64,000 bases of DNA from Loxodes magnus. Taxonomy: Eukaryota; Ciliophora; Karyorelictea; Loxodida; Loxodidae. Shown here in pieces: positions 1-64,000 of this stretch. The position numbers and the translations under genes are program-made. The stretch lies in contig CAMPDV010000362.1 in NCBI GenBank assembly GCA_946699065.1, positions 186,001 to 250,000 of the forward strand. The letters run 5' to 3'. Position 1 is the stretch's first letter. Each line of letters begins with the position of its first letter. The notes beneath the pieces were generated by a model, which made no database searches, had not been told where the DNA came from, and saw nothing but the letters and a program-made list of their open reading frames with translations.

Positions 1-52
1 TAATTACTATTCTAGTTTAAATTTATTATATAAAGTGCTTAGTTATTCCTCT

Positions 53-1873
53 TCATTCTTGTAGGATTATAACTACTTTTGTATTTCTTGTATAGCTATT
101 ATGTAGTATCTTTAGCTTTTTATACTTCTAGTTCATTACTCTTATATATTGTTCTTCTATCTAAGTAAAGTAAATATCTAGATGCTTTAAGTTCTTGTAA
201 ATTGAACATTCTTTTCCTGATTCATCTTATAAAGGAAAAGCTTTTTCAGAAATTAATTGGTTGCCACTGATATTCAAGTTAACTATACTTGAACTATTGG
301 TAACAATGTATAGTACATCATCATTGCTTAAACTGCATTCTTCAAGCTTCAAGTCTTTTAAATGCTTCATTTTTACTATTTCTTATGAAAAATTTTAGTC
401 TGGAAAATCGCATTCTTATAGTCAGAGTTTTTACAGCTTATAGCAGTTTTAATTAATGGATTGTAATACTTCGTTTCTAATTTGCTTTATCGATTTAAGC
501 CAAATGGATTTTAACTTCTTACAGTTTTAGAATATTTGGTTTAAAGTCTCGACTGAGCATGCTATAAATAAAAGGCCAATTTCTTCTAGCTTATTTCCAA
601 TGCTTCCAATCTATATCAAAGCTTCATTTTCTAGCTTTATCAGAGATTTCAGTTTTAGTGATTTCAAATTAGGTGTATTTTAAAGTAAAATAATGAGGTT
701 ATCATTTCCGAAACGGATGCAATCACTAATCTCAACTTACTCTAGCTAATTAAATTTAGCTGATAGAAAACTACTAAAGTGATTATTTTAGAAATTTGCA
801 AAGCTAATACCAAAATATTAAAGGTGGCTACATTTAACTTTTTGTAAGAATTGATCTGATAATTCATATGCATAATTTAAATAGATTCTAGTAAGATTAG
901 GACATAGCTCAATGAATTCCTCGATTGACTCATTTTTATTGATATCTATTTCTTCAATACAACTTCCCTTTTATTATAAGAAGCTACTTATCAACCCATT
1001 GTCTATCAAATCGCTATTTATTTTTAAGACTTTTAACTTTAAGTTTTGGCAATAGTCTTTTAAAAAGCCTCCATTAACTTTTGCCTGACTAATTTCTAAA
1101 ATTTCCAGATTTGTGAGATTCAGCATAAATGATAAATCTGAGTCTTGAAGGGATAAGTTCCTAATTACTAGTATTCTTAAGCTATTACAGCAGGAAAAGA
1201 TCTATAAATTTAGATTCTGATTCTAACTTGTTCCTATTACTTAGATTTCTTATAGCATAATCTTTGCTTTTTTGGAGTTTCTATTTTTATAATTACTAAT
1301 GCACCTGTCGAATAGTTTCTAAATAAGCTAGCCTTATTCTATTGAAGGTGAAAATAAACTTAAATTGAATACAAAAACCGATACGTAGGAAAAAGAAAAT
1401 TGCTTAATAGTCCAATTTAGTTTGCTTTGAATGAAAAATTAATCTCCATTATATTCCTTGATTGACAATATCTTAAAGTAGTAGCTAAATTAGCTAAACC
1501 TTTTATTAACTCTCTATAATCTACAAATATCCCCTTTACTTAGGTATTAAAATACTGCTTAAAGGATGTAAACATTCTAAAAGCTAAGATTAGCTATCTC
1601 TTATTAATTTCTCGCAGATTCTTTTATCTCTCCTTTTAAAATTTATTACTAAGATTGTTAATCAACTTATAATCCCTCCAAATCTTTTAATTAGGTACTT
1701 TTTTAAGATAACTAAGCTTCTTAAGATATTTTTAAGGATTTATCTATAATTTGAATTTCCTCAGTTTTATTCTAAAGTTCTTCTGAACTTGATTCATTGA
1801 TGGTAGTATGATTTGCTAAGTCATTCTAAATAATAGTTTCCTACTTTCCATTTTGAATTTCTTAGTAGTTCAT
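53..1873 (-). CDS. F-box / leucine-rich-repeat protein, copy 1
   Basis: One uninterrupted 606-residue frame (TAA/TAG = Gln, one internal TGA = Trp) from ATG at 1873 to TGA at 53-55. Residues 1-100 are Gln/Glu/Ser rich and look disordered. Around 101-135 lies an F-box-like segment (VYILQAVFQYLSKGDICRLQ, then VNKRF). The rest is irregular LRR repeats with the L..L.L..C.L pattern (for example LVIRNLSLQD, LKDLKLEECSLS). F-box/LRR proteins normally recruit substrates to SCF ubiquitin ligases through Skp1; that role is inferred from the family. The gene is head-to-head with the paralog at 2952, sharing about 1.1 kb of upstream DNA, and the C-termini of the paralogs align to the end (LxILHNSYTRN versus IKIVHNKYSRN), which supports both the stop and the code. 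No introns are needed. Confidence 0.85.
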
Positions 1874-2389
1874 TTTAAATTAAGCATTACAGTAGTCTAT
1901 TAAACTACTTACCTATAATGATTATTTTATAGCTTACTAGGATATTTATTAAAAGAGACTTCCTTTTTATACTTTATACAGTTTGCTAAATAAATTAGAT
2001 TTATAAGTTATTATCAACCTTTATCTTCAGAGGGAATAGTTAAGATTCTATTCAAAATAGTAGTGAATATATTCACAAGACACCAGAAATATAGCTAGGT
2101 AAATAGATAACTCTAATAACAAGTTAGTTATATTAGACTAAAGCCTTTATAGACAATATATTAGAATAAATCTAAGGAATATACTTATAATGATTGCTTT
2201 ATATAGTTACAGTTTATCTTATTACTTGTAAGATAAAGACTCCTATCTCCTTTATTTAGTTTAGTACTTCTCTAAAATTATATTTCTATGCTTTTTGTGT
2301 GGAGTCAGCAGATCTATCCATTTTTGCCTTTCTTTTCTTTATTTATCGACTATTAAACTAACATTTCTAATTTTAACCTCAAGCAGAAG

Positions 2390-2951
2390 ATGAAATACTC
2401 TTATAAATACCTAGAAGATTTGGCAGAATCAGATAGAATGAAAAATAGTTCGAATGTAGGATATATAAAATAAAGCTTAGAAGATGCATAGCTTAACTAA
2501 GATGCATCTAGTATACTATTATATTAACTTGTCAAGATCATAATACCTAATTACTATGATCTCATATCTATTTAGCTTTATTATTTAGATGCTACTAACT
2601 TAATAAAGTACTAAGACTAAATACTTATGGTTTATTATATTAAGTTTAACTGGTTTGATAGAGCTAAAGTATTTAAAGGAAATAGAAATCAAAGAGGATT
2701 GCATTTTGATTAGGAGCCTTGTTTTTATCTCTCCTTATCTCTCTTTAATATTACTAAACTCACTATGCTTGCACCTTTTATCCCTTCTTATCAAGATTTG
2801 CTTGTCTATATATCTATTTTATAAAAATACTAAGGAAATAAAATAAACTAATAGAGTAAAAAGCGATAAAAGTATACTAATTAAGAAGCATTAAACTAAA
2901 GCTAGATCAATTAAGCTTAATAGTTAAATTATTATATCTTTAGCAATAAAA
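2390..2951 (+). other. Upstream open stretch between divergent LRR genes, coding status unclear
   Basis: From ATG at 2390 a frame stays open (with TAA/TAG as Gln) for about 200 codons and has a plausible composition (it begins MKYSYKYLEDLAESDR). It is not in frame with the F-box/LRR gene that starts at 2952 and has no counterpart before copy 1. It could be a short gene, a 5' extension joined by splicing, or simply open AT-rich promoter DNA. No domain is recognised. Confidence 0.25.
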
Positions 2952-4850
2952 ATGAGTAATTTGAGGTATATGCAATCATAACTTTATAGTGGTGAGTGTT
3001 AAAAAGAGATTTATATAGAGAAATAAATAAATTTAGAAGCATAGCAAGGATAGTAGCTATAAGCTAATGAAACTTCTGTACTTTAAGTTAGAAATATAAC
3101 TCTTAATTATGAATCTTAAGAAGAACAAGAACTAGAAAACGTAATTGAAGTAGCTAATTGTATTTAAGATAATCCTCTTGAAAATTCCCTGAGTATTAAA
3201 GATTAATAAGAGCTAACTAGTGATCAGATCATCAAAGATAGAGGTTAAAAAAGTTAAAATGCTAGCTAATAGCTTTGAAGAAATGTATATATACTTCAAA
3301 TAGTGTTCTTATTCCTGAAAAATAAAGAAGTATGTCGCTTATAATAACTAAATAGATTTCTTTATTCCTTTAATTATCATTTTAGCACCCTTAAAATAAA
3401 AGAACATAGAGGTGAAGAATCTATTGTAGTAACCAAAGCTAAGTGAAGCTTAAAATAACTTGCTTATAATTAAACAAAAAAGTTAGTTTTAGATTTGAAT
3501 AAGAAGTTTTCTTAGAGTTTCTATAGCTATTTCTAGAAATTCTTCAATAACTACATACTTCCAAATCACTAGACAAAGAGTTTAAGGAGATAAAATTTGA
3601 GAAGAATAGAAGAAGTCTAAATAAACTATTAAAGGTTCAAATCAATTTTGACATTCATTACTTACTGTCCTAACATAAAAAGGTTGTCTCTTAGAGAAAT
3701 TACACTTTAAGATAAGGATTTAAAATTCCTAAAAGAACTAGAAAACTTGGAATTTATTTAACTAGACTATAACTATGAACTTACAGGTAGCTTTCTTAGT
3801 GATTATTGTTAAAGTCTTAAACTAAAAATAGTGAAAATAAGAAGCGAAGATATTAGCTATGATTATATATAACGCTATCTAGAAGTCTAAGGGAGATTTA
3901 TTGAGGAAATTATCTTAAATGACAACGAAAAAATAAGTAAACTTATTAAATTTTGCCCTAATATTGAGAAATTGGAGCTTAATTATTAAGATGATTTATA
4001 GGATGAAGACTTGGAGTAAATAAGGAACTATAGTTTGAAATATTTATCAGTTCATTAAGCTTATTAACTAACCACTTAAGCATTTACTGATTTTTTCACT
4101 TTTTCACATAAAGAACTCTTACGTATAGAAATAAACGACTGTAAGAGCTTTAATGATACCAGCTTATTACTTCTATTACGCAACACTCCTAATTTAAAAT
4201 CACTTAGCTTGATTTAATTAAATTAGCTTACAAATGAAGCTATTAAATAAATAGGAAACTGAGGGTAAAACTACGAATAAATTTCAGTTAGTAAAATAAG
4301 CTAAGCGAGTAACTAAGCTCTATAATATATTTTCTCTAACTGCTGAAAGTTTAGATAAATTTCACTTAAATAGATACAAGATTTAAGCAGTGAAACATTA
4401 TAAGTAATTTACGTTAATAATAAACTATTAGAAGCATTGGAAATCAGTAACAACAACATTAAGGAAATAGACCATATTAAATATATTGTTAATATAGCAC
4501 GTTTAAAAGAATTAAAACTTGAGGAATGCAAATTAACTAATATGGCTGTGTAATAGATTATACTCAACTGCGAAAAATTAAGAAATCTTAATTTATATGG
4601 AAATTAGATTACTCAAGAAGCTTTTCCTATTACAAATCAATATGGTCAGGAATATCCTATTTATAGGAGCTTAAGATAATTAGATATTTATGATACTCAA
4701 ATTAAAGAATTCTGAGCTTATAAGCTAAACTCCAGATTCCGTAGAATCAAAATAGTCCATAATAAATACTCCAGAAATAAAAAAATTAAATTTGACTTTG
4801 GTGAGTTAAATATTCAAAATATCTAGCAAACTAAATCAAAAAACAGTTGA
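2952..4850 (+). CDS. F-box / leucine-rich-repeat protein, copy 2
   Basis: Intact 632-residue frame from ATG at 2952 (a second in-frame ATG is at 2970) to TGA at 4848-4850. It has a Gln/Glu-rich N-terminus, an F-box-like segment at about residues 110-140 (VYILQIVFLFLKNKEVCRLQ) and then LRRs to the end (for example PNIKRLSLREITLQDKDL; LLLLLRNTPNLKSLSL). TGA is read as Trp at several internal positions, such as GNWGQ and EFWAYK. It aligns along its length with copy 1, including the end of the protein, so start and stop are well supported. The two genes diverge from a common intergenic region and could share control elements. Ubiquitin-ligase substrate adaptor is the family-based guess; the partner is unknown. 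Confidence 0.85.
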
Positions 4851-5211
4851 TTTATTAGTTAATAATACAATTAAAGTAAACAAAGACTCTAAGCAATTTC
4901 TATTCTTATCAATTATTATCTTTATTTATTTAATTGAATAATCAAGTAATTAAGAATGAACCTATATTATTAAAGAATAATGGAGATATAATTAAAGCTA
5001 ATGGTTCTAAGTATACTTCATTATGCTAACTACTATACCTAATTTCATATATTTTAAGTTCTTGAAATTTAATTAGATTTAAGCTTTTCTTACTCATTTA
5101 GAACCTTAAATTGGACTGGACAGATAGAGATTTATTATACCCTCTTTTTACATAAATTACTATACTTTTTGCTTTCTTGATCGTTTAGATAAGTAATATA
5201 ATAGTAACTGA

Positions 5212-6760
5212 ATGAATATGTTATAAGAGATATAAAGGATAAGATAGAAATAAGAATTTATAAGTAATGAGAAGAATCCATAAAGCAAAGTGAATCAGTT
5301 AGTTATCATTGGTTCACTTATAAATAATAAGGCCGTTGATAATAACAAGTTTAGCTCTAGTATAGAGCTATTTTTAATATCCCAAAGAAAAAGAAAAAAT
5401 TCTAATGAGGAAGAATTTAAATAAGAAGCAAAGAAGTTAACTACAAAAAGGGAAAATAAAGCTATTAGTAAATATGATAAAGTACATACATACTTTAGTA
5501 GATTTTTTATCTTCTAAAAGCAAATAAATTTGCTAAGTTTAACAAGATAATACATTTCTTAGCAAATTTAGTTATAAATCAAGCAAGTTAGAATATTAAG
5601 AATAATCAATTAATGTCACTTTTATCTAAGATAAAATGAAGTCAACTTTAAAATAATTGAAGACTTCAGATGTTTAAGTTTTAGTTATCATAAAAAGCGT
5701 TTTAGATGTAGATATAAATAAGATAAAAAAACTTTTTAATAGAACATCAGATTCAAAAAGTAAACAAGCATGAAAAATTTGTTGCCTTAATTCAAGAATA
5801 AAATCGACCAGTGTAAGTAAAATAGCTTTAGCTAATTTTACTCTTTGCTAAGATTTAAATAAAATAGTGCTTAATGATTTTATTTAGAAGATCAAACAAT
5901 GAAATTTCTATAGAACTTAGTAAAGTTAAATTCTAATTATTAGAAGTATAAAAATCTAATTTTATTATGTAGAAAAGTTCTTATAACTTAATGAGAATGA
6001 TTAGAAGAGGTAATTATTAATTACAATAGCTCTATTTCGTTAGTTGTAGATATCCCTTCAGGTCTTAAAAGTAGAACTGCAAGACGTTTCGAAAATCTCT
6101 AGTTATTTCTTAGAAAAATTAAGATTTATGACTTGAGTTACTTGAAAATCAATTTGATATCAATTTTAGCCTAAAAGATGTCTCTAAATTTTTTCGAGCA
6201 AATTAAGAAATAAAAAATATGTCAAAATAAAAGCCTTAAAATAGTTCTAGTGATGGTCATCTTATTCTTCTATTATAAAAAATCCTTAACCTTAAATCTT
6301 TACATTTATAGTAAATTTGCAGCCTTTCTAATAAAGCTGCTAACTAAAATGGAAAATTTCGCTAAAAAAAAGAAAAAATTTCCTTGAGTTTATAGAAAGA
6401 TTACTAGTGAGAGTTAGATAACTAGCCTTTATAAGGTGAGTATCTAAGTTTTGAAGCATATAATATTAGCAATTATTAGTTTAGCTGCTGGCTCTTAAGT
6501 GTATTAATCTTATTTACTTAAATTTAAATTCTAACCCTTAAGGTAACCAAAACGCTTTGTTAAATGCTAGGCAAAAAAAAAACTTTAGAAAGCTAAAGAT
6601 ATTAAATATCTAAGATTCATCAATAAGCGAGCAAAGAGTTTATTATAAATTCTTAATTCAAAGAATCAAAATAAATTACAACAAATATAGACAAAAAGAA
6701 TGCAAAAGCTTTAACTTATAAACTAGTCATTCATAAATATAGGGTAACTATGTAGCAAAG
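5212..6760 (+). pseudogene. F-box / LRR copy 3, decayed
   Basis: The third tandem relative starts at ATG 5212 and is recognised by pieces in the right order but different frames. The F-box-like VHTYFSRFFIFQKQINLLSL at about 5490-5550 and WFYLEDQTMKFLQNLVKLN near 5880 are in one frame. LILLLQKILNLKSLHLQ near 6260-6310 is in a second frame. LIYLNLNSNPQ followed by FRKLKILNIQDSSISEQ near 6505-6625 is in a third. About 80 residues between the early and late LRRs are missing relative to copies 1 and 2. One of the frame changes could be removed by a 44-nt GTGAGT...TTAG intron at about 6436-6479, but the missing repeats still argue for decay. Downstream of 6760 the frame stays open only because few codons can close it. 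Confidence 0.7.
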
Positions 6761-7641
6761 CAATAAAATTGGCTAGAAGTTATTGTATACATTAAAATAA
6801 TAAGCTAGGTTATTTATTTTCCAAGCTATATAAAATTTATACTCTTTCCAATAGATCATACTTAAATTCCTTATATTTAATATTTATACACCCTTTTTTA
6901 TAATTTAGCTTATGAAACTAATAATGGATTTCACTAATACAAATAACTAAAGCAACTGAAAAAACTAAAAGGTACAAAGTTAGTATTAGATATGAAAGAT
7001 GAGAATATATAAGTTAAATATCTATTATGCTATTACTAAATTATTTTGCTTGCTAAAATAAATAAATGCTATATAGATAAATTGAACCAACATTTATAAA
7101 ATCGTAAATAAAACTTGGAAAAAAAACTAAGCAAACAGATAGAAAAAGGAAACAAAAGTTAAAAAAATGATTTAAAATAAATCAAAAAAATAGCATAATT
7201 ATTATTTGTTAACTAAGGAGGTAATTAAGTCCAAATAAATAAAAGACAATTATTTAAAATTTATAAGGAAAAGTTGCTTTATTAATTATAAATTTATCAA
7301 TTATTTGTTGCTTCATTAAAAAAAGCTTCTAAGGTTTCTTTATGAAAAGATGAGAATTTTAGAGTTGAAAAAGAGTTTCAGTTTACCTATTTAAATGTTG
7401 GCATAATTAATTAAGTATTTATTGTATTTATTATTATAAACAATTATCCTCTTAAAATCTTAGGGATGTATTTCTTTTACTTAGTAAATTGAATTTGAAT
7501 AGCAAAAAATGATCAAACTTAATAAAGTTCACAAAGGATAGTTCTTTATAACATTTTATTTAAGAATTAATTTTTTATTAAACAAAAACAGACAATCACT
7601 AATAAGTCTAATTTAAACCAATATCAAATCAATTTTATATT

Positions 7642-10600
7642 TCAAAGGTACTTTAGAATAATTATTTTGCATTGAAATAACTTCTAGATTGCTTAGGATT
7701 TTCTAAATTTGGTGGTTTATTATTAATTCTTTTTGAAGATTTGATTTTAACATTTAAACGAAAGATTTATGAAGAAGCTAAATATTTCTCCCAAAGTTTT
7801 GAGAGTGAATAAGTTTTAAATTTTTTTAAGAGCAGATTGAAATTATAAACCATCAATTTAAATTTTTATTTTCAAAGATATAAAATTAATTTTATGGGTT
7901 CTTATTTCAAAATTTTCCTCTAAATTAGAAAATTACTGATAAAGATTGAAGTCCAACTATAATTTGTTATCTTGACTAGAGTTTAATTATTCTTCTATTG
8001 TTTTTTGCTTCTAAGAATTGATATTATTTCGGTCTAAATTTAAAGAATTTTCATTACTCAAAGTTTAATCTTATATTTAATTTTCACTACCCATTGTCAC
8101 TTCATTTGGACAAACATCTTACTTTACGATGTTCAATACAGGTGATTTTCTCTTTGATCTTAGATTGGCTTCCTCTAAGTCTTTCTTGATATTATGCATG
8201 ATTTGACTATATTTAGCATTCTATTCTAAATCGTAATTTTAAATAAGCTTCTAAATCATTTTCTAAATAAAATCTTACTTTACTAGAACTTTTGTTTTTA
8301 AATCCTTTAGAATGCTAGAACTATAAGGAGTAATATTTAAGCATTGATTTTTGAGATAAAAAGCAAATTAAGCAAATAAGGAGAAAAGTTCCGTATGCCG
8401 CTCCTTGTATTGAATAAATTCTTTCGTCTAGATAGTTTTCATCATCACATCTATACTTCTAGTCTATAGTTAGCTTTGTGTGTAATATACAATTTTTGAA
8501 ATTTGAAGGAAATAAGTCTTCACTACCCAACATGTAAATACTTACCAATGAATGCAAGATTAAGCAGTAAGGCATCATCTTTAATGCCTTTTTATGAACG
8601 TTTATTTGAGAAAAGGATTTTCATCTGAAAAACGATTTCAGCAAAATTTTATCAGATAGATACATAAATAGTGAAGTTAAAAATGCACATAAGTTAAGAA
8701 TAGGAATCCCTGCTGAATATAGCTATACTGCGAATATAATACTAAGAATCTTAGCATAGTTAACTGAAATTATTAGCTGAGGCTCAATTTTAATAATAGC
8801 AGTTAATTTGCCCAAAAAGTTATTCTATTTTTGTATAATTTGTACTATTCTTTTCAAAGGTCATGTTATAAATAAATTTTATAATGCTGGGAAAAATATC
8901 GAGCCGAAGAGCATTACAGTGATTTAATATCCGATATCTAAAAACCACATTCGCTCAAAGTCGTCATAATTATTATGAACTATTTCTGAATTTTTTTATA
9001 TTCAATAGGGAATTTCCATATTTATAATAGTTTTCATCAGTCCAATATTAAAGAACTCTATGATAAAAGCACTTATCAAAAAGTCATTTATTTCCTGTTT
9101 ATTTTCTTATATTTTAAAGAATTTGAAGACAAATTTAAAGCTTTTAAACTGGATTATATTCACTAGCAAAATAACTAGCGAAGAAATAGCTTTGAAATAA
9201 GCCTTATCTTAATATCTATCGACATAATACTAGCATCATTTCCCTATTTCGTTATCCTCGAAAGCACCTTCTTGGAAAGAACACCAACAATAATAAGGAT
9301 CTGAATTTACTTAGTAGCTTTACTGAGCTTCTGGAAAAGTGAAAAAATAACTAAAATCTCTTTGAATTCATAACTATTGACAGTCTGATTAACTAGGTAT
9401 TGAATTGTATTTCTAATATGCTATTATTTAGAAAGCACAAACTGTTATAATGATTGCTATGTTCAACAAAAAAGCTAGTAGTGAAACTATAAATTTTTTT
9501 CTTCAAGAAACTTCCAGATTCTCATAGATTATATCTTAAGGTTCGATATTATCATTATTCTAGATTTAAAACTAATTAATTAAATTATCAAATTATACAT
9601 CCTTCTTAAAGCAGCGTTTTCATTACAAATGCTTACCAAAAAGAGTCTTGCTTCACTCTTTCTCGAAAATAATAAAAATGACATTCTCAATTAGTTCTTC
9701 ATATCTATCAGAATTATTCAAAGCTTATTAAATTTTAAGCTCAATATTTTACTTCTAAGTCTAAAGTTTTTCAATATTTTTGGTTTAGATGGTAGCTTAG
9801 TTTTATAAATCTAGGATTAGCTTAGTATATTTATGCTTCATTTAATAAAGTTAAATTAGATTATTAGTCTTTTTTATCACTATTATTTTATTGACTCTTC
9901 CAAATCTGTCTTCAATTATTTGCTTAATTTTTTCAGTATCTATTTTCTTTTTCTACATCAATTTAAGTTGTAAAGTAAAGCTACTAGCTATACTTTGCTT
10001 CTGTTTTCATTTTTTAATAGCTAGATGTATTCTTACATTATAATAGAGAATAAAAAGCAAAAGCACTGATTGATTGGCAATATCCACTCCTATAATGCTT
10101 ATTTTATAATCTTCGTTATAACTGAAGTACCAGTCTTCTTATTTATTTTATTTGCTACTAGGAGTATGTTGTAGATATTATGAATCATTATATTGATTTT
10201 TTTTAAAAATGAAAGTATCTTCTTCAACTCAGTAAACATAAGATCCTGTAGTATATAAATTTGCAATTGTAGCTCTATCTAAAATATTAGACTACTGCTC
10301 AACAAGCCAACCTCCCCACTTTCCACCTTTGAAGTTATTTACTAGTGAAATCGCACTAATGCCACTCATTATTAAAAAAGTTATGCTAATAAGTCTAAAA
10401 AAGTCTAAATAGAGCTCTTTTTCGAAAGTACTCTGGTCAAATTTTTTTAAACCATAAAGAAAAAATCTGTTGACAGAGTATTTCTTTCTTGTCATGATCT
10501 AATCTCCTAGTAGTTCTCTTTTCTAATTTTTTCTTTTTTTCGTTTCCAATTTTAAGATAGAAGGTGTATTTTTCTTTTTTATCTTATTAATTTTTCATAT

Positions 10601-11557
10601 CAAAAGGCATATTATTATTGCTACTAAATACAGTATAAATAGACATAAGCTTAATATCTCTGAGCTTGATATATATTTACGCTTTTCATATATATCTTTA
10701 TTAAAACCTTTTTAGATCTTAAAAGTTTATTGGAATTTTTCTTTAAGATAAAAATTCAACGATCCACAATCTCCATAATCTCAGTTACAGCCAGGATTAA
10801 AACATCCTCAGTGGCAATAAGTATCATTTAAAAAAGGAGCAAAGCAATTGCATGTATTTAAACAATCGCCTCCATCTCACTAGCAGTTAGGATTATTGCA
10901 ATCAATGTCACAAACTCCGTCTGATAAAAAATATCCTACTTTATAGGTGACGCACTCACATTATATTCCCCAACATTCATCATCATCCATTCCACAAACA
11001 GGATTGTTGCAAAATCAATCGCAGTGTCCATTTTTAGATGCAAAGTTGCAAGCAACTTAAGCTTAACAATTAGAAGGTTCTCAGCCAATACAATCGCCTT
11101 CATCATAATTACATTCTTCAAAATTACACTAAGGTTAGCAGAAACCGTTTCCAAGAAAAACATTTTCACAGTGAGGCTTGCATTTCTGACAATCTTATTG
11201 ATCATAATCACATTCTGGAACTTGGCAAACGCTTTAACATCTACCATCATTTATTCAAGTAACTGAGCATCCTTCACTACATTATTCATAGCAATCGCCG
11301 TCATCAAAATGACATTCAGTTGAGTTGCATTAAATATCACAATATCCATTACCCAACGAATAAAAAGGACAAAAGCTTCCACAAGTTCTACAAGCTCCTC
11401 CATCCACCATACATTCGTAATTAGCACACATCAACTAACACTTGTCATCGAAAAGGAGTGAATTATTACATCCACTTCTGCATTAACTCCGTACTTTTGC
11501 AATGAATAGATAAAAAATAAAGCAAACATATAACTTGATACACTTAATAGTTAACAT
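7642..11557 (-). CDS. LNR (Notch-repeat) plus OSCA/TMEM63-like channel membrane protein
   Basis: ATG at 11557 is followed by a signal peptide (residues 1-23). About 240 Cys-rich residues follow with Lin-12/Notch repeats: NGYCDIQCN..CHFDDGDC, VCDIDCNNPNCQWDGGDC, NWDYGDC. Several of their Trp codons are TGA. A first membrane helix lies near 10640. The remainder carries marks of the OSCA/CSC1/TMEM63 family: a cytosolic segment with FGRVNKIIVIKKTNNLIQLY (PHM7-like), the junction DIIYENLEVSWRKKFIVSL near residue 674 (family consensus DIIWENL), then many hydrophobic helices, including YSAGIPILNLCAFLTSLF. Known OSCA/TMEM63 proteins are mechanosensitive cation channels, so a surface-exposed LNR ectodomain on such a channel is the inference. 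At about 8341 the frame moves by one base while coding character continues (LNITPYSSSILKDL) to TGA at 7642: an indel, a sequence error or recoding. Confidence 0.8.
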
Positions 11558-14308
11558 TTTAAAATTATAAATATTTGTTCAAATCATTTATTTAAGAATT
11601 AACAAAAATATATTTCAAACTTATTAATAAATTTCCTATTTATTACCCCAGAATTAGGTTATTATTTAATCAAATATTTGATATTCTAGATTAATTTTAA
11701 AAGTTTATTAATCTCCTTAGATTTTTGATTTGGTTTCTTTATTTATAAAAGTCAAAACTATTAATTGGAAACTTTTATATAGCTAAGTCTATTTTTTAAT
11801 TTTTGCTTAAAATGTAATTAAGTAGATAAGTATATTGTTTCACTAAATGAAGATAAAACCAGACATAAAATACTAGGAAATTTCTTAATCTAATTAGATT
11901 TTCCTAATTTATAAATTTCTAGTTTAATATTTTATATCTTTGGTAAAATTAATTTTCAAAGGCTAAATTATTTTTTATGAGACATAAAACCTCTTTATGT
12001 AAGCAAAGAACTTACTTAATTATTGTTTTTAGATTAAGTTATTTTTAAAGATTGCTGCCAAAAATTCCTTCCATTAGGTAGCATTAATACGTTTTATTAT
12101 TAATTTCTCTTCTCATACTTAAATTAATTATAACAAACAGCTTTCAAAAAATAGTTTAATTTCTCATTCAATCCATTAACGTTATTCATATTATTGAAGT
12201 TCAAATATCATAAGAGGGAAATATTTTTTTTATTTTACAATTGTATGCTTTAAACTTCTTAATGATTTTATATACTAAAAATTGAAATTATCCAGCACAC
12301 ACTTTCATTCAATTTTCTTAAAACTAATAATTATTAAAATCATTTTGATTTATGAATTTATCTTAATGAATGTAGCACTATTTAAGGATATATTTTCTAA
12401 ATTTATTAAATAAGTTAAGGATACTTATTTATAAAATTCTTACATTTTACTAAAGACACATAAGAAGGGTATGAACAATCTAACTTTAATACGCTTAAAT
12501 AATAAATTAAGTTCTATCTTTAATAAATATTAAGAGAAGCTTTATTTCTGAGAATCATTAAGTGCTAAGCAAAAATATTAGATTTATTGATTAAAAAAAC
12601 TTCTGATTTTAATGATTTTGAACTAGATATAAATATAGATTATTAAATTAAGATTACTGAAAGATTAAGTTTAGCTAAAAATATAAATTGAAAATGTTAA
12701 ATTAAAGAAAATATTATAAAAAAGTTAAAAGGAGTTAATAGTTTCAAAAGTTGATCTTTGCATCCGGTGTACTAGAAAATGTCTTCTCTTGAACTTAAGG
12801 GAAGCTTAGGATTTCATTTGTCCGCCGTCCTTTTTTATAAATTGTACTTTGTAGTTAAGCCTTTTTCATCTAAAAATTATTTAAAAAATTGATGAATTTA
12901 TTATTATATAATTTCTTTCTATATATTATGCCTGATTAAGTAGGTCATATTTAAAATAGGTCTTTCATTATGTTTCTTCTATTATTTTCATGATTTGGTT
13001 TCTTCACCAGCATCTTTTATAATAATGCTGCTTTTAACATATATAACAGCATATTTTACTTCTAATACTTCATTACTATTCATTTATTTCTATGTATATA
13101 GGATCACATCTCTGTTATCCTTTATTTATTTATAAAATTTCTTATTGGGTATTTTATTTTTCTTAAAGTTCCTTTATTTAATGTTGAAATTAAGAAAACT
13201 TAACTGAAATATTTGAGGGATTTAGTTGAACTATTTATCAATTTCATCCAGTTTAAATCCTATTCACGATTAAAAGTTATTTATTGAATCCTCTCTAGAT
13301 GGAAATTAAAGCTTTAGCTAATTACCTATTTTTTAGTATCTATTCTTATTTTTCAATTTTTAATCTATGTTGTTTTAATTGATATTGTATATTTGATATC
13401 TTTTACTGAACTGATGAGGCAAAAGATTCCTAAGATTATTATTCTTTATCTTATTAAGGTGATTATTCCATTAAATTAGATTTTTGTTCTTATTTTTTAA
13501 AATTTTCGTTAAGAGATTTCAGTTGCCTCTTAGGTTCCATTTTATATATTATATGGTAATCAAAGTAAAACTTAAACAGGATTAAATAAAACACGTAAAA
13601 ATTGTAACTGATTATAATGACTATAAATTAATTTAAATGCTAAGCAATTAAAAATTTAAAAAATGAAAGAAAAGAAATCTATATAAAGTAAAATAATTTT
13701 ATCCTTATTAATAGCTTTATTATTTTACATTTTTTACACGTTTTTATTTTCTTTCTTCCTCATATTCATTTTTGTTGCTTTTTCTTTTTGTTTAATAGTT
13801 GTTACGCATTCAAAATAATTATTTTAGTAAGTTTATTCTTATATTTAAACTTTAGGTATAGTATAGCTAACAAAAATTTTTTTTATTATTTTTATTATTT
13901 TGCAAATATGCAAATCAAAGTATTTTTTAATTTTAGTAAATTATTTTTGTGGTGAGCCTATTAAAGGTGGTACCACATTAATCTTTTATTATTATAACTA
14001 TTTTTTTAATTAAGTTCAATGTTATCCTTTATACATGATTTTATCTAAAATTTAATGAGTCATAAATATCTTTACGAGAGTGCTTTTTTATTTTATTTTA
14101 AATATAACTAAAAACATAATTTTTCATTAAATTTAGATAGTTTTTTATGCATTTTTAATTGTCTTTTTTTTTTCTTATTTATCTTTTATATTTTTAATAT
14201 TTGCTAATATTTAGAATTTAATTAAGTAAATATAATAAATAAGCAATTCTATTTTATCACTTTTAATTCTATTTTCACATTTATAAGTAAATAAATAAAT
14301 TTGATTAT
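11558..14308. other. AT-rich intergenic region, nothing recognised
   Basis: About 2.7 kb of very AT-rich sequence with homopolymer runs. No motif-bearing frame or RNA gene was found. A small base-composition bump near 12750-12835 stands out from its surroundings but matches nothing else in the window. A short palindrome (GTGGTACCAC) lies near 13970. Confidence 0.5.
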
Positions 14309-14810
14309 AGAGCGCGTAGCACTCTCATTGGTGAGCAGCTCTTTAAAAAAAAATGTTTCATACTGACAAAAATGTTTGTTACTAATAAAAGTATCAGATA
14401 CTGGTAGACCTTGTTCAATATTGTATAATTATTCAGTACTGATAAAAATGTTCAATACTGATATAATTTAAGAATACTCGTAATCTTATCTACTTGTTGG
14501 AGGTCCAAGGACATGGCAGGATTATATCTCCTTGCATCACCAAAGCAGAGGACGACATGTGTCAATTATGGATACTTAAATTCCCCACCTCTGATGATGC
14601 TCGCAATATTATTTCTTTTTCGTTCCAGAATTAAATTAAATTAAATTTAAATTAAGCCAGTGCCGAAGGTCTAAAAATCTTATGTCTCGATGTCAAACCA
14701 AAGCAGAGGAAGACATAAAGTCGATTATGGGTACTTAACTTCCCCAAGCTCTGATGAAAATGACCTTGTTGTTCACCTTCGAACAACTATGGCGGTTTTA
14801 AAAAAAATAT
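14309..14810 (-). mobile_element. SINE-like element with LINE-A 3' hairpin and internal duplication
   Basis: Read on the minus strand, the element ends in the imperfect hairpin AGAGC..GCTCT (14309-14344 on the plus strand), followed outwards by TATAATCAAATTTATTTATTT, the same 3' end as LINE family A. The body contains a direct duplication of about 60 bp (14536-14597 and 14697-14757, both starting ACCAAAGCAGAGGA and ending CTCTGATG). It encodes nothing recognisable. The shared tail suggests mobilisation by the family-A reverse transcriptase. Confidence 0.6.
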
Positions 14811-15193
14811 ATAATAAACTATATAAACTCTAGCTGTTTTATATTTAAAATTTTCAGAAAATGCGAATTTTATCTTCATATATTTATCTTATAAAATTGT
14901 AAAATTTTTGAATATAATGAAACTTTTTTATTTCTAGTTACAGGCAATCAATTCTTTAAAAATTTTATACTTATATTTAACTATTTTACATAGCATCAGT
15001 GTAATTTTTTATACTTTATCTTATCTATTTTATGGATATTTTACCTTCTATCTTTCATTTTCCATACATAAAATTTAGAATTTCTTGTTTTTCTAATTAA
15101 TTGAAATATTATCTATCTTATTTATTCTCTAAGAAAATGGATGAGATGTAGAATTTACTAGATTTTAATAGTGACTCTACTTTAATTAATATC

Positions 15194-15605
15194 ATGAAAA
15201 TTTACGGGTAAGCACAGAAAGCCGCATAAACCTTCAAACGAAAGGTTTGGAGTCGCTAGAGTCTAAATAAGTAACCTTAATAATGAAATTATTTAGGAAA
15301 TTTCTAAAAATTGTAATCAAAAACCGGAAAACAAATTCATAGGCTTTCCATTAAAATTTCTTAGAAGCTCTCTTCAATGTGGGCATTGAGAATAGCATTT
15401 TATGAAAATGAAATCGAACTATAAATAGTTAAAATTTAACCTCTATAATAGTACCACCAGAGATACGAAACGTTTATACAAGAAACCTTTTAAAAATAAG
15501 ATATTATCTTTAGATAGTTAGAATTCTAAAGAAATGCCTTCTAATTCAAATTCAAATAAAGATATCCTTTATGGTAATTAAAGAGAATATAAGCGTAAGA
15601 TTTGA
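15194..15605 (+). other. Possible small gene or gene fragment, unknown
   Basis: An open frame starts at ATG 15194 with basic, helical composition (TFKRKVWSRQSLNKQ) and after about 100 codons appears to change frame at a T4A5 tract into KEMPSNSNSNKDILYGNQ and a TGA at 15603. Short stretches resemble 61680-61990 in order and orientation (GGAGTCGCTA.AG, then TTTTTAAAAATAAGATAT). No family is recognised. It could be a decayed gene or part of an unrecognised repeat. Confidence 0.25.
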
Positions 15606-16699
15606 TTTTGAATAATATAAAAATAATTCTACTAAGTTTCAAGTAAAAATAGTCAGAAATAAAGCAATTTTACTAATCATGATAATTCACTTAATCACTA
15701 TTTATCTGAACTTTAAAACACACAACCTTAAAATTAAATGTTGACTTAAGAACGGTAATATAAATATAATAATTAATAATTAATTTAATGAAAACTTATA
15801 TGGTGAAGCTATTATAAGCATGAAGTATTAAATTCGATTTTAGACAATTAAAATTTTATCAGTTTCTCAGTATTTTTTCACCTATAAATCACTGAATAGA
15901 GGATATCGTGTAATGCTTTCTGATTATAAGGATATTATAAAGAGAACATTTATCCAGATTACGTCAATAATCATACTATATCATGGTAACAGGAAATCTT
16001 TTTAATTTTTTTGTCAAAGCTAATTTTAACGATATTATCAAGAGTAAAATAAACTTAAAATTTCTATTTGTTATTTATTTAAAGTCAAGACTATTTAATT
16101 AGAAAGTCTTCTTTTCTCTATTATTTATTCATTTTTTATTTACTTACTTAAGTATCATTGTTGGGAGTTTTCGCCAATATCCATTTATTATTGATTTAGA
16201 TACTGTCCATTGTTTCATCATTCAACTTTCCTCAAAGTTCGTTCTTTCTTTGCATGATTAGAAACAGGAAGGATCAAAACAATTTATTTTTGTTAGATTT
16301 AAGATAGCGAAGAGTTGCTTTATTCTCGCTATTTTTCATGGTTGGATAGTAAAGACTAATAAATTCAAGGACAGACATGAAAATTAGGAAAGTAAAGTAA
16401 CGAACAGTCAAAAATCATCTTAGATATAAGTTAATCATAAGGCTTTTTTATGATAAATAAACTTGAAAATAAAAAAAATTAGAAATTGTAGGGAACTTAA
16501 AAACTAAGAATCTTAAATCTCAGGAAATCTTAATCGTTCCCTCATGATCCTTTGGAGATCGAACCCCAAGTTCAATGATTGAATTTCGTTCAAAAAATCA
16601 TTCAAAGGTTGATTTTTCGTAAAATATGATATCATCATAGAAACAAAAAAATTGATTTTTGTCTAAATAAAAAATAACCGTTGCAAATGATTGGATATA

Positions 16700-18367
16700 A
16701 CAGAAGACTTATGTATGAGATTTGAAAGAAAGTCAATTAAGTTTAAAGAAGAAACTATATATTATTAACTTGATGGCTGATGCAAATTTAAATAAGGAAG
16801 GCCTTAATCTGATTCTTTATCTAGTTGGATTAAATTGCAAAAGTCGTTTTAGCATAGCATTGTCTACGAATTAAGATCTTGATGATCAATCAAGTTGTGT
16901 AAGCTTGCTTTGGTTAATTTATTAAGAGTATGTTAAAAGTAGCAAAAAATCGTTATTTTTAGAATGTTGAAAGATGCTTTTCAGAATAATTAATTGGTGT
17001 ACGCTCTGTTCTTCTATTAGTTTTATATGATAAAGCTCATGGCAATCTAAATTACATCCTCTACTAGGCATACAGCGAAGAAAAAATTGCAACGATGCTA
17101 ACTTTTTAATTACTCCAGGTAACTCTAGAAACTTTTTAAAATTATAGAATGATATCCAGAATATACACAGACTAGGTTGCATCTTCACCATTAAAAACAT
17201 TTATTTGCTGATTTTACGTACTTTAAATTAAGTGCTGCTATATTTTAAATAGGAGATATATATTTTAATTTCGAATTTGTCAATTCAGAAATCTTTGGAA
17301 TAGCTTTATTTTCTTACTTATTTTAAGATTTTAAAATTTAGCAAAATCTGGAATCAACTATTCATCCATTTTCTAAAAGATATCTTTAGATAGTATGTAA
17401 AGAATCAGCTTTCAAACTTTTTTATATAGTAGGGAACTGTTGAATAAGCTTTGCTTTGATCGAAAGAGCAAATCTATAGCTCTTTTGTTTCATAGTTTAT
17501 GAAAGCAAATCTATTATCTCTATTGATTATTCCTCTATTTTTAAAGATTCTAATGACTGGTTGATTAAATAGTACTTTGTAGGGATATAAAAATTCTGGA
17601 TATTCTATAGTATTCTTAAGTGAGATTTAAGGTATAAGTTTAACTACATCAGAGTATTTTCTTAGTGCAAATGATCTTATTAAGTATCCTAAAGTTCATT
17701 TTTTAAAGAAAAAATTTTCCACTCTAATAGCTCTTCTTCTATATCATCATTTACTATAATCTCAGACTCTTTTGTTTAAAGTAATTTTAGCCATCAAAGG
17801 AAGTTTTATATTTTTATATAGCAAATTTGTAATATATTTTGCAATTTAAGCATCTTCTCGAAAGTTCTTCCATTCCTTTATCTTTCATACAATGCGGGCA
17901 AAAAATATTAAGTTCAATAACATTGATAGCATTGATACACATATTTGCTATATTTATTCAATCTTCTTTGCTATATCTACACATAAAGAAAGCAATAGGA
18001 ATTCTACAAGAAGAAATGTCTCTTTTGATATCATTAGCTCTTTTATTCCATTATTTACAATTTTTTTTTTGAAACTTCTGATTTTAATGTTTCACCTTGT
18101 TATTTTCAAATTCTTGTTGAAACAATAGAAATTCTTGGCTATTACGTATCCACATTCAAATGTACTTCGAAACAAGAAATAATATGTTGTAGAAGGGACT
18201 TATGCTTGTCAAAGTTATTGCTCATTTTAACTCCCACAAATTTCAGTGTTCAAGTCTAGTAGATTGATGCTTTCGTAAAACTCAAGAAATTATCGTTCAC
18301 TTGATACTTCTTTTAGTTTTTTCTTAAATGTATTTATGAATATACCAAGAAACAGTTCCTCCATCAT
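16700..18367 (-). pseudogene. Decayed Cys-rich gene, unknown function
   Basis: From ATG at 18367 (MMEELFLGIFINTFKKKLKE) protein-like sequence continues for about 1.6 kb but in at least three frames. The second piece holds a zinc-ribbon-like CPHC...CLNC pair near 17830-17890 (IFCPHCMKDKGMEELSRRCL). The third is helical (VNDDIEEELLEWKIFSLKN). Near 16922-17200 a further piece reads RCMPSRGCNLDCHELYH. An A10 run (18061-18070 region) sits close to one frame change. No GT..AG interval explains the change near 17830, so frameshift decay or sequence error is preferred over splicing. No family can be named. Confidence 0.45.
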
Positions 18368-19251
18368 TCTTTGCCTCTACTAATACTAGATTGGAATTAG
18401 TTCAGGTAAATAGCTTCTTAGTTTTAATAAAATAAAAGTCTAGTTATGAAGCTACTTAGCTAAAATAAATAAATTATTTCTCTTACTTGCTTATTTACTT
18501 TTATGACTATACATCTCCATTTAAGAAAAAACTCACAATTGTCCGTAAATTTATAAATAGCTATCTGAATAACTTAATAGACGTAATTAAACATTGAAGC
18601 CTATTTGAAAAAATGAAAGCTAACTATTTAAAAAATCTATAATTAAAATAAGAGACTATGCAAACATACGCTACTAGACACTCTTAATTTCTTCCTATCT
18701 TCGACTTTAATTAATTAGTTAAATTTTATAACCAACTAAGCTTAGAAAAGACATTAATAATAGATAGTAAATGAGTTTTGTAAATATTAAAAAAGGACAG
18801 TTTATTAATCAAAAAGTTAATTACTTAGTTTTAAATAATTTGATGCTTTTATAGATATGCTTTTTATATAAGCTAACTACTAACAACTAATTTTGTTTTT
18901 CTTTTTTAAAAATAAATAAAGTTTAAAGCATTATTAAATGTAAGTGTAAAACAATAATTAATAACAGCAGCTCTAAAAGTAATTATATTGTACTATTTTG
19001 CTTTTTTTAAAAAAGAGTTTATAAAGAAATAAGTCTTGCTTATTAAAAGCCTTTTGATTTAAAACTAAAATAAGCTTGATTAATAAATGCTAAGCAAGTT
19101 ACTGTAATGGAAATATAACTTTTGGATATAACTTTTGATATAAAAAGTTAAAAGTTAAAAAGCTTTGTTAAAGCCTTAGTAGTTAGCCATCTGACCTATT
19201 CTATCAGCTTGTCTCTATTAGTTTGTCTTTAATTCCTACTAGGCTTAGTTA

Positions 19252-19999
19252 GGCGGTGTAACACTTCATTAGTGCACCATCCTTTAATATTCTGAATAGT
19301 CTTCATCTTGCATGTAGCGTTCTTAATTATTTCTCCAAGGATTAAGATTTGAATTAAAGAATTTTTTTCTATAAATTTTTCCGCTTTATGTTGGATATAT
19401 CCTAAATAGTTTTCTAAAAATATCTTATTTATTCTTTCTTTAAATTTCGCTTAGTTAGTAGCAGTATTTTTATTGGTGTTATTTATTGCACACGTAGCAT
19501 TTTATTATTCTTTTAAACTATTATTCCTGTAACACTTATTTAATTTAAATTTACTACTTATTTTAAATAAACGTTTACTATTTATTTTAATTTGAGGCTT
19601 CATTTTCTATTTCCATAGAATCTGATTAATTCTGTTAAAACGAAAATGGCGTTACCTGAATCTATTATTAAATTTAAAGAATTCTTTGTTCCAGTTTGTT
19701 TTCTATTTCTTATGATGATTAATATTGTTTCTCAAGTAAAGACGTTATTAGTTTTTCTAATTTTTCTACTTTATCAGGTATCTATTTTTAAACATAAACT
19801 CTTTTAATGACTTAGATAATATTTCTATTTGAGTTTGTGTCGGAAGTTTTTTTAATTCTGGATTTCCAAGTGGTTAATGTTCGTCACATCAATCATATTT
19901 CTCACTTTCACTCATTGTAATTATTTCACTTTTTTATTTTTTAGAGAATTTTCCTGTTTAAATATTTTGTTCAAAGTTCTGTTATTTCTTAGAAGCCAT
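19252..19999 (-). mobile_element. Decayed ORF1-type retroelement remnant with CCHC knuckle
   Basis: On the minus strand ATG at 19999 (MASKKQQNFEQNIQ) leads into a coiled-coil-like stretch (KVEKLEKLITSLLEKQYQSS, shifted by one frame) and then a near-CCHC zinc knuckle, CYVC.NKQ.H..KYC, at 19461-19499, with three rather than four residues before His. The 3' end carries a diverged copy of the family-A style hairpin (GGTGTaACACT...AGTGCACC, 19252-19288). Organisation matches the ORF1-only elements seen elsewhere in the window. At least one frameshift makes it non-functional as read. Confidence 0.5.
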
Positions 20000-20064
20000 T
20001 TTATCGTTAATAAAATAAACTATGACTAAAGTTTTTGTAATTATTTAATGCTTCAGAATAAGTT

Positions 20065-20850
20065 TTGACTGGACATTCGAGTTAAGTTAATTCGGTAGTC
20101 ATATCTAGTGATCAGAAATGAAATTAATTGTATCAGGAAGTGGAGATTGAGCAATAAAGATTTGGGATTTCCACACTGGAAGTTGTAACAAAACTTTGAC
20201 TGGACATATGTTGTAAGTCTAATCGGTAGCAATAACAAGTGGCATGAAATGAATTGTATCAGGCAGTGGAGATAAAACGATAAAGATATGGGATTTCCAG
20301 ACTGGAAGCTGTATGAGAACTTTGACTGAACATACAAGTTATATACTCTCACTAGCTATATCCACTGACCAGAAATTAATAGTTTCTGGTTCAGATTATC
20401 CTGAAAATTCGATAAATATCTGGGATTTCCAGATTGGTCAGTTTGCTAAAACTCTTTCTGGGCATTTAGGTTCAATTTGATCAATAATAATATCATTGAA
20501 TAATAAATATATAATATCAGATTCAGGTGATAAATCAATTAGAGTATGGGACTTTCAAAATAGATAATGTATTCGAAAATTAACTGGCCACACAAATGCT
20601 GTACGTAGCATTCGACTTAGTAATGATTCTAGTGTTATATTTTCTGGATCTTTTGATAATACAATCAAGATATGGAATTTCTCAACAGGTGAATGTATAT
20701 AGACTCTCTAAGGGCATTCATATGGAATATTATATATAGAATTAAGTAGAGACAATAATTGAATAGTACCTGGAGCAAATGACAAAACTGTTAGAAAGTG
20801 GAGGATTGCAAATTGAGAGTAGGCAAATACATTTAAGACTTAAAAATTTA
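20065..20850 (+). pseudogene. WD40-repeat gene fragment, 5' truncated
   Basis: About seven WD40 repeats run from LTGHSSQVNSVVISSDQ to NDKTVRKWRIANWEQ. Typical marks are GH, SGS.D..IKIWDF and TG-C. Several Trp codons are TGA (MKWIVSGSGD, GDWAIKIWDF, NNWIV). The first repeat contains a 2- or 5-base insertion near 20145 that breaks the frame, and there is no N-terminal domain: sequence before 20065 belongs to something else. It is closely related to the WD40 half of the kinase gene at 23.1-25.2 kb and to the fragment at 26.9 kb, so it is probably a truncated duplicate. WD40 propellers act as protein-interaction platforms. Confidence 0.75.
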
Positions 20851-21890
20851 AGAAGTTAACTATTAAAATTAGGTAATCACATTTAAATATTGATACAAAT
20901 AAAGTTTTATAATAGTTAAAGGCTTTTAATTTTAAAGATAAATAAGTTTTATTTTTTGTTAATCATACTTAATAAATAGAAAATTTTCTAATGTTTAGTA
21001 TTTAAGATTAAAGTTACTGTAACATAATAGATTTATTGACTGAGAATATGTAAAATTATATAAAAAATTTATGAAAGCGAGTTCAATTGCTATTGAAATG
21101 CATTTATTATATAAAAATATATTTCTAAAATTTTTTAGTTTTTGAAATATAAATATTAACCATTTTATTTAATCTAAAAGAAATATTTCATAAAAAGTTT
21201 CTATTAAAATCAGGTAGATAAATCTTTATATTTTTTAAGCTTTTTTTTGCTTTGATTTTTATATTATAAAAGATTTGGAGAGAAGATTATTATTTACTAA
21301 TTAAAAAAAACTTTCTAATTTTTTTATTTTAAACTGAAGACATTTTTATTGATTTTAAAACAAGAGAAAGTCAAATTTATTTTGCTATTTTTTTAATATA
21401 TTTTATGTTAAAATTTTTCGTTTAATTTTCTTCATATTTTTTAATTATTCAGCTATTATATGAATGTGAAATAAAAAAGTAAAAGAAATAATTAAGGAAT
21501 ATATATTTAAAAAAAATAATAAATATTAACTGTTTCTTTTAAAAAATGAACAATATTTTAAACTTTTAAAGTAATTTTTTTAAAATATAGGATGTTTGCT
21601 TTTACTCAGCGATTTGCTGTAGAAGGAATTTTAGGTTCGCATTAAATTTTTAATTTTGGGCTAATTAATTGAAAACAGAATGAATCTTCAAAAAATATTT
21701 TGATAAAGAGTTTTCGAAGTAAATATCATTAAATTTTTAAAAACTAAATAAGTTTTCTGACTGTCTTTATTGCAAGAATTACTTCCTTCAATTATAGACG
21801 TTAGTAAATGCTTTTGAATTTTTTTAAATCTTGTCTTGATCTCATCATTTTCCTTCAATTACCCCTATTTTGTTCTTGATTTTAACTTCT
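20851..21890. other. AT-rich spacer
   Basis: Very AT-rich DNA with long A and T runs. No motif-bearing frame, RNA gene or repeat was recognised. Confidence 0.5.
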
Positions 21891-21899
21891 TTCTTTTTT

Positions 21900-22737
21900 C
21901 TTTCTCCAGATCTAAAATTTCAAGTTTTATTGTCATTAGTTTCTTGTGAAATATTTTATATTAATAAATTTTAATACCCCAATTTAAACCTTGAAAATGA
22001 GTTTTTATATTCTTGATCATATAGAATAAGACACCTTAAATCATCATATTCTATCTTTTACGATAATCAATCCTTTATACTAGTATAGTATATACATTTA
22101 AATACGAGCACAAATGTCTCATATTCTTCATATATACAGAAGGGATTATCAATAGGATAATAACGATCTTAAAGATTCTTCCAAAAACTATAGGACAAAG
22201 TTCTAAGTTTATATATATTGATAATTTCTCGCTTATACTATTTGTTTAACTTTGTATAAGTAATGAGCATAAAGTTTTAAAGATTTCTATATTTACTAGA
22301 TATGTGTTCCACCTTTTAGCGGTATCAGCACCTTGTTCTACAGTTTCTTTAAATATGATTTATCTTTTTACAAGATCATATTTAATTGTACTATATTGTA
22401 TCTTTTAAGAATTCCCCACCTTCTTATCTTTGATATCCATCGAGTAATTTTGAGGATTAAGATGGGATTAATTAATAAAAAACTTTTTTCAATTTGATTA
22501 ATTTTTGATTCTTATTTTCAATTTCTTAATAAAACTGGATTATTAAGGGTTTAAATTAAATTTCAGTTTTGAGCTAAAAAATAGCATACGCTAGCGAGCT
22601 TATTTTTAAGCTAAGTTCTTCAACAGATTCTTTCAGCTTTTTGCTTTCATCTGTCAAGAAATTAATTTTATCTTCGAGAAACGTATCTTATTGTTACATT
22701 AGCTAAGGATTTAAAGAGATTTACTTTTTGGAGCCAT
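21900..22737 (-). pseudogene. Coiled-coil protein remnant, possibly ORF1-like
   Basis: ATG at 22737 begins MAPKSKSLQILSQ, followed by heptad-like sequence (FLEDKINFLTDESKKLKESV) and a Lys-rich helix to about 22430. Beyond this, protein-like pieces appear in other frames (FKETVEQGADTAKRWNTYL; YYPIDNPFCIYEEYETFVLV). The opening MA(S/P)K plus coiled coil resembles the ORF1-type remnant starting at 19999, but no zinc knuckle was found, so assignment to that family is uncertain. A GTGGGG...ATATAG interval of 29 nt near the first frame change could be an intron; decay is as likely. Confidence 0.4.
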
Positions 22738-23092
22738 TTTAAATTTAGAAACTTGCATATTTTGTTATAAAATATTTAATATCAATATACATAGTCTTTT
22801 CTTTTATCTCTTTATTATTTAATTTATCCATTTTAATGTCTTATTATATTTACTTACCTACCTTATTATTTTTATATCATATTTTCTTACTAACTCTAAG
22901 ATTCAAATTTCAAATTATCTTTAGTTTCGCTTTTTTATTTTATGTTTAATTTTTTTAATTAATAAATATTTTTAGTTTATTACATCTTTAGTACTTTCAA
23001 AATATAGCACAATTACTTTCTATCTTCTTCCTTTCTTCTTCACTTGCTTTTATGTTTATAAACCTATTTTCCTTTATACTATACTAGTCTTT

Positions 23093-25160
<2,068 letters not shown>

Positions 25161-25789
25161 AAATTCTAAAATTTTTAGCAATTCTTGTACAAATGTCACT
25201 TACTATTACAGTAGTAGCATTTCTTCCTTACTTACCTGATTGGTTTTCGATTTATAAACTCTTTTTATTCTAATTCCATCTAATTTGTCTAATTAGTTAT
25301 GTTTGTGCTAATATTCTTTTGCTTAATAAACTCCAATTCTTGTTTTTATACGATATTTTCAAGCCTTGCTGTTTCTTATCTATGTTCGGTTTAAATGTTC
25401 CAATATGCTTGGAGTTCCCTTTCTTAATTAATAATTCTAATCTCTAAGTTATCTTATCCAAGCGATAATAAGTTTCTTAGTTCTTAATTTTCCTACTTAA
25501 GCACTTTAATCTCTTCCTAGAGATTGGATATTTCAAATACTAACTGTTAAATATTGATTTCCTTTTTAATTATCTTTGATGGAAGTTCTTTTCCTGTTAT
25601 TATATTAGATTCCTTTCTTTTTATTACTTTAGGAAGTGTCTATTATAGTTATTAGGTTCTTTATTAGTTTTGTAAGTGAGGAGAAGAAGACTCTTGATAT
25701 ATGCCTGCTTTTTCTCTAGAGCTTTTTTCTCTTCTTTGCTCAAGAAAAAGCAGGGAACAAGATTTTAAGACTCCATTTTTTATCTCTAA

Positions 25790-26935
25790 TTACTCTTTTA
25801 TAATATCATCTTTTATTTCTTCTTTTTTACTTTTTGCATACTCTTATATCTTCTGTTTCTTAGAATCGAAGAATAAAAAACATTTTTTTTGATTTTTCAA
25901 ATCAAAATCAAATTAAAATTTTTTTTTTTAGCCAAAACAGAAAAAAATTCATGGTATTAAAAAAATTTCAAATCCAAAACCCAAAAAAAATTTCCCGAAA
26001 CAAAAGCTTTTCATTTCTCTCAAAATACCATTTATAAAAAACATCCGAATTCAGATTTAATTGAAAGCATTATTTTTTAATCCCCTTTTATATTTAAAAT
26101 ATTTTTAGCCTTTTATTCCATTTTCACATTTTTTTCATTCCGACTTCCCTAGTTTTATTCCGTCCGAAAAATGTCCTCTAGTAAAAGATGAAAATCAAAA
26201 AAGAAATTTTTGTTTACAATTCCACACTTTAAAATAACCTAATTTTTATTAAGCAAATGATATAATAGTTTCTACCATTGTAAAAGAATTCTTATAATTG
26301 TAAAAATATTTAATAATACTTAAAATTAGATGCTTTTATCAAAAAAATTCTCAGAAAACTATAAAAAAAAAAGATAAAAAGTAACTTAAAATTAAAACTT
26401 CCAAACAAGACATAATTTAAAAAACAAAATAAAAATGAAGCAACCAATATAAAAAATTTTAAAATTCAAAATAAAATAATAAATAAAATATAACTTTGTC
26501 AGTCCTATTTTAAAATTTTTCTTTTATTGTATATCTTTCATAAAAATATAAACATACTTAAAATTATTACTTAACTTAAATCTTTTTATGAAACTTAAAA
26601 TATAAATCAATCAATCAAAAATTTTAATTAAATAAAAAACCAGATAATTTTAATTATCCTTTTTTTATAAAGTACTACACGATTAATTTAACTTGTCTAT
26701 TTATAAATGATATTCGCTTTTAAAATTTTTTAAAATCTTTAAATATTACCTTTATAATAACCTTTGCTTTGAGCCAATAAATAATATTAAACTTTTTCAT
26801 TACTATAAAAATATAAACATAAGTTAACTTTATAAAAGCTTAATAACCTTTAAAATTATAAAATCCTATAGAAAAATTATTTAAATGGCTTTATCTAATT
26901 TACATAATCAACTTTGATCATAAAAATTTAAGTGA
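25790..26935. other. AT-rich spacer
   Basis: About 1.1 kb of A/T runs between retroelement and WD40 remnants. No coding motif, RNA gene or dispersed repeat was recognised. Confidence 0.5.
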
Positions 26936-26939
26936 TAAA

Positions 26940-27300
26940 TTTACCTGCACAATCAGTTTGCAACCTTCCAAATTCTCACAGTTCTGTCTGTCATCCGCTC
27001 CAGATACCAGCCATCTATTATCACCACTCAATACTAAAGAATATATTGCATCTATATGTCCTTAAAGAGTCTATACACACTCATCCGTATTAAAATTTCA
27101 TATCTTAATCACTCTATCATAAGATCCAGAAAATATTACACTCTAATCAGTATTAATTTTAATACTGTAAACAGCATTTTTATGCCCTTTCAAAGTTCGA
27201 ATAAACTGATCAGTTGTGAAAGACCAGATCTTTATCATTTTATCGGAACTTCCTGAGACAACTCATTACATGTCTTGTTAAAGTTACAGATCTAACTCAA
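26940..27300 (-). pseudogene. WD40-repeat fragment
   Basis: Minus strand: about three WD40 units, including WVVSGSSDKMIKIWSFTTDQ, GSYDRVIKIWNF (Trp = TGA) and GHIDAIYSL..SGDNRWLVSGADD. It is interrupted by a small tandem duplication (GACAGACAG) just before the final blade, which shifts the frame relative to the copy ending at 20850, and by another indel near 27280. Relatedness to the other WD40 clusters suggests a partial duplicate. No kinase or pentapeptide module remains upstream. Confidence 0.65.
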
Positions 27301-27753
27301 TTCTTGAGGAACAAAAAGCTAAATTGATGATTCTAAGTTAAATTATCTCAAAATCTTGAGAAATCTCATAAGTAATAGAAGTAAAACTTTAACTCCGTAC
27401 TAAAAACGCTCTAATGCTACTAAAGAATTGAAAGAATAGTTTACAAGAATTAATAGGATAAATCTATAGTTAAATATTCCTAATTATTGATGCTCTAAGA
27501 ATAATTATCTAAGATCTATAGATAATACAAAATAAAAATAGTGTAAGATTAGTCTAAATAGCTTAATTTAAAAGTGATTGCTATTTTGTATGTATATAGA
27601 AAATAATTAGTAATTAGAATGCTTTAGATTACATAGAATAATATACAAAGAAGTTTATTGGATTTACTATTAATAAGTATAGGATTATGCTAGTTGCAAA
27701 CTAAAAATCATTATTATTAAACTTATTATATAAGGATATAGTTAAGGCGTTTA

Positions 27754-28680
27754 CTATTTAGTAATGGTAAGTAAATAGAAAAGGGTATGTATTGTAGATG
27801 ATTGATAGTAGGTAATGCTTGCTTTATAATGTAATAATAATAATAATAATATACTTAAAGTTATTAAGGTTTTGCATTTCCTGGAATTTCGACCAGTTCC
27901 TGCGGACATTTTTTTAAACGTGAGTGTGTTCCACGACCTTTTTTGAAACTGGGAGGCTACCACTATAGACTTCCAAGTGGTCTTACGAAGAGTTTTTATT
28001 TATAAATCCCAGTTTGCGTTATCCATAGTTTGTTAAGTTGTCTTCATGTTCTTTTCTGCTCTTATTCGTTTATTCTCTTTCATTATCAGCAGTTTCTTAA
28101 TAAATGATTACTTGATTTGCAATATCAGCACAGTTTATTTTCTCGTTTTTATTTCGATCTTTTTATCGATAGTTTATTTTCTATTTTTTCTAATCTTTAA
28201 ATGAAGTTCATATCAATCATTTCTTTTCCTGGATTTTATTCTACTTTTGAGTATATTGGTGTTTTTTCTATTTCCATTTTCGTGTCATATTTAAAGTTTT
28301 ATTGTGACTAAGTTCAGAGTTGTTCTTCCGTTATCAAATTGATTTGAATGAGCTGTCTTCTGAGTATTAATAATTCGTTGTTTTAATCCTCTATGCTATT
28401 CATTAATTCCCTTATTTTTCTCCTTAGTTATAAGCTATTTCTTCATACTTTGAAATTAATTTTTACATTTGATCTAATTAAATTTAAAGTTTTTGATCAG
28501 CTTCGTTCTTAGGTTATCTTATCTCTATAGGTCCTACCATCACTTTACCTTCTGATAACGAGCTTGACTCCTCTCGTTGCTATTTTTTTTCTAAATTTCT
28601 TTTGCCACTTTTCTCTTTAGATTTTTAAGTTAATTCTTTGAGAGTCGAAGAGATTAATCCATTTTTTCCCTTTTTTTCTT
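27754..28680 (-). mobile_element. ORF1-only retroelement remnant with CCHC knuckle and (TTA)n tail
   Basis: Minus strand: a coiled coil (ADQKLQIQLDQMQKLISKYEE, then after a frameshift KIRELMNSIEDQNNELLIL) leads to a perfect zinc knuckle CWYCKSSNHLLRNC (28089-28130; Trp = TGA) and a basic C-terminus. The 3' end contains the phrase AATTCCAGGAAATGCAAAACC followed by TTATTATTATTATTA, the same tail layout as the elements ending near 52981 and 55912. There is no reverse-transcriptase domain between ORF1 and the tail, so this is a non-autonomous element. Confidence 0.65.
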
Positions 28681-29089
28681 TATGATTTATAATGTATAAG
28701 CCGATAAATTGTAGTTACAAGGAGTTAATGTTGAGTTAATGGATTAAATAAGATATTTAATTTATTTTTTTAATTTATAGATAAAAATATTGTAAACTTA
28801 GTATCTGAATAAGATAGAAAGAAAATCAATATATTTGATGGTAGTAAAATAAGATAATATGGGTTAGTTGATAAAAAATATAAGTAAGAGAATAAGTAGA
28901 TGTGTAATAGAGTTATAATGCTGATGTAAAAGAATGAATAAAGGGTAATTAGTTATAAATAGATATTTATTAACTTTAATTTAATTTAAACCTTTATTTC
29001 ATCATGTAACCATTACATACTCATATTACATCATACAGATATGTATTACTATCATTCTCTTTATTATTCACTCTACTTTTCCTCGCTAA

Positions 29090-30650
29090 ATTAATTAAAT
29101 ATATGGAGATATCTTACTGTATTGAATAGCCAGAACATATAAAAAGAGTATTTGATGAATAATAGATTTAAGATTTTTTAAATCAGAAATCAGCAAGAAA
29201 TTTAAGATTAAAAAGGAAACTTCTTTAGGAGGCAAAACTAGGTCCAAAGAAGATAAAAACTGAAAATAATAGATATATCTATAATAAGCTCTTAATAAAA
29301 ACCGAATGCATTAATATTAGTAAAAAGAAATAAGAGAACTAAAAAAATTAGATTTGAAAATATAAGGGAAGCTAATTTAATAAAAGAAAACTGTTGAATA
29401 TTTAGGATTCACAATTGATCAGAATAATTAATTAATTACACATATACAAAAAGTACAAAATAAATATTAGTAGGCCAAGTACTTATTTTAATAGTAATTT
29501 TACAGCTGATTTAATAAGACAATCCCAATTAATCTCAAAAATTTATTCAGATTATTTATTCTACCTAAATTAGAATATAGTGCTGAAATAATTCCATATA
29601 GTATACAAACTGGAATAACAAAGGTGAAAAATTAAATACATATAAGTTAACGATAAATTATAAGATAATATATGAAAATGCCATAAGCGTCTTGGAATGA
29701 GTTACAACACATAGATTTTAACTGACTTGGATTTGAATAAATAACTGCAAAAATATATTTTAAATTTTATAGAAAACTAAATGACTTATATAATCAATAG
29801 TAATAATCTAAGAATAAAGACGAAAAGTTTATCCAATTATTCTAAATAAGTTAAAAAAATAAGACTTAGTAACAGAAATAAATAAAAAAATGTAAAAGAA
29901 GTTTAAAATAGATTTAAAAGCTTTATTAAATTTATATATGATGTAATTCGATAAAAAAATTGATGTAAAAATTAAATAATACTTTTTTAATTAAACATTT
30001 AAAAGAATAACAAAAACAACAAAAAAAGAAAAAAAGAAATGATCACAGCAAAAATTATAACAAAGCAATTCAAAAATGTAGAAAAATTCCCAATTATAGC
30101 TTACTTTTTATTAAACAAAGAGAAAATGGAATCATCAAAATTAATATTCAGACTGAGAACCTAACTACTTTTTTTAGAAGTAATCTTCAAGAAAGACATA
30201 TTACTTAAGAATATGATTAATGCTTATGTCAAGAAAAAGAGACATTCTAACACATATTCAAACGTATATACTACCAAACAAGTATAGATAATATGAAAAC
30301 CTAAATAGATAAAATTATTAAAAGCAAAAATAAAATGTAAAATCATATAAACTAAGAAAATCTTTATGAAAATATAGAGCAAGAGCTCTTAGAATATAAT
30401 TAAAACATAATAAATTAAATATTTTGCAAAAAAGACTATATGACTCAAATTGATAGAATAATAAAATTTACATGAAGCAGAATAAAATAAACATGAAAAT
30501 AAATATATTCTTTCTAAAACTTAATGAAAAATAGACAAGTAAATCTAAATTTAATGAGACAAGAAGAAATACTATAACATTTTCAAGAGTACTTAAAAGA
30601 AGAAGTGTATTGAGTTTAGACATAAAACTTCAAAGCTATTAAGCAAACTA
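29090..30650 (+). mobile_element. LINE family B remnant (C-terminal half)
   Basis: Frameshifted fragments in order: VEYLGFTIDQNN and LEYSAEIIPYSIQTG (the region after the reverse-transcriptase domain of LINEs), then SSKLIFRLRTQLL and a Cys/His cluster CLCQEKETFQHIF. The last motif corresponds to CACGLAHDELDHIFEC in the family-B copy at 57.9 kb. No catalytic RT motif remains. It is a heavily decayed 5'-truncated copy. Confidence 0.55.
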
Positions 30651-30654
30651 TATT

Positions 30655-32295
30655 ATTTTTAATTTAATTTAATTTAATCTATAATAAGCTAAAGAACCTT
30701 TAATTTAACTCAAAACCTATAGAGTTGTTATATGTTATTAAATAAATCTCATTAGTCTGAACAACATTAAGATAGTTAAAGAAGCTTAGGATTGCTAATA
30801 AATAATTTAAAATTCAAAAATTATTAAATCATTATGTACTAAAATTAATTTAGGCGGTATTTTACTAAGCTTAAGTTAGATTATTTATATAACTTTATTT
30901 TTGAAAGTATTAAAAATAAGTTATTTAAATTAAAAGGAGTTAACCAATACATTATATAGTTTAATTGCATAGCATATCTTATGTATTTATTCCATTTCAC
31001 TTTTAAAATAATCAAGATAAATTGGCTGATAAATCAGATATTTTTCCTTTCTAATTTTTATTTTTGTCTTTAAGTATTTATATCTTATAATATACCTCTT
31101 TCTTTAAGATTTTTATAGTTTGATCTTCAAAATTCATCATATGCTAGTTTTAAATCTCCCGCTATTCTATAAATCACTTTTTAATAAATATCCTATTTTC
31201 TTGTGGTTGCAGCTTTTCGCTAAAATAGATTATTAATTGCTTTAAAACCGATTTGCTCCAAAATCTCCAAACTTAAGTTTATTTTGACTATGAAATTGAA
31301 GTGGAATAGACATGATATAGAATAGCTTTTCCATAGAATAGATATGCTAAAATAATAAACTGAGGGATGCTTATTTTCTGTATGAGAAAGCAATGATAAA
31401 GCGAATAAAAGTAAATTAGTATAAATCCTAAATATTAAAAGAGAATAGTACCTCTCTTGATTTTCTCAGCTTTTGCTTTAATGTTTAGAATATATGTCTC
31501 GCTTTTTATTACTCTTTAGAACACCTTTCTTCCAAATAAATTTGAAATTACGATAAACTAAATAATAGTAATTTAGGGTTAAATCTAGAAGCTTTATCTA
31601 TCTTATTGTAGCTTAATTTAATTTAGAAAGATAAATAATAAGAAATGCTATAGCAGTGTAATAAGAAAAGGTTACTATATTTTAATTAGATTAATATTTG
31701 TATTAATCTAAACAGAGATTAGTTAGTATCTTCAAACTTATATCTTTAATATCTTATTAAAATTTAGATTTAAATACTACTAAATTACTATTATTTTACT
31801 AATGCCAAAGTTATTAGATTATTCTCACCTAAATATCTAATATATCTAGTTCAATTCATCTTACAACCTAATCATATCATTATTTAAGATAAAATTTCTA
31901 ACTTCTATACTATTATTTTATTTCCTTTAAAATTAACTTTTTATTTAATTTTGATCAGAATGTTCTATTATAACTTAAATCATGATATAACTTTGAAATT
32001 AATAAAGACTATAGAGATCTATAATACTTAAAAATAGTCTAGCTTCATATTTATTTAGTAGCATAATTGAAAAGAGAATAAAACTTAAAATAACTTGAAA
32101 GAAAATATTATAAAATTATATAAAATAATTAAAAATATCTACTTATTATGGCTTTAAAAATAAATATAGCCTATAAGATTAAGATAAATATGATAAGATA
32201 ATTAAAGTGATATAGCCATTATTAGGCTTATCACTGATAAATTTATAAATTATTTTATGAGATGATAGGATTGTTACATGCGATCGTAGGATATT
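30655..32295. other. AT-rich spacer
   Basis: About 1.6 kb with no recognisable gene, RNA or repeat; short inverted AT stretches only. Confidence 0.45.
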
Positions 32296-32299
32296 CTAT

Positions 32300-32830
32300 T
32301 GAGTTCATTTATTCTATTACATAATGGCTTTTGTAAATTTAACCTATCTTGATAGCAGGAATTTTACTCTATTTTCACTTTGGCTCAAGCATTTGTTTTT
32401 TTATTCTTTTTTAATCATTTACTATATCTAATAGTTATTAGTTTTCACTGTATATCTTTTTCTTGTCGATATTTCCCTCTTAAATTCGTATAATTTAGTT
32501 ATATTATTTCATGATTTTTAGGTATTTAGTTCTTATTTTTCAAAAAATACTGAAACTTCCAAAAATATGCACAATCTTCAAACAGTAGAAGCATCTTTTT
32601 TTACGATTCTTTGAACCATGAACTAATTTTTGACATTTTTTCGATTTGAAAGAGTTTTTCCATTCTGTTCTTCAATTATCATAGTATCTTTATTAGGATT
32701 GTGATGGAAAAGAAGTTATGGAGAATTGTTTGGCTTATTAATTTCTTCTATTTTTTACTCCTTTTTCTAGTTCTTAATTAACTTGTGACGTTGAAGTCTT
32801 AGTGTTAATTTCCATTTTAAATACATGGTT
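32300..32830 (-). mobile_element. Decayed ORF1-type remnant, zinc knuckle missing last Cys
   Basis: Minus strand from ATG near 32812 (MEINTKTSTSQVNQELEKGV). A knuckle-like CFYCLKIVHIFGSF lies near 32555-32593: the CX2CX4H part is intact and the final Cys is replaced by Phe. Basic residues flank it, as in the other ORF1 copies. The frame is broken at least once. Confidence 0.45.
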
Positions 32831-33004
32831 TATATTTTATAATTATTGAATAGTATAGGTTAGTGAAATGATTTGTAAATTTAAGTCATAGAATTATTAC
32901 TATAGATTTTATATGCTGCTTCAAGGAAGTAAATTTCAATGAGCGAGTTTTATTAGTCGATATCCTGTAATATCTTCTCTGGCTAATTTTTAGGAATCAT
33001 TTTT

Positions 33005-33650
33005 TTATATAATAATAATAATAAATTATAATGGATCTACCATTATTATGTTAACCCTTTTAAGTTAAGTTGTATTTGTTTTTTTAGAATTTCTGCTGCT
33101 TCCTTTAAATTTGCTCAAATATATATTGCTTCTTATTTTTCTTCATCTTCAATCTTTATCATGCTCTATATTTCAATCCTCTTTCTCCTCTTTGCTTATC
33201 AAGTGTCCTTTAGTTTCTCAAACATTTTTTCAATATTATATTACTTCATTTATTGATTACTGTAATTCCAGTCCTTAGTACGATTTTCTTCTATAGATCT
33301 AACCTTCTTTTGAGCAATATACTTAGCTCAGTTTAATCCATAATATTTTTAAATTCTTTATTTTATTTGAAATATTAACATTTACTACGAGGTGTCCTTT
33401 CTTCTTGCAGAATCAATATCTAATATATTTCTTTGATTTTAAACATAAATTAATTTTTGATTTTTCTCAATGTCCAACAGATTTAAGTGATTTAATTTTA
33501 TTTGATTTTCGATTATATATAAGGTAAACAAGTTGAATCTCTATTCTATTTATTTTAGTTGGAAATTTACCTATTCCACTTCCGATTTGCTTCTAATTTC
33601 CTTTTTGATTGGTTGTTTCTTTCAAAACCATCGCCTATGTTTATTATAAG
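33005..33650 (-). mobile_element. Decayed ORF1-type remnant with (TTA)n tail
   Basis: Minus strand: YWFCKKKGHLVVNV near 33428-33470 is a zinc knuckle in which the first and last Cys have become Tyr and Val (single changes from TGT). It is followed by a basic, Trp-containing C-terminus. The 3' end reads GGTAGATCCATTATAATTTATTATTATTATTAT (33005-33040 on the plus strand, complementary), the tail type of the ORF1-only elements. Confidence 0.45.
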
Positions 33651-34307
33651 ATCTTAATTTTTTTATTTCCAGGAATAATGATTTTAGAGTCTGATTCTCT
33701 AAGAAAGGTTGTTATATCTCTTTATATTAGTTCTAATAAGGATTGTTTATTTTTAATAAAAAACTTTTAAATTAAATTAAAGTGTTAAAGAAGGATCGTC
33801 TACTTAAAAGCTTCCTACTTCCCTATTCAACCAATAGGAACTTGATCTCTAGGTGGTCTTCTCCTCCCTTCACTGTCAAGTTTTCGGAATGGTTGTCTCT
33901 TCATATAGCTTGCTTTCTTCTTATAAATTTCTCCTTTCCTGGTTGGGTAAAATTAGGTTAGGTCATTCCATATTTTCTATTAAATCTCCTTTCTCTTCCA
34001 GCATCGTCTCCATAGGTGGTCTGTTCTCCTGCAGATGTAAATAAAAAGCTTAATCCATTTATATATAATATTTATATTTTTAAATTTATCTTAATGAATT
34101 TAAATAAAATTTACAATATTTTGGATAATATTTTAATTTAAATTAAGTTCAATTATGAAAAACAAAGCTATTCTAATTATAAAAATTCTGTAAACTAGCT
34201 TTAGTAAATGTAATTTATTAAAATCTAAATAGTATCTTACTTACATATCTAAAACTGAGATTAATTCTTAGTAAATATCTAATAAAGTAAAACATATTTA
34301 AGTTTTT

Positions 34308-34620
34308 AATTTATTTCAACTATAAAAGTTTTTGGGCCGGAAACTCCTTTCCGATTGCACGACCCGACTCTCTCTTTTTATGGAATAACGGGGATATCCT
34401 GTTGTGCTCCAGGCACAGCTGCTAGGGAGCTCCATCGCTATGAGCAGCCAGACTTCAAGCCCCTACCAAGAGCGGATAATCTCAAAAACAGTGTTCCCTT
34501 CAGAAAGTGACTCTGACCAGGGACTTTCTCAGCGACAGGAAAGGAACTTGTTCCTAGCCATAAAACCAGAAAGTGTTGTCACGAAGGTCATTCTCAACTC
34601 CCACCATCTTTTCAATTATA
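34308..34620 (-). mobile_element. 305-bp GC-richer repeat, copy 1
   Basis: Nearly identical over its length to 43554-43867 and 48555-48867 (opposite orientation) and to 63731-64000. It is far less AT-rich than its surroundings. Defined termini in element orientation are TTGAAAAGATGGTGGGAGC and CCAAAAACTTTTATAGTTGAAAT. A hairpin of the type GGAAA-GGAG-TTTCC lies next to the 3' end. The high identity between copies points to recent amplification. No reverse transcriptase, transposase or convincing pol III box was seen. Confidence 0.75.
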
Positions 34621-35369
34621 TAATTTTAGAATATAATTAAATTTTATGCTTCGTTATAAAAATTATTAACTTTAAGCAAAAAGTTTATGTTTTAAGATAT
34701 TTCTTTTAACATGATATTATTAAAGTTATACAGCTAAAATGAAAAAAATTTTTATTCATAAAAGTTTTTAATTTACTAGTATATAAAATATTTTTTAAAT
34801 CTCGCTTAAAAATTTGAAAAAGTTAAACCAAAATTAAATAAAATATTGTAAGAAAAAGTCAGATATCAGGAATTTTTTTTGGATATTTAAGATTATAAAA
34901 ATAAAAAATTAGTAAAATACTTGAAATTTTGGATTACCTAATATTAAAATAATTTAATAATTCTAAGACATATAAAGGAAAAATAGCAAAATTAATTAAA
35001 AGTATCTAAGATAATTAAATGAAATTTTAATAAGCTTGGGAAAGAGATTAATAAGCATTTTATTTTATAAAAAACAATTGAACTGAGAATTAAGAAAATT
35101 AAATATAAAAGAGGCTTAAATATGTATCCATAATGATTGAAATTTAAGCCTTTTTTCTTTTCTTAAGATGATTTTAGATATTAATTTATTTCTCTGAATT
35201 TTATTTAAATTATATTTAAGACTAAATTTTCTAGTTTTAAAAATAATATTAGGCTAACAGTAATAAATTAAAATGAGAATTATTTTCTAAATTTCATACA
35301 ATGATATTTACAGTGATATTTCAATCATTTTGCTAGATTTTTAATCTAAAACATTTAATTTAAATAAGA

Positions 35370-35610
35370 AGAAACCAGAATTTCAATTTGGTTGACTAAA
35401 ATTCTGGTACTAAGAAGTACCCTGTGTGAGAAGAACCGAGCAAGAATCTTGACATGAGTCAATAGGGACAAATCTAGAGGTATCATGTAACGATAATGTC
35501 AAAAATGTAAGATACTAAGGTCTCTTAGGATAGTATTTTAATCACAGTCCTAAAGAAGAAAAAATTTCAAGGCTATGCTAACATTGGGAGAGATTTAAAA
35601 AAGATGCTTT
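35370..35610 (+). mobile_element. SINE-like element, body shared with 51.3 and 52.5 kb copies
   Basis: Contains CTGGTACTAAGAAGTACCC and ACTAAGGTCTCTTAG, which match the reverse complement of the elements at 51261-51545 and 52470-52780. The terminal hairpin is not recognisable here, so the copy is 3' truncated or diverged. Confidence 0.5.
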
Positions 35611-35997
35611 TTAAACGTAAAAAACTTATTAAAAGATTGTATGTCATATATTTAGTGAAATTTATAATCTAAATTCCTTTAGTTTTCAATTAGTATATTT
35701 AAAGATGAGCTAACAAATATAAACGATTTATTTATTAGCTTAATTTAAAATATTCTTAAAAGCATTTATTAACAAATTTATTTATATACTAGCTAATTAA
35801 GAAATTAAGAAAAGCTTATTAGATATTTTAAAGAAAAGATGAAAAAGTATGTAAAAATTATAATATAAAATGAATGTAATAAGTAGCTAATAATTATAAG
35901 AGAAATAAATTATGATAAGGATAAAAGGAAATACTAGCAACATAATTTGTTTATTTTAAAATATTTATTTGTTTCCTCACTTTTTAGTTTATTATAA

Positions 35998-37808
35998 ATG
36001 GAATGGAGTCAGTAGAACCAAAACTTACTCTGTTGTAAATGTAGCAGGATATAAGCATACTAGTAAGAAGGAGAGAATAATTTTTTTTGTGTAGAAAACT
36101 ATTAAATAGAAAGCTAAAGGAAAGAATATTAAGAGCAAATAATTTGTCAGGAATGTTAACTAAATTAGCTAGCTGGTAAAAATATGTAAGCTTTAAATCT
36201 GAAATAACTAGAAATTAATATTTAAGTAAGTGCGAATTTAAATGAAAAAGCAAAAAATGAAAAGTATAATAGGATATGGAAAAATAGAAATATTTTAGAC
36301 GTAATAATAAAATTCCTAAAAAATAGAGAAATATGCAATCTACAGAAAACTGACAAATACTTTTATTAGTTTAAATTCAGTTTTAAAGCTTTATCTATAC
36401 AAAAATATAGAGAAAAAGATGCGAAATATATAAAAAATAAAATAAACTTAGTTTTAAGATAATTAACTCATTCATATGTAAAGAGCTTAATGATTGAGGC
36501 ATAAGATTTATCTTATAATATATGCTCATAATTTCTAAATAAATTAAATGATGTATTTATACTAAAAGACTAAAGTAGTTAATATAGAAATTAAAATATG
36601 ATAGAAGAACTTGATTTATGAAATTGGCCTATAAAGAAAGTAAATTTACCCGATTTTTCTCTATGCAAAAGCTTAAAATAGTTGTTCCTTTTATTTATCG
36701 ACTTAGAAGATTAAAATTTATCCTTCCTAGAAAATTTAACAAGTTTAGAAAGCCTAGAAATATATTCCTTAGATAATATAACAGGTTAGTTTTTATTAGA
36801 TTATTGCATAAATAATAAATTTAAAGAATTGTAAATTTATAGCAATACAATGAATAGTGGCCTTATAACACAATATCTGCAACTAAAAGGAAATTAGATT
36901 GAGAATATTAATATAAATGATAATGATTAAATTCATTTATATATCCATTTATGTCCTAATTTAAAATAGTTAAAGCTTATTAATCCTTAAAATTTATAAG
37001 ATTCTCTCCTAAATAAAATAAACACTAGAAAATTAAAAAATTTGGACTTTGAAGAAGTTTAGTTCTCATCTTAAGCTTTTTATAACTTTTTCTCTTTTTA
37101 ATTCCAAAGTCTTCAATATGTTAGATTAAATGATTGTAAGCATTTCGATTAAATAAACTTAGAGTTATTGCTATAAAGCTCCCCTAATTTAGAGAAAATA
37201 GATCTAGCAAATTTGGATTAATTGTAAAAGGAAGATTATAAATTAATAGGATTGTATGGTTAAAATTTAAAAACAATAATGTTACGATCAAGTAACGAAG
37301 ATTTGGACGAAGAATTGTAAATAATATTCTAAAACTGTAGAAAATGTACTCATTTATGACTTAAAGTAAAATAAATTAAAAAAGAAACTTTAGTAATTAT
37401 TAGAGAAAATTGCCAATCTTTATAAAGTTTTCATTTATCTGATTGCTAAGTTAATGGAGAAAACTGAATACAAGAAATTACTTAAATATAGAGATTAAAT
37501 AGATTAAGTCTTAATAACTGCTAAATATTAAATACTGATGTAATTGAGATTATAAAAACTAAACAAAGATTAACATTTCTGAGCTTGTAAGAAAATAAAA
37601 AAATAACATAGGAGCTTTTCCTATTTAAGATGAGAATGGTAATAATTTTCCATTATACACTAGTTTAAAAGAGTTATATCTTCGAGATTGCATTCTTATA
37701 TAAAAATAATAATTATTATACTTAAAGTAGAAATTTAGTAAAATTAAAATAATTTTAAATTGGTGCACTAGGAGTCAAGAGTAGGATAATGTTGATTTTG
37801 ATTTTTGA
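35998..37808 (+). CDS. F-box / LRR protein, copy 4 (one apparent frameshift)
   Basis: ATG at 35998. The N-terminus has paired cysteines absent from the other copies (LLCCKCSR, FFCVEN, IICQECQ). Then come an F-box-like segment (ILDVIIKFLKNREICNLQ near residue 105-125) and LRRs (for example PNLKQLKLINPQNLQ; CRKCTHLWLKVKQIKKETL). The body aligns with copies 1 and 2. Near 37612, right after an A7 run, one base is missing compared with ITQEAFP of copy 2. The downstream frame continues GAFPIQDENGNNFPLY and ends at TGA 37806-37808, again matching the paralogs' C-termini. Either a very recent lesion or a homopolymer error. Confidence 0.75.
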
Positions 37809-37811
37809 TAG

Positions 37812-38595
37812 ATTTCAGAAAGCTAATTTAAATATGTAAATAAATTTACTTTTAAGCTTTTCTTACTATTTATTTTTCATTTTTTATAATTGCCTGGTCT
37901 CTTTAGTTATTTTCTTATTTAAATTTTATTGAACTTAAATAAAATTATTATTAAGGAAATATAAATTAGGAAGACAAAAGAATTTTAAAAAAGAGTTGAG
38001 AGTGAATAAAGTAGCAAAATTTAGACTTAAAGAGGGAAAAAATAAATTTTTTATTATTGTTCTATGAATTTAGTTTTGATTACTTTTTTTAATTCTATTC
38101 GTTATTCAAAAAGTGAGTAGATTCATATTCTCATAACTCTATTAAATATTACATAATCAAGATATTTGACTAATCCTCTTTAGTAATTTTCTTAAGGATA
38201 TTTTTATAGATCTTATAAATTATATACCATTTAAGAACGATAAAAGAATAAATGTTTATATATTTAGTAAACAAAAGGAACATTCTTTTTAAATAAAATA
38301 TTTAGCTATAAGTAGAAGAAAAAGAAAGCTAAATAATTAGATAGTAAGCAATAATAAAATTACAATAGTACAAATTAAAGATCATTTAATAAAATTATTA
38401 TGCTAAATGTTTTAATACTAATTATACTCTATTTATAATTAACTAACTCTAAGTTAATATTTATTTTTCAATTAATTATATAATTATCTTTAAGTTACTT
38501 AAAAATTAAAGTATTAATATTTATTTACAAAGTAAGGTTAGTTTAATCTAATAGATTAATATATTAAGTTATATAGTAGGAAATAGCATTTTTAA
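37812..38595. other. AT-rich spacer
   Basis: Downstream flank of the fourth LRR gene. No coding motif or repeat recognised. Confidence 0.45.
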
Positions 38596-38599
38596 ATAT

Positions 38600-39250
38600 T
38601 GTTATTTATTAAAAATGCTTTAGACTTCCAATTTTAGCGAGATTGGGAATTAAATTTTTTCGGATTTTTACCTTTCTTCCCAAGTATAAGGCTAACCATA
38701 TCTTTTTGATTTTATGCATTGCGGTGCTCGAACTGAATTCATTTTATTTTATTCTGCTTGATTTCTTCTTGTTTATTTCTCCATTATTCTTAAGACTATG
38801 GAATTTTCAGCACTTCCGATACAGGTGTTATGTACTTAGGAAGTAGGAGCTTTTCTTACTTATCTCTATCAATTTCCTTGGTTAAGATATTCTTAAGATT
38901 CCGCATCCATTGACGCTGCTCAAGTGTTAATAAGTTTTAGTCATTTTTTAAATTGTTGTAGCTCTCCTTTCTTTTTACTTAAGCATTCCTTCAGCTTTGT
39001 TGAGATGTGATAAAGATCATTATGATTATAAAAGAATACATTCATCTGGCATTCGTATTTAAAGATTCTTATGCATCCTGAGGATTTTTTCCTCTTAATT
39101 TCTATTAATTTCTGGTTAAAATGTTTAATTTACTATATCTCTTTCTAGATATAAGCAACCATTAAATATATTCGACGAATTTTTTAAGGGTTTTTGAAAT
39201 AAGGCCGAGTGTATTGAAGTTTAGACGTTAGCTAGAGAATTGACATTTCT
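38600..39250 (-). mobile_element. Decayed ORF1-type remnant
   Basis: Minus strand. The end of the frame shares CCCAATCTCGCTAAAATTGG with the 3' part of the intact ORF1 (55784-55803). Upstream, YFLSTQHLYRKCWKF (38800-38843) aligns with the CCHC knuckle of that ORF1, with two Cys lost but His and the last Cys retained. A basic tail follows. It is a clear relative of the 54.9-kb element at an intermediate stage of decay. Confidence 0.55.
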
Positions 39251-39919
39251 GGGTTTCTCCTATTTTATGGAAGTGGTATAAAAATCCTTCCTGAAGTATT
39301 TTATTTATTATTAAATAATTTTTTATTTGTTAGCTAACTATTAAATTCCAACTAAATTACTATCTCATTTTGCTTCTTAAAATTAAAAGAAATTAACAAA
39401 GAACTATCTTTTCATATGGGTTTTTTTATGTTCTTAGTTTTTAATTTATTAAGTAAAATTTTTATTTTAGAATAGTAGGGAAAAAGACAAATTATTAATA
39501 AAGAAAATAGAAAGAATTTTGTTACATTTTATTACAAAATCTCTGATCAGAATTAATAAAATAAGGATAAATTTTATCTAGAATAGCTTAATCTAATAAT
39601 TACTATAGTTATGAATGCTTTACTTTAATGCTCTTATAACTAATAAACAAAATTTGCTTGCAAGTATTTAGAAAATGCTATTAAGAGTTTTATTATCCTA
39701 ATAAACTGTTATAATATTTGCTTATAATCTAAAAGTTAAAATAGATAAGAGTTTCAACTGATATAAGGATCTTAAGGAATTCTATTGATATAGCTCATTA
39801 ATAGCAAATTTTTATTCCAGCTTTTAAGCATAGCAAAAACATTTAATCTTTAAATCTATTTACATTGGGCTTATAATTTACTATTTAGTCTATACTATTT
39901 AAATTTAAATAGGGAAGAG

Positions 39920-40218
39920 CTATTATCACACCGATATACCTAAATCTCTTGGAACAAGTAAGAAGAACATTGTATGAAGACCCCTTCAAGAGATTAGGCA
40001 GATGCCAAGAGAGAATTCTAACTGTTAACATTGAAATTAGCAAATGTTAAAGATGCTTAGAACATCAGATCTAATTGAGTGACATTCCAATCCATGCCCA
40101 ATAAAAGACAAGAACGACTCAAGGGATGCTCATTCGTTTGATTTTCCAGAAGTAATTTAGCAAAAATAACAATTTTAAATTTAAAGAGCTGCGTGTCATT
40201 GAATTGCTACACTCTTTA
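39920..40218 (+). mobile_element. SINE-like element ending in LINE-A hairpin
   Basis: A GC-richer block (GACCCCTTCAAGAGATTAGG.. region) leads into AAAGAGCTGCGTGTCATTGAATTGC and ACACTCTTTATAATC, a mutated copy of the 3' hairpin plus tail of LINE family A. The body differs from the other hairpin-ended elements. No coding motif. Confidence 0.5.
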
Positions 40219-40645
40219 TAATCGAGGTTTTTGATATTACTCAAAATTATCATATACTATGATACTGAATAATAAAATTGAAATTACACCTAGAGTAATT
40301 TAATTAAAAATCTTAAATTAAATAATTAAGCATAATCTATATATAGAAACAATTTTACATCTTTTATTATTTATTTTTTAATTTCATAAAATTATCCTAA
40401 TTTGCTTTATCTTGTAAGTTTCTTTATTTATTTTAATTTTTAATGAAATTATTAATAATAATAAATGTAACTTTTATAGAAGTTAATATGATAACATAAT
40501 AAACTAGAAATAAATTTTTAACTTTTATTTCACAGTTTTTTATCTACTTATTTTAATTGGTTTTCATATAGATACAATATTAAGAAATGTAGGTAAATTT
40601 CTACTTTATATTAATATACTTGTTAATTAATTATTAAATTTGAAT

Positions 40646-40862
40646 GTTTGAAGAAAGCTAAGCTCTTGCCGAGCTTCTTTCTCTGAATGATTTCAAGTCG
40701 GACATAGTGGAGATATTCTGCTGATAAATTCCTTCAAGCAGGAACCTCAATAAATTGTGAAAGCATACTCCATGATCATAGATTTCAAATTCCAGAAGTG
40801 ATCCCTTCAAGATCTCGAATCCAATCAGAGGCCTTTCTAAGGATCAAAGGAATAATAAGTAA
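40646..40862. repeat. Unclassified GC-richer element
   Basis: About 215 bp of markedly less AT-rich DNA that begins with a strong hairpin (GAAAGCTAAGCTC ttgcc GAGCTTCTTTC). It contains CCCTTCAAGA(T/G), also seen in the element at 39.9 kb. It may be a SINE-like body without the usual 3' hairpin. Confidence 0.35.
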
Positions 40863-40864
40863 TT

Positions 40865-40938
40865 AAAAATAATGCTCTCACCATTCTTTTAAATAGATTC
40901 ATTCATATATTTAAAAGAATGATGAGAGCATTATTTTT
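40865..40938. repeat. Near-perfect inverted repeat, 31-bp arms
   Basis: Arms at 40865-40895 and 40908-40938 match with a single mismatch around a 12-nt spacer. The structure ends about 45 bp before the tRNA-Leu gene. It could be a MITE-like insertion or a cruciform/processing structure. The arm sequence was not seen elsewhere in the window. Confidence 0.75.
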
Positions 40939-40983
40939 ATGTATAAAAGTTAATATAAAAGCAACTTAAGTTTATTTAAATAA

Positions 40984-41067
40984 GCATGTGTGGCCGAGCG
41001 GTCCAAGGCGCTAGACTCAAGTTCTAGTGGGAGAAATCCCGCGTGAGTTCAAATCTCACCGCATGCA
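40984..41067 (+). tRNA. tRNA-Leu (anticodon CAA)
   Basis: An 84-nt cloverleaf: acceptor stem GCATGTG/CGCATGC (one T-G pair) with discriminator A, D-arm TGGCCGAGCGGTCCAAGGCG, anticodon stem CTAGA/TCTAG around loop CTCAAGT (anticodon CAA, reads UUG), a long type-II variable arm (GGGAGAAATCCC) and T-arm TGAGTTCAAATCTCA. Internal A and B boxes are intact and no intron is present. It is followed by TTTTAC rather than a long T run. Confidence 0.97.
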
Positions 41068-41439
41068 TTTTACTATTTTATAAATTTACTTATTTAAAGA
41101 AATTTTTTCATCAAGTATTTAGTTTATGGATTAATGTAACTTATATCTGTGTAATAGCCTAATTATTTATACAGTTTTGATTACTTAATTTCTATCTAAC
41201 AAACTACTCTTTTCACTAAGCATAATTATTAGCATATTCAAAACCATAAAATAAAGAATTTCATTGCATTTGCTTATAAAGGTTTTTTGTAATGCTTGCA
41301 TACTAAGATATTTTCTTGACTAAAAGACTTATGAGAAAGAACAATATGATATGCTTTTTGATTTAAATTAGATTTCTATAAACAAACAAAGAAAAATAGC
41401 TGAAATAATATAAAAAGCTACTCTTAAACTTAAATTTGT

Positions 41440-41885
41440 TAAGTATATAGCTTGAAATAAATTAAAAGCAATTAACTAAAATTTAAATAAGAACTATTTT
41501 CATTATTTGAAGGAATAAATTCTTGATAAAGAGATTTTTGGATTTAATAAATAAAGTATTGGAGTCCAGACAAGAAATGAATTAGGAGTAAACCAAGATG
41601 CTTTGTATGCAAACAAACTGGACATAAATATAGACAATGTTAGAAATTGAAACTAATTAAATAATAGTACTAGAATAGAAAATAATAAGAAAAATAATAG
41701 TATTAATATTAGAATAAGATTAGACGAGAATTCTGTAACTAATTTTATCCGTCAGGAGGTCAAATCTACAAATCGAAGTGGTACACAATCCAAGGCGACT
41801 GAAGAAAGAGTTCTAAAGGGAGCTGGTTCCAACCAAGTTATCAAACTGGTCCTTTGAACATGAGGTTGAAAGTCCTCCAAGTTTA
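41440..41885 (+). mobile_element. ORF1/gag-like remnant with perfect CCHC knuckle
   Basis: Plus strand: the frame ..KPRCFVCKQTGHKYRQCQKL.. contains a canonical CX2CXXXGHXXXXC zinc knuckle (41599-41640) of nucleic-acid-binding gag/ORF1 proteins. Gln/Asn/Lys-rich sequence follows, then a GC-richer 3' part (GGQIYKSKWYTIQG) ending near 41880. A second frame over the same DNA is also open, so only the knuckle-bearing frame is supported by a motif. No RT or integrase is seen nearby. Confidence 0.5.
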
Positions 41886-42540
41886 CTAAACTCCAATTTA
41901 AACTTTTTAATTTAGTAATATATATATAAATAAAGTAGTTTTCAACCCTTAATTAATAGTTTTAATTCAATATATGATGAATTAAAAGCAAAAATTAAAA
42001 AATTGAGGAATATCGTAGAATTCACTCTCTATTGTTTATTTAATTTTTATTTAGAAAAAGGAGATGAGGTATTTTTATTACCTTCAAAGAAGAATAAATT
42101 TTGATAAGCTGTTAATAAGACTTTTAAATAAAAAGTTATAATTTAATAGATTTTTAACGCCAAAATTAATTTATACAAGTTTAGGATTAAAAACAGGTTT
42201 TATTTTCATATAATTGAATTAATTAACTAATTTAAATTATAGAAATATTAACAGGAATATTTAAATATAATTAGTTAAGATAAATTTAGTCATAAAAATA
42301 TTATACAGATTATAATTATTTTTATTAATCGTTAGCAATAAAATTAATTAATATTTGATAAAAACTTCAATTAGCAACTAACTTTTTAATTAAGAAATTA
42401 ATCTGCTTATATTTTATAATTAAAACTATATTATTATATAATCTTATTTTAGTAAATTAAGATAAATTATGAACATTTTTTAATTCAATTTTCCTTTTAT
42501 ATTTTGTAAAAAGATAATAAATAATTAATAAATTAGAGTA

Positions 42541-42890
42541 TAGAGCGCGTAGCACTCTCGTGTGTGCGTAGCTCTTTAAATTAATTTTATTTAATGTCGA
42601 AAATAAATTTTATGGGTCCTTGTTTTCTCTTCCTGCAGTACGTCCCTGTAATTTTTTTCTTCCAAAGCATAGTATGCAATATGAGATTACGGGTATAACT
42701 TTCCCCGACCTATTATGAAGAAAATTTCCTCCTAGCATTCAGAGTTCTCCAACTTGTTGAATCTTCCTTCTCTTGTTATTGGTTTCTCTTCCTCCGATTT
42801 ATCCTCCGACCGCGCTTATTTTTAGTTACCTTGCTGGACCTCCAAGCAGCATCCAAAGGAAAGGGTTTTCTACCCTATTTAAAAATTTAT
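42541..42890 (-). mobile_element. SINE-like element with LINE-A hairpin
   Basis: Minus-strand orientation: the hairpin AGAGC..GCTCT lies at 42541-42577 with the TATA..TTATT tail outside it. The body up to about 42860 is GC-richer and encodes nothing recognisable. A TAATAATAATAATA run sits at its 5' edge and may belong to the neighbouring element. Confidence 0.5.
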
Positions 42891-43015
42891 ATATATAATA
42901 ATAATAATATATACTAATTGTCAATGTAAATGTTTACCTTCTTCAGGGATTTCAACCTGATTGGTGCGGCCCATTAAGTTTTACGTGGCAGGTTCCACAA
43001 CTTTTTTTGTTTGCT
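42889..43015 (-). mobile_element. 3' end fragment of ORF1-only element with (TTA)n tail
   Basis: Minus strand: TGCCACGTAAAACTTAATGGGC..GGTTGAAATCCCTGAAG followed by a TATTATTATTATTATA tail. The GGTTGAAATCCCT phrase matches GGTTGGAAATCCCT just before the tail of the intact ORF1 element (55861). Only the last 100 bp or so are present. Confidence 0.4.
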
Positions 43016-43553
43016 TGTAAAAAGAAATGAATAAAAAATTGATTGAAGGTAAAAGTAAAAATAACTAAATAAAAAGTTAATAAATTAAAATGATAAATTA
43101 TGTATTTCTTTTTCTTATTAAGAATGCAATTTTAATTAAAGCATTTTAAGAATGAAGTTTGATTATAATTATAAAAAATATAATTCAATTAGTCAATATT
43201 AAAATATAAAAAATTAAAAGAATAAATGCTCTCTTAAATTATTTATACTAATTAATAAAGGAACTAAAATTAAATATTGTAGCATAAATATTTATATTTA
43301 TTATTATTTATGATATTTAAGTATTAAATGTTATAATTATTTAGATTTAAAATATTATTTAAAAGAATAATAGACATTTTTTTATAATATATTAATTTCA
43401 ATTAAAAAAAGTTCTTAATTAGAATTTTCTTGAATAATAATAATTATAATTAAAAAGAAAAAAGAAAAATTAATTTTAAATTTTTCTAAAAACATAAAAT
43501 TTGAAGTAATCTGTATTATGTTTATGTTATTTATAGATAAACAATAAATAAGA

Positions 43554-43867
43554 TAATTGAAAAGATGATGGGAGCTGAGAATGACCTTCGTGACAACACT
43601 TTCTGGTTTTATGGCATGGAACTAGTTCCTTTCCTGTCGCTGAGAAAGTCCCTGGTCAGAGTCATTTTCTGAAGGGAACACTGTCTTTGAGATTATCCGC
43701 TCTTGGTAGGAGCTTGAAGCCTGGCTGCTCATAGCAATGGAGCTCCCTAACAGCTGTGCCTGGAGCACAACAGGATATCCCCGTTATTCCATAAAAAGAG
43801 AGCGTCGAGTCGTGCAATCGGAAAGGAGTTTCCGATCCAAAATTTTTTTAGTTGAAATTAATTAATT
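43554..43867 (+). mobile_element. 305-bp GC-richer repeat, copy 2
   Basis: Full-length copy. The 3' hairpin ATCGGAAA-GGAG-TTTCCGAT is perfect here (about 43817-43838). Compared with copy 1 it carries only scattered substitutions and no indels large enough to shift a frame. Confidence 0.75.
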
Positions 43868-43879
43868 GAATCATTTTTT

Positions 43880-44700
43880 GTATCTTGAACAATAACAATA
43901 ATATATGATGACATTTGGCTTTTCACGTATTGGTTATAAAAAGGTTCAAAGATCATATTAAGATTCGTTGAAACTGTCAATTTTTTCTACAGACTCATAT
44001 TCTTGAAATCAAATCTGCTGCTAAAAATCTATCCTTTCTTTACCGTTGGGTATTTTTGAATCTCAGTTCCCACCAAACATTTTTTTGTTCTTCTTCTTTG
44101 AACATCTACTATTTATTCAAGTAATTTTTCTCCATCAATCGTTTTTCTTCTATATAGCTCACCTTTATATATATAATACACTTTGATTAGTTTTTTTTCA
44201 GAATTTTTTATTATTGAACTTTTTAAATTTATGATTTCTCTAACAGTTCTTTTTTATGTTCCACAGAGTCCGCACATAATTGGTCTTCTTTTATTTTTTA
44301 TTAGCTAACAATTATTTTTATGTTTGAATAATATTTAAATTTGATTATTCAATCTCCAATTAATTGTTTATAGCTTTTATCATCACTTGCTTGTAGTTTA
44401 TTTAATTGATATTTCGAATTTCTTATATTTTTTTATGTTCTTTTAATTGCTTGATTAACAAAATATGTTGAGGCTTTTAATTTCAATTCTGTGTTCAGTA
44501 TTTTATTATCGTTTTGGAGTTAGTTTATTTTTATATCTATACTATTTATTTGCTAAATTGTTGCTGCATTGCGTCCTTAAGTTTTTATTCTCACTCTATA
44601 AGGAAAAAAAATTCAATTAAGGTATCTTATTGTTAGCTGGAATATTGATTTTAGGTTAGTTGTTTCTCTGCTGTCATTTTTATATAATAATTGCACTCTC
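43880..44700 (-). mobile_element. Decayed ORF1-type remnant
   Basis: Minus strand: RRPIMCGLCGTQKRTVREI (knuckle core near 44263-44274) keeps the CX2C half of a CCHC knuckle, while His and the last Cys are lost. A basic stretch follows (YIYKGELYRRKTIDGEK). It directly follows copy 2 of the 305-bp repeat. Reading frames upstream of the knuckle are broken. Confidence 0.4.
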
Positions 44701-44704
44701 TTGC

Positions 44705-45765
44705 ATAAAATATTTAAAAAAATTTATCTTTCCTGTATTTAAGTTTTAATTTTAACTTTTTATTAGCATAGTTAAATACTTCTTTTATTTTTATAAGTCA
44801 TCTTATTTAAAAGAAAACACATTTAAATTAAATTTTCACAAATAAAATTTTAATTTTTTTCCATATTTTACTTTATAGGGTTTGTCCCTTAAATTTTTTT
44901 ACATTCCTTTATTTATCAAAAAAACTTTTACCTAGTCATTGTAAAATAATAAAACTTGTTTATTTTTGTTTTACAAATATAAAAAATCTATAACTACTTA
45001 TATTTTTAGCATTTTTTATATCTCATTTTCGTAAATTTTAAGTATATTATATCTTTTTTAAATAAATATTAGAAAATAGTTTTGACTGATTTATTTCATG
45101 CTTTTTAAGTTTCAACATAAAATAAATCGCTAAAATATTTAATCATTTTAACACATTTAAAAATATTTATTTTTAAGATCTCAGCAAATATACTATTATC
45201 AAATGCTTATTCTATTTCTGTCAATATTACTTCTTTATTTAAATTATTTTTAATATTTATAATCTATTTTAGAAATTTCGAGTGTTAGCAACTTAAAATT
45301 TCTTAGTTTAAAAAATGCATTTTAATATAAATGCGTTTCTATTTATGTGTTATGCTATAATAATTACAAATATACATTTTGCAAAGATTTAAAACTGAAA
45401 TAAAAAGAGAAAATAAAGCATAATATCTATACATTTAAGCAATTTATTTAGTAAGATTATAATTTTATTTAATAAATGAAGCAGTAAGTTCTTAATATAA
45501 AGTATGTTTAATATTTAAATTAGTACCAATTTTTTCCAATAAATAACTAAAATTACAAAAATATAAATTTTATTTAGACTTTGAAATGATTATTAGATGA
45601 ACAAATAAATAGATTTAAAATTAAATAAGTAGTACTAATGTTATATAATAAGAGATGCTTCTTTATTTTTTAACTTGGAAATTATATATTTTAACTAAAT
45701 TTTATATTATTATTAATTTCAGTATAAAGATTGAATTTTTTAAAATTAATTCTTCATCAAATAAA
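44705..45765. other. AT-rich spacer upstream of DUF4246 gene
   Basis: About 1 kb of A/T runs without a motif-bearing frame. It should include the promoter of the gene at 45766, but no element can be named. Confidence 0.45.
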
Positions 45766-46950
45766 ATGGAATTTAGTGGCTTCAAAAGAGGTAACTAAAA
45801 CAAAAGATTTTATAAAAAAAACCGAAAATGAAATGCTCAATAGAACGTAAAATTAGAAGATTAACTTAGTGGTGATTAGTGATCTGAGAACAATTTTTAA
45901 GAAATTAATATAAATACTCTCGTTATGAAATCTTAAGCAAAGTAATTTGTTAAATATAATTTCCAAACTTAAGAGTAATTACCAAAGTTTTAAGAACTAA
46001 AAAATAGAGATATAGTTGCAGTCCATTTAAAAAAGTTATTATTAGAAGATTAAAGAAATGAGATTGAAAAATAGTTTGATATATTTAGATAAAATATAAA
46101 TGATTTTAGAGATACTAAGCTACTTTAAAGAGGTGATGGTAGAATTCATGATGTTATAGATCCTTCTTTACATATCCCTAAATATCACTGAAGCTGGGTT
46201 CCTGCTGATTTCTAAATTTAAAATGGATAGTGCATTTGTACTTCTGAAATTCCTGGAGTATAACCTGAAAACGAATAAATTTATGAAATAGTTTGCAAAC
46301 TTCTAACTTAATGTATCCCATATTTCTAACTCTTTTCTCCTTAATACTAGTTTTAAGAAGGTTCGAACTTTTAAATAATAGTAAAAAGTTTATCTTATTA
46401 GTTATAAACCAATTAAAGTTATAGAGGAGTATGACATAGAGAAGGACTAGATGAAAACATAATAGCAGTAGCAATTTACTATTACTAAGTTTCAGAAATA
46501 TTTCAAAAGAGTTAAAACATTTTAAGAGTAGGAAGTATGAAATAAAATTAAGAGATATAGGATATTTTAGAGTTTTAAACTGATTAAAATGATTTATTAA
46601 TTTTCGATAATACCTAGCATTAACATATGCTTAGTGAAATAAAGAATACTGAAAATGAGATGGCTGAGAGATAGTTAATAGCTTTCTTTTTGATAGATCC
46701 ATTGAATCCTATAAAATCAGCTAAGGATTTTCCAAACGTTTAATGCAATAATTTTTAAAAAGCAAAGGAAAAAAGAAAATAATTTAAAGAGAAAAGAGCA
46801 AATGCATCTTATGAAATATTTGAAGAAAAAAAATAGAGTTCAATCTTGTAAGAAGCACACTAGATTAATTTGAATAAAAATTAGGCCTCAGAAGAAGAAA
46901 GAAAATTCCGAGGAATTAGAGGTGAGTTCAAAATCAGGCTTTATGATTGA
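45766..46950 (+). CDS. DUF4246-domain protein
   Basis: Intact 394-residue frame, ATG 45766 to TGA 46948-46950. Conserved blocks of the DUF4246 family appear in order: HDVIDPSLHIPKYHWSWVP (residues about 127-145), then a segment matching YINN.HP..LY..I (EQIYEIVCKLL), YRGVWHREGLDENIIAVAIYYY (about 219-241; family form GG.WH.EGM..E.I.AT.LYYY), and AFFLIDPLNPIKSAKDFP (about 308-326; family form LFLVDP...I.ST). The Trp of WHREG is encoded by TGA. The H.E pair in an apparent double-stranded beta-helix has led to comparison with 2-oxoglutarate/Fe(II) oxygenases; the substrate is unknown. It is shorter than typical fungal members. Neighbours are retroelement debris, so no operon-like context helps. 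Confidence 0.85.
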
Positions 46951-47624
46951 AAAATTAATTTACATTATAGCAAAAAATAATATACTAAAGTGAAATAAAA
47001 AATATAAAAAATAATGTATAATTCCCCCTAAAAATTATAAAATAATGAACATATAAAATAATCTCTTAGTGAATTTAATGTTTATAATATTATTTTTATT
47101 TCTCCTATATCTTTTTTAAAACCTTTTCTATAAAAATTTGAAGAGACACTTTAAACTAACTTTTCACAAAATTTTTAAAGTGGGTTTTTAGATAATTTTT
47201 TTAATTATTTTAATTAAATTTAGATTAAATAATTGATTATCAACTTCAAAAATAAAGCTTAATTAGAATATTTTGCATATATCTAATAATTTATTTATTT
47301 CATGGATAGTTTACTATAATTTGTCTTTCTAGCATGAATTCTTCTGCTATAAAATTTCTATTAAATTCCCTAGTAAAAATAAAAAAAATTGAGAATAATT
47401 TTATAATCCATAGAACTTCTTTCTTTTTATAATAAATGAAAGTTGAAAATATTAATTAATTAAGCTATAAATCTCCTTTTATAACCTTAAAATTTAGTTA
47501 TTTAAGTTTAATCTTATTTGAATTATAAAAAGATTCTAATTATGTTTTCATCTTTATATATTTGTTCTTATATTTATTAGTTAAATTGAGAAATTTAATT
47601 TTTATAAAAAAACAGAATTGAGAT

Positions 47625-47690
47625 TTTGGTATAGTTTAAGATCTTTAATTTAGTGACCTTAGGTTCGAGTCTCAGTTTGGAAATTTTTTA
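47625..47690 (+). tRNA. Degenerate tRNA-like sequence
   Basis: TGGTATAGTTTAAGA resembles an A box / D-arm, and 46 nt further GGTTCGAGTCT matches the B-box consensus. TGAGA/TCTCA could pair as a short stem. The spacing is too short and the T-stem too weak for a functional tRNA. A tRNA pseudogene or the 5' end of a tRNA-derived SINE is likely. Confidence 0.35.
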
Positions 47691-47727
47691 TTTTATAAAC
47701 TATGATGTAATAATAAAAGAGTTTCAC

Positions 47728-47800
47728 ATTCAAGATTTTAACCTGGGCCTTTCAGGCGAGAAGTGAATATCTTAATCGCTTGAATATTGAGGATTTATTT
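47728..47800 (-). tRNA. tRNA-Glu-like relic (CTC anticodon)
   Basis: The minus strand contains AGCGATTAAGATATTCAC, TTCTCGC, CTGAAAGGCCCAGGTTAAAAT, which aligns with the D-arm, anticodon loop (CTC) and T-arm of eukaryotic tRNA-Glu. The anticodon stem has a mismatch, the T-loop lost its TTCRA core (TTAAAAT) and the acceptor ends do not pair. Probably a pseudogene. Confidence 0.4.
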
Positions 47801-48554
47801 AATAGTAATAAAGAGTATTTAATAAATTTAAAAATGAGCAAGTTAGAATTATTTTTTAAAGAAATTAATAATCAGAAAATCTACAGATGATTAGATAACA
47901 TTTGCAGATATTGATTACTTATAAATTCACTTAGAAAAAAAAGGCAAAGTTTTCTATAAAATGTATTCATTTTTGAAGAATAAGTTTTAAAATTTTAGAT
48001 TCGTTAGCAAACAAAAACTTCATTAATTTTTTCCTAAAAATTTAAATAAAAGTAAAATAAAATTTGATTCTTAAGGTTATTAATGTTTGTTTATTAAACT
48101 CAAATATTTAAATTTTAATCTTTGAAGCAAACAATATTTTCTAAATTTTATTTAATTAGATATATAAAAATATTTTTATTTATAAAGAAGTTTGATTAAA
48201 TAATTTTTTATAATACATATCAATTTATCTTTTAGAACAAAAGTCAGAATTAATTTTTTTTTAATTTATATTCAATTTCTTAATAAAGCTTAGTATCTTG
48301 AAAGTTAAAAAACTTATAATTAGAGAGTAAATAGTTTCGCTTAACTTTTATTTAGTTATCTATTCTTTTAGACTACAAAAACTTTAGTACTTTTTAGGAT
48401 TTATATAGCAATAATTTTAATTTGTTTGTTTTCCTACATTAAATAAAAGTTTTTAATTATACTATTAAAACTAAAATTACTAGGATTTTTTAAGTATATT
48501 TCTAAAGAAAAATTAAAAACTAAATATTTAAAGCATTATAAAGTGAACAACTAA

Positions 48555-48867
48555 TAATTGAAAAGATGGTGGGAGCTGAGAATGACCTTCGTGACAACAC
48601 TTTCTGGTTTTATGGCATGGAACTAGTTCCTTTCCTGTCGCTGAGAAAGTCCCTGGTCAGAGTCACTTTCTGAAGGGAACACTGTCTTTGAGATTATCCG
48701 CTCTTGGTAGGGGCTTTAAGTCTGGCTGTTCATAGCAATGGAGCTCCCTAGCAGCTGTGCCTGGAGCACAACAGGATATCCCCGTTATTCCATAAAAAGA
48801 GAGCGTCGAGTCGTGCAATCGGAAAGGAGTTTCCGGTCCAAAAACTTTTTTAGTTGAAATTAATTAA
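48555..48867 (+). mobile_element. 305-bp GC-richer repeat, copy 3
   Basis: Full-length copy in the same orientation as copy 2, about 5 kb downstream of it, and nearly identical to it. The 3' hairpin GGAAA-GGAG-TTTCC is kept. Flanks on both sides are AT-rich with TTGAAA at each edge, so a target duplication is hard to define. Confidence 0.75.
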
Positions 48868-49138
48868 TAAAATGAACAGCTCTCTCCTTTAGATTGTCTT
48901 AAATCATCAAAATAATTATTAGTTAATTTTACTTAGTAAATTTACATTCTTGTTATATGCTTTTTAAATATGATTTACTATATTTATTTAAAATAATGAG
49001 AAAAGAAATAGTAAAATTATTATATATTTATATAGATAAATAAAAGAAAGATTAAAACTAATTAATTTAAGTTTCCATATTTCATACTTTATAAATTAAT
49101 TAACCGATTTACTATCATGCTTTTGTTATATTTTATAG

Positions 49139-50790
49139 GTTCTTTCTATAAATCAGATTTATTATACAAGAAGTATTTCCAGGATGTTTTGCATATGCGG
49201 ATGATATAGCATTGGTAAGTGAAATGGAAAAGAAGGAAGATGTTATATATGCACTAGTGAAATGAGCAGGAAAATATAATTTGAAAATAGCAGATAAGAC
49301 GAAATGAATGGTATGAAAAACGGAGGAAAATAAGGAATTAATGAATATTAGCAATACAATTGAAATAGGTTAATTATAAATATAAGGGTAAAAGAATTTT
49401 AATATCTTAGACATATAATAGAAGAGAATATTAGTTATCTTAAATATATGGATAATAGACTTGAGATAGCGTAAAAGATACAGGCATGGGCAATAGGAAA
49501 AATAACAATAAATAAGGGATTGACTCCGTTTAATGCAGGAATGATAATAAAAGCGTTTGTGAATTCAGTTTTCAGTTATGGTACTGAAATGGTTCCATAT
49601 TTTGAATAGTTTATTGCTAAACAAACAATGGAATAGTTAGAATTTCTATAGAGAAGATCACTGAGAGCAATAATGGATGACCCATTTTGTGTGCAAAATG
49701 AGATTTTGGAACACGAATTGCAATTTATGAAGTTTAAACATTATTTATGATAAAAAACATTAAGGCTAAGAAGTAAACTAATAGGTAATCAAGGGAAAAC
49801 ATTGGATGGGATAATGTTTGAGATAAATAGAGAAGAGAATTTTATATTTGAATAATATTGTACGTTAATAAAAGAAGAGATATAAATCAAAGATGTAGAG
49901 CTGTTTATAGATGACAGAAACAATAATAAAACAGGGAAAGAAAACATTAGTAAAAAAATATGAGAATATCGTATAAATATGGAAGACAGATAGAGAATGG
50001 ATTAAATGGTAACGACATGATAATATAGAGTGTATTGATTTGATGAATATATTAAAGGACCAGCAAATTATCTAAGATATAACAAATACAGAAAAGATGA
50101 AATATGCTATATTTTTAGACTAAGAGCAAGATGCAATGGAAGTCAAGATTGCTTGAAAGAAAGACATTTGGTGGAAAAAAGCGAAAGCCCGATGTGCAAT
50201 AAATCAAAAGAAGATGAAAGACATATAATAGAAGAATGTGAAGAATACAGTGATGGAAGAGAAAAGTGCATAAGAAATTTAGAAGAAATGTAATTAAATT
50301 GAATAGGACTTTAATTATTCGATGTAGTATGAGGTACGGCTAAATTCGAAAATTTATAAGAAAATAAGAAATAAAACATAGAATATAAGTAGATTAAATA
50401 GTAAAAGACTATATAAGTACAATTTTAAAGCAGAGGAAAAAAGGATATCAAGAAGGAATAATTGATCGAAAGAAAGAAATTGGAAAAGATTATAGGGCTG
50501 GAAAAGGATAATTCATTTGAATATATAAAAACTTAATAAAAAGAAAAAGATATAGAAATAATAATGAAATGGAAATATAAGATAAAATTCAAAAGGCTTA
50601 TAGTGAGGGAATAGTAAAAAGAAGAATAATAAATAGTGAAATACTGAAGTAGAAGGAAGAAGAAGAATAACAAGAGATTGACGAAATAATAGAGGAATAT
50701 TTATTACTACAAGGGATCTTGGAGGAAGAATTTGTATTCAATTGACTTTTTATAGTGCTGCGCACCATTGTGGTGCTACGCGCACTTTAA
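49139..50790 (+). mobile_element. LINE family A, 5'-truncated, with RT active site and 3' hairpin
   Basis: The element starts inside the reverse transcriptase: FPGCFAYADDIALVSEME at 49180-49225 has the catalytic YADD, followed by WAGKYNLKIADKTKWMV (both Trp = TGA). After a one-base shift near 49390 the frame continues VKEFQYLRHIIEENISYLKY, SYGTEMVPYFEQ and QRRSLRAIMDDP, then FRLRARCNG..CLKERH and the Cys/His cluster CNKSKEDERHIIEEC, and GLQLFDVVWGTAKFE. The 3' end is a hairpin GTGCTGCGCACC..GGTGCTACGCGCAC (50754-50790) with tail TTTAATC. The frameshift and truncation make it dead, but it is well preserved. Confidence 0.85.
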
Positions 50791-51260
50791 TCAAAGTTTT
50801 TTTAATTTTATTAAAGTTAGGATTAATACCTTTTTTTTCAGTGGTATATGTAATAATCTGAATATATATAGAGGTAAAAGAAAAAGATTTAAATAAAATT
50901 AAAAAAATAATTTGTGTTTATCATTTAAAGAGAAATATGAAAACTCTATATATGTGAGATAGCTAATAAATTATAAAGGCAATAATAATAATTTATTATT
51001 CCTTTCTAAATCAATAAATCTAATTTTTATTAAAAAAGATATAAAATAACTTAATAGGCTATTGAGTAAGAATATTAAATATATATTAAGGTATTAAAAT
51101 AATAAATTGAAAATAATTTAATTATATTAAATGAATATTTAACTATTATCATCATATTATTTTTTAATGATAAAGCCAAGTTATTATTTATGTAAATAGT
51201 AATAGGATTTTTTCTATCTTATTTAAAATTACTTCGAGATAAACAAATAAATAAGATTAT

Positions 51261-51545
51261 AGAACGCGTAGCACCTCAATGGTGCGCAGCTCTTTAATAA
51301 AGATCTTTAAAGTTAAAAAAATTCCTTACAGAAATCTTCCACAGTGCTAGCATTCCCTTGTGCTTTTTGTCTTCATTAGGACCGCTATTGGAATGCTACT
51401 CTAAGAGACCTTAGTATCTGGCATCTTTCATCATTAATGCTAAGTGATACCTCTTTGATCTTATATTCTCTTCTTTTGGTTAGATCTTCACCTTTGGGGT
51501 ACTTCTTGGTACCAGAGTTTAAGTAAGTTTCAGTTAGAGGATTAC
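51261..51545 (-). mobile_element. SINE with LINE-A 3' hairpin, copy 1 of a pair
   Basis: Minus orientation: hairpin AGAGCTGCGCACC/GGTGCTACGCGTTCT at 51261-51294, tail TATAATCTTATTTATTTG outside. The body (CTCTGGTACCAAGAAGTACCCC...ACTAAGGTCTCTTAGAGTAG) is shared with the copy at 52470 and the piece at 35370. It is non-coding. This is the best-preserved hairpin among the short elements. Confidence 0.7.
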
Positions 51546-51574
51546 TCCTCTCTATTTATTTATATAAATATAAT

Positions 51575-51810
51575 AATAAAATAATAAGAAGATAAAAAAG
51601 TTTCAATACTTTGAGTTTGGGAAATAATTGCACTACTTATAGTTATATTTCATGCGAATTATGTTAAGTATAAGAGTTTATGTAAATTCATAATTAACCT
51701 CTAGTTAATCTTCCTGCTCCTGTTTTCTATATTAGTTCTAAATTGTGTTCTCGCATTTTTCTATCTCTCTTCTTACTTTCAATTTTTTTCTTATTTATTT
51801 TTCGCATAAT
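51575..51810 (-). mobile_element. LINE family B 3' tail
   Basis: Reverse complement of the last 200 bp of the family-B element ending at 58475: AAAACAGGAGCAGGAAGA, CTTATACTTAACATAATTCG, GTAGTGCAATTATTTCCCAA and the TTATTATT-type end agree almost base for base. The copy is extremely 5' truncated and abuts a fragment of an LRR gene. Confidence 0.75.
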
Positions 51811-51825
51811 CATTAATAAAGAAAC

Positions 51826-52345
51826 GAAGATTTGGACGAAGAATTGTGAATAATATTCTAAAATTGTAGAAAGAGAACTCATCTATGACTTAAAGTAAAA
51901 TAAATTAAAAAAGAAACTTTAGTAATTATTAGAGAAAACTGCCAATCTTTACAAAGTTTTCAATTATCTGATTATTTAGTTAATGGTGAAAATTGAATAC
52001 ATGAAATCACTCATATATAGAGATTAAGTAGATTAAGTCTTGAAAACTGCAATTTATTTAATTCTGATGTAATTGAGATAATAAAAGCATATTAAAGATT
52101 ATAATTTTTAAGCTTATTTAGAAATTAAAATAATACATTTGAAATTTTTCCTTTTTAAGGCGAATATGGTAAAGATTTTCCATAATACAGAAGTTTAAAA
52201 TAATTAGATTTACGAGATTACAATCTTATACAAGAATAACAAACAAAAACATTGAGTAGAAATATAAAAAAATATAATATATTTTAATTTTAGCTTTAAA
52301 GATCAAGAATAGGAGAAAATAGATTTTGAGTTATAAAAATTTTGA
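51826..52345 (+). pseudogene. Duplicated 3' fragment of F-box/LRR gene 4
   Basis: Corresponds to 37295-37808 of the LRR gene: shared ACGAAGATTTGGACGAAGAA, the TCATTTATGACTTAAAGTAAA-like stretch and the later LSLENCNLFNSDVIEII and FPLQGEYGKDFPQYRSL segments. It begins abruptly inside the coding region and lacks the F-box part, so it cannot be a functional gene. It lies between the family-B tail and a SINE, with the same SINE type on the other side. Confidence 0.75.
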
Positions 52346-52469
52346 ATTTTAACTTAAATAAACTAGTTTATTTTTTTATTTTTTGCAATAACTAATTTTC
52401 CTTTCTTACAATTAATTTTCCCTAAATTCATTTAATATTTTTGTTAATTTGAATAATAAATAATATTAT

Positions 52470-52780
52470 AGAACGTCTAGTACCTCAATGGCATGCAGCT
52501 CTTTAGCAAGGATCTTTAAGTTAAAAAAATTCGTTTCTAAAGTCTTCCACATTACTAACATTCCTTTGTGAATCGTGTCTTCTGAAGGGCCGTTATCAGA
52601 ATGGTCCCTAATTGACCTTTGTTTCTGGCATCTTTCATTATTAACGCTGCTTGATGCCTCTTCAATCTTAGCTTATTTTAATTTTTACCAAGATTCTTGC
52701 TGGTTCTTCACCCATGGATATTTCCTGATATCAGAATTTAAGAAATCTCAGTTGGAGAATCACTCCTCCTTATTTATTTT
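52470..52780 (-). mobile_element. SINE with LINE-A 3' hairpin, copy 2 of a pair
   Basis: Same body and orientation as 51261-51545. The hairpin (52470-52504) is more mutated, and the outside tail TATAATATTATTTATTATTC is kept. A conventional 71-codon frame in its body on the other strand has no family support. Confidence 0.65.
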
Positions 52781-52935
52781 TTATATATAATAATCTATTG
52801 ATGATAAAAAGCAGTGAACTAAATCTTTAACAATAGAGAATACTAAATAAATTCATCTTTTACTTTTATAACTACTAGAAGTTATTCTGATCTCATTGAT
52901 TTTAATTTTTCCAACTTTAATAATCTTTATTAAAT

Positions 52936-52975
52936 AACTACGTGCCATTGAGGAGCTAGACACTCTATAATCTTA
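52936..52975 (+). repeat. Isolated LINE-A type 3' hairpin and tail
   Basis: ACGTGCCATTGAGGAGCTAGACACTC followed by TATAATCTTATTTATTTAT matches the terminal hairpin plus tail in plus orientation. The preceding 130 bp show no recognisable body, so this is probably the end of an old or very short copy. Confidence 0.5.
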
Positions 52976-52980
52976 TTTAT

Positions 52981-53640
52981 TTATAATAATAATAAAAATA
53001 GTAAACTTAAAGTCAAAAGAAGTTTGCGTTCCCAGGAATCTAAACCAGGTTCTCGCTGCCAGTTTTTAACGTGGGGAAAATCATGATCAAATTTTTTATT
53101 TGGGAGGTAATCACTATGATAATCTCCTTGATCCTTTGATAGTCTTCTTCTTGAATACTCCATAATGAGTTACATATAGTCTTTTAAGTTCTCTTTACGT
53201 TATCTAGTCTTTCTTTCTTTTTAGTTACTTAAAGCTTTGGCAGGTTTTAATTAAATGTTTCTTTGAGTGATAGAATCAGCATCTTCTATATTTGATGATT
53301 TTAGGCTTGAATTCAGAGTATAAGTAATTCTCTATCTTTTCTATTCTATTCTAGTTATTAGATTCTATTATTATTTTAATTCTTATTAATTCTTCTATGC
53401 TTATTAATCTTATTCAATATCCATTATGTCAACTTTGCTCGATCTAGATTAAGATTATAGTCAGAGTTGTTCTTTAGTCACTACTTGACTTTGTATCAGT
53501 TAGCTCCTTCAGCAGTTGGTTTCCTAATTAAGTCCTTCAATTTTATTTAGGAGTTCTCTTATCTTCTCGTAAGATTAAATATTACCTCATCCTGCTTTTA
53601 GAAACTTTTCTTCATAAATCAAACTTAATTACTTAAAGAT
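52981..53640 (-). mobile_element. ORF1-only element remnant with (TTA)n tail
   Basis: One minus-strand frame of about 215 codons: KIRELLNKIEGLNQETNCW..QLIQSQVVTKEQLWLQSQ aligns with KIRELMNSIEDQ..QLIQINLITEEQLWTQSQ of the copy at 28 kb. A Gln-rich segment, a basic region and a C-terminus (NWQREPGLDSWERK) run into the TTATTATTATTATAAA tail. No CCHC knuckle is visible, so that part is deleted or was never present. The long single frame suggests a younger copy than most. Confidence 0.6.
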
Positions 53641-53644
53641 TCGA

Positions 53645-54940
53645 TTGCATCAACATCTTACTCCTCAGTATTCCCTTAAAGGCTTTTCCTTTTACCGATG
53701 GAGAAGAGTCAGGATCTGTAATCTTTTTTATTTGAATTTACATTTGTCTTTATGCAAGTTTCCTTGCTTTCTTTACTTCAATTTTCTTTTGCTTTCTTTC
53801 CATTTTTTCTATATTATTATTATATTATTTATTTATTACTTATATATTTACTATTCAAATTAACAAAAATATTAAGTGAGTTTAGGGAAATTAATTGTTA
53901 GAATGGAAAATTAGTTAATACAAAAAATAAGAAAATAAGCTAGTTTATTTAAGTTAAATTCATACAAGTTTTATAACTGTAGAAGAAGATTAATGAAATA
54001 AGACAGATAAAAGATAAAAGAAAAGAATGGAGTAATTGAAGAAATTTCCTTTAAATTATAATAACTAAGCATATTTAATTATATTAAAAGATATTAAAAT
54101 TTTCCTTACTAAAAGGCATCAATAATAAAATTGAAAAATCAAAAGTTAAAGTTATTTTTTTAAAGTTAGGTTTTGTAATAATTTAAATTAAAATAACAAC
54201 CACTAATAAATTTTGCTTAAGCAAATATGGGATTTCAAAATAATTGTAGAGAGTGATTGTATGAGATGTATTTACTAAGTTTATTAGATAGAAATTAAAT
54301 ATTTTCTAATAAGGAGGGTATAAAAATAAGATATATCAATAAGTAATTGATTAAATAAAGTTTTAGTAATAAGAAGATAATAAGTAATTACTAGAGGGCT
54401 GTTCTATTTTATCATTTAAAATAGTAACTTAAAACGTAATAAGTAATAACTTGGCTATAGGATTAAAGAAAATACAAAAGAAACTAATTATAAAAAGTTA
54501 AAAAAGAAGATAAATGCTTCTTTTATAAAGCTTAAATATGAATACTTAAGACTAAATTTAAGGTTAATCAGTTATAAAGATTTTTGCAATATAAATCAGT
54601 GATAGTATTCTAAGCTATATGATTAATTTCATTTATAAGATCAACTAAATGAAAATATTATGAGCTTATTAGATTATCATTTTTTGTAGTCATATTGCAA
54701 TAAAAATTTAGTTAGTGAAATAACTTAAAGATATAATCTACTTAAATCTTCATTGCTTTTAAAATACTTTTAATCATCCAAATTTATCTTTCACATTTTA
54801 AAAAGTTCATAGGAAATGTATATAAAAAGTGAAAGAGATATGAATAAACATCAAGTGTCCATTAAAATAGAAGAATTTAAGGAGTATCTTTATAATAAAT
54901 GTATTTCTTATTTCTTTTTTGATGCTAATAGATTTGATTT
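53645..54940. other. AT-rich spacer
   Basis: About 1.3 kb of AT-rich DNA upstream of the intact ORF1 element. The element's 5' boundary must lie in its last few hundred bases but cannot be placed. No gene recognised. Confidence 0.4.
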
Positions 54941-54944
54941 AAAA

Positions 54945-55856
54945 ATGGTTGAAGGTTTCAACTCTGGCTTCTATACCACCTCTTCCTAAGCCAAAAAGGA
55001 AGGGAGAAAGCAAGAAGCCAAGTCTTAACAATCTTAACAATCTTCTCTATCACAACCTTAACCAACACTGAACTAACAATCTGGAATCTAACAAAACGAA
55101 CAAAAGCCAACCTTGAAGAATATACACACGGAAACTCCAACCTCAAGCGAGAAACCGAGGAAACAGATGAAATCTGTTCTCCACCAGGAGGTATCAGAGT
55201 TCAACCCTTCTGGCCAGATGAGCATGCAGTAGCTCATCAAAGTGGTACTGAACCTCTAGGAAGAGGTCAAGAGATTTAAGAAGAACAATGATATGCTGAT
55301 GGCAAAGCTAGACCTAGCAGAAGGAATTGAGTCAAGACTTATGTCCTAGGAAAGAGATCTTAATGCCTTTTGGAATATCTCACAAAGTCAGACTAGCAAA
55401 TCCTAAAATTAGCTTTAGAAACAGACTGAATTGGATAACAGACTCGGAAAAGTAGAAGAGAAATTGTAAAATTTTAAGAAAGAATAAAGCGAAACTGGAG
55501 CTATACAAATGGAAATCGAAGCCTAGAAAGAGCAAACAAATCAAGGAAACTAATTCAAAATAAAAAAGAAATGTTTCTGCTGTGGAAGTGTAAGACATTT
55601 TTATCAGAAGTGTTAGAAATTCTAATAGAAATAAAGAAACTATTGGATAAAAGAACAACAAAAGAAGAAAAAAGAAGAAGCAAGAATGAAAAGAATGTAT
55701 TGCAACCTGAATGGTTCAATATACAAGATCAAGATGGAACCATATCAAGTAAAAGGAAGGGAAACCTGGAAAAACCCAAGTTCCCAATCTCGCTAAAATT
55801 GGACGTCCCAAACATTTATATTTAACAGCAGGGACCATGAACTACTGTCCTCCTGA
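54945..55856 (+). CDS. Retroelement ORF1 protein, intact (coiled coil + CCHC)
   Basis: Uninterrupted 303-residue frame from ATG 54945 to TGA 55854-55856, with Gln codons TAA/TAG inside. Residues 1-90 are Ser/Gln/Pro rich. About 95-205 is coiled coil (LQEEVKRFKKNNDMLMAKL; LDNRLGKVEEKLQNFKKEQ). Residues 210-223 form a zinc knuckle CFCCGSVRHFYQKC (CX2CX4HX4C), followed by a basic C-terminus with two Trp. This layout is that of LINE ORF1 / gag-type nucleic-acid chaperones that coat element RNA. It is less AT-rich than surrounding DNA. It is followed within 60 bp by GGTTGGAAATCCCT and an ATTATTATTATTATAG tail with no RT frame in between: the element carries ORF1 alone. Confidence 0.75.
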
Positions 55857-55913
55857 CGGGGTTGGAAATCCCTAAAACGGAAAACTAAAAATTAATATTA
55901 TTATTATTATAGA
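55857..55913 (+). repeat. 3' tail of the ORF1-only element
   Basis: Short non-coding 3' part (GGTTGGAAATCCCTAAAACG) ending in an (ATT)n run. The same order, GG.TG.AAT.CC followed by (TTA)n, closes the copies ending at 27754, 42889 and, less clearly, 52981. Confidence 0.6.
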
Positions 55914-56209
55914 TTTGATTTATATCTATTTTAAAGTTTACCTTTTTTATTATATATTTATAAAACTAGTATTTTTAGACTGTTTAATCAAATAAATTTA
56001 TTAAATGTTATCTAAGAAATAAACCTAAATTAATATCGATAGAAACTAACTTTACAATATATTTTTTATTTTTATTAAATAAAGAAAATTATTTAAGCAA
56101 GAGAATCAACCTTGGAAAGAATAGCAGATTTAGACAACTAATATTTAAATCAAATTGAAACTCAAACTACTAATAACAATTTTAATTAACTCAAGAGGAA
56201 ACATTAAAA

Positions 56210-58480
56210 AGATAATAATAATGTAATTCCACCAGCTAAGCGCTCAATGTAGTAGGAATTAAGTTTGTAAGAATCTGATAAAATAATAAGAGAATTCAAC
56301 TTTACGGCTCTTTAACTTTTAAATTTTATTAAATAAGGAACATGAAGAAGTTACAAGCTTTAGTAACAATATGCTAAGAGCACTCACTATACCAAATGAG
56401 CTGAAAATAATTACTTTTTACCTATTTTCAAAAAAAGGAAGTAAATGTGTCTGTAGTAATTGAAGACCAATAATTCTATTGAATTGCTTACTTAAAATAT
56501 ATGATAAAGCATGAACTTAAGACTATATAATTTAATATATGAAAGAAATATAATTAATCAAACTTAATTTGGTTTTGTTCGGAAAACATCTACATCATAA
56601 CAAATTTGAACAATTTAATAGATTATTGACTTGCATTGTAGATGGCCATAAAAAAATAGTCAATTGCTACTCTAATAGATGTGAAAAAATGTTTGACAGT
56701 ATATTAAGGTAATTGCTATTTGACCATCTAAGAAGACTTAGATTACCTCTGGGATTGATAATGGCACTTGAATCTTTTTATGAAAATATTGATGATAAAT
56801 TTCTTATTGATGGTAATATTACAAAATCGATTGGGTTAAGAAACGGGGCATTGTAAAGAAGTAGTCATGGGCCTGTACTTGCAGTACTTATTATGATATT
56901 TTAATTAGATATTTAGAAGAAAAATAATATAATGTAGGTATAATATCTGTTAGAGCAATTTTTAGGTTCGTGTCTTTGATGATGACTTAATTGAGTTTTC
57001 TATTCCATAGTAAAATGTATAAAAATTTCTCAACGTCACTAAAAAATATTCCCTGAAAAAAAAACTAAATATAAATGTGGAAAAATGTGAAGTAATTTAG
57101 TTCTTAAAAAAGAAAGAAAAGAGAATTTAAATAAATTTAAATGAAAATTGAATTCTTATTGCTTAATAGGATGAAATTACATATCTTAGATAAAGATTGG
57201 GAAATAAATAAAATTAAAACTATATTGCGTAAGCAAAGTATCTGACTTCAGAGTAGCAGTTTTGAAAGCATTAGCAGTTCTCTCTAATTATGGATTAATA
57301 TCATCGCTCAAATTTAAACACTTTGTAGAACTTTTATTTTGACCAAAATAGAGTATGAAAGTGATATAACTCCTTGAAGTATCATGTCAGGACTTAAAGG
57401 AATGAAAATTTAAATTACTAAACTACAAAGACTCATTTCAAGGAAAGCATTTAAATCTCCTTAATCAACATCAATGAATCTAATTTCAATAATCTTAATT
57501 GACTTCCGTTTACACACATGACAATAATAAAATTAAAGCTTTTTTATTTTATATTAGAATAAATCAGTAGAAAAAATCTGAACTCTGATATAGCATTCTT
57601 GTTCTCTAAATGCAAATAATACAATTTATCGTATATGAAATACATAATTAAAAGCATAAAATAATACAAAATTGATATTGTAAGCGTGACAAACCTAAAG
57701 ATTTTAATTAGCATATTATTCTAAGAGTGAAAGCAAATTTTTTAAAGATGCCTACAGATTATTGATATATGTAATATATTTAAACTAATCAAAGTGTAAT
57801 TCCTTAAATAGCTTACACTAAATTTAAAAGACATCGAATATTAGACATAATTTCTATTTTCAAACTGAGGACATTCACCTATAACTTCTAATACGAATTT
57901 AGTTTGCGTCACATAAACACATTAAATTGAATTGATTGTGCATGTGGTTTAGCTCATGATGAACTTGATCATATATTTGAATGTACTTTATATAAAGATT
58001 TCTTTTAGGAATATCTAATCGAAAAATATTTAATGACAAAGATAATAAAAAACTAATTCTGTACGACTAAAATTATATTAATTCATACTTTGTAAAAAGT
58101 AAAATCCCTAAGATTGAAAAATACATCAAAAACTTTCGTCAAAAATTGCTTAAAAAAGGATATAAATTTAAAAATTTAAAGATTAGAAAAAAGATAAATT
58201 AATGGGAGTAAAAAATATAATTTAAGAAAGAAACTTAAGTAATTAATATCCAAAAAATAATTAAGAAGTTAATTGAAAATAAGAAGAGAGAGGGAAATGT
58301 GAGATCACAATTTGATCTAATATAGAAAACAGGAGCAGGAAGAATTAACTTGAGGCTAATTATAAGCTTACATAAACTCTTATACTTAACATAATTCGCA
58401 TGAAATATAACTATAAGTAGTGCAATTATTTCCCAAAACTCAAAGTATTGAAACTTTTTTATCTTATTATTATTATCACT
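56210..58480 (+). mobile_element. LINE family B, frameshifted RT copy with (TTA)n tail
   Basis: Reverse-transcriptase motifs in order across several frames: FLPIFKKGSKCVCSNWRPIILLN (56430-56500, RT motif 1-2), LRLPLGLIMALESFYENI, NGALQRSSHGPVLAVL (motif B, usual form G.LQGSS.GP.L), FDDDLIEFS where YADD/FADD is expected, LNINVEKCEVIQF, then near 57880-58000 FKLRTFTYN and CACGLAHDELDHIFEC. The 3' end shares 200 bp with 51575-51810 and finishes in TTATTATTATTATCAC. At least three frameshifts; dead copy. Confidence 0.75.
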
Positions 58481-58484
58481 ATAA

Positions 58485-59160
58485 GATTAAAATTATTTTT
58501 TTACAATTTTTACTACTTTCCTAATCCTTTTTCTAAACATAAATAAAAAATATAGCCTTTTACTAGATATAGTATATATTAAAATTAAAAATATTTTGTT
58601 TATTTAATCAATTTAAAATCAATAAAATAATAAAATTTATTAAAATAGATATTATTTTAATGCTTATAATTAAGCAGTTTATTAAGCTCTTATTTATATT
58701 AATACATTTATTTTAAATCTATTTAAAGTTAAATATTTTAATTTCATTCTTATCTTAAAAATTAATGAAAAATTAATATTTTTTAATTATTATATTTTAT
58801 TAATATTTCCATATAACAGCAATAACAGTAACGAATTATAGGTTACCGCCTTTTATTAGGGTTATCAATGAGTAAATGCTTAGAGTAATTGAAATTAATT
58901 TCCTTTACAAAAATACTTATCCGGTCTTCCTCAGTTTTGTACTATATTATAACAAATCTATTTTTATTATTTTCTACTATTTTGATTTAGCTATTTAACT
59001 GAAATGCGGATTAGTTTCGAATATTTATTAATACCGATGTATTTAGATTTCTACAAACATAGTAAGCAAATCTCTCAATTCAGTAATTTAAATATCTAAA
59101 TATTATCCTCAAAAGTAATAACCAATTTACAATTAATTAAATATAACTTTTAAAAATCTC
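58485..59160. other. AT-rich spacer
   Basis: No coding motif, RNA gene or repeat recognised; A/T runs dominate. Confidence 0.45.
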
Positions 59161-59165
59161 TCTTT

Positions 59166-59434
59166 CCAGCTAGACGACCAAGGGCACTCTCTTAAGCACA
59201 TAGCGCAGGTATCCTGTTGCTTAATTCAATAAGTTTTGGCCAGGGGTTCCATAACTAAGAACCGACAGGCTTAAATCCGCTAGCAAGAGCGGATAATCGG
59301 GAAGGTTTTGCTCACTTACTGAGATTGACTCTAGCCAGGGACCTTCTTGCGGATATAAACTTGACGTTATCCATAAGATTAGAAGGTTTTATCAGAGATT
59401 CAGTCTCAGCTTCCGTCATCTTTTTAATTATCCT
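59166..59434 (-). mobile_element. 305-bp repeat, old diverged copy
   Basis: Retains the order of landmarks of the 305-bp element (CAGGTATCCTGTTG, AAGAGCGGATAATC, CCAGGGAC.TTCT, CTCAGCTTCC.TCATCTTTT) but with many substitutions and small indels. It shows that the family was active over a long period, with the other four copies recent. Confidence 0.6.
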
Positions 59435-59484
59435 AATTTTAAATTATTTGAGCATGCTTTTATTATAATAAAAATAGAAAAGAA

Positions 59485-60169
59485 AAATATGTTACCTATT
59501 TAGAATAAGAACGAGATGTAATGGGAGCTAGAATTGCTTAAAAGAAAGACACCTAGTTATGACAAGTGAATGCCCCTTTGTAACAATGCAAGAGAAAACG
59601 AAAGGCATATCATAGAAAACTGTTCGGAATACAAAGAAGGAAGATAATAATGTATCTGAAATCTTAGAGCAATAGGAGTAGAGAGATAAGGAATGGGACT
59701 ATTTGATATAATATGAGGAGCGGCCAAATTCGAGAAATTCATTAGAACCTGAGAAGAGTAAAAAAGAGCAAAGCTGATTTGATAATAAAAGATTATATCA
59801 AAGATATATTAGTAAAAAGGAAAAGAGGATATTTAGAAAAGAAAATTGAATGAAAAAGAGAAATAGGAAAATACTATAGAGCAAGAAAAATATAATTTTT
59901 ATGAGTGTATAAAATCTTGACCAAGAAGAAAATAATTAGAAATTAAAATTAGTAAGATATGTAAGAAAAAATAAATTAAGCTTGAAATAAAGATCTAATA
60001 GAACGTAGATAGATAGAAGACAGAAGAACAAGAGTTAACAATGAGGAAAGTGAGGAAGATATGTAACTAATAAGAGAAGAATTTCTATTACCTGAAGGCT
60101 TACTTGAAGAAACGGATATATATTGAGATATGTAAAGAGCTGCGCACCAACGAGGTGCTACGCGCTCTA
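59485..60169 (+). mobile_element. LINE family A, shorter 5'-truncated copy
   Basis: Aligns with the C-terminal part of the copy at 49139-50790: FRIRTRCNGSQNCLKERHL, CPFCNNARENERHIIENC, GMGLFDIIWGAAKFEKF (Trp = TGA in both copies). The 3' hairpin GAGCTGCGCACC AACG AGGTGCTACGCGCTC (60135-60169) is the most regular in the window, followed by TATAATCAAATTTATTTATTTAT. The conserved amino-acid reading between two independent copies supports the code and the C-terminal Cys/His motif. Confidence 0.8.
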
Positions 60170-60289
60170 TAATCAAATTTATTTATTTATAACTATACAT
60201 CGTATAAAAATTTTAATTTCTTAGAAAGCTTTTAATTTTAATATTATTTAATAATAAATAAGAAAAAAAGATATTAAATTTGAAGGTTA

Positions 60290-61330
60290 ATGGAATTTCT
60301 TAAATAAATCTGTTAAAGCAATGTCATATTTCTTATTTCTAGATGAATTTACCGAATAATAATCCTCTTTGGTTTAATTTTTATAACAATATTTTGCATC
60401 TATGTCTTTTGGATTACAATAATTTGATATTAACTGTGATATTTGTGTTCTCAAATTCTTGTACAACTTTAATTTATCTCTTATAAAATTAAAATTTTGC
60501 TTTAAAAATCTGTTTGCTAGCATTTTTTCAAACTGTAATAAGTATGAGATAATATAAGTATTAGATTAGCTAATATAAATAAATATGTTTTTATTATATT
60601 TTCATATAGGTAATAGGTAAGTTTAGTATAATCCTTGATTAGTTATCTTGCTCCATTTCTTTTTTATCTTTCTCTTCATCATCATTGTAGCTTCCAAAAT
60701 TTTCTTAGTCCAATATTTCTTATAAAAATTATTCATTTTGTTAAATAATTATATCTCTTTTTCGAAGTAGTTTTTTATGGAGTCATTTTGTTGTAGTGAG
60801 ATTTATAGTATTCATATTCATTAAATTTGTATCCAAAGTATGTTATATTATTAGATTTTTTAACCTATATGTTATTCAAAGTAATTTTCAAGCTAGAATC
60901 ATTTTAACTTTTATTTTTCTTTAAAAAGCAGATGTATTCGCACTTTTCTACACTGAAGATAAGTTTACTCAACTAAAAACTTTACAAATCGCTTAAATCA
61001 ACTAACTCATGTTTATTTCATCTGAAATTAGGATTAAATCATCCGCATGAGCTTTCGTAGTAAAAGTTCGTCCACATATTTTAAAACCGTATTTTGATAA
61101 ATTTCAATATATCTTATAACAATATCATTGAAGATAATAGCAAGAACTGGTCCATGTGAACTCCCTTATAAAACTCCATTATTATAGAGTAAATTTCTAG
61201 AGGGTTCCATCTAAAATAAATCTAACATCCAATTGTTTATAAAAAGAATCAAAACTATTAAAGGAAGCTTAATTTGACCCTGATCTATATCTATATTTTA
61301 TATATATAATCAATAAAAACGCAGAAAGGT
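60290..61330 (-). mobile_element. LINE family B reverse-transcriptase fragment
   Basis: Minus strand: NNGVLQGSSHGPVLAIIFND (near 61140-61190), then after a frameshift AHADDLILISDEINMSQL with the catalytic ADD motif (near 61040-61060), VNLSSVEKCEYICFLKK and NITYFGYKFNEYEYY. These match family B at 56.2-58.5 kb (GALQRSSHGPVLA; VEKCEVIQFLKKK). Both ends are lost and the frame is broken. Confidence 0.7.
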
Positions 61331-61334
61331 TTAT

Positions 61335-63725
61335 TAAATAGAATAGATTAGCATTAATGATAATAGTAGCCAAATTATAAGATTTTTTAAGGGATTTAAG
61401 ACTAACAAGATAAGGTTATACTTTATTATTTTTTATAAATTTTAGATTCAGTCGATAACTTAGGAAGAAGAAATAGTTAAATCTTAGAAACTGAAAAGTT
61501 CTTCAATAGTAATAAATTTTATTTGCTATGTTGCAACACTAAAAACTAATTTAAACTTAAAAATATATGATTTGAACAAAAAATTAGTGAAGAAAAAATA
61601 TTGCTTATTAAAATCCTTAATGATTCTTCTTTATTTAAAAATAAAGAAGCTACAAATGCATAAATAATTTAAAGTTCAGGTGCATGAAAGAATCTGAGTA
61701 AATAAATCGGAGTCGCTACAGTTAAATAAGTTAAGAAAGTCTTGAATTTATTAAGATCTTTGCTAAAAACTATAGCCAATAGGAACTAAATAAAATTATA
61801 AAAATTTCTCTAAAATTGCTTAGAAATTGCTTAAAAATTCTTTAGATTAGAGAAAATAACTATAGGGTGAACTGATGGCTGAAAAGCTAACCTACAGGTA
61901 GAAAAGTAAGTAAGCTTCTGAAACTAAAATAAAAAGATACAGAATATCTTTTTAAAAATAAGATATCGCTAATAAGATTTAGGATACAAAAATGATAATT
62001 CATAAGATAGAAACTAGAATTAAAATGAAAGTAGTAAATCATGATAGTCAATGGGTTTACAAACTTAAGATTTATGTTTTACTACAATAAGCAGTAAGAA
62101 AAATAAATATTATATGAGTAAATCGAATTCAATTAAGGAGAACATTTTAATATTTAGTAGATGTAAGATAGTTATTTAAATTAGCTTTAGAGCAAATCGA
62201 AATACTTCAAAAATAGTTTTATTAATTATAATTAAAATTAAAATTTAAAATGATATGATTTAAAATTAGACACATGTAAACCGTTTTACTAATTAAATAA
62301 AAGAACTTTACTCCTTCATATTAATTTAAAAATAATATAAAATCATTTTGGATTTATAAAACATTTTAAAGAATAAGACCAAACAGAAATCAAAGAGCAA
62401 GATAATCAAAACTAAACTTAATTTCTATATTTTAGATACTTCAAATAAAGAAGGAAAACTGTAATAAATGATTAATTATGTAAATAAATTTTTATGAACA
62501 AAATTTTTCGAATCTCTTGTAATCTTTTGTTGGATTAAACTAGAATTACACAAATTACATTAAAATATCAGAGCAAAAGAAAAAGATTAATTAAGAATTA
62601 ATATAGAATTAGTGAAGCAATATTTACAATAAAACTAAACCTTGATCCAAAAAATAATAGAACTAAAATAATTCAACTCGAGCTTAAGATTATAATATCA
62701 ATTTTAAATTTTAAAAAGAGTTGAATGTCTTGAAAAGAAAATAGGATTATGAAATAAGTAATTTCCTCCAGTTAAGCGCAGAGTTATATAAAAAAAGTAA
62801 AAATAGTGAAATTTTAATAGATTTTAATTTACGCTAGAATATTTAGATAAATATAAAAAATTAAGTAATTATATTAGAAACAATTAGATAAATTTAGCAA
62901 AGAAGAAAATAAAGAAATAGTACGCTCTTAAAATTAAAATTAAGATAAATAAAAGTTGAAATGATAGATATCAGTACATAATCTGTAATTATTGAAATTT
63001 TTAAATTACCAGTTTAAACTGAAACAAGTTGATAAAATAGAATTTGTAAAGTTTGGTGTGCAATTAATCTTAAAAAGATTTTAAATTTCTCTTTTTGCTT
63101 TTTATATTATTTTCCTTGAATCTTTAACATTGATTTATCTTATGTCTATATTTTTTACAATATCCGCATCTTTTTTTTTAATTTTCTAATAAGAGAAACC
63201 AAAAGATGGATTCTATTCTCCCCTATTGATTCTAGATCCAATCGTTAGTTAAATTTGATTTGTTCTAGTTAACTCATCAGATTAAAATTTTGTCATAAAT
63301 TCCTTCGATTTTAATAATTTTTTATTCCATCTCCTAAGAAAATTTCTAACAGTTCAACTTTTTATTAGAATTCTATTCATTTATTATTTTGATAATTTTT
63401 AGCATAATAAATTAGGCTATTTATTTAAGGTCTTACACTTCTTTTGCTAGTTTCTAGTTATTAAAAAATAACAAATAGAAATTGTAAGAATGCTAGAGAT
63501 ATTTATTAATTAGGAGTAATTTTTTATATAACAAAAGATGCTAATATAATATGCTTAAATAACTATAAATACTTAATAATTATTTAATTTACATTGCAAA
63601 TCTTTTTAAAATTTATTTTATTTGATATTCTTTTATATGAAAATGCAATAGAGATTATTAATTTTAAATGATCATCAAATAAAGTATAATAGCTTAATTT
63701 TTAAATTAGCATTATAAACAAATTG
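61335..63725. other. AT-rich region, one weak similarity
   Basis: About 2.4 kb without a recognised gene. Around 61680-61990 short matches to 15185-15520 occur in order (CGGAGTCGCTA.AG; CTTTTTAAAAATAAGATAT). The remainder is AT-rich with no motif. Confidence 0.35.
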
Positions 63726-63730
63726 TTTAT

Positions 63731-64000
63731 AATTGAAAAGATGGTGGGAGCTGAGAATGACCCTCGTGACAACACTTTCTGGTTTTATGGCTAGGAACAA
63801 GTTCCTTTCCTGTCGCTGAGAAAGTCCCTGGTCAGAGTCTTTTTCTGAAGGGAACACTGTCTTTGAGATTATCCGCTCTTGGTAGGGGCTTGAAATCTGG
63901 CTGCTCAGAGCGATGGAGCTCCCTAGCAATTGTGCCTGGAGCACAACAGGATATCCCCGTTATTCCATAAAAAGAGAGCGTCGGGTCGTGCAATCGGAAA
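63731..64000 (+). mobile_element. 305-bp GC-richer repeat, copy 4 (cut by window end)
   Basis: Begins AATTGAAAAGATGGTGGGAGC and runs to the window edge inside the 3' hairpin (ATCGGAAA). Near-identical to the other young copies. The 3' terminus lies outside the window. Confidence 0.75.

Follow-up and report, generated by a model that had tools for sequence, protein, structure and literature searches.

Predicted OSCA/TMEM63-type channels bearing LNR modules in the ciliate Loxodes magnus

We describe a gene of the ciliate Loxodes magnus that encodes, in one open frame, a signal peptide, seven LNR modules, and a multipass membrane part whose membership of the OSCA/TMEM63 family (CSC1-like, 11-TM) is supported by sequence profiles and a predicted fold. 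The gene lies on the minus strand of the window, our term for the whole 64,000-nt stretch analyzed (C362:186001-250000, on contig CAMPDV010000362.1), and is by sequence similarity one of dozens of predicted LNR-channel genes in the genome. The OSCA/TMEM63 family itself is already known, and the LNR-bearing form is new to it; judged from sequence, these LNR-OSCA proteins are candidate force or chemical sensors. We favor, with a probability of roughly 0.55, a reading drawn by analogy in which the protein would be a tension-gated cation channel and the LNR array, on its outer or luminal face, would act as a tether or tuner. Positions below are those of the window.

Reading frame, genetic code, and gene limits

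The sequence-only reading that preceded this work had one continuous frame joining all parts of the protein, and this holds: a single open frame runs on the minus strand from the ATG at 11557 to about 8279, provided that TGA is read as Trp besides TAA and TAG as Gln. Up to residue 1078 the frame contains 17 TGA codons. Among 19 aligned paralogues, Trp, encoded by TGA or TGG, is carried by most at nine of these positions and by at least one at 14, being absent at three (159, 635, and 685); residue 227 is Trp in all 19 (18 TGA, 1 TGG), and residues 443, 730, and 852 are Trp in 18 of the 19, through a mixture of TGA and TGG codons. For the L. magnus macronuclear genome, the accessible text of PMC11441545 describes UGA as Trp or the sole stop and gives an intron length mode of 17 bp and hardly any introns <16 bp; the code of the window gene and its 16- and 17-nt introns, as placed below, agree with these published values.

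Exon 1 (8279..11557, minus strand; 1093 codons), read from the frame and co-linear in the paralogues, carries the signal peptide, the seven LNR modules, and TM0-TM10. It is followed on the same strand by a probable 16-nt GT..AG intron, GTAAGATTTTATTTAG (8263..8278), removal of which restores the frame to a tail that is conserved in paralogues, and then by a predicted exon 2 (7937..8262) for this cytosolic tail, with its conserved motif. A frame-restoring GT..AG stretch of 16 or 17 nt after TM10 was found in 25 of 27 loci, the window gene included, a few of them having more than one candidate; of the other two, L034 shows no frame change after TM10 and reads through, and the tail pattern of L030 was unmatched. 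We tentatively place a second, 17-nt GT..AG intron at 7920..7936 (minus strand), since the resulting end resembles some paralogues by eye; with it fits a likely TGA stop at 7907..7909, also tentative, for a protein of 1205 aa. If this intron is absent, the frame ends at an alternative stop, 7642..7644. The extent first proposed, 7642..11557, is thus right at its start; the continuous frame stops at the first intron near 8279, and 7642 is probably beyond the gene end.

Elsewhere in the window, a minus-strand protein at 422-2017 combines an LRR match (27 bits, at the cut-off) with an F-box-like one (21.3 bits, below the cut-off of 24.3), and the ORF at 35839-36621 resembles it by eye, with no Pfam match. 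Tandem repeats of ∼126 bp occupy 20120-20380 and 23214-23770, their consensus readable by eye as WD-repeat-like (e.g. SGSGDKTIKIWDF). A plus-strand ORF at 54660-55856 contains a stretch, CFCCGSVRHFYQKC, that looks like a CCHC zinc knuckle by eye and is perhaps a retroelement gag, with no such Pfam match. The sole Rfam match at gathering score within the 64-kb window is a plus-strand tRNA-Leu(CAA), at 40984-41067.

The LNR ectodomain

The predicted protein opens with a putative signal peptide (residues 1-24; 11486..11557, minus strand), hydrophobic at residues 1-19, and Met with a hydrophobic run recurs in the paralogues. Seven LNR modules follow on the same strand, each recognized by Pfam and by motif count: LNR1 (residues 26-56; 11390..11482), LNR2 (59-89; 11291..11383), LNR3 (93-123; 11189..11281), LNR4 (126-156; 11090..11182), LNR5 (164-195; 10973..11068), LNR6 (200-232; 10862..10960), and LNR7 (236-264; 10766..10852). 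About five LNR-like modules had been counted initially; their identity stands, and the number is corrected to seven. The Pfam LNR model (PF00066), proposed then as a check, scores 101.4 bits over seven stretches of the window protein (cut-off 21.2; E 3.4e-29). Sequence search of the PDB retrieves the Notch1 NRR (E 5.2e-6) and GNPTAB (E 6.9e-4), the latter match confined to the LNR part. A model of the ectodomain alone is poor (mean pLDDT 51.3); its Foldseek ranks 1-14 are all Notch NRR (E 3.9e-4 to 4.8e-3), at TM-scores of just 0.11-0.18. Among close paralogues, the cysteines and several acidic residues of the LNR part are invariant. The array of the window protein would be stabilized by disulfides and probably by Ca2+.

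The initial reading had drawn a parallel with the cleavage site that LNR modules guard in Notch, and this parallel does not carry over. LNR is the sole Pfam family over cut-off in the window protein, with HD/NOD, EGF, and ankyrin not found, and the stalk from LNR7 to TM0 is only about 36 residues. Since no HD module was found between the LNRs and TM0, a Notch-type proteolytic switch is unlikely, and we set that reading aside. The other Pfam rows at E≤10 for the whole protein, Coa1 and GAPT, are below cut-off; such rows, from single-sequence searches with the whole protein and with three channel pieces, were taken as chance.

This genome is very rich in LNR modules: at least 147 rows came from the 150 of 10,515 first-look candidates that were scored, and most of these rows are on contigs absent from the channel searches.

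Layout of the channel half

The single-pass helix of the sequence-only reading corresponds to TM0, and by hydropathy and the predicted model ten further helices follow it, giving the 11 TM helices (TM0-TM10) and fold of OSCA/TMEM63. TM0 (about residues 301-323; 10589..10657, minus strand, as are all features of this section) is the most hydrophobic segment, and the model superposes from residue 297 on OSCA3.1 from its chain residue 4, with low confidence there (pLDDT about 45-60). The cytosolic TM0-TM1 linker (residues 324-376; 10430..10588) belongs to the least constrained part of the protein. TM1 (residues 389-407; 10337..10393) and TM2 (486-514; 10016..10102) were placed by hydropathy and the model, and TM3-TM10 (689-1067; 8357..9493) additionally by Foldseek and VIA.

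Between TM2 and TM3 lies the predicted cytosolic domain IL2 (PHM7_cyt, RRM-like with a helical hairpin; residues 518-684; 9506..10006), assigned from the model, the Pfam matches of relatives, and the OSCA1.1 alignment; in the model it has the order E-H-E-H-H-E-H-H-E at residues 528-666. Its EPQDIIYENLE junction before TM3 (residues 672-682; 9512..9544) aligns to the EPRDIYWPNLAI stretch of OSCA1.1, in keeping with the PHM7-like segment and DIIYENL junction recognized at the outset. Two further features face outward by topology. A YYCWC motif between TM3 and TM4 (residues 755-759; 9281..9295) has Y755, C757, W758, and C759 invariant in 20/20 aligned rows, and the TM9-TM10 loop, short in the window protein (residues 1013-1048; 8414..8521), is the site that carries an LNR array in the C61 loci described below.

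Family assignment of the channel half

An OSCA/TMEM63-like membrane part had also been proposed from the sequence, and four lines of evidence bear this out: a profile search of the PDB, profile alignment, the predicted fold, and relatives that exceed Pfam cut-offs. With a profile of 17 channel halves, LNRs left out, every PDB sequence matched at E≤0.001, 16 in all, belongs to OSCA/TMEM63 (best 3e-6), as do 18 of the 20 at E≤10, the others being TMH4C4 (0.014) and FAM155A (1.2); the scores of these matches combine two or three weak segments, and for TMEM63B no segment passes alone. Alignment by hhalign to canonical OSCA of the same genome gives E 2.3e-13. P0001 matches L050 at E 1.7e-46, and L050 exceeds both the RSN1_7TM and the PHM7_cyt Pfam cut-offs. 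Pfam, run as proposed on the single window sequence, gave no match to PF02714, PF14703, or PF13967 at E≤10 for the whole protein or for three channel pieces, and a protein search with residues 640-1090 of the window protein alone returned nothing at E≤10 among 2,067 candidates. Among 20 family members, Pfam matches at E≤1 are RSN1_7TM in five, PHM7_cyt in three, RRM_1 in three, and RSN1_TM in one. The LNR-plus-channel locus on C39 (L044) scores 29.7 bits with RSN1_7TM in the genome search and 26.1 as a whole protein, under the cut-off of 28.7.

The full-length structural model is of moderate quality (mean pLDDT 57.8, pTM 0.54; LNR part about 22-45). In a Foldseek search with the predicted channel fold, ranks 1-32 are OSCA/TMEM63, and TMEM16 chains come next. 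Identity in the structural alignments to OSCA/TMEM63 is 9-16%, with no close solved relative, and in VIA the TMEM16 chains trail the best by no more than about 3 Z units, some ranking level with OSCA rows. This proximity, together with the scramblases among the TMEM16 relatives of the fold and the fast evolution of the TM0-TM1 linker, is what speaks for regarding the channel half as a lipid scramblase of TMEM16 type, or as a relic that does not conduct, with the LNRs a plain surface coat. We consider that very unlikely, as the position of IL2 is that seen in OSCA, the presence of TM0 and the profile matches likewise point to OSCA/TMEM63, and the channel is under purifying selection in close paralogues.

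Paralogues: one unit under selection

A search of the genome (705,730,643 bases) with the channel half, in which 58 of 477 first-look candidates were scored, yielded at least 62 matches at E≤1, some being fragments of the same gene. The close set consists of 30 loci from this search (L009-L038), of which L009 is the window gene. In 27 of them, the window gene included, a single frame holds both LNRs and channel, and the other 26 have 49-54% identity to the window protein; in L011 and L037 the first LNRs, and in L035 all LNRs, are in another frame. Among 12 distant loci, 11 (L039-L049) have LNRs in the channel's frame, with channels at 27-32% identity; the sequence read of L049 lacks the start of the gene, so that just its last LNRs are visible, and the twelfth, L050, has no LNR. 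Because one frame recurs in 27/30 close and 11/12 distant loci, the joining of LNRs to channel is not a matter of chance. At 98% nucleotide identity the 27 close loci cluster into 17 groups, and at 90% into six, such that near-identical copies, as alleles or recent duplicates, inflate the count. That two adjoining genes were misread as one is hardly credible, given the shared frame in 38 of 42 family loci, the window gene included, and the renewed joining of LNR and channel in another arrangement (L053 and L054).

Median dN/dS for pairs of close paralogues is 0.21 in the LNR part, 0.23 in the channel, and 0.52 in TM0 plus linker. Of 351 pairs, those with 0.03<dS<1.2 were kept (268, 268, and 246, respectively), near-identical and saturated pairs being dropped. 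Values of ∼0.2 in both halves indicate that LNR part and channel are kept by selection in young paralogues, and an elevated dN/dS in the LNR head, looked for among the kept pairs, was not seen. These medians owe little or nothing to the window gene, because dS is >1.2 throughout in its pairs with L010, L015, and L034.

A second arrangement and LNR-less relatives

Two loci on contig C61 (L053 and L054), read from after TM3, have one frame through TM9, six or more arrayed LNR modules, and then a hydrophobic segment that we take as TM10; a third (L006, also C61) has the same order of TM9 and LNR array with frame breaks. In Pfam, L053 and L054 score 134.1 and 136.0 bits for LNR and 38.8 and 34.3 bits for RSN1_7TM, all over cut-off. 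By analogy to the OSCA layout given in the accessible text of PMC6235563, counted from an extracellular N-terminus, the TM9-TM10 loop is predicted to face outward; the N-terminal head and the TM9-TM10 array thus put LNRs at two outer sites of the OSCA fold.

These two positions, the wide use of LNRs in the genome, and the large number of paralogue matches would all suit an LNR array that serves as a chemo- or contact-receptor head, on channels that are ligand-gated or adhesion-coupled, expanded as receptors are, with tension sensitivity secondary. We regard this as possible, though doubtful: judged by whole-part medians, constraint on the LNRs of close paralogues is as strong as that on the channel, and a head that diversifies to bind ligands would not be expected to keep its cysteines and several acidic residues invariant.

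Four OSCA-like sequences without TM0 (L050, L051, L052, and P0002) have no LNR match and, in their translations, no hydrophobic segment before TM1; L050 and P0002 are each over the RSN1_7TM and PHM7_cyt cut-offs. The search for further OSCA-like loci, with 56 of 574 first-look candidates scored and LNR loci among them, gave many additional rows that resemble L051 (C481), of which L051 alone was read. When the channel profile was searched against proteins (scoring the 7,995 candidates with most words in common), P0002, from a public contig, was the sole outside protein retrieved (E 4.2e-120; no LNR). A full-length alignment search retrieved three proteins at E≤0.001 among 3,330 candidates, all with LNRs and without an OSCA match; ciliates may be scarce in that candidate set, and it is no proof that LNR-OSCA fusions are missing elsewhere.

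In a 27-row tree, from which the C61 loci were left out, canonical OSCA stands apart (100/100), and the LNR rows and TM0-less rows form one clade (100/100), within which the four TM0-less rows group (97/99) nested among LNR rows (91/97). The LNR label needs two changes on this tree. The proposal that a TM0-less channel acquired the LNRs together with their helix was accordingly not confirmed; with the TM0-less rows nested and two changes of the label, gain and loss of the LNR-TM0 part are both compatible with the tree.

Proposed mechanism and significance

In the tethered or tuned channel that we favor, the window protein would be a dimer that conducts cations when the membrane is under tension, as its OSCA/TMEM63 family suggests; the force-sensor role put forward at the outset is a reasonable proposal. 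The LNR array would sit on the outer (or vesicle-lumen) face, held by disulfides and probably Ca2+, and may bind surface coat, cilium-associated, or matrix material. The tether, or the outer Ca2+ level, would be coupled through the LNR7-TM0 stalk to TM0 and so bias channel opening, making the protein a sensor tuned mechanically (or mechanically and by Ca2+), not a receptor cleaved in the manner of Notch. LNR presence alone need not mean force sensing, because LNRs are widely used in this genome.

The same parts could instead sense tension or Ca2+ within an organelle, the LNRs facing its lumen; the membrane would then be lysosome-like or that of the contractile vacuole, an alveolar sac, or a Mueller vesicle. 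PMC10940159, in its accessible text, reports that Drosophila TMEM63 and mouse TMEM63A act in lysosomes as mechanosensory channels, and a signal peptide with luminal LNRs would suit any secretory membrane; we nonetheless rate this location as rather unlikely.

A bolder extension concerns gravity sensing. Laser ablation of the Loxodes statolith organelle abolishes gravitaxis in L. striatus (PMC5460273, in its accessible text), and the accessible portions of PMC5460273 and PMC10954788 name no transducer channel for this organelle. It is conceivable, and in our judgment quite improbable, that LNR-OSCA proteins are tethered force channels in which a Ca-stiffened LNR gating spring on a TMEM63-type pore was reached twice, and that at least one is the gravity transducer of the Mueller vesicle. 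More generally, a disulfide-rich module on the outer face at two places lets tether pull or outside-Ca2+ gating of the OSCA fold be tested.

Comparison with known systems

No paper on an LNR-OSCA/TMEM63 fusion was found, PMC2770060 on LNR evolution included as far as its accessible text goes, in a search that mostly excluded subscription journals. GNPTAB and the pappalysins are enzymes; they share LNR modules with the window protein, and their remainder is unrelated to it. The Notch NRR shares the six-cysteine and acidic LNR pattern, whereas the window protein has seven LNRs, lacks HD/NOD, EGF, and ankyrin by Pfam, and continues into a predicted multipass channel instead of a single pass. Like the window protein, P0003 (from the diatom Chaetoceros debilis), P0004, and P0005, membrane proteins of other organisms, have long LNR arrays, but none has an OSCA domain at E≤1. 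L050, L051, L052, and P0002 are in one clade with it (100/100), but LNR and TM0 are absent from their translations as read.

TMC proteins have the same TM1-TM10 fold. TMEM16/anoctamins likewise share it with the window channel, and Foldseek places them after OSCA/TMEM63; as described in the accessible text of PMC6235563, they are without TM0, and their intracellular domain comes mainly from the termini, not from IL2. The same source describes OSCA/TMEM63 as opened by membrane tension, and OSCA1.2 as having no structured outer domain beyond short linkers. OSCA1.1, OSCA1.2, OSCA3.1, and TMEM63A/B/C share with the window protein the TM0-TM10 layout and IL2 between TM2 and TM3, as well as DKLTIaNL-type (weakly scored) and EPxDIIxENL-type stretches. 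To this common plan the window protein adds, ahead of TM0, a signal peptide and seven LNRs, and its family an invariant YYCWC between TM3 and TM4, on a channel half for which conduction is predicted.
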